A stretch of DNA of 33,626 bases from Bacteroidota bacterium. Lineage in GTDB: Bacteria > Bacteroidota > Bacteroidia > Chitinophagales > Chitinophagaceae. Positions 1-33,626 of the stretch are shown here, in pieces. The stretch's first letter is position 1; each line of letters begins with the position of its first letter. Where the stretch lies: the NCBI GenBank assembly GCA_025356235.1, contig JANXUL010000280.1, positions 1-33,626 on the forward strand. The letters run 5' to 3'. The position numbers were made by a program, and so were the translations under genes. Below the pieces are notes generated by a model. It did no database searches, was not told the origin of the DNA, and worked only from the letters and a program-made list of their open reading frames with translations.

Positions 1-197
1 CCATTGGGACCATTATATCCTAAACCCGTATCCAATAAAATCACATCATTGGCTGTAACAATAACAAAAGGCTGTATTTCTACCAATAAACTGCCAACAG
101 GCCTGCTGTTGAGTTCTTCCGTGCCGGCATTGAACGGAAGAAAGATTTTGGTTTTATCTATGGTGAAAGCACCTTCGGAAAGTGGAATTATCTGCAT
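1..197 (-). CDS. MBL-fold metallohydrolase, N-terminal part only (runs off left edge)
   Basis: My reverse-strand translation from ATG at 197: MQIIPLSEGAFTIDKTKIFLPFNAGTEELNSRPVGSLLVEIQPFVIVTANDVILLDTGLGYNGPN; the 'NDVILLDTGLG' strand resembles the first beta-strands of MBL-fold hydrolases. Not in the supplied ORF track because it is truncated. Confidence 0.6.
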   Translation of the reverse strand, partial: MQIIPLSEGAFTIDKTKIFLPFNAGTEELNSRPVGSLLVEIQPFVIVTANDVILLDTGLGYNGPN

Positions 198-303
198 ACC
201 CCTAACCCCCTGAAGGGGAAATATTATTTGGTTTAAAAACAAAGGTAACGATTGACGAACTAGCAAGCAGATCGCTAATTCCCTGTTCAATGGTTTAAGG
301 GTG

Positions 304-1644
304 TTACCTCAGCACCATCTGCCGGTCGGCATCCAATCTCAATAAAATAAAAATTAATATCGTAAAGGTCAACAATGATGATCCCCCATAACTAATCAAT
401 GGCAAGGGTATACCAACGATGGGAAAGAGGCCTATGGTCATGCTCACGTTTACGGCTATATGAAAGAAAATAATACTGGCTACACTATATGCATACACCC
501 TGCTGAATGTACTTCGTTGCCGTTCTGCCATTCGCACGATCCGGTATAACAGGAAAAGATAAATAGCTAAAAATGCAAAACAGCCGATAAATCCGAATGC
601 CTCACCCAACGAGGTAAAAATAAAATCAGTGTGCTGTTCAGGAACATATTTTCCGCGGGTTTGTGTACCCTTTAAAAACCCCCTTCCGGTTAAGCCGCCG
701 GAGCCGATGGCTATTTTACTTTGCCGTACATTATAGTCATCTGGTTTTCTGGCAGCTTTCTCGCCCTGCTTTCTTTCCGATTTTTTATTCTTACCACAGT
801 CGTACTCCTTACCCACCATGCTGTAAATACGGGTACTCTGATAACACTCCAATACATTATTGAAAATATACGGAACAACAAACCTTTGGGTACCTACGCA
901 AAACAGCCAGACACCTACTATTATTATCAGCAACTGACGGCTTTTTTTAATTTGTTTACGCAATAAAAAAATAAGGATAGCCGCAATAGCTGTTAATGAT
1001 AAAGCCAATACATTAGGGTCGAGTATTAGGGTAGCCACCACCAGTATGGCAAATGATGAGCCGAAAATCAATATCTGCGCGGGCAAACCTTCACGGTACA
1101 TGGCGACCAGAAAGGCAGAATATACCAGGGCCAGTCCCAACTCATGTTGCAGGATAGATAATATGGCGGGTGCAATGGCAATCAACCCTCCAATTAATTG
1201 CGACCTGATATTACTGAATTCTGTTTCTTGCCGCGATAAAAATTTGGCAAGTGCCAATGCAGTAAAGATTTTGCATAATTCTGCCGGTTGCAGGTTAAAG
1301 CCGCCACCAATCGGTATCCAGCTTTTTGAGCCATTGATATTTTTTCCCAGTACAAATGTTGCCAGCATCAGCACAATACCAAATGCGTATAGCAGGTTGG
1401 CTAGTGCTGTAAATAATTTACTATCAGTTAATAAAATAAAAGTGGCAATCAACGTACAAAATCCGGCAAAGATCAATTGCTTGCTGTAATTGGTTTTACC
1501 ACCCAGGAAAGTTTGCAGCCAGTTGGTATCGGTCCTGTACTCTACCATAAAAATGCAGAGAATACCTATTGAAACCAATATTGCATATAACCAGACAATC
1601 GTCCAGTCAACACCCTGTGATGATATGTTATTGCGGGTACTCAT
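304..1644 (-). CDS. rodA: Rod shape-determining protein RodA (SEDS family)
   Basis: 446 aa polytopic; 'GKNINGSKSWIPIGGGFNLQPAELCKI', 'SKIAIGSGGLTGRGFLKGTQTRGKYVPEQHTDFIFTSLGEAFGF', 'GIPLPLISYGGSS' SEDS motifs; ATGA overlap with PBP2 gene. Confidence 0.97.
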   Translation of the reverse strand: MSTRNNISSQGVDWTIVWLYAILVSIGILCIFMVEYRTDTNWLQTFLGGKTNYSKQLIFAGFCTLIATFILLTDSKLFTALANLLYAFGIVLMLATFVLGKNINGSKSWIPIGGGFNLQPAELCKIFTALALAKFLSRQETEFSNIRSQLIGGLIAIAPAILSILQHELGLALVYSAFLVAMYREGLPAQILIFGSSFAILVVATLILDPNVLALSLTAIAAILIFLLRKQIKKSRQLLIIIVGVWLFCVGTQRFVVPYIFNNVLECYQSTRIYSMVGKEYDCGKNKKSERKQGEKAARKPDDYNVRQSKIAIGSGGLTGRGFLKGTQTRGKYVPEQHTDFIFTSLGEAFGFIGCFAFLAIYLFLLYRIVRMAERQRSTFSRVYAYSVASIIFFHIAVNVSMTIGLFPIVGIPLPLISYGGSSLLTFTILIFILLRLDADRQMVLR

Positions 1645-3755
1645 TTACTGTTAGTCTTTTTATTCTTCCGTTCATCTATGATCAAAGCAGCTGTCAGTTT
1701 ATCAGCTTTTCTTTTTGGAACAGGGATATTCTTTATTGGTGGTGTAACCGTTTTTGGTTCAGGTTCGGGCTGGAGACTTTCATCAGCAGTAGAATCATCA
1801 GCTTCTTTTTTATTTAGTTTTTGCTGTAATAACTGTTCATTCTCTTTTACTTTTTTCAGGGAATCTTTTTTGGCAATTTCCATACGCATAACAGGTGGTA
1901 TGTAAACACGGTTTGTATATTCTACTTCCATGGCCTGTCTTTCTGCACCACGAATGGAATCCTTTAAATATTTCTCTATCATTAAGCTGGCAATAGGTGC
2001 CGCTACACGGGCTCCCTGGTCGGAGTTTTCGCAAATAACGGCAATAGCAATTCTTGGATTATTCCTTGGGGCGAAACCACCAAAGAAAGAATGGTCGGGT
2101 TGTTTTTTTACAACACCGTTTACTTTCGCATAGTTTTCAACGGTTCCTGTTTTTCCACAAATGATGATGTCAGAAATTCTTGACCTTACAGCTGTGCCAT
2201 ATTCCATAACCGCCTGCATGCCATCCTGTACAGCAGAGAAAACAGTATCCGGGATTCTTTTATCTGTGTAGTGTTTTGTTGTATACGCATCAAGCATATT
2301 GTATTCATCACCACCTTCAATAGAATCTACCAGGTGTGGTGTATAATACCAGCCTCTGTTAGAAATGATGGCCATAGCATTGGCCAATTGTATCAGCGTG
2401 GTTTCCACTTTTCCCTGTCCTATTGCATTTGAAATAAGATTGCAGGGAAACAGCCTAGGTCCAAATTCTTTCCGGTAATTAGCGCCCGCCGGTAAAAGGC
2501 CATTTAGTTCTGAAGGAAGATCTACGCCTAATTTATGACCAAAGCCAAAACTTTTTGCATACACATTAAATGCAGACAAGGCGCTGTCTGTACTGGGATA
2601 TTTTGACTCTTCCATCAGTCGTTTATAAACAGTTGAAAAATAACTATTATCGCTATGCGCTACTGCACCTGTAAACTGGAAAGTACCTTTATCAAGGCAT
2701 TTGGGTTTGCCGGTTCCGCAACCTGTAAAATAGCCGGGACAAACAACAGTCGTTCTTTCATCAATTACGCCTTCTGTTAAACCAATAATACCTACAACCG
2801 TCTTAAATGTAGAGCCCGGAGCATATTTTGTACCGAGGGCGCGGTTATTAAAAGGCAGGCGGGGATCGAAGGTAAGATCGGAAAAATGTTTTTTTTGTTC
2901 GCTTCCTGTTAAGTAATTAGGGTCATAAGTGGGCGCACTGATCATGCATAAGATGCCACCTGTTTTCGGGTCGATAGCTACAATGCTTCCCACTTTATTG
3001 CTCATCAGTTTTTCACCAAGCTTTTGTAGTTCCACATCCAAACTGAGGTGCATGTTTTTTCCTGCAACGGCGGCTGTATCATAAATACCTTTTTCATAGG
3101 CGCCCTGTATACGGCTTTTATTATCCCGTATAAAATTCTTCACGCCTCTTTGTCCCATCAATACTTTTTCATAATAACTTTCCAATCCAGTACGGCCTGC
3201 ATAATCACCTATCTGGTAGCCTTCGTCTTTGTGTTTTCGGAGATAGGTGGTATCAACTTCGCGAATATATCCCAATACATGTGCTGCAACACCATAAGGA
3301 TAAGTTCTTACCGAACGTTCGGTAAGTGAAAATCCGGGATACTTATAAATGTTCTCATTCAGCCGGGCAAACATTTCAACAGAGAGTAAAGGCTCGAAAA
3401 TACTGGGTTTTACATAGCCGTTCTTAAAAGTGAGGTCGCGCATCCTTTTCTTGTATTCGGCAGTGTCAATATTTAATAGGCGGCAAAAAGAAAAAGTATC
3501 TACGCCTTTCGTTTCCGAAGGAATGACTACCAGGTCGTAACTGTTTGAATTTTCGAGGATAGCCCTTCTTTTACGGTCGAAAATTATGCCACGGTCGGGA
3601 TAAATAATTTTACGCAGGATGGCATTATTCTCCGCAGCCAGTTTGTATTTCACAGAAAAAAGCTGCAGGTTTATGAGTTGGCCAATAATGACCAAAAAAA
3701 CCAAGGCAAAAATGATCTGTACAATGCGGCCCCTGCTTTGATTAAATACCGGCAT
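1641..3755 (-). CDS. mrdA: Penicillin-binding protein 2 (peptidoglycan transpeptidase)
   Basis: 704 aa; N-terminal TM, 'PDRGIIFDRKRRAILENS', 'APGSTFKTVVG' (SxxK), 'SDN', 'CGKTGTVEN' (KTG) motifs. Confidence 0.96.
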   Translation of the reverse strand: MPVFNQSRGRIVQIIFALVFLVIIGQLINLQLFSVKYKLAAENNAILRKIIYPDRGIIFDRKRRAILENSNSYDLVVIPSETKGVDTFSFCRLLNIDTAEYKKRMRDLTFKNGYVKPSIFEPLLSVEMFARLNENIYKYPGFSLTERSVRTYPYGVAAHVLGYIREVDTTYLRKHKDEGYQIGDYAGRTGLESYYEKVLMGQRGVKNFIRDNKSRIQGAYEKGIYDTAAVAGKNMHLSLDVELQKLGEKLMSNKVGSIVAIDPKTGGILCMISAPTYDPNYLTGSEQKKHFSDLTFDPRLPFNNRALGTKYAPGSTFKTVVGIIGLTEGVIDERTTVVCPGYFTGCGTGKPKCLDKGTFQFTGAVAHSDNSYFSTVYKRLMEESKYPSTDSALSAFNVYAKSFGFGHKLGVDLPSELNGLLPAGANYRKEFGPRLFPCNLISNAIGQGKVETTLIQLANAMAIISNRGWYYTPHLVDSIEGGDEYNMLDAYTTKHYTDKRIPDTVFSAVQDGMQAVMEYGTAVRSRISDIIICGKTGTVENYAKVNGVVKKQPDHSFFGGFAPRNNPRIAIAVICENSDQGARVAAPIASLMIEKYLKDSIRGAERQAMEVEYTNRVYIPPVMRMEIAKKDSLKKVKENEQLLQQKLNKKEADDSTADESLQPEPEPKTVTPPIKNIPVPKRKADKLTAALIIDERKNKKTNSK

Positions 3756-3934
3756 ACCTGTTAACTAAGAAGGATGAAATGAGTGGTGTTGACTTATTTG
3801 TACAAAGTTGCTGAATTGATTCGCTGTTTGTATCAATCCGGCATAAAAAAATTGTGCTCAGGTGTAAGCGGCAAAATAGTTCATGGGCCATAATTAATAG
3901 TTCATCGATGATAGCCGAAGAAGGTTGAGGTTTG

Positions 3935-4468
3935 TCAGGCTGTATTTGAGCGGTATCTGCCAATTCTTGTAAATAACAGTTCCACAATAAAAATCATCAA
4001 TAAACTAATGGCTGTGGTGCCTAAAACTTTACCGATAAAATAAATGAGGTTGCCAAACTGCAGCCATTCAATCAGTACTAAATAAAAATGATGGATGAAA
4101 GTGAGAATGCCAATGTATAAACCATACGGTGCCCAACCCATACTTTTTGGCCCGGGTTCTACATAACTCTGTTCGGTGGTTTCCTGGGGTATTAATAAGT
4201 TAAGCAGAAAGGGGCGGAGATAAGCGATCAAGGTACAGGGTGCTGCGTGAAGGCCGGGCGTTCCGGTAAAATAATCCAGGGTAAGGCCGAATATGAAACT
4301 GATTACCAATAACGCAAAACGATTTAGTTTAAAAGGCAGCCACAGGATGTATAAAAAATATAAATAAGGAACAATGAACCGGTGCAGCGGTGGAACCTCA
4401 TTCAGGATAAATACCTGGAAGACGATAAACAGTACAAAGCGGATAATATTTTTCAGCAGGCTGCTCAT
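3935..4468 (-). CDS. mreD: Rod shape-determining protein MreD
   Basis: 177 aa hydrophobic protein in the canonical position between mreC and PBP2; 4-nt ATGA overlap with mreC. Confidence 0.88.
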   Translation of the reverse strand: MSSLLKNIIRFVLFIVFQVFILNEVPPLHRFIVPYLYFLYILWLPFKLNRFALLVISFIFGLTLDYFTGTPGLHAAPCTLIAYLRPFLLNLLIPQETTEQSYVEPGPKSMGWAPYGLYIGILTFIHHFYLVLIEWLQFGNLIYFIGKVLGTTAISLLMIFIVELLFTRIGRYRSNTA

Positions 4469-5316
4469 GGTATTTTTGAGGGATTCGTTTCGAGTTGCAC
4501 CTGTTCAGTATATCGTGTATTTTCAATCAGGTACACATATTGTATATTGTAGAAATTGGTAGTTGTTTTTATTTTCAGCGTATAAAAATTACTCGACGAT
4601 TCGGAGGCGATCGCTGCCACAGTCCCAATCATTAGATGAGGTGGAAAATTAGCAGAGTAATTACTGGTTACCACCGTATCGCCTTTACTTACTTTAGCGC
4701 CTTTGGTAACATTTTTAAGTAGTAGATAAGATGGGTCGATGCCATCCCATTCAATAGTGCCGGAACTATTGTCTTTTTTCAACATGGCACTTACCTTACT
4801 GTTGCGGTGTAATAAACTCATAACACGACAGTAATTGGCGCTTACTTCAACCACTACACCCACGATGCCTTCCGGCCCGGTAACAGCCATTCCTTTTGTT
4901 ACTCCCTGTGCCGTTCCTCTTTCCAGCATTAAAAAATTAGCCTGTAATGTATAGGTATTGCCTACCACTTTTGCCGGCAGGAATGTGAATTTACGCACAT
5001 GGCCCAGGCTGTCTTTGATCAAAGAATCAATTACATATTTTTTACCGGTATTGGGTGAAAGGAAATTTGCGGGAAGCAGGTTACGTAAACGTGCATTTTC
5101 TTCTGCCAGTAAACGGTTGGTTTCCTGTAGTCCAAAATAACTGCGAAGATGGCTGTAGCGCGTGTCGAAGCTGCCGGTAACTTCATTGGCAGCAGAAGCA
5201 AAAAATGATTGATGTGTTTTACTGGCATTGCCCAACATCACAATAGCAAGAACCTGTAACAGCAAAAAGCTGAGAAAGGTGAAGTATTGCCGTATGAAGA
5301 GGAAGATATTTTTCAA
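4465..5316 (-). CDS. mreC: Rod shape-determining protein MreC
   Basis: 283 aa; N-terminal TM, coiled region 'ETNRLLAEENARLRNLL', 'GTAQGVTKGMAVTGPEGIVGVVVEVSANYCRVMSLLHRNSKVSAML' typical of MreC. Confidence 0.95.
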   Translation of the reverse strand: MKNIFLFIRQYFTFLSFLLLQVLAIVMLGNASKTHQSFFASAANEVTGSFDTRYSHLRSYFGLQETNRLLAEENARLRNLLPANFLSPNTGKKYVIDSLIKDSLGHVRKFTFLPAKVVGNTYTLQANFLMLERGTAQGVTKGMAVTGPEGIVGVVVEVSANYCRVMSLLHRNSKVSAMLKKDNSSGTIEWDGIDPSYLLLKNVTKGAKVSKGDTVVTSNYSANFPPHLMIGTVAAIASESSSNFYTLKIKTTTNFYNIQYVYLIENTRYTEQVQLETNPSKIP

Positions 5317-5326
5317 GAAAGAGTGG

Positions 5327-5414
5327 TTTCTGGATGTTGGATACTGGATACTGTATAAAAGTGGCTGTTATCCAAATCTGCTATCACCCAAATTCAGTAC
5401 ACAGCATCCAGAAA
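5327..5414. repeat. Heptamer-built imperfect inverted repeat (TGGATRC subtype) between mreB stop and mreC start
   Basis: Left arm 5327-5346 TTTCTGGATGTTGGATACTG and right arm 5395-5414 CAGTACACAGCATCCAGAAA pair at 17/20 positions; left arm reads as TGGATGT-TGGATAC-TGGATAC-TGTATAA. Confidence 0.75.
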
Positions 5415-5419
5415 GCAGG

Positions 5420-6445
5420 TTACCTCATGATAAAAGGGAACCGCTGGTAATTCTTCAAGGCCAGTCCTGTTCCGCGTACCACACTCTTCAATGGATCATC
5501 AGCAACATGTACGGGTAATTTTATTTTAGCGCTTAATCTTTTATCAAGGCCACGTAATAATGCGCCGCCACCGGTAAGGTATAAACCTCTGCGGTAAATA
5601 TCTGCTGCCAGTTCGGGTGGTGTGGTTTCAAGGGCTTTGAGGATAGCTTCTTCAATTTTAAAAATACTCTTGTCTAATGCTTCGGCAATTTCCTGGTAGC
5701 TAACCATAATCTGTTTTGGGATACCTGTTACCAGGTCACGACCGTTTACGGGCAAATCATCCGGCGGGTTATCGAGGTCTTTCATTGCTGCACCTACATT
5801 GATCTTGATTTGTTCAGCAGTCCGCTCACCAATTAATAAGCTATGGTAACGGCGAAGGGCTTCCATAATATCAGCTGTAAATTCATCACCGGCAATACGG
5901 ATACTCTGGTCGCAAACAATACCTGCCAGGGCTATTACGGTAATACCGGTAGTACCACCGCCAATATCAATGATCATATTACCAACGGGTTCTTCCACAT
6001 CAATACCAATACCCAAAGCGGCTGCCATGGGCTCATGGATCATATATACTTCTTTGGCACCTGCCTGCTCGGCACTATCGCGAACGGCACGTTTTTCTAC
6101 TTCGGTAATAGAGGAAGGGATACAGATAACCATCCGCCAGCTGGGCGGGAAAAGAGGTTTTTTAGGATAGATCATTTTGATCAGCTCCCTGATCATCAGC
6201 TCGGCGGCATTAAAATCGGCGATCACCCCATCTTTAAGGGGGCGCACGGTGCGGATACTTTCGTGTGTCTTTTCGTGCATCATCAGCGCTTTCTTGCCCA
6301 CGGCCAGTACTTCCTTCATATTATTCCTGTTAAGGGCAATAATAGAGGGCTCATTTACCACAACCTCATCATTATGTATGATAAGGGTATTGGCCGTACC
6401 CAGATCCATGGCAATCTCCTGCGTAAAAAAGTTAAACAATCCCAT
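5420..6445 (-). CDS. mreB: Rod shape-determining protein MreB (actin-like ATPase)
   Basis: 341 aa; 'AMDLGTANTLIIHNDEVVVNEPSIIA', 'MIIDIGGGTTGITVIALAGIV', 'LYLTGGGALLRGLDKRL'. Confidence 0.98.
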   Translation of the reverse strand: MGLFNFFTQEIAMDLGTANTLIIHNDEVVVNEPSIIALNRNNMKEVLAVGKKALMMHEKTHESIRTVRPLKDGVIADFNAAELMIRELIKMIYPKKPLFPPSWRMVICIPSSITEVEKRAVRDSAEQAGAKEVYMIHEPMAAALGIGIDVEEPVGNMIIDIGGGTTGITVIALAGIVCDQSIRIAGDEFTADIMEALRRYHSLLIGERTAEQIKINVGAAMKDLDNPPDDLPVNGRDLVTGIPKQIMVSYQEIAEALDKSIFKIEEAILKALETTPPELAADIYRRGLYLTGGGALLRGLDKRLSAKIKLPVHVADDPLKSVVRGTGLALKNYQRFPFIMR

Positions 6446-6550
6446 TGTATATAAAAAGTTCGAATGTGTTAATGAATGACTGCAAAGGTGACTGAAATTA
6501 GTTGAATTAACAAAGCCAAAATACTGATTTTTCGGGGTTTTTAGAGAATC

Positions 6551-6646
6551 CTGAGGCGTGAGTGGTGAATCGTGAGTGGTGAGTAGGCAATGGTGCGTGG
6601 TTAACGGGTAAAATTTAGCCGCAATCCATACTCACTATTCACGATT
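6551..6646. repeat. Heptamer-built imperfect inverted repeat (GTGAGTR subtype) directly after purD stop codon
   Basis: 6558-6585 reads GTGAGTG-GTGAATC-GTGAGTG-GTGAGTA; arms 6568-6585 and 6629-6646 pair at 16/18 positions; right arm abuts purD stop (6647-6649). Confidence 0.82.
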
Positions 6647-7930
6647 TCATTCAAATTCATACCCAATATCTTTCCTGAAATACATCCCTTCAAATGAAAT
6701 TTTTTCCAATACTTTTTTTGATGTTATTACTGCTTCTGCAATCGTATTTCCATATGAGGTTACTGCCAATACCCTTCCGCCATTTGTTACAACAGACTCA
6801 TTAATTATTTTGGTTCCTGCATGGAAAACAAAAGAAGTGTTGTTTAACTGCCAGTTAGCTAATCCGCTAATCGGAAAATCTTTTTTGTACTCCTCTGGGT
6901 ACCCGCCACTTACTGCCATTACGGTTGCGCAACTTCTTTCATCGAAAGAAATATTAGTATCAACTAACGTGCCATTGTCCATCGCAGCAAATAAAGCAAC
7001 CAGGTCTGTTTGCAATCTCGGCATCACTACTTCTGTTTCCGGATCGCCCATACGGCAATTGTATTCGATTAAGAACGGCTGGCCGTTTACATTCATCAAT
7101 CCAAAAAAAATGAAACCATGATATGTTAAATTTTCCTTTGCCAATCCATTCACGGTTGGCCTGATAATTTTTGTTTCTACCGTTTGCATGAAAGCTTCAT
7201 CCATAAAAGGTACAGGGCTTACGCAGCCCATGCCACCAGTGTTTAAGCCGGTATCGCCTTCGCCAATGCGCTTATAATCTTTTGCATGGCCGATAACCTG
7301 GTAATGTGTTCCATCGGTTAATGCAAATACGCTTACTTCAATACCCTGTAAAAATTCTTCGATCACTACTTTGCTGCTGGCCTCACCAAATTGTTTGTGG
7401 ATGATCATTTCTTCAAATACCTGTAAAGCTTCTTCATGTGAGTTAACGATCACCACACCTTTCCCTGCTGCCAATCCATCGGCTTTTAAAACAATGGGTA
7501 AAGAATGTTGTGCAATATATTTTTTTCCTTCTTCAAAATTATCTAAAGTAAATTCAGCGTAACCCGCTGTAGGGATGTTATGCCGCTGCATGAATTTTTT
7601 ACTAAAGGCTTTACTGCCTTCCAGTTGTGCGGCTTCTGCAGAGGGTGCTACTACAATTATGTTTTGCAGTTGCACATCATTCTGGAAAAAATCATAAATA
7701 CCTTTTACCAACGGTTCTTCAGGCCCAACCACCAGCATATTTATTTTTTGTTCGAGACAAACCGTTTTGATTGCGGAAAAATCAGTTACTGAAATATTGA
7801 GATTGGTGCCAAATTCTGATGTGCCTGCATTTCCGGGGGCTATAAATAAATTATCACAATGATGGCTTTTTACCATTTTCCACGCAAGGGCATGTTCGCG
7901 TCCGCCTGATCCGAGTAGTAAAATGTTCAT
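6647..7930 (-). CDS. purD: Phosphoribosylamine--glycine ligase
   Basis: 427 aa; 'MNILLLGSGGREHALAWK', 'PEEPLVKGIYDFF', 'LKADGLAAGKGVVI', 'NTGGMGCVSPVPF', 'EYNCRMGDPETEVVMPRL'. Confidence 0.98.
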   Translation of the reverse strand: MNILLLGSGGREHALAWKMVKSHHCDNLFIAPGNAGTSEFGTNLNISVTDFSAIKTVCLEQKINMLVVGPEEPLVKGIYDFFQNDVQLQNIIVVAPSAEAAQLEGSKAFSKKFMQRHNIPTAGYAEFTLDNFEEGKKYIAQHSLPIVLKADGLAAGKGVVIVNSHEEALQVFEEMIIHKQFGEASSKVVIEEFLQGIEVSVFALTDGTHYQVIGHAKDYKRIGEGDTGLNTGGMGCVSPVPFMDEAFMQTVETKIIRPTVNGLAKENLTYHGFIFFGLMNVNGQPFLIEYNCRMGDPETEVVMPRLQTDLVALFAAMDNGTLVDTNISFDERSCATVMAVSGGYPEEYKKDFPISGLANWQLNNTSFVFHAGTKIINESVVTNGGRVLAVTSYGNTIAEAVITSKKVLEKISFEGMYFRKDIGYEFE

Positions 7931-7955
7931 GTTGCGAATGTAAGATGCTTTTTTT

Positions 7956-8034
7956 GTGCGTAGTGAGTGGTCAGTAGTTAGTCAAAAAAAAATGTAAAGT
8001 CATACTCACCATTCACTATTCATCACTCACTGTC
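7956..8034. repeat. Heptamer-built imperfect inverted repeat (GTGAGTR subtype) overlapping the POT transporter stop codon
   Basis: 7956-7983 reads GTGCGTA-GTGAGTG-GTCAGTA-GTTAGTC; arms 7961-7976 and 8003-8018 pair at 14/16; right arm contains the stop codon (8016-8018). Confidence 0.8.
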
Positions 8035-9488
8035 TCCTCAACCCCCACATAACTCTTCTCAGGAAGCCGTTTTGCGAGCAGCAGAAATGCTACAAAGGAC
8101 ACAGCGAGTATTCCTATGAAGAGCCAATAATATTTTGCTCCGGTAAATTGGCTGAAGAATCCTTTACTCACAATATTTCCATTGATCAAACCTACCAGCA
8201 GGTTACCGGCCGAAATACCGAGCAGATACAATGCGCTCATAGTACTTTTCATCGATTTTGGTGAATGGGTATACGCATACTCAAGACAGGTTACGGAAAC
8301 CAGTATTTCGGAAGCTGCCAAAAGAATGTATGCCAGTATCTGCCACCATACAGAAGGCTTTCCACCTATATCTATTCGCTCCTGGATAAGCGCAATGATC
8401 ACGAAAGAAAGACCGATGATGACAAGTCCTGCTCCAATCTTGCGTAAGGGGGTTGGCTTGATTCCTTTTTTTTCTAAAAATGGGAAAATAAAAGAAGTAA
8501 AAACGGGAATCAGGAGTACCAGGAATAATGGATTGATAAAATTGATCTGTTCGGGTAAGATTTTAAAATTACCAACCAGGGTAAGATCTAGGCGGGTTGC
8601 CTGCAATACCCATTCAGAAAGGTTTTGATCCCATAATGCCCAGAATACCGGCGTAAAAGCAAATACGGCTAATACACGATACACAGCTTTAATGCCATCA
8701 ATAGATTTTGCAGAATATTTTTGGCCAACAGCTTCCCATACTTTTTGCCCCGGCTTGCGGCCGAATAGTTTGAGCACTACATTCTGCAAGTTGATCCACA
8801 AAGCATATAATGATATAGTAAAAAAATTCTCTTTGTTTATACCCGCAGGAGGTACCCTTTTATATTTTTTTCTTCCCAACCAGAAAGTAATGGTAGCCAG
8901 TGCCATTAATATACCCGGTACACCAAAAGCAATCTCAGGGCCATAATATTTTTTTAATAGGGGGATGAACAAAGGCGCCAATGTGCCGCCCAGGTTAATA
9001 CTCATATAAAACCAACCATATACTTTTGAAAGCAGGTTTTCATTGGATTTATCAAACTGGTCACCCACATTGGCAGATACACAGGATTTGATGCCGCCTG
9101 CACAACAGGCAATCACAACAAGCCCCATACTGAAAATGGTGTAACTACTGCCGGAAACAGACAACATAAAATGACCGAACGTATATACAATTGAAACGAA
9201 AAGAATTACACGGTATTTACCAAAGAACCAGTCGGCCATAATTGCGCCAACAAGTGGCATAAAATAAGCAAGCGTAACAAACAGGTGCGACATTTCATTT
9301 GCCTTTGCATCGGCTTCGGCTGTTAGCAAAGGGTTCATTGAAGGATTGAAAAATGCAACCGCCATATAGGTGACCATAATAGACCGCAAACCGTAAAAGC
9401 TGAACCTTTCTGCTATTTCGCTGCCAATAATAAAGGGAACGGATTTGGGCATCCCGGTTTTCTTTATAACGCTTTCTATTTCACGCAT
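8016..9488 (-). CDS. POT/PTR-family proton-dependent peptide transporter (MFS)
   Basis: 490 aa; 'GSEIAERFSFYGLRSIMVTYM', 'GAIMADWFFGKYRVILFVSIVYTFGHFML', 'YGWFYMSINLGGTLAPLFIPLL' POT family motifs. Confidence 0.94.
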   Translation of the reverse strand: MREIESVIKKTGMPKSVPFIIGSEIAERFSFYGLRSIMVTYMAVAFFNPSMNPLLTAEADAKANEMSHLFVTLAYFMPLVGAIMADWFFGKYRVILFVSIVYTFGHFMLSVSGSSYTIFSMGLVVIACCAGGIKSCVSANVGDQFDKSNENLLSKVYGWFYMSINLGGTLAPLFIPLLKKYYGPEIAFGVPGILMALATITFWLGRKKYKRVPPAGINKENFFTISLYALWINLQNVVLKLFGRKPGQKVWEAVGQKYSAKSIDGIKAVYRVLAVFAFTPVFWALWDQNLSEWVLQATRLDLTLVGNFKILPEQINFINPLFLVLLIPVFTSFIFPFLEKKGIKPTPLRKIGAGLVIIGLSFVIIALIQERIDIGGKPSVWWQILAYILLAASEILVSVTCLEYAYTHSPKSMKSTMSALYLLGISAGNLLVGLINGNIVSKGFFSQFTGAKYYWLFIGILAVSFVAFLLLAKRLPEKSYVGVEETVSDE

Positions 9489-9540
9489 ATGTTGTATTTT
9501 GGGTTTTAAAGATAATGGGAAAAGTGCTTGGGTAGGTAAA

Positions 9541-9630
9541 GTAGTTAAAAGGGTTAAAGAGGTTTAAAAAGGGTTTAAACCCCGCTAACTACCCCAACTA
9601 TTGTAAACACTTTAACCATTTTAGTCTAAA
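9541..9630. repeat. Nested inverted-repeat region in the POT/OPT divergent intergenic region
   Basis: Perfect palindrome GGGTTTAAACCC 9571-9582; GTAGTTA (9541-9547) / TAACTAC (9586-9592); outer arms containing GTTAAAG (9553-9559) / CTTTAAC (9610-9616); left side consists of degenerate TAAARRGGKT words. Confidence 0.6.
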
Positions 9631-9655
9631 CTGCCCCTAACGAAAACTATAAACT

Positions 9656-11707
9656 ATGCCCGGAGAAAAAAAAGCATTCAAACCCTTTGTATCGCCCGAA
9701 ACGAATATGAAGGAGCTTACTGTAAAGTCAATTTTAGTAGGTAGTTTATTCGGTGTCATTTTTGGTGCGGCTACAGTATACCTGGCGTTGAAAGCCGGCC
9801 TAACGGTTTCGGCTTCCATACCCATTGCGGTGATAGCCATTACATTGGGCAGGAAATTTTTAAAGACAACGATTCTCGAAAACAATATTATACAAACTAC
9901 CGGATCTGCCGGTGAGAGTATTGCGGCCGGTGTGGCGTTTACTTTGCCGGGATTCTTATTTCTGTCATCGCCGAGCAGTGCAGAATATTTTAATTATGTA
10001 ACGATTTTGATACTGGCCATCGTAGGCGGATTACTCGGTACTTTATTAATGATACCCCTGCGTAAAGCCCTTATTGTAAACGAGCACGATAATCTCCCTT
10101 ATCCCGAAGGAACTGCCTGCGGCGATGTGTTGAAAGCCGGGGAGAAAGGTGGTGATTTTGCAAAGACCGCTTTCTGGGGGCTGGGCGTAGCATTTACCTA
10201 TGCTTTACTGCAAAAGGTTTTACATGTAATTGCTGAAACACCTTTCTACGCGACAAAACAGATAAATAAATTTTTTCCATCAGCCAAAGTGAGTGGTGAG
10301 ATTACACCTGAATATATGGGAGTGGGGTATATCATCGGCCCTAAAATAGCGGGAGTTTTGGTAGCGGGTAGTGTGTTAAGCTGGTTGGTGTTTATACCAT
10401 TGCTGTCAACTTTAGTGCCATCAGATATGATAGCATTACAATTAATTAAGCTGGGTTACCTGGGTGATATTGCTAAAGCAGGTGGTAAAGGCGGATGGGA
10501 TCCTGTAACACATACATTCGGCGATTATTCGGCTGCCATTTACTATGCCTATATCCGACAGGTAGGTGCGGGTGCGGTTACTGCGGGTGGTATCATTACT
10601 TTATTAAAAACCATCCCCACTATTGTTAAATCCATCAAAGGAAGTTTTGCTTCCTTGAAAGCCAATAACGAACCCGGTGCTGCCGCTATATTGCGAACCG
10701 ATAAGGACCTAAGCCTGAAAGTAGTGGGTTTTGGAAGCCTTGCCTTAATTGGATTGATTGCCGTTCTGCCGCAGGTACCAGGTGATAGTGTTTTACAGAA
10801 ATTATTGATTGGTGTTTTGGTTATATTATTTGGGGCATTGTTTGTAACTGTGTCCTCAAGAATTGTGGGACTGATCGGATCGTCCAATAACCCCATTAGT
10901 GGAATGACCATTGCTACTGTGATGGGTACCAGCCTGATTTTTTTAAGTGTGGGCTGGACGGGCCAGGCATTTGAACCATTGGTATTGGTTGTGGGTGGTA
11001 TGATCTGTATTGCCGCTGCTAATGCCGGTGCTACTTCGCAGGATTTGAAGAGTGGCTATATTGTTGGTGCAACGCCACGTAACCAGCAGATCGCTTTATT
11101 TGTGGGTGCGATTGTTTCATCCATCGTAATTGGTATTACCGTAAAATTTCTCGACAGGCCTACAACAGAAATGTTGCAGCAGGGCATCCATCATGCTATT
11201 GGTTCAGATAAATATCCTGCACCGCAGGCTACTTTAATGGCCACATTGATCAAAGGAATCTTATCACAAAACCTTGACTGGCAATATGTGGTAGTAGGTA
11301 TTTTTCTGGCGGTTACCATGGAATTGTGCGGCATTAAATCATTGAGTTTCGCCATTGGGGTGTACCTGCCGCTCGCTACCACTTTACCCATATTTATTGG
11401 CGGCGCCATCAGGGGCATTGTTGAAAGCAGACAAAAGAAAGCCAACATTCAATTGAATGCAGAGGAGGAAGAACTGGGTAAAGGAAACCTTTTTGCAACC
11501 GGCCTGGTGGCTGGCGGTGCCGTAGCCGGGGTTGTGATTGCTTTTTTAGCAGGATCTGATTTTGGGGAGAAATTCTTAAAGGCTGTAAGCCTTGAAGCAG
11601 GTATTTCAGGAGGCTTATCGCAAGGGGGCTATTTTATAATGGGTACTGCATTCTTTGCTTTGATGGGTTGGATATTGTATAGGGTGGCGATGAAGAAAAC
11701 AGCATAA
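9656..11707 (+). CDS. OPT-family oligopeptide transporter
   Basis: 683 aa polytopic; 'ELTVKSILVGSLFGVIFGAATVYLALKAGLTVSASIPIAVIAI', 'NIIQTTGSAGESIAAGVAFTLPG', 'LPYPEGTACGDVLKAGE' OPT motifs. Confidence 0.95.
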   Translation: MPGEKKAFKPFVSPETNMKELTVKSILVGSLFGVIFGAATVYLALKAGLTVSASIPIAVIAITLGRKFLKTTILENNIIQTTGSAGESIAAGVAFTLPGFLFLSSPSSAEYFNYVTILILAIVGGLLGTLLMIPLRKALIVNEHDNLPYPEGTACGDVLKAGEKGGDFAKTAFWGLGVAFTYALLQKVLHVIAETPFYATKQINKFFPSAKVSGEITPEYMGVGYIIGPKIAGVLVAGSVLSWLVFIPLLSTLVPSDMIALQLIKLGYLGDIAKAGGKGGWDPVTHTFGDYSAAIYYAYIRQVGAGAVTAGGIITLLKTIPTIVKSIKGSFASLKANNEPGAAAILRTDKDLSLKVVGFGSLALIGLIAVLPQVPGDSVLQKLLIGVLVILFGALFVTVSSRIVGLIGSSNNPISGMTIATVMGTSLIFLSVGWTGQAFEPLVLVVGGMICIAAANAGATSQDLKSGYIVGATPRNQQIALFVGAIVSSIVIGITVKFLDRPTTEMLQQGIHHAIGSDKYPAPQATLMATLIKGILSQNLDWQYVVVGIFLAVTMELCGIKSLSFAIGVYLPLATTLPIFIGGAIRGIVESRQKKANIQLNAEEEELGKGNLFATGLVAGGAVAGVVIAFLAGSDFGEKFLKAVSLEAGISGGLSQGGYFIMGTAFFALMGWILYRVAMKKTA

Positions 11708-11726
11708 CACCCTATTATTTTTTATA

Positions 11727-11761
11727 AGAACCTGCAGTAAAACTACTGCAGGTTCTCTTTT
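11727..11761 (+). terminator. Rho-independent-type terminator hairpin after the OPT gene
   Basis: Perfect 13-bp stem AGAACCTGCAGTA (11727-11739) / TACTGCAGGTTCT (11744-11756), 4-nt loop AAAC, followed by CTTTT. Confidence 0.85.
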
Positions 11762-11924
11762 GTAAAGCCAGTTATAATTATGCAGATTAGGGTTCAGGAA
11801 ATACTGAATTCAAACCCGGGTATGGAGCTTAACAGAGGGAATGGCATTATTTATAACGCTACACTTTCTGTACACCTTATTAAACCTTTATCCTCTCAAA
11901 CCATCCAACCTAAAATTACGCTTT

Positions 11925-13937
11925 ATGAATTTTCGCCGGATGTACAAGACTTTTACCGTGGGTGCAATAATGACGTTACTGTCAGCCTTTGTACAAGGCA
12001 GTCATTCAGCACCTGAACCGAAAATCAATATGCCGTATAAGAAGATGGGGCTTACACAAGAACAGGCTGCGGCGCATTTGCTGGGCCGTTTTACTTTCGG
12101 CATCAGACCCGGGCAGATTAAAGAAGTGGTTGATATGGGACTTGACAAATGGCTTCAACAACAATTAGATGGCAATATATCAGATGAAGAAGTAGCCCGT
12201 CGTTTGCCTGCTGATAGTTATGATGCCCTCGCAATGACCAATGAAACAATTGTAAATACATATCTCAATGCCGGACAGATTATCCGCATTGCCGCGAAAA
12301 ACAACTTGCTTAATAAAGATTCTATCAGAAATTTAGATAAACCTGAATACCGTGCCCAATTAAAAAAACTGATGGATGAACAGGGATACAAAGCACCACA
12401 GGAATTACAAAGACAGATCGTTAACCAAAAAATTGTCCGGGCCGCATATGGCCAGAACCAGTTGCGTGAAGTGTTGACGGATTTTTGGTTCAATCATTTT
12501 AATGTATCGCTCACCAAAGGACAATGCCAGCAGTATGTACTTACCTATGAACGCGATGCCATACGGCCAAACGTGTTAGGCAATTTTGAAACCATACTGG
12601 AAGCCACCGCCAAACACCCCGCCATGCTGGAATACCTGGATAATGCATCGAGTGTGAGCATGGATAATGATATGGCAAGGCAACAGGAAAAGAGCGTATT
12701 AAACAGGCTGGTTAAACAACGTATGCTTGCCATAGTCAACGACACATCTAAACCAGGTGCTAAAATTCTTGAGCAGGCCATCAAAGCAAAAAAAACACAG
12801 GGCCTTAATGAAAATTATGCCCGTGAAATAATGGAACTGCATACACTTGGTGTGGATGGTGGCTATACCCAACAGGATGTTACTACCGTGGCCCGAGCAC
12901 TTACCGGCTGGAGCATTATGCCTATGTATAAAGACGGGCCGGGAATGAAACTGATACAGGCAGCAGGTCCGGGCTTAATGGCGAAAAGAGGGTTTGTAGT
13001 AGAAGGAGATTTTTTATTTAAGGCAGATAAACACGATGAGAATGCCAAAACCATTCTGGGCAGAAATTTCCCCGCCAATGGGGGATATGAGGAAGGTAAA
13101 CAGGTTTTGGAAATGCTGGCCAACCATCCTTCAACCGCTAAATTTATTTGTACTAAACTGGCTACAAGGTTTGTTAGCGATACACCCTCTGCAGAACTCG
13201 TAAATAAAATGACTGATGCCTTTCTAAAAAGCAAAGGCAATATTAAAATGGTTTTGATCACAATGGCTAATGCCCGCGAGTTCTGGGATAACAAAGCATT
13301 ACGTGAAAAAGTAAAATCACCTTTCGAATTTGCAGTGAGTGCCATACGCGCTACCAATGCAGATGTGCAGCAGCCTTTCCAGATATACAACTGGTGTACC
13401 CGAATGGGACAACGGTTTTATTATTACCAGGCACCTACCGGTTTTCCGGACAGGGCCACTTACTGGATCAATACCGGTTCATTATTAAACAGGATGAATT
13501 TTGGATTGGCATTTGCCACAGAAAAAATACCCGGTGTAAAACTCAACCTCGCGGCACTCAATGATAACCACGAACCCGAAAGTGCAGAAGCTGCTTTGAT
13601 TATTTACAGTAAGATATTATTACCGGAACGTAACCAGGATGATAATATAAGGCGTTTAACAGCGATTGTGCGTGATGCCAACCTTGAAAAAAAGATCACA
13701 GAAGCAGCTGTAAAAAATACGGTTACTACACCTGATATGACAGCCTCTTCCATGCAGGATGATATGATGGCCACAACAGCTACTGCACCCACACTGCGTA
13801 ACAGAAAAGCAAATGAAAGGGCTGCATTGAGTAAAAAGAATTTGCCGGTAACGACCTTGTATGTGGCTGGTAATACGAATACGGTATCGCAGGTAGCAGG
13901 TATTATTATTGGTTCACCGGAATTTCAAAGAAAATAA
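11925..13937 (+). CDS. DUF1800 domain-containing secreted protein
   Basis: ORF opens at 11841 but ATG at 11925 gives a signal-peptide-like start MNFRRMYKTFTVGAIMTLLSAFVQG; 'AAHLLGRFTFGIRPGQIKEVVDMGLDKWLQQQL', 'REVLTDFWFNHFNVS', 'NENYAREIMELHTLGVDGGYTQQDVTTVARALTGW'. Confidence 0.93.
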   Translation: MNFRRMYKTFTVGAIMTLLSAFVQGSHSAPEPKINMPYKKMGLTQEQAAAHLLGRFTFGIRPGQIKEVVDMGLDKWLQQQLDGNISDEEVARRLPADSYDALAMTNETIVNTYLNAGQIIRIAAKNNLLNKDSIRNLDKPEYRAQLKKLMDEQGYKAPQELQRQIVNQKIVRAAYGQNQLREVLTDFWFNHFNVSLTKGQCQQYVLTYERDAIRPNVLGNFETILEATAKHPAMLEYLDNASSVSMDNDMARQQEKSVLNRLVKQRMLAIVNDTSKPGAKILEQAIKAKKTQGLNENYAREIMELHTLGVDGGYTQQDVTTVARALTGWSIMPMYKDGPGMKLIQAAGPGLMAKRGFVVEGDFLFKADKHDENAKTILGRNFPANGGYEEGKQVLEMLANHPSTAKFICTKLATRFVSDTPSAELVNKMTDAFLKSKGNIKMVLITMANAREFWDNKALREKVKSPFEFAVSAIRATNADVQQPFQIYNWCTRMGQRFYYYQAPTGFPDRATYWINTGSLLNRMNFGLAFATEKIPGVKLNLAALNDNHEPESAEAALIIYSKILLPERNQDDNIRRLTAIVRDANLEKKITEAAVKNTVTTPDMTASSMQDDMMATTATAPTLRNRKANERAALSKKNLPVTTLYVAGNTNTVSQVAGIIIGSPEFQRK

Positions 13938-13942
13938 AAATA

Positions 13943-13974
13943 ACGCTTCAGGCCGCTTAAGTGGCCTGAAGCGT
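13943..13974 (+). other. Strong hairpin between DUF1800 and DUF1501 genes
   Basis: Perfect 12-bp stem ACGCTTCAGGCC / GGCCTGAAGCGT with loop GCTTAAGT; no T-tract follows (AGCAAATCATT). Confidence 0.75.
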
Positions 13975-13990
13975 AGCAAATCATTATTGT

Positions 13991-15250
13991 ATGGTAAATC
14001 GTAGGGCGTTTATGAAGTCGGGTGCTTTGGCACTGTTTGCAGCAGGGGTAGGTGGGGTACCTACTTTTATTGCCCGTGCCGCTGATAGCAGGAAGATACT
14101 ATCACCCTATAAAAAAAATAAAATACTTGTTTGTATTTTCCAGCGGGGTGCAATGGATGGGTTGATGGTGGTTAGCCCCTATACAGACCCCAACCTGAAA
14201 ACACTTCGCCCCACATTATATATGAGTCCTGCAGAAACCGAAGGAAAATTAACGGACCTGGACGGCCGCTTTGGATTACACCCATCTATGCAATCACTGG
14301 CACCGTTTTTTACAGAAGGGCGTATGGCTATTGTGCATGGTGTGGGCAGCCCTAATAATACACGCAGCCATTTTGATGCGCAGGATTATATGGAAAGTGG
14401 AACGCCTTTCAGTAAAAGCTCAACCAGTGGCTGGCTTAATAGGGCTGTGGGTTTATTAGGGCATGATGCCACTCCGTTTCGCGCAGTAAGTGTAACCAGT
14501 TCGCTACCCAGAAGTTTGTATGGCGATAATGAAGCATTGGCCATTAATAACCTGCAGGAGTTTGCCATACAGATGCGTGGCAACCCATTGGCATCCAACC
14601 TTGCTTCAAAATCATTTGAGCAGTTATACGATCAAACATCGAGTGAAATTTTAAACCGCACCGGTAAAGAAAGTTTTGATGCGATGAAAATGCTGAATGT
14701 AAATAATATTAAGAATTACCAACCTGCCAATGGTATCGTATATCCTAATTCTGCGCTGGGTAATTCTTTAAAACAGATCGCTACTTTAATTAAAATGAAT
14801 GTGGGCTTAGAAGTGGCTTTTGCAGAAAGTGGCGGATGGGATACGCATTTTAACCAGGGAACGATTAATGGGGCACTGGGCAGGAACCTGAAAGATTTTA
14901 GCGATAGCATTGCCGCATTTTGGAAAGACCTTGATGCCTACCAGGATGATGTAACCGTAATGACCATGACCGAATTTGGCCGCACCGCGCACCAGAACGG
15001 AACCGGAGGTACCGATCACGGAAGGGCAAGCTGTTTATTCGTTTTAGGAAATAATGTGAAGGGTGGTAAAGTATATAACAACATAAAAACATTAGCCAAA
15101 GAAGACCTCGAAGATGGCCGCGATCTGCCGGTGAGTACCGATTTCCGATCTGTGTTCAGCTCAGTGGCTAACGGGCATTTGAAGATCAATAATAATAAAA
15201 GCCTTTTTCCAACCTGGGAAGGGCAGGGATTGGGATTGATGAAGGGATAA
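13991..15250 (+). CDS. DUF1501 domain-containing protein, Tat-type signal
   Basis: 419 aa; 'NRRAFMKSGALALFAAGVGG' twin-arginine-like signal; 'VCIFQRGAMDGLMVVSPYTDP', 'HFDAQDYMESGTP', 'MTMTEFGRTAHQNGTGGTDHGRA'. Confidence 0.94.
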   Translation: MVNRRAFMKSGALALFAAGVGGVPTFIARAADSRKILSPYKKNKILVCIFQRGAMDGLMVVSPYTDPNLKTLRPTLYMSPAETEGKLTDLDGRFGLHPSMQSLAPFFTEGRMAIVHGVGSPNNTRSHFDAQDYMESGTPFSKSSTSGWLNRAVGLLGHDATPFRAVSVTSSLPRSLYGDNEALAINNLQEFAIQMRGNPLASNLASKSFEQLYDQTSSEILNRTGKESFDAMKMLNVNNIKNYQPANGIVYPNSALGNSLKQIATLIKMNVGLEVAFAESGGWDTHFNQGTINGALGRNLKDFSDSIAAFWKDLDAYQDDVTVMTMTEFGRTAHQNGTGGTDHGRASCLFVLGNNVKGGKVYNNIKTLAKEDLEDGRDLPVSTDFRSVFSSVANGHLKINNNKSLFPTWEGQGLGLMKG

Positions 15251-15360
15251 AATATAAGTGCCAACAATGGCAGAGATTACGCCTGCTGTCTTTCTTAGCT
15301 TTCGAATAAGGGGTACATGCTGTGTATCCACTGTGTTTATGAAGTGCCTGTTAAGTCAGA

Positions 15361-15415
15361 TCTCTATAATATCTCTATAAGGTCTCTATAACATCTCTAT
15401 AAGGTCTCTGTAGAT
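15361..15415. repeat. 11-bp tandem repeat array, 5 units
   Basis: Units start at 15361, 15372, 15383, 15394, 15405: TCTCTATAATA, TCTCTATAAGG, TCTCTATAACA, TCTCTATAAGG, TCTCTGTAGAT. Confidence 0.93.
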
Positions 15416-15514
15416 AGTACCTTTTTTTTCAGATCCGGCAGTATTTCTTTTGAAGAAAAAAACTTATTTTTAGTCATTACCCGTGTATAAACAAAATACG
15501 TTTTAAAACCGGTT

Positions 15515-16204
15515 ATGGCAAAAAATATTCATGCTACCATTGAATTGCAGGGAACATTGGGTGGGTTGGTTTTTGTGCATAGTACTAAATACGACAAACA
15601 TGTGCGTGCGGCAAGGGGTACATTTAAAAAAGCGCCCTGTAATAAAGTCCTTAGAAAAAACGCTTCGGTAACTGCTTTATTGAATGCGGCTGTTAGTCCT
15701 GTATATCATTTTTTTAAAAGTTATTACAGCCCTTTTATGACCGGGCAGGTATGGCCGGAGCTACTACGGTGTGTGCGACGTTCCGAAAAAACCGACCTGC
15801 TGTCACTCATGATGACGATTGAAGGTCTTGAGCTCAATGAGCGGTATACGTTTGCAAAATTAGTTACGAACGTAGATGTGACTGTAACAAGCCATATGCA
15901 AAAAATCAGTGTTGATATTGGCGCCAAAACCCATCCCGTTTTCAAAAGTGCGGGTGTTAATAGTTACTATTACGATATTGTTATACTGTTTCCGGGTGAG
16001 AAAGGTAGACTTGTTACTGATTCTATCAGCACCGAATGGGTAAGTGTACATGATGAAGTACCTTTTTATGAACTGGTATTTAAGAAGCCGGCAAAATCTA
16101 GCTGTTACCTGTTACTGGTGAAGGTGCAGGGGGGATACAATGGTAAAGAAGGAAATTCATTTGGCATGAAGGGAGTACAGGTGGTGAAAGTGGGGAAGTG
16201 TTAA
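15515..16204 (+). CDS. Uncharacterised protein, 229 aa
   Basis: Long ORF on the coding strand of the neighbourhood with ATG; N-terminus 'ATIELQGTLGGLVFVHSTKYDKHVRAARGTFKKAP'; no signal peptide or TM seen; no family recognised. Confidence 0.75.
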   Translation: MAKNIHATIELQGTLGGLVFVHSTKYDKHVRAARGTFKKAPCNKVLRKNASVTALLNAAVSPVYHFFKSYYSPFMTGQVWPELLRCVRRSEKTDLLSLMMTIEGLELNERYTFAKLVTNVDVTVTSHMQKISVDIGAKTHPVFKSAGVNSYYYDIVILFPGEKGRLVTDSISTEWVSVHDEVPFYELVFKKPAKSSCYLLLVKVQGGYNGKEGNSFGMKGVQVVKVGKC

Positions 16205-16241
16205 TTGATTTTGCGCCTTTGCGCGGATATCTTCCGAACAA

Positions 16242-16264
16242 CCATTGTGGGCTACCCGCAATGG
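16242..16264 (+). other. Intercistronic hairpin
   Basis: CCATTGTGGG / CCCGCAATGG around CTA loop, 10 bp with one G-T wobble; no T-tract. Confidence 0.45.
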
Positions 16265-16325
16265 TGGGCACATTCTGTGTACCAATGCATAAAAATCAGT
16301 ATTTTCATTACCTAAATGCCTGCTA

Positions 16326-18797
16326 ATGAGAATTGTTCCTTTTCTGATCTCCGGCCTGTGTACTGTTGGCCTGGTGGCCGTATTAAATATGCAGTTGACC
16401 ACCGGCACCGGTAAAACCCCCAGGTTGGGTTATTTCCTATCCCCGCAACATGGTTTCTGGCAAAATGCAGAGGCTGCCAATACTGGTTTTGATGCCGATC
16501 TGAAATTTTCTGACCTGAAAGGGAAAGTGGATGTTTATATGGACGATCGCCTAGTACCCCATATTTATGCCGAGCAGGATATAGACGCTTATTATGTACA
16601 GGGCTTCCTGCATGCAAAATTCCGCCTTTGGCAGATGGAATTTCAAACCCATGTAGCTGCCGGAAGATTAAGTGAAATAGTAGGTGAAGACAGGCTACCC
16701 ACCGATCGTTTTTTCAGAAGACTGGGCATGGTGTACGGAGCAGAACAGTCAATGGCCAATATGGAAAAGAACCCGGAAATGAAAGCTACGGTACAGGCTT
16801 ATTCTGACGGGGTGAATGCCTACATACAATCTTTAAAACCAGAACAGATCCCTTTCGAATATAAACTGCTTGATTACAAACCCGAAGCATGGACACCGTT
16901 AAAAACCTACCTGTTCATGATGTTTATGGCATACGACCTTACCGCCCGTGGTGCAACAACGGACCTGCAAATGACCAATGCCAAGAATTATTTCGGATAT
17001 GATGATTTTAATAAACTGTATCCCAATGTGCAGGATTCATTAGATCCGATCATACCCAAGGGAACAGAGTATGGCTATCCCGGTATTATACCTGTTGCAC
17101 CCAAAAATGTTGATTCTGTTTATCTGAATAAAAATAAAATCATTTCAGGAAGCACAGCAATGGCACCTGTTGTGGCTGATAAAGACAATGGTAGTAATAA
17201 CTGGGCAGTATCCGGAAGCAAAACAAAAAGCGGCCGCCCCATCTTATGCAATGATCCGCATTTGGGTTTGAACCTGCCATCGCTTTGGTATGAAGTGCAG
17301 ATCAGTACGCCATCACACAATACCTATGGGGCCAGCTTTCCCGGTGCACCTGCCGTGGTTATAGGGTTTAATGATAGCATTGCCTGGGGCGTAACCAATG
17401 CCGGAAGGGATGTGATTGATTATTACGATATGAAATTTAAAGATTCTACATTATCTGATTATTGGTTCAATGGTGATTGGGTAAAAGCAGAACAGCGTAC
17501 AGAAACCATTAAAATAAAAGGGAAACCAGACCTGGTGGAAAAAATTGCCATTACGGTTTTTGGCCCGGTGATGTATGATAAAGCCTATAAAAATGCAAGC
17601 ACAGATGGTAAATATTTAGCCGTTAAATGGACAGCGCATGCGCCGGGTAATGGCCTGCAAACTTTTTATGAGCTGGACCGCGCTAAAAATTACAACGATT
17701 ACCAGAAGGCAATTTCCGGTTGGTTATGTCCCGGACAGAATTTTGCTTTTGCTTCTAAAGCGGGGGATATTGCCATTAAACAACAGGGTGCTTTTGTTGC
17801 CCGTTGGAAAAGGCAGGGCGATGCCATTATGCCGGGAACAGACAGTAGCTACATGTGGCAGGGTATCATACCTGCGGATGAAAATCCCATGATGAAAAAT
17901 CCGGCAAGAGGCTTTGTCAGCAGTGCCAACCAGATGTCAACCGATTCTACTTATCCTTATTATCTTGGTGCAGCCAACAGCTTTCCTTTATATCGTGGTA
18001 TCATCATCAACCGGAAATTGTCTGTCATGAATGCCATTACTGCAGAAGATATGCAACACCTGCAAATGGAAAACTACAATGTATTTGCAGAAATGGCGAG
18101 GCCGGTATTATTGAAGTTTATTGATGAAAAAACTTTATCCGGTGAAGAAAAAAAGTATATAGATATTTTAAAGAGCTGGAACCTGCGTGGTGATGCATCG
18201 GAAAAAGGGGCTACTGTATTTAAGTGTATCTGGGATAGCCTGGAAACAGAAGTATGGGGGGATGAGTTCAGTAAAAATAAATTACCCATGACATGGCCCG
18301 ATGCTTCAACCCTGCTGGAAAATTTGTTGAAAGATTCAGCTTATCGTTTTGCAGATAATATAAACACAGCCAACAAAACAGAAAGTATACGTGATGATGT
18401 GATGGCCGCTGTTAAAAAAGCTTCGGGGAAATTACATTACTATGAAGACGAGGGTAAACTGGAATGGGCAAAATCGAAAGATACCCGCATAAATCATCTC
18501 CTGAAAATACCCGCATTAAGCAGGCTGCACTTGCCTATTGGTGGTGGTACCCATATGATCAATGCCACTAAAGATATGCATGGCCCAAGCTGGCGTATGA
18601 TTGTGCATTTAACAGATGAGATAGAAGCATATGGTGTATATCCCGGCGGACAAAGCGGTAACCCCGGCAGCAAATACTATGATACGTTTGTTGATAGCTG
18701 GGCTACCGGAAAATATTATCGCATCCTCTTCATTAAAAAGGAAGCCGCCGCCAAAAGTGATAAGATGAAATGGCACATGACATTTACTAACAGCTAA
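16326..18797 (+). CDS. Penicillin acylase family protein (Ntn-hydrolase)
   Basis: 823 aa; 'DRLVPHIYAEQDIDAYYVQGFLHAKFRLWQMEFQTHVAAGRLSEIVGE', 'NGSNNWAVSGSKTKSGRPILCNDPHLGLNLPSLWYEVQ' (conserved Ser nucleophile region), 'GFNDSIAWGVTNAGRDVIDYY'. Confidence 0.95.
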   Translation: MRIVPFLISGLCTVGLVAVLNMQLTTGTGKTPRLGYFLSPQHGFWQNAEAANTGFDADLKFSDLKGKVDVYMDDRLVPHIYAEQDIDAYYVQGFLHAKFRLWQMEFQTHVAAGRLSEIVGEDRLPTDRFFRRLGMVYGAEQSMANMEKNPEMKATVQAYSDGVNAYIQSLKPEQIPFEYKLLDYKPEAWTPLKTYLFMMFMAYDLTARGATTDLQMTNAKNYFGYDDFNKLYPNVQDSLDPIIPKGTEYGYPGIIPVAPKNVDSVYLNKNKIISGSTAMAPVVADKDNGSNNWAVSGSKTKSGRPILCNDPHLGLNLPSLWYEVQISTPSHNTYGASFPGAPAVVIGFNDSIAWGVTNAGRDVIDYYDMKFKDSTLSDYWFNGDWVKAEQRTETIKIKGKPDLVEKIAITVFGPVMYDKAYKNASTDGKYLAVKWTAHAPGNGLQTFYELDRAKNYNDYQKAISGWLCPGQNFAFASKAGDIAIKQQGAFVARWKRQGDAIMPGTDSSYMWQGIIPADENPMMKNPARGFVSSANQMSTDSTYPYYLGAANSFPLYRGIIINRKLSVMNAITAEDMQHLQMENYNVFAEMARPVLLKFIDEKTLSGEEKKYIDILKSWNLRGDASEKGATVFKCIWDSLETEVWGDEFSKNKLPMTWPDASTLLENLLKDSAYRFADNINTANKTESIRDDVMAAVKKASGKLHYYEDEGKLEWAKSKDTRINHLLKIPALSRLHLPIGGGTHMINATKDMHGPSWRMIVHLTDEIEAYGVYPGGQSGNPGSKYYDTFVDSWATGKYYRILFIKKEAAAKSDKMKWHMTFTNS

Positions 18798-18806
18798 AAA
18801 TCATTT

Positions 18807-19157
18807 ATGAAAATACTATCAGCTATTGCGATCACTGCATTTCTGGCTTACGTTGCCGGTTTATATACTTCTTTTCCCTGGTGGGGTTTTGTGGTTACTT
18901 CATTAATTGTTTCCGTTGCCATACACCAGAAGCCAGGCAAAGCTTTTTTGTCGGGGTTCCTGGGTTTATTTTTATTGTGGGCAGGAATGGCTTTATTAAA
19001 GGATGCAGCTAATGAACATATCTTATCAGCCAAAGTAGCCCAAATATTACCACTGGGCGGTTCTTATCTTGTATTAATATTGGTTACAGGTATTGTAGGT
19101 GGGTTGGTAAGTGGATTTGCTGCACTAACAGGTAGTTATTTGAGAAGATCAAGGTAA
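18807..19157 (+). CDS. Small hydrophobic membrane protein, uncharacterised
   Basis: 116 aa with about four hydrophobic segments; starts 9 nt after penicillin acylase stop, likely co-transcribed. Confidence 0.75.
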   Translation: MKILSAIAITAFLAYVAGLYTSFPWWGFVVTSLIVSVAIHQKPGKAFLSGFLGLFLLWAGMALLKDAANEHILSAKVAQILPLGGSYLVLILVTGIVGGLVSGFAALTGSYLRRSR

Positions 19158-19262
19158 GGTACCGTTTAGGGCTTTATAAGAATACGTTAAACTATTGTTC
19201 ATCCAGGCAAGCCTTTATGAAAACAAAGCTTTCTAAGCTTATTTTCGGGTTAACCTAAACGT

Positions 19263-21719
19263 ATGCGCAAGTTAATTTCCGTCCTGCTAACTGTAATGAT
19301 TACCCTTACAGGGTATTCGGCGACCATTAGTGGTATTATTAAAGAAAAAAACGGCGCAGTATTACCCTTCTCCTCCTTATTAGTAAAAGGTACCACCAAA
19401 GGCGTTTCTGCCAACAGCAAAGGTTTTTATAGTATTCAGTTAGAGCCGGGTGAGTATTTACTCGTATGTCAGTTTATCGGTTATAGATCTATTGAGAAAA
19501 AGATCAGGGTAAGCAAGGCCGATCAGGTGGTTGATTTTGAATTGGAAAACCAGCAATATAATCTGAAAGAAGTGGTGGTAACCAATGGTGGCGAAGATCC
19601 CGCTTATGCTATTATCAGGAAAACCATTGAAAAAAGGGTGGAGCATTTGAAAGAAATCAAAAAATTTCAGTGTGAAGTATATATTAAAGGGCAGATGCAG
19701 TTGCGTAGTTTTCCCAAATCAATCTTTGGCAGGAAAGTAGACTTTGAAGACGGCGATACAAGTAAACGGAAAATGATTTTTTTATCCGAAACCGTAGCCA
19801 AATATTCTGTACTGGAACCTGGGAAAGAAAAAGTAGAAGTGGTCTCCACCAAAGTAAGTGGCCGCAGCGGTGCTTTTGGCTTGAGTGACCCGCAGATCAT
19901 TTCTTTTTATGAAAATAATATTTCAGTAGGTGAAAATTTGAACCCCCGCGGGTTTATCTCACCCATAGCCAACGGCGCTCTCAATTTTTACCGCTATAAA
20001 TTTGAAGGTACTTTTTATGAAAATGGCAGGGAAGTTAGCCGGATAAAAGTAATTCCGCGTCGTGCGTATGAACCTTTGTTCAGCGGATATATCAATATTA
20101 TTGAAAACGAGTGGCGCATACAAAGCCTTGACCTTATTTTGGTAAAACTCCAACAGATGCAGTTACTCGACACATTGCGTATACAGCAATTGTATGTGCC
20201 CTCCGGTAATGTATGGGTGATTAAAAACCAGGTTATTTATCCTTCAGGTAAGGTACTGGGCTTTGATTTCTTCGGCAATTTTGTGCAGGTTTACGATAAG
20301 TTTGATATGGATCCCAAATTCAAACCTAAATTTTTCGATCATACCATTCTCAAGTTTTCCGATAGCTCCAATAAAAAATCCAATGCCTATTGGGATAGTA
20401 TCCGGCCACTTCCATTATTAACAGAGGAGGTACGCGATTACAAAAAGAAAGACAGCCTTGAACAGGTAAGAAAAGACCCCCGATATCTTGACTCGCTGGA
20501 TAAAAAAAGAAATAAATTTAAACTCAGCGGATTATTATTCAATGGACAGTCTTTCACCAAACGAAAAAGAAAAGAGAGCATCAGTTTTAATTCTTTGTTA
20601 AGCACGCTTAACTACAATACTGTAGAAGGTGGCGTGGTAAATTTATCAGCCAGTTACCGCCGGCGTTTCGATAGTGGTATTGATGGCAGGAAATTCTTAT
20701 CTATAAATCCCGATATCCGCTATGGATTTGCCAATAAACACCTGAATCCTTCTGTAAGTATCGGCTATAACTTCGGGAAAAAATATCTTCAGTCGTTTAG
20801 CCTTGCAGGTGGGCGAAAGATATACCAGTTCAATAATGCTGGATCAATTTCTGAACGTATCAACTCAATCAGTACCCTTGCGTATAAATCAAATCACCTG
20901 AAAATATATGAAGCTGATTTCTTTCGTGTGGGATATAGTACCGGCATGGGCAATGGTTTGATCATCAGTGCCAATTTTCAGTTTCAGGATAGGCAGCCAT
21001 TGGAAAACCTGGCAGACCCCGTTAACTGGAAGAACCCTAATAATAAAGAATATACCCCTAACTATCCCACAGACCTTACCAATGTAAATATGCCGCGTAA
21101 CCAGGCATCTGTTTTTACAGTAGGCGTTACCTGGCGGCCCGGTGCTGATTATATTGAGTTTCCGGGTAGAAAAATCGGACTGGGTTCAAAGTTTCCAACC
21201 TTCACTGCTGCTATTACCAAAGGTATTAATGGATTTTTGGGAAGTGATGTTGATTATACCAAATGGCGGCTGGGTGTAAGTGATGAACTCGACCTGAAGC
21301 TGGCCGGAAAATTCAATTATAATATTAATGCCGGTGGTTTCTTTGATGCCGCTAAAACCTTTATACCCGATTACCAGCATTACCTCGGTAACCAAACCAT
21401 TTTGGCTTCGCGTGAGTTGAATAGTTTTCAACTGGCACCCTATTACAAATACAGCAATACCGCCAGTTTTACAATAGCCGCGCATGCAGAATATCATTTG
21501 AATGGATTGCTAAGCAATAAAATCCCGGGCTTCAAAAAGTTTAATTGGTTTTTTGTAACTGGTGTAAATGTGTTGCATGTTGCTAACGGAACTGATTATT
21601 ATGAAACTTTATTTGGTATAGAAAATATCCTAAAAGTGATCCGTATTGATTTTGTACAGGGCTTTGAAAAAGGTGGAGGCCGGCCTAGTGGTTTCCGGGT
21701 ATCACTGCCTTTTTTCTAA
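19263..21719 (+). CDS. DUF5686-type outer-membrane protein with N-terminal carboxypeptidase-like regulatory domain
   Basis: 818 aa; signal peptide; 'ISGIIKEKNGAVLPFSSLLVKGTTKGVSANSKGFYSIQLEPGEYLLVCQFIGYRS' (CarboxypepD_reg-like) then 'PAYAIIRKTIEKRVEHLKEIKKFQCEVYIKGQMQL' and beta-barrel-like C-terminus. Confidence 0.87.
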   Translation: MRKLISVLLTVMITLTGYSATISGIIKEKNGAVLPFSSLLVKGTTKGVSANSKGFYSIQLEPGEYLLVCQFIGYRSIEKKIRVSKADQVVDFELENQQYNLKEVVVTNGGEDPAYAIIRKTIEKRVEHLKEIKKFQCEVYIKGQMQLRSFPKSIFGRKVDFEDGDTSKRKMIFLSETVAKYSVLEPGKEKVEVVSTKVSGRSGAFGLSDPQIISFYENNISVGENLNPRGFISPIANGALNFYRYKFEGTFYENGREVSRIKVIPRRAYEPLFSGYINIIENEWRIQSLDLILVKLQQMQLLDTLRIQQLYVPSGNVWVIKNQVIYPSGKVLGFDFFGNFVQVYDKFDMDPKFKPKFFDHTILKFSDSSNKKSNAYWDSIRPLPLLTEEVRDYKKKDSLEQVRKDPRYLDSLDKKRNKFKLSGLLFNGQSFTKRKRKESISFNSLLSTLNYNTVEGGVVNLSASYRRRFDSGIDGRKFLSINPDIRYGFANKHLNPSVSIGYNFGKKYLQSFSLAGGRKIYQFNNAGSISERINSISTLAYKSNHLKIYEADFFRVGYSTGMGNGLIISANFQFQDRQPLENLADPVNWKNPNNKEYTPNYPTDLTNVNMPRNQASVFTVGVTWRPGADYIEFPGRKIGLGSKFPTFTAAITKGINGFLGSDVDYTKWRLGVSDELDLKLAGKFNYNINAGGFFDAAKTFIPDYQHYLGNQTILASRELNSFQLAPYYKYSNTASFTIAAHAEYHLNGLLSNKIPGFKKFNWFFVTGVNVLHVANGTDYYETLFGIENILKVIRIDFVQGFEKGGGRPSGFRVSLPFF

Positions 21720-21728
21720 ACAGATCAA

Positions 21729-21786
21729 GTTGTGAGTGGTGAAGTAACCAGGGTAAAACAATGCTGGCTTACTCACAATTCACAAC
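21729..21786. repeat. Heptamer-built imperfect inverted repeat (GTGAGTR subtype) after DUF5686 gene stop
   Basis: Arms 21729-21747 GTTGTGAGTGGTGAAGTAA and 21769-21786 TTACTCACAATTCACAAC pair with two mismatches and one bulge; starts 9 nt after the stop codon. Confidence 0.78.
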
Positions 21787-21863
21787 AGTATCCATCAAAT
21801 CAGTATCTTCGACCCGAAATTTTGGCTACCCTGCAAGTGGCTCCTTATTAATGGAACATTCTT

Positions 21864-22967
21864 ATGAGAGGATGTCTAAAATGGATGATCATGCCTGTAT
21901 TACACAACCGTGTTTCAAATGAGGAGCTTAAAAAGCACCTGATGGAAGAATCTTTTTCGAGAACAACCATTAGTTTTTACCAATATTTTCCTGTGCAAAA
22001 TCCACAGGAATTCCGCGACTTTTTATACAAAAACCTCGACGATATAAAGGTATTCGGAAGGATATATATTGCCAAAGAAGGTATCAATGCGCAAATAAGC
22101 GTACCCGTTCACCATTTTGAGGCATTCAAATTGTTTCTGTCTTCTATAGAACCTTTACGTGCTCTTCGCTTAAATAAAGCCGTAGAAAATGATACCCGAC
22201 TAAATGATCCGGTAGGTCAGGGTAAAAGTTTTTGGGTATTAAAGATCAAGGTGCGTGATAAGATTGTTGCAGACGGCATTACTGATCCCGGGTTTAGTAT
22301 GGAGAAAAAAGGCAGGTATGTTAATGCGGGCCAGATGAATGAATTGCTCACAGACCCGGATACAATCGTGATTGATATGCGTAATCACTACGAATATGAA
22401 GTGGGCCATTTTGTAAATGCCGTAGAAGTTCCCTCCGATACTTTTCGCGATCAATTACCCATGGCAGTGGATATGATGAAGGGCAACGAAGAAAAAAATA
22501 TCATCATGTACTGCACCGGAGGTATCCGTTGCGAGAAAGCGAGTGCCTATATGTTGCACAGTGGGTTTAAAAATGTATTTCACCTGGAAGGTGGTATCAT
22601 CAATTATGCACAACAGGCCAAAGAATCTGCACTGGAAAGTAAATTCATCGGTAAGAATTTTGTATTTGACGACAGGTTAGGCGAAAGAATTACAGAAGAT
22701 GTAATTTCAAACTGCCATCAATGCCGGAAGCCCTGTGATACGCATGCGAACTGTAAAAATAACGGTTGCCATTTATTGTTTATTCAATGCGCAGAATGTG
22801 CAGAGAACTATACTGGCTGTTGCAGTACAGAATGTAAAGAAACGATTCACCTTCCGGCAGAACGTCAGAAAGAAATCAGAAAAGGTATAGAGAATGGTCA
22901 AAATATTTTTAATAAAAGCAAGGCAAGGCTCAGGCCGAAGCTTGCGGCGATAAACATTCACGTATAA
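21864..22967 (+). CDS. trhO: Rhodanese-domain tRNA uridine hydroxylase (TrhO/YceA family)
   Basis: 367 aa; '[17 protein letters not shown]', '[30 protein letters not shown]', '[16 protein letters not shown]' and C-terminal Cys cluster '[26 protein letters not shown]'; start may be the internal ATG at 21891. Confidence 0.93.
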
Positions 22968-23056
22968 TGAATATCCAATATTGAATAAGAGCATGTTGAA
23001 GTAGAAAATAAACCAATATACGGTAACGCATTCTTTCACCACCAAAGCAGGATCAC

Positions 23057-25402
23057 TTGATGAAAAAATTACTATGGCTGTTATTATTAAGTAGTGGCAC
23101 TTTACGGCTACAGGCACAGTCTTCTTCTGTAAGATGCACGGTAAAAGATTTGTACCTGGCCCAGGCAATACCCGGCGCCCTGGTGATTATGAACGCGAAA
23201 GATTCCGTATGGGCTGATGAGAGCGGCGCATTGCAACTAAATCTGCGGGGTGATAATACAGAAACCCTTATTGTATCGGCCAAAGGTTATACTACCCGGA
23301 CCATACTGGTTACCAACGAACGAAAAATCGTAAACGTGTTTCTTGAACCGGTAAACTATCAAACCAATTCGATACAGGTTCGCGGATTGTACAATGGGGT
23401 GAGTTTATTGCGAACACCGGGTTCCATTGCAACATTGGTAACTAAAGATTTTGAACGCAACAGCCAAACCTACCTGGAAAACAGTTTTAACCTGCTACCC
23501 GGTGTGCGGATGGAACTGCGCAATATAAATACCGGTGCAAGGATCATATTACGTGGCTACGGTAACCAGAATAATGTGAACGGAATTGGTTACAAAGCTT
23601 ATTACAATGATATTCCGCTTACCGATGCAGATGGTACTACTAACCTAGATGATATTGATTTTGCCACACTTGGCAGGGTAGAGGTTTTTAGGGGGCCCGT
23701 ATCAAGTGTATATGGAACCGGTATTGGTGGTGTGGTAAATCTTTTATCAGAAAAAGCACCGGAAGGAACAACCATCAGGCAATCACTATTGGCAGGATCG
23801 AACGGCTTGTTCCGTACAACAACTTCTGTTGGTATAGGAAATGATAAAACCAATATCCTGTTCAATTATGGCCAGCAACGAACCGATGGTTACCGCATGA
23901 ACAGTAATTCGAAAAAAGATTTTTGGAACCTGAATGCCACTATTTATAATATTCCCAAGAGCACTATTACCCTCTTTGCACAATACACCAAATCAAATGA
24001 TCAGTTGTCCGGCCAGGTAGATAGCCTGGGATTGATTAATTATCCTGACAGTGCAGAGATCAGTTATATTAAAAACAATTCGCACAGTGAACTGGAAAGC
24101 ATACGGTTGGGCCTTACACAGGAATATGCTTTTTCGAGGTTATTGAGTAATAAGACAACTTTTTTTATCGGTACCCAGGAAATAGGACAACCCGCGGCCG
24201 CCATCCTTACTAAAACCAACCGGAGTAATTTTGGTTTGCGTACAGCTTTTATTTATACGCCACAGATCGGTAATGTGGCAACAAGGTTTACATTGGGCCT
24301 TGAAGGAATTAAAAATATCATTTATCAAAAATCATATAACCTTACCAATGGTGCATTAAGCACATTAAGAACTGATCAGGAATTAAAACCCATGCAATGG
24401 AATGTTTTCGGGGGAATAGAATTAACACTCGCGAAAAATACATTAATGGTATTCAGTGCCAGTTCTAATTTTATTACATACGACAATGAAGACCTGCGCG
24501 CTACGGGTGGTGGGTATATTAACCAATCCGGTTTCAAAGTATTTAAGCCGATAGTAACGCCGCGTTGGGTAGTTAACCACCTGATCAGTAAAAACGTATC
24601 AGTATATTCCAATTATAGTATGGGCTACGCGCAGCCCGGTACCAACCAGTTTATCATTACACAAAACGGAAAAGTAAATGACGATGTAAAGCCCGAAATG
24701 AGCAATACATTTGAGGTAGGTGCCAAAGCCAGTTTGTTAAAACAGGCACTTTATTTTGATTTTGCTTTCTTTAATATGGAAGTATCCGATAAACTGATAT
24801 CCCAAACTTTTCCAGCGGTGGGTGCGCAACCGTCATATACTACATTTGTAAATTCAGGTTCGGTTAATTTTACCGGAATGGAGGTGACTATTAACTATGC
24901 ATATATCCCCAAACAAAAAAGTTTCCTGCAGCTAATAAGGCCTTTCCTTTCTTATACATTAAATAGCAGCCGCAATTCTGACCTGAAAAGCGATAATAAC
25001 AATGCTACCACTACAAAAGATTATACCAACTTAAGAGTAAGCGGGTTACCCAAAAATATTTTGAATACAGGCTTGGATATAGAAGCAGGTGGTGGTTTTT
25101 ACCTGAACCTGACAGATATGTTTACCGACAGGATGCCCATTACCCTTGATAATACCATCTTTTCCGATTCATATAATCTCGTCAATATCAGAACAGGATT
25201 CAGGAAAGTATTTGGAGAAAATAAATCACCCCGTTTCAGTATAGATATTTATGGTGGAACCAATAATGTATTCAATACCCGCTATGCGCAGTTTGTTGTG
25301 ATCAACCTTACGCCGGTAAATGGTGTAGCACCAAAGTATTTTACACCCGGGCCTAAGTCTACCTTATATGGCGGTATAAGTTTCAGGTATATGTTTAAAT
25401 AA
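23057..25402 (+). CDS. TonB-dependent outer-membrane receptor (putative heme/iron)
   Basis: 781 aa; signal peptide, carboxypeptidase-like domain, plug 'RIILRGYGNQNNVNGIGYKAYYNDIPLTDADGTTNLDDIDFATLGRVEVFRGPVSSVYGTGIGGVVNL', terminal aromatic 'FRYMFK'. Confidence 0.94.
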   Translation: MMKKLLWLLLLSSGTLRLQAQSSSVRCTVKDLYLAQAIPGALVIMNAKDSVWADESGALQLNLRGDNTETLIVSAKGYTTRTILVTNERKIVNVFLEPVNYQTNSIQVRGLYNGVSLLRTPGSIATLVTKDFERNSQTYLENSFNLLPGVRMELRNINTGARIILRGYGNQNNVNGIGYKAYYNDIPLTDADGTTNLDDIDFATLGRVEVFRGPVSSVYGTGIGGVVNLLSEKAPEGTTIRQSLLAGSNGLFRTTTSVGIGNDKTNILFNYGQQRTDGYRMNSNSKKDFWNLNATIYNIPKSTITLFAQYTKSNDQLSGQVDSLGLINYPDSAEISYIKNNSHSELESIRLGLTQEYAFSRLLSNKTTFFIGTQEIGQPAAAILTKTNRSNFGLRTAFIYTPQIGNVATRFTLGLEGIKNIIYQKSYNLTNGALSTLRTDQELKPMQWNVFGGIELTLAKNTLMVFSASSNFITYDNEDLRATGGGYINQSGFKVFKPIVTPRWVVNHLISKNVSVYSNYSMGYAQPGTNQFIITQNGKVNDDVKPEMSNTFEVGAKASLLKQALYFDFAFFNMEVSDKLISQTFPAVGAQPSYTTFVNSGSVNFTGMEVTINYAYIPKQKSFLQLIRPFLSYTLNSSRNSDLKSDNNNATTTKDYTNLRVSGLPKNILNTGLDIEAGGGFYLNLTDMFTDRMPITLDNTIFSDSYNLVNIRTGFRKVFGENKSPRFSIDIYGGTNNVFNTRYAQFVVINLTPVNGVAPKYFTPGPKSTLYGGISFRYMFK

Positions 25403-25462
25403 AAGTAGTTCATCCAATAATGAATACCTCATACATTTGCTATATTGTGCTCTGTAACTGCT

Positions 25463-25990
25463 TTGAAAAAAATATTCTCCATATTAATACTATGCTGCCT
25501 TGTAATTTACATGGGTGGCTACCACCTAGTATATGCGTTGTACAAATCCAGTATAAAGCAGGAAATGCGATCATACCTTGCCACCCATACCGATTCAAGG
25601 TATGGTTCCTATTTTAATTTTAAAATAGAGAAAAACAGCATTGATGATCCGCTTTTTCACTGGGAAGAAAATAATAACGAATTCAGATACAAAGGCGAAT
25701 GGTATGATGTGATTGCTATACAACAGTCAGGTGATAGTATCCGGATCTGTTCAATAAAAGATGACCCCGAGAACAGACTAGAAAAACAGCTGGCAGAAAT
25801 CCATCAAAATAAGCATAACCGTTCCTCCACAACCTCTATTTCTTTTATCAAATTCTTCTCTTTGTTTTACATACCCGGTAATATGCAAAAATATATTACC
25901 CATTCCGGTGTAATAACCTATTTTCTGACAGATGATAGAAACTGTTTGTCAATCAACTGCCAGGTAAGCACGCCACCTCCCCGCTGTTAA
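25463..25990 (+). CDS. Small single-pass membrane protein with PPP C-terminus, uncharacterised
   Basis: ORF track opens at ATG 25445; TTG at 25463 gives (M)KKIFSILILCCLVIYMGGYHLVYALYKSSIKQEM, a more typical membrane-anchor start; C-terminus 'QVSTPPPRC'. Confidence 0.72.
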   Translation: MKKIFSILILCCLVIYMGGYHLVYALYKSSIKQEMRSYLATHTDSRYGSYFNFKIEKNSIDDPLFHWEENNNEFRYKGEWYDVIAIQQSGDSIRICSIKDDPENRLEKQLAEIHQNKHNRSSTTSISFIKFFSLFYIPGNMQKYITHSGVITYFLTDDRNCLSINCQVSTPPPRC

Positions 25991-26068
25991 ACTCTGTTTT
26001 TTGTATTGCGTCAACTTCTTTCTACGGAGTTGATGGTTGATTTATTATTTCATCAAACTATCATTGTA

Positions 26069-28450
26069 ATGAAAATATTTTCATGTGTACTTGTATTTGT
26101 ATGTATTGTAACAGGTGTTTTTTCACAGGGAACTGTAAAAGGTAAGGTATATGATGCCAAAACAAAAATGCCGCTTTTGGGTGCAACAATAAACTTTGCC
26201 GGTAAAGGCGGAACCACAACCGATAAGACGGGTGTATTTACCGTTGATTGCAGCAAAGCAACATATATAACCATTTCATTCGTTGGATATGAGACAAAGA
26301 AGCAGGTTGTCAGAAATTGTACCGATGAGCTGAGCATTGCACTTACTCCTTCTGAACATAATTTAAATGATGTAGAAATAACGGCTACTTCTAATTTTAA
26401 TAAATCAATTTTATTTCAACCGGTATCCATTACCAAATTAACGGAAACGGAGCTGAAAAGAAGTACTGGTTTATTTCTCGATGATGCTGTGAATGCGAAT
26501 ATTCCCGGTGTAACCATGCAAAGGCGTGCGGTTGCCTCAGGCCAGCAATTCAATATTCGCGGCTATGGAAATGGCGTACGCGGCACCACTGGAATAAGCA
26601 GCAACTTTGATGGTCAAGGTTCCAAAGTATACCTCAATGGCATTCCGATAACAGATGCAGAAGGTATTACGCTGATGGATGATATAGATTTTGGTTCTGT
26701 AGGCAATGTAGAAGTTACCAAAGGTCCGGCCGGCACCATATATGGATTGGCTATTGCCGGTGTAGTGAACCTGAAAACGATCAGGCCGGAAAAAGGTAAA
26801 ACAACTGTTGGGCAGGATGTGCTGATTGGCAGTTATGACCTGCAACGGTACACCACCCATTTTCAAATGGCTACAGAGCATTCATCATTGCTGGTTAATT
26901 ATGGGCGTCAAAAAACAGATGGTTATATGAGTCATACAGCTTCGCGTAAAGACTTTGTAAATATTGCTGCAGAGTTTCAACCCAATGATAAACAAACCAT
27001 CAACGCGTATTTTGGTTACAGCAGCAGTTATGATGCAAGAGGCGGTGAATTAACCCTTGCCCAATATGCCAACTTTGATTACTCCGGAAACCCCGAGTAT
27101 ATTAAAAGAAATGGCCATTCTGAAATCATTAGTTTTCGGGCCGGGTTGAGCCATACCTATAATTTCAGTAACCATTTTTCAAATACCACTACCGTATTCG
27201 GTTCAGGGGTAAGTAATAATGCAAGCTCTGCAGGTGGATGGACGGATAAAACCCCGGTTAATTATGGACTTCGTTCTACCATTGATTTAAAATTTCCATT
27301 GAATAACGGGCTAAGCTTGAGTGGAATTGCCGGTATCGAGTCGCAACGACAGAATGCACAAATCATTGGTTATAATATGGTAGCCAATCCAACAGATGCC
27401 AATGCCTACTGGATGATCGGGGCGATGAGGAGTAACCAATCCACCATTACAGGAACCAGTTCTTTATTCACCGAATGGACATTAGCGATGCCGAATGATG
27501 TGTCTGTTACAGCAGGTATCGGTGTTAGTAATATGAGCATTGAATTGAATGATAAATTTTATGTAGCCACCAATACCAATCCAACCAAATTTGCTACAAA
27601 ATATAATGGCATGGTTTCACCACATATTGCCATCAATAAAGTCTTTAACAAACAGTTTTCCGTGTATGCATCTTATAGCAAAGGATATAAAGCACCGGTA
27701 AGTTCCTATTTCTTTATACCTACAACCGGAAAATTAAACACCGACCTGAAACCCGAAATAGGGAATCAATTTGAAATTGGTACAAAAGGTGCCTTGTTAA
27801 ATGATAAGCTTACATACCAGTTGGCTTTATTCAAAGGTACTTTCTCTGATAAGATGACAGCCATAGCGGTGCCCTTAAACGGATCAACCACCACTACGGC
27901 TTATACCTATGTAGCCAATGGCGGAAAGCAGGATGATAAAGGGATAGAACTATTGGTGAAGTATACTGCGTATGAATCGACTATAGGGTTCTTTAAAAAA
28001 ATTAGTCCATTCGCCAATCTTACTTATTCCGATTTTAAATATGTAGGGTTTGGTTATCAAACACTCAATGCAGCAAGAACAGCTGCAATAATTGCTGATT
28101 ATAGCGGAAATGCGGTTGCTGGGGTAGCACCATATACGGCCAACTTGGGGGTAGATGTGACCACGAACCCCGGACTGTACGGCAACCTTATCTATTCCTA
28201 TAAAGATGGCATGCCGATTACTTCAGATGGGGCCAATAAAACAAACAGTTATAGTTTGCTTAATGCTAAATTCGGTTTTCAGCGCAGTCTTTCAGCACAT
28301 TGCGATCTGGATATTTTTATCGGTGCCAATAACATTACCGGCACACAATATGCTTATATGGTTTTTGTAAACCAATTGCCCGATGCATATTTACCAGCAC
28401 CTTACAAGATCAATTATTTCGGTGGTATAAATTTTAAATATAATTTCTAA
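26069..28450 (+). CDS. TonB-dependent outer-membrane receptor (paralogue of the 23057 gene)
   Basis: ATG 26069 gives signal peptide MKIFSCVLVFVCIVTGVFSQ; 'QFNIRGYGNGVRGTTGISSNFDGQGSKVYLNGIPITDAEGITLMDDIDFGSVGNVEVTKGPAGTIYGLAIAGVVNL'; terminal 'FGGINFKYNF'. Confidence 0.94.
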   Translation: MKIFSCVLVFVCIVTGVFSQGTVKGKVYDAKTKMPLLGATINFAGKGGTTTDKTGVFTVDCSKATYITISFVGYETKKQVVRNCTDELSIALTPSEHNLNDVEITATSNFNKSILFQPVSITKLTETELKRSTGLFLDDAVNANIPGVTMQRRAVASGQQFNIRGYGNGVRGTTGISSNFDGQGSKVYLNGIPITDAEGITLMDDIDFGSVGNVEVTKGPAGTIYGLAIAGVVNLKTIRPEKGKTTVGQDVLIGSYDLQRYTTHFQMATEHSSLLVNYGRQKTDGYMSHTASRKDFVNIAAEFQPNDKQTINAYFGYSSSYDARGGELTLAQYANFDYSGNPEYIKRNGHSEIISFRAGLSHTYNFSNHFSNTTTVFGSGVSNNASSAGGWTDKTPVNYGLRSTIDLKFPLNNGLSLSGIAGIESQRQNAQIIGYNMVANPTDANAYWMIGAMRSNQSTITGTSSLFTEWTLAMPNDVSVTAGIGVSNMSIELNDKFYVATNTNPTKFATKYNGMVSPHIAINKVFNKQFSVYASYSKGYKAPVSSYFFIPTTGKLNTDLKPEIGNQFEIGTKGALLNDKLTYQLALFKGTFSDKMTAIAVPLNGSTTTTAYTYVANGGKQDDKGIELLVKYTAYESTIGFFKKISPFANLTYSDFKYVGFGYQTLNAARTAAIIADYSGNAVAGVAPYTANLGVDVTTNPGLYGNLIYSYKDGMPITSDGANKTNSYSLLNAKFGFQRSLSAHCDLDIFIGANNITGTQYAYMVFVNQLPDAYLPAPYKINYFGGINFKYNF

Positions 28451-28451
28451 T

Positions 28452-28490
28452 AAATAAAGAGGTGGTTCTAAAAAGGCTATCTCTTTATTT
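28452..28490 (+). other. AT-rich intercistronic hairpin between TonB receptor and hmuT-like gene
   Basis: 10-bp stem AAATAAAGAG (28452-28461) / CTCTTTATTT (28481-28490). Confidence 0.5.
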
Positions 28491-28503
28491 AAAAAAATGA
28501 ACT

Positions 28504-29391
28504 ATGAAAAGGACAATGATTCTGTTGGGAATTGGTTTATCTTTTTTAAGCTGTGCGCGTTTTGGAAAAAAAGAAACAGATGTAAAAAAAGATATCCGGG
28601 TAGTTTGTATTTCAAAACACCTGACGGAAATGATGTTTGCGCTGGGTAAAGGCCACGATATAGTAGCGTGCGACCTCACCAGCACATTTCCAGATAGTGC
28701 CAAACTGTTGCCTACAGTAGGTTACCACAGGGCCTTGAATGCGGAAGGAATTATTTCCATGAAACCGGACCTTGTTATTCATAGCAATGATATAGGCCCG
28801 GCCAATGTGATTCCGCAATTGGAAAAAGTAGGACTAACGATAAAGATATTTGATGCTGCAAATACATACGATAGCGCCAAACTGGTTTTACTGGAGCTTG
28901 GTAAATTTTTCGGAGCTGAATCAAAAGCTGATTCCATTATTAATAAAATGGATAATGATATGGGAAGGGTAAAGTCATTTAAGAAATTATTGAAAGACAC
29001 GCCAACAGTTATGATCATCCACTATGGGCAGGCGAATAATAATTTCTTTGTCATGAGTGGCCGTAACGGTGCAGGCGATAAAATGATCAAATCTGCCGGG
29101 GGAAAGACAGCTGTTTACGATGCGAAAGGGGCCCGCCAAATCAGTGCCGAAGCAGTTGCAGTCGCTAACCCGGATATTATTATTGCTACTAATTTCGGGT
29201 TCGATAAAATGGGCGGCACGATTGAAAAATTTAAAACAGTACCCGGTGTTGGTTTAACGAGTGCCGCAAAAAATAACAGAATCTATCGCTTTGAAGAGCA
29301 TGACCTGGTTTATTTTGGCCCTCGTACAGGTGAGAATGTGATGAAATTGATGAACCTTATCCATCCCGAAATAAATGTTGCGAACAAATAA
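28504..29391 (+). CDS. hmuT: Heme ABC transporter substrate-binding protein, HmuT-like, predicted lipoprotein
   Basis: 'VVCISKHLTEMMFALGKGHDIVACDLTSTFPDSAKLLPTVGYHRALNAEGIISMKPDLVIHSNDIGP', 'EEHDLVYFGPRTGENVMKL' resemble HmuT; lipobox-like 'SFLSC'. Confidence 0.85.
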   Translation: MKRTMILLGIGLSFLSCARFGKKETDVKKDIRVVCISKHLTEMMFALGKGHDIVACDLTSTFPDSAKLLPTVGYHRALNAEGIISMKPDLVIHSNDIGPANVIPQLEKVGLTIKIFDAANTYDSAKLVLLELGKFFGAESKADSIINKMDNDMGRVKSFKKLLKDTPTVMIIHYGQANNNFFVMSGRNGAGDKMIKSAGGKTAVYDAKGARQISAEAVAVANPDIIIATNFGFDKMGGTIEKFKTVPGVGLTSAAKNNRIYRFEEHDLVYFGPRTGENVMKLMNLIHPEINVANK

Positions 29392-30427
29392 ATTTTTCTT
29401 CCCGGTATTAATTATCCTGCTGCTGGTAGCCTTTCTAACAGCCATCGCATTTGGTGCGGTATCTATTACTGTGGCTGATATGTTTGCGGCTGTTAATCAT
29501 TGGGCACAGGGTAAAAGCCCTTCAACCATTTATGAAGGGGTATTCTTGCAGATCCGGTTGCCGCGTGTATTGTTATGCATGATTACCGGCGCGGTGTTAG
29601 CAGTTTCGGGTGTGTTAATGCAAGGATTGTTCAGGAACCCGATAGTAGAACCGGGATTAATAGGTACCAGTGCGGGTGCAGCTTTTGGTGCCTCTGTTGT
29701 TTTTGTTTTATCTGCAGGCATGGGTAAAAACATACAACAATTAGCCGGGCCTTTGCTGGTGCCGCTGTTTGCATTTGCCGGCGGTTTACTCGCAACCTAT
29801 ACTGTATATATGTTGGCCAAAGGAAATAAACGGATGGATGTAACCACCTTATTATTAATTGGTATTGCTGTGAACGCAGTTGGGTTAAGTGGTACTGGTT
29901 TTATGAGTTATATAGCCCGCGACCCACAGGCGAGAAGCATCACTTTTTGGAACCTCGGTACATTTTCCGGCGCCACCTGGATGCAGGTTGGGATAACCGG
30001 TATAACAGCTATCCTTGTTTTTATCCTGGCTATTAGGTACGCCAAACAATTAAATACTTTGGTATTGGGTGAGGAAGAAGCCAGGTATGCAGGTGTTGAT
30101 ACAGAGAAATTAAAAAGAAAGATCATGTTGTACAATACTGCCATGGTATCGGTAGCTACTGCATTTGTAGGTGTGATTAGTTTTATGGGATTGATCGTGC
30201 CACATGTTATGCGGTTATTAATTGGCAGTGATAATAAAAAACTATTACCCGCCTCAATGATAGCCGGGGCTGTTTTATTAACGCTGGCCGATATGGGTGC
30301 ACGGTTATTACTTGCCCCCGCAGAAATACCCATTGGAATTATTACATCATTAGTGGGCGCCCCCGTTTTTATTATCCTGCTAAAACGCACTAACATGCTC
30401 AATACAAAAGGAGGTGGGCGTGATTGA
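29375..30427 (+). CDS. hmuU: FecCD-family ABC permease, HmuU-like
   Basis: 'IRLPRVLLCMITGAVLAVSGVLMQGLFRNPIVEPGLIGTSAGAAFGAS', 'GLIVPHVMRLLIGSDNKKLLPASMIAGAVLLTLADMGAR'; overlaps hmuT by 17 nt. Confidence 0.92.
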   Translation: MLRTNKFFFPVLIILLLVAFLTAIAFGAVSITVADMFAAVNHWAQGKSPSTIYEGVFLQIRLPRVLLCMITGAVLAVSGVLMQGLFRNPIVEPGLIGTSAGAAFGASVVFVLSAGMGKNIQQLAGPLLVPLFAFAGGLLATYTVYMLAKGNKRMDVTTLLLIGIAVNAVGLSGTGFMSYIARDPQARSITFWNLGTFSGATWMQVGITGITAILVFILAIRYAKQLNTLVLGEEEARYAGVDTEKLKRKIMLYNTAMVSVATAFVGVISFMGLIVPHVMRLLIGSDNKKLLPASMIAGAVLLTLADMGARLLLAPAEIPIGIITSLVGAPVFIILLKRTNMLNTKGGGRD

Positions 30428-31199
30428 TGTGCAAAATGTTTCATTAATAATGGGTAAATCTTTTTTAGTAAAAGAAGTATCACTTATGATCCGGGCAGGT
30501 GAGTTTGTGGTAATCATGGGCCCCAACGGAGCCGGCAAATCAACGTTGTTAAAAATGATGTCTGGTACAATGCTCCCAACTACAGGAAATATTTTTTTTA
30601 AAGGAGAAAAACTATCCGGATATAAAACAGAAGTATTGGCTAGGCACAGAGCTGTCGTTTCACAACACTACCATATCAGCTTCCCTTTGTCTGTGAGGGA
30701 AATGGTAATGATGGGGCGATATCCTTATTTCAAAAACCATCCGCTTGCCATGGATGAAGTGATAGTGGATGAGCAGATGGATAAAATGGAAATCTCGCAT
30801 CTCCAAGACCGCAATTACCATACACTTTCCGGCGGTGAAGCACAGAAAGTGCACATGAGCCGTGTATTGGCCCAGATAGGAGATACATCAGTTACGCAAC
30901 AAAAATTATTATTACTTGATGAACCCGTTTCGCACCTGGATATAAAATACCAGCACCAGTTATTACAGGAAGCAAAATTACTTTGTCATAAGCAGGTAGC
31001 GGTAGCAGCAGTATTACATGATGTAAACCTGGCCCTGAAATATGCCGATAAAATATTTTTTATGAAAGGAGGGCATATTATCCGAACACTTTCTAAAAAT
31101 GAGCATATTACTGCCCAAATACTGAAAGAAGTATTCGATATTAATGCTGCTATTTTCGATATGCCAGATGGGCAGGGAAAATTTGTTTCTTATTATTGA
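30420..31199 (+). CDS. hmuV: Heme ABC transporter ATP-binding protein, HmuV-like
   Basis: Walker A 'GPNGAGKSTLLK', signature 'LSGGEAQKVHMSRVLAQI', Walker B 'LLLLDEPVSHLD'; track starts at GTG 30414, GTG 30420 is preceded by AGGAGG (30409-30414). Confidence 0.92.
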   Translation: MIDVQNVSLIMGKSFLVKEVSLMIRAGEFVVIMGPNGAGKSTLLKMMSGTMLPTTGNIFFKGEKLSGYKTEVLARHRAVVSQHYHISFPLSVREMVMMGRYPYFKNHPLAMDEVIVDEQMDKMEISHLQDRNYHTLSGGEAQKVHMSRVLAQIGDTSVTQQKLLLLDEPVSHLDIKYQHQLLQEAKLLCHKQVAVAAVLHDVNLALKYADKIFFMKGGHIIRTLSKNEHITAQILKEVFDINAAIFDMPDGQGKFVSYY

Positions 31200-31229
31200 T
31201 TTGGATGGATGATCAAAATCCAAAATTAA

Positions 31230-32162
31230 TCAAACCGCTTTCAATCTCACTAATGCCTCATTCACTTTCTTGTCAATAACTGTATCATCTAATATCTCCG
31301 GTATAAAAGGATTTCCGGTAACTTTTTCAAACAGTTCAATATATCTTTTACTGATCGTTTCAATCCATTCGTCCGACATTTCCGGAACTACCTGCCCTTC
31401 TTTGCCCATAAAATTATTGGCGATCAGCCATTCCCTTACAAATTCTTTGCTCAATTGTTTTTGTTTCTCACCACTTGCCTGCCTTTGTTCAAAACCGTCT
31501 GCATAAAAATACCTGGATGAATCCGGCGTATGCACTTCGTCCATCAAATAAATCGTATCGCCAATCTTACCAAATTCATATTTTGTATCTGCCAGAATCA
31601 ATCCCTGCTTAGCAGCAATTTCTTTACCCCGGGCAAATAAACTACGTGTATATTTTTCCAGTATTTTCCAGTCAGATTCAGTAGCCAGCCCTTTGGCAAT
31701 AATTTCTTCTTTGGAAATGTCTTCATCGTGCCCCTCTTCGGCTTTGGTGGAAGGGGTGATAATGGGGGAAGGGAAAAAATCATTTTCATGTAAACCTTCC
31801 GGTAAACCTACCCCGCATAGCTCTCTTTTGCCGCTGTTGTAAGTTCTCCAGGCATGGCCCACCAGATTACCCCGCACAACCATTTCTATTCTAAACGGTA
31901 TGCAACGTTTTCCGATAGATACATTCGACGCAGGCACATCTATAAGCCAGTTAGGACAAATATTCCGGGTAGCTTCCAGCATAAAAGCAGCTATTTGGTT
32001 GAGAACCTGCCCTTTAAAGGGAATAGGCCGGGGCAAAATTACGTCAAAAGCAGAAATCCGGTTACTGGCAATCATTACTAGCCAATCATCTTTTATGCTG
32101 TAAACATCTCTTACTTTACCGTGGTATAGCTTAGTTTGCGAAGGAAATTGAAAGACTGCCAT
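31230..32162 (-). CDS. purC: Phosphoribosylaminoimidazole-succinocarboxamide synthase
   Basis: 310 aa; 'KLYHGKVRDVYSIKDDWLVMIASNRISAFDVILPRPIPFKGQVLNQIAAF', 'VVRGNLVGHAWRTYNSGKRELCGVGLPEGL', 'LADTKYEFGKIGDTIYLMDEVHTPDSSRYF'. Confidence 0.97.
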   Translation of the reverse strand: MAVFQFPSQTKLYHGKVRDVYSIKDDWLVMIASNRISAFDVILPRPIPFKGQVLNQIAAFMLEATRNICPNWLIDVPASNVSIGKRCIPFRIEMVVRGNLVGHAWRTYNSGKRELCGVGLPEGLHENDFFPSPIITPSTKAEEGHDEDISKEEIIAKGLATESDWKILEKYTRSLFARGKEIAAKQGLILADTKYEFGKIGDTIYLMDEVHTPDSSRYFYADGFEQRQASGEKQKQLSKEFVREWLIANNFMGKEGQVVPEMSDEWIETISKRYIELFEKVTGNPFIPEILDDTVIDKKVNEALVRLKAV

Positions 32163-32309
32163 CTCGTAAAATTAGATAGGACATTGATAAATAAGGGGTA
32201 ACACACATAATTTTTCTCAACACTCTGACGTTAGTTGTGGACAAATTAAATTTTTATACAAAACTAACAAATGCTATTTTTATTAACAATTCATTTAAAA
32301 CTTGCTTAT

Positions 32310-33626
32310 ATGAGAAGATTCTTAACCCATTGCGGGTTGTTGGTCATGGGTACAGCTATGTGTGTATCGGTAATGGCCCAACAATCAACTACCGTCTCCG
32401 GTAGTGTTAAAAACGGTAAATCCAAAGAAGCAGTTTCGGCTGTATCCGTAACAATTAAAGGCGGTTCAGCAGGAACGTTTACCGATGACAAGGGTAACTT
32501 CAAATTTTCTACTGTTCAAAAATTGCCTTTCACACTTGTATTTTCTTCTGTGGGCTATGCGGCCAAGGAGGTGTCAGTAACCGGAAATAATGCTGTGGTG
32601 GATGTGGATCTTGCCACCTCATTTACTTTAGGTGATGAAGTAGTGGTGGCGGCTTCAAGGGTTCCGGAAAGGATTCTTGAGTCACCAGTATCCATCGAAA
32701 GAATTAGCTCCGCAGCTATTCGCAATACATCTGCGGTGAGTTATTATGATATGCTTACCAATTTGAAAGGGGTAGATGTAGTAGCAGCAAGTTTAACTTT
32801 CAAAAGTATCGGTACACGTGGTTTCAACAGCAGTGGTAATACCAGGTTAAACCAGATCGTGGATGGTATGGATAATCAGGCACCCGGCCTTAACTTTTCG
32901 GTGGGTAGCGTAATTGGTTTAACTGAACTGGATGTAGACAATATGGAATTACTGCCTGGTGCCTCATCAGCATTATACGGCTCGGGTGGAATGAATGGTA
33001 CTTTACTTATCAATAGTAAGAACCCATTCAAATACCAGGGATTAAGTTTCCAGATCAAACAAGGTGTAAACCATGTTGACAGCAAACAACGCCCAAGGGC
33101 CTCTTATTTTGACTGGAGCGTACGTTGGGGTAAAAAACTCTCCGAAAAATTTGCCTATAAAATTAATGCCCAGTTTGTACAGGCGCAGGATTGGCTGGCT
33201 AATCAGACTGATAATTATAACCGTCCAGGCAATCAAACCATACCCGGTTCCAGAGAATCTGATCCAAATTATGATGGTGTGAATGTTTACGGTGATGAAA
33301 CTACCCAGAACCTCAGCTCCATATCAAGGTCTGTATTGGCAGGAATACCTGGCGCAGTAATAGGAGCTTCGAATGCTTTCTTAGCGGCAACACCGGGTGC
33401 TAAGCTTGCAAATCTGAATTCTTTTCTTACCGCTATAGGTGCGGGTGCTGTGGTAGCTGGAGGGGGATCTTACTTCTTATATGATAGAGGCCGTAACATC
33501 TTCCAAAATCAATCTGTCAGCAGAACCGGATGGGATGAAAAAAATGTAGTAGACCCAACAACTGTCAACTTTAAATTAACCGGTGGTTTGTATTATAAAT
33601 TAACTGATAACATTGAAGCTTCATTC
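32310..33626 (+). CDS. TonB-dependent receptor, truncated by right edge
   Basis: My translation from ATG 32310 stays open to 33626 (439 codons): MRRFLTHCGLLVMGTAMCVSVMAQQSTTVSGSVKNGKSKEAVSAVSVTIKGG...; 'GTRGFNSSGNTRLNQIVDGMDNQAPGLNFSVGSVIGLTELDVDNMELLPGASSALYGSGGMNGTLLI' plug. Absent from the supplied ORF track. Confidence 0.92.
   Translation, partial: MRRFLTHCGLLVMGTAMCVSVMAQQSTTVSGSVKNGKSKEAVSAVSVTIKGGSAGTFTDDKGNFKFSTVQKLPFTLVFSSVGYAAKEVSVTGNNAVVDVDLATSFTLGDEVVVAASRVPERILESPVSIERISSAAIRNTSAVSYYDMLTNLKGVDVVAASLTFKSIGTRGFNSSGNTRLNQIVDGMDNQAPGLNFSVGSVIGLTELDVDNMELLPGASSALYGSGGMNGTLLINSKNPFKYQGLSFQIKQGVNHVDSKQRPRASYFDWSVRWGKKLSEKFAYKINAQFVQAQDWLANQTDNYNRPGNQTIPGSRESDPNYDGVNVYGDETTQNLSSISRSVLAGIPGAVIGASNAFLAATPGAKLANLNSFLTAIGAGAVVAGGGSYFLYDRGRNIFQNQSVSRTGWDEKNVVDPTTVNFKLTGGLYYKLTDNIEASF

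Follow-up and report, generated by a model that had tools for sequence, protein, structure and literature searches.

In centromere-binding protein/iteron systems, the gene for the binder is preceded by an array of short direct repeats with a spacing of about one helical turn, and the same protein also acts as a repressor of the promoter; in pSM19035, arrays of this kind occur at other promoters too (PMC5016525). In RAYT/REPIN systems, the gene-flanking repeat is gene specific and is dispersed intergenically in the same genome, and several such pairs can be present per genome (PMC3116915). In Porphyromonas gingivalis, BrickBuilt is presented as a minisatellite-MITE of 23-nt units with inverted-repeat ends, with 19 copies in one strain, and no associated gene family is named in its abstract (PMC4596501).

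The locus considered here is an 11-bp-phased array upstream of a gene for a 229-aa protein, in the window (the whole 33,626-nucleotide stretch of DNA that was analyzed), which is contig C50 of a 3.55-Mb Bacteroidota assembly. It resembles ParR-parC and other centromere-binding/iteron systems (types Ib and II) in having a direct-repeat array upstream of a gene. In ParMRC-type partition, the binder engages every repeat and wraps the DNA. Such systems, however, place a motor protein gene beside that of the binder, whereas the window gene has neither an ATPase or actin-like partner gene nor any recurrent neighbor; its family has no match to ParR/RHH families, and its arrays lie on the chromosome, where up to tens of dispersed copies are found. 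As in RAYT/REPIN, the gene-adjacent repeat is also dispersed in the same genome, but it is a direct 11-bp array instead of a palindromic REP doublet, whose copies are usually paired in inverted orientation, and no family search of the window protein or its homologues returned the IS200/IS605-like Y1 tyrosine transposase of RAYTs. On the tested features, membership in ParMRC-type partition or in RAYT/REPIN fails. The likeness to BrickBuilt lies in short tandem units that are dispersed and intergenic in Bacteroidota. In positions 15200 to 15560 of the window, the repeats are direct and no inverted repeat was found.

Results

The phased array and its gene

The array (block B, positions 15361 to 15415, plus strand) consists of (TCTCTATAANN)x4 followed by a degenerate fifth unit. 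Perfect copies of TCTCTATAA start at 15361, 15372, 15383, and 15394, with no other plus-strand copy in the window, and the fifth unit, at 15405, is TCTCTGTAG. An earlier, sequence-only reading had described a strictly phased five-unit repeat; it was right about the 11-bp phase and the coordinates, but only four units are perfect. Its observation that the last two bases alternate was confirmed (the spacers after the TCTCTATAA units are TA, GG, CA, and GG), and Tandem Repeats Finder favors a period of 22 (score of 91) over a period of 11 (score of 76), both being the top scores in the window. Self-match scores at lag 22 (25.2) and lag 11 (23.8) exceed those of every other lag between 6 and 60 across the full 33.6 kb, and 30 mononucleotide shuffles of the window, scored at lags 10, 11, and 22, gave a maximum of 11.8.

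Directly 5′ of this array, block A (15317 to 15360, plus strand) is a weaker 11-bp-phased block whose motif differs from that of block B and which stays in register with it; its lag-11 identity is 0.48, against a mean of 0.24 at other lags and 0.43 at the next best lag. On the 3′ side, an AT-rich stretch (15416 to 15514, plus strand), which is a putative promoter region and is common to other array copies, separates the array from the start codon at 15515, a distance of 99 bp that agrees with the one given before. Between orthologues of another genus, the corresponding stretch shows strong conservation.

The array-associated gene (15515 to 16204, plus strand) encodes a 229-aa protein with a basic N-terminal region containing predicted helices and a predicted C-terminal beta-sandwich, and its neighbors in the window are DUF1501, DUF1800, and penicillin amidase genes. 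Neither this protein nor its homologues have a meaningful match in Pfam, NCBIfam, PHROGs, or PADLOC, the family searches found no nuclease, recombinase, or transposase family, and Rfam gave no meaningful match. No relatives turned up among phage or plasmid records, and the matches to viral contigs were three simple repeats. The protein family is undescribed in every library searched, and no earlier description of the system was found in open-licence papers. In the predicted structure (mean pLDDT of 83.5, with low confidence for residues 1 to 16), an N-terminal hairpin and helices accompany a seven-strand C-terminal sandwich. Neither a PDB search with the model nor a profile search returned a match at an E value of ≤0.001; fold matches in PDB and BFVD are weak, with low TM-scores, many of them to immunoglobulin-like or other beta-sandwich domains, and no DNA-binding fold was recognized in the model, profile, or Pfam comparisons. 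In complete homologues, the first 50 residues carry a net charge of +2 to +10. Orthologous gene pairs from two genera yield dN/dS values of 0.15 to 0.21, which are rough, with synonymous sites near saturation, and by this measure the family is under purifying selection; along these alignments, array and promoter-proximal segment persist, while most of the upstream sequence has diverged.

Distribution of the family and its linkage to arrays

The window protein had no close homologues in a scan of named genomes, and a first pattern search of 100 relatives, a sample from which the array-bearing species were absent, recovered arrays from the host genome alone. Searching the genus yielded one convincing relative of the protein (29% identity), with an array of the same kind in its upstream DNA. 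Scanning named genomes for the pattern returned 100 stretches of array, clustered in a small number of Bacteroidota, the array-rich genomes including Paraflavisolibacter caeni, a Niastella MAG, and several uncultured Bacteroidetes; in four such genomes, five gene copies in all encode a homologue of the 15515 protein and begin a short distance 3′ of an array. A profile search built on six proteins, five of them found via their arrays, places the family in 27 of the 399 genomes of the host's family, with up to seven copies each. A broader profile has matches in 36 of 395 genomes of the class, among them Bacteroidia proteins that begin like MARQKGIIKLKGTIGDITFYKTQDG, distant homologues of the 15515 protein, some with upstream arrays, although 20 of 28 lack a detectable one.

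Linkage between gene and array was measured without reference to motif, by scoring self-matches at lags 6 to 30 in the 450 bp upstream of each homologue against a shuffle threshold, with the 450 bp downstream and the segment 750 to 1,200 bp upstream serving as controls. The earlier reading had made arrays upstream of orthologues a point to be checked, and they are there: 24 of the 26 core loci have one, always of period 10, 11, or 22 (scores of 17 to 47), whereas none of the 52 control segments has a period of 10 or 11, their three matches all being of period 7. Core loci were chosen by protein similarity, with the array not a criterion, but two or three of them (L188, L189, and L214) are array-found copies from the starting alignment. 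No array was detectable at L201 or at L212, of which L212 matches the wider superfamily in part. In that superfamily, arrays were detected upstream at 8 of 28 loci (seven of period 10, 11, 20, or 22 and one of period 16), and its controls have no match of period 10 or 11. Across homologue loci, the array usually ends 65 to 150 bp before the ATG, and within 1.5 kb of the gene there is no neighbor family that recurs across genera. Linkage of the gene to a phased array is, by these sequence comparisons, well supported.

Two sets of loci are recorded separately. L239 and L242, in the wider superfamily, have upstream repeats of period 8 or 16 (CTCAATTC and TCAACGAT) instead of 10 to 11. In a Prevotellaceae MAG (L106, positions 3873 to 4921), an eight-unit TCTCTATAA/TCTCTAGTTC array lies 39 bp before a 306-aa ORF that has no good Pfam match; profile comparison shows no homology of this ORF to the family, from which it was left out, and it is possibly an independent gene-array pair in Bacteroidales.

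At the genome level, 8 of the 399 genomes from the host's family contain TCTCTATAA arrays, and each of these carries the gene; the 372 genomes without the gene have none (Fisher P = 1.5e−10, with relatedness lowering the effective sample size, although the eight array genomes represent five genera). Outside this sample, C24_bin-0237 (G160) has arrays, and its fragmented assembly, in which a contig ends in the array, yielded no gene.

Unit sequence, period, and two-block layout

Unit sequence differs between gene clades, the consensus units including TCTCTATAAGG, TCGCTATAAGG, TCTCGATAAGG, TCCGTATAAGG, TCAGTAGAAGG, TCTCGTAAAGG, and TCAGGANAACA, but the period is constant: the 11-bp spacing, which the earlier reading had proposed to follow into relatives, is kept even as the sequence changes, apart from 10-bp units in two remote homologues. 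In genus g120, each of four genomes contains several paralogues with different cores, and motif matches average 9.1 of 11 by protein clade across genomes versus 7.2 by genome (0 of 2,000 permutations). Linked inheritance of array and gene could also make the motif follow the clade, which alone is no proof of recognition. In P. caeni, between-unit identity is 0.95 at position 9, which lies outside the search pattern, and 0.26 and 0.60 at positions 10 and 11; in other genome sets, some of positions 6 to 9 are more variable and the contrast between core and spacer is less sharp. The two-block layout recurs elsewhere: a second 11-bp block, in register and with a species-specific motif, lies 5′ of the TCTCTATAA block in four genome sets (z = 2.2 to 11.7), and over 23 homologue loci, lag-11 identity is 0.41 versus 0.255 (z = 7.5).

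These patterns bear on the alternative raised at the outset, that the array is a functionless satellite generated by slippage. Slippage does occur, as the arrays of 12 to 13 nearly identical units in AM-2014_bin-0134 indicate, but it is a poor explanation for a core that stays constant within an array whose two spacer bases differ from unit to unit, for a period kept between genera of differing sequence, or for linkage to a single gene family at both the locus and the genome level, and we regard it as very improbable.

Dispersed arrays and the repeated unit

Eight arrays are present in the host genome, on contigs C45, C49, C50, C102, C170, C228, C255, and C302. In seven of them, similarity extends beyond the array to about 100 bp after it and mostly also to the first bases of the gene, while C170 has the array alone in common with the others. 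The remnant of the gene's 5′ end is about 70 to 90 bases in C49 and C302 and about 20 bases in C255 and C45; in these truncated copies, the array is nearly unchanged, and the whole matches, flanks included, are 71 to 86% identical to the window copy. The window copy lies in a longer segment (15261 to 16221, plus strand) whose 5′ side is common to C228 (96% over 15261 to 15600) and C102 (84%) and whose 3′ side is common to C104 (100% over 16143 to 16221); upstream DNA, array, promoter region, and gene together make up a single repeated unit. That C228, C102, and C104 match the window and all terminate inside the unit suggests near-identical gene copies that the assembly did not resolve. An imperfect hairpin like GTTGGTCAGGCGACCAAC is seen near the 5′ edge of several array copies (upstream in C102, C228, C49, and C255).

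Other genomes show similar patterns. In MAG4 (BWOrgHeat_Nextera89), copies keep the array, promoter region, and gene start, as in the host genome, and in AM-2014_bin-0134, three copies are repeats of 600 to 785 bp around the array that have a terminal motif in common. Dispersed arrays are nearly all intergenic, and two close genomes have orthologous arrays at identical places. The earlier reading, with its cooperatively binding regulator, is partly supported: both of the outcomes that it had named as refuting turned out in its favor, and array type tracks the gene family, but its picture is incomplete in that most arrays of each genome have no intact gene behind them. Two further observations concern individual genomes. 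Contig ends L080, L084, L134, L145, and L152 of P. caeni carry the same sequence, whose end, ...cttgacttttaacacagaa, directly abuts the first TCTCTATAA; this resembles the end of a single insertion sequence that entered several arrays at an identical point. G490, in a pattern search of 27 genomes, has several dozen matches to TCGATATAACT-core arrays beside the TCTCTATAAGG type, to which no gene was assigned with certainty (L278 has CAGCTATAACT).

The dispersed copies are the basis of the main rival to an operator reading, a selfish system like RAYT/REPIN in which the protein mobilizes or copies the unit, gene-less arrays are nonautonomous descendants, and the array is a movement site. Such a system would account for the intergenic copies in gene-carrying genomes, for the repeated unit at 15261 to 16221 and the three repeats in AM-2014_bin-0134, for the truncated copies in C45, C49, C255, C302, and MAG4 that keep array, promoter region, and gene start, and for neighbors that do not recur across genera. 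However, the searches returned no nuclease, recombinase, or transposase family, the predicted fold is a beta-sandwich with helices, close genomes hold orthologous arrays in the same places, and no target-site duplication, empty site, or movement has been demonstrated; we consider this explanation tenable, though on balance unlikely.

A different possibility is that a host regulator or nucleoid protein uses the arrays as operator or bending sites, with the gene family just one of several targets. Consistent with this, the array lies just upstream of the promoter region, most units have one TA step per helical turn, and dispersed arrays favor divergent over convergent gene gaps (14 to 4, P = 0.015, from rough gene calls). 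A single host factor, however, would have no need of different motifs for paralogues in one genome, and arrays of this motif are missing from all 372 gene-less genomes sampled from the family; we judge this possibility improbable.

Discussion

We propose that the array and the 229-aa gene form a functional unit, the product binding its own array, controlling its own promoter, and meeting the dispersed copies, a reading to which we give an even chance. Binding of the array by the protein would most simply account for a basic family whose genes, with few exceptions, lie behind a phased, clade-specific array. We infer the binding, the oligomeric mode, the autoregulation, and the role of the dispersed sites as follows. 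The basic N-terminal region would recognize the core of about 9 bp (TCTCTATAA here), and since the 11-bp units all have the same orientation, protomers would line up head to tail along a single DNA face, one per helical turn. Loading upstream of the gene's own promoter would control its expression, most likely by autorepression, by analogy with centromere-binding proteins on iteron arrays. Dispersed arrays would be further binding sites, many of them left by copies that lost the gene.

Counting for this proposal are the linkage and co-occurrence of gene and array, the clade-following motif, the constant core, and the two in-register blocks, as well as the retention of the array and promoter-proximal segment in orthologues, the dN/dS values, the basic N terminus, and the array-to-ATG distance. 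Against it stand the lack of a recognized DNA-binding fold, the low confidence of the first 16 model residues, and the wider superfamily, in which an array is detectable at no more than 8 of 28 loci and has a period of 16 at one of them; moreover, another protein could be the array binder, and gene-less arrays with intact motifs could be passengers.

Both an operator and a selfish reading have known functional analogues, the closest being centromere-binding/iteron and RAYT/REPIN systems, even though the protein family is undescribed. More speculatively, and with rather less confidence than in the functional unit itself, the locus may represent a new class of gene-repeat system in Bacteroidota, in which an unclassified family with clade-specific cores polymerizes on phased two-block arrays, with matching arrays spread through the genome and several insulated pairs per genome. 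Its purpose could be chromosome organization, self-propagation, or coordinated regulation without a known mechanistic counterpart.

Gene and phased array point to an undescribed pair of a gene and a putative DNA-binding array. Across many species, an unannotated protein family is thereby tied to a definite target in the DNA, and its function becomes immediately testable. Should the protein prove to bind the array, clades with different cores would provide a natural set for working out a protein-DNA recognition code, and the dispersed copies would mark its sites of action; if instead it spreads arrays, it would represent a mobile-element mechanism unlike that of known transposases. The locus also shows that behind a short, satellite-like repeat there can lie a conserved system overlooked by automatic annotation.
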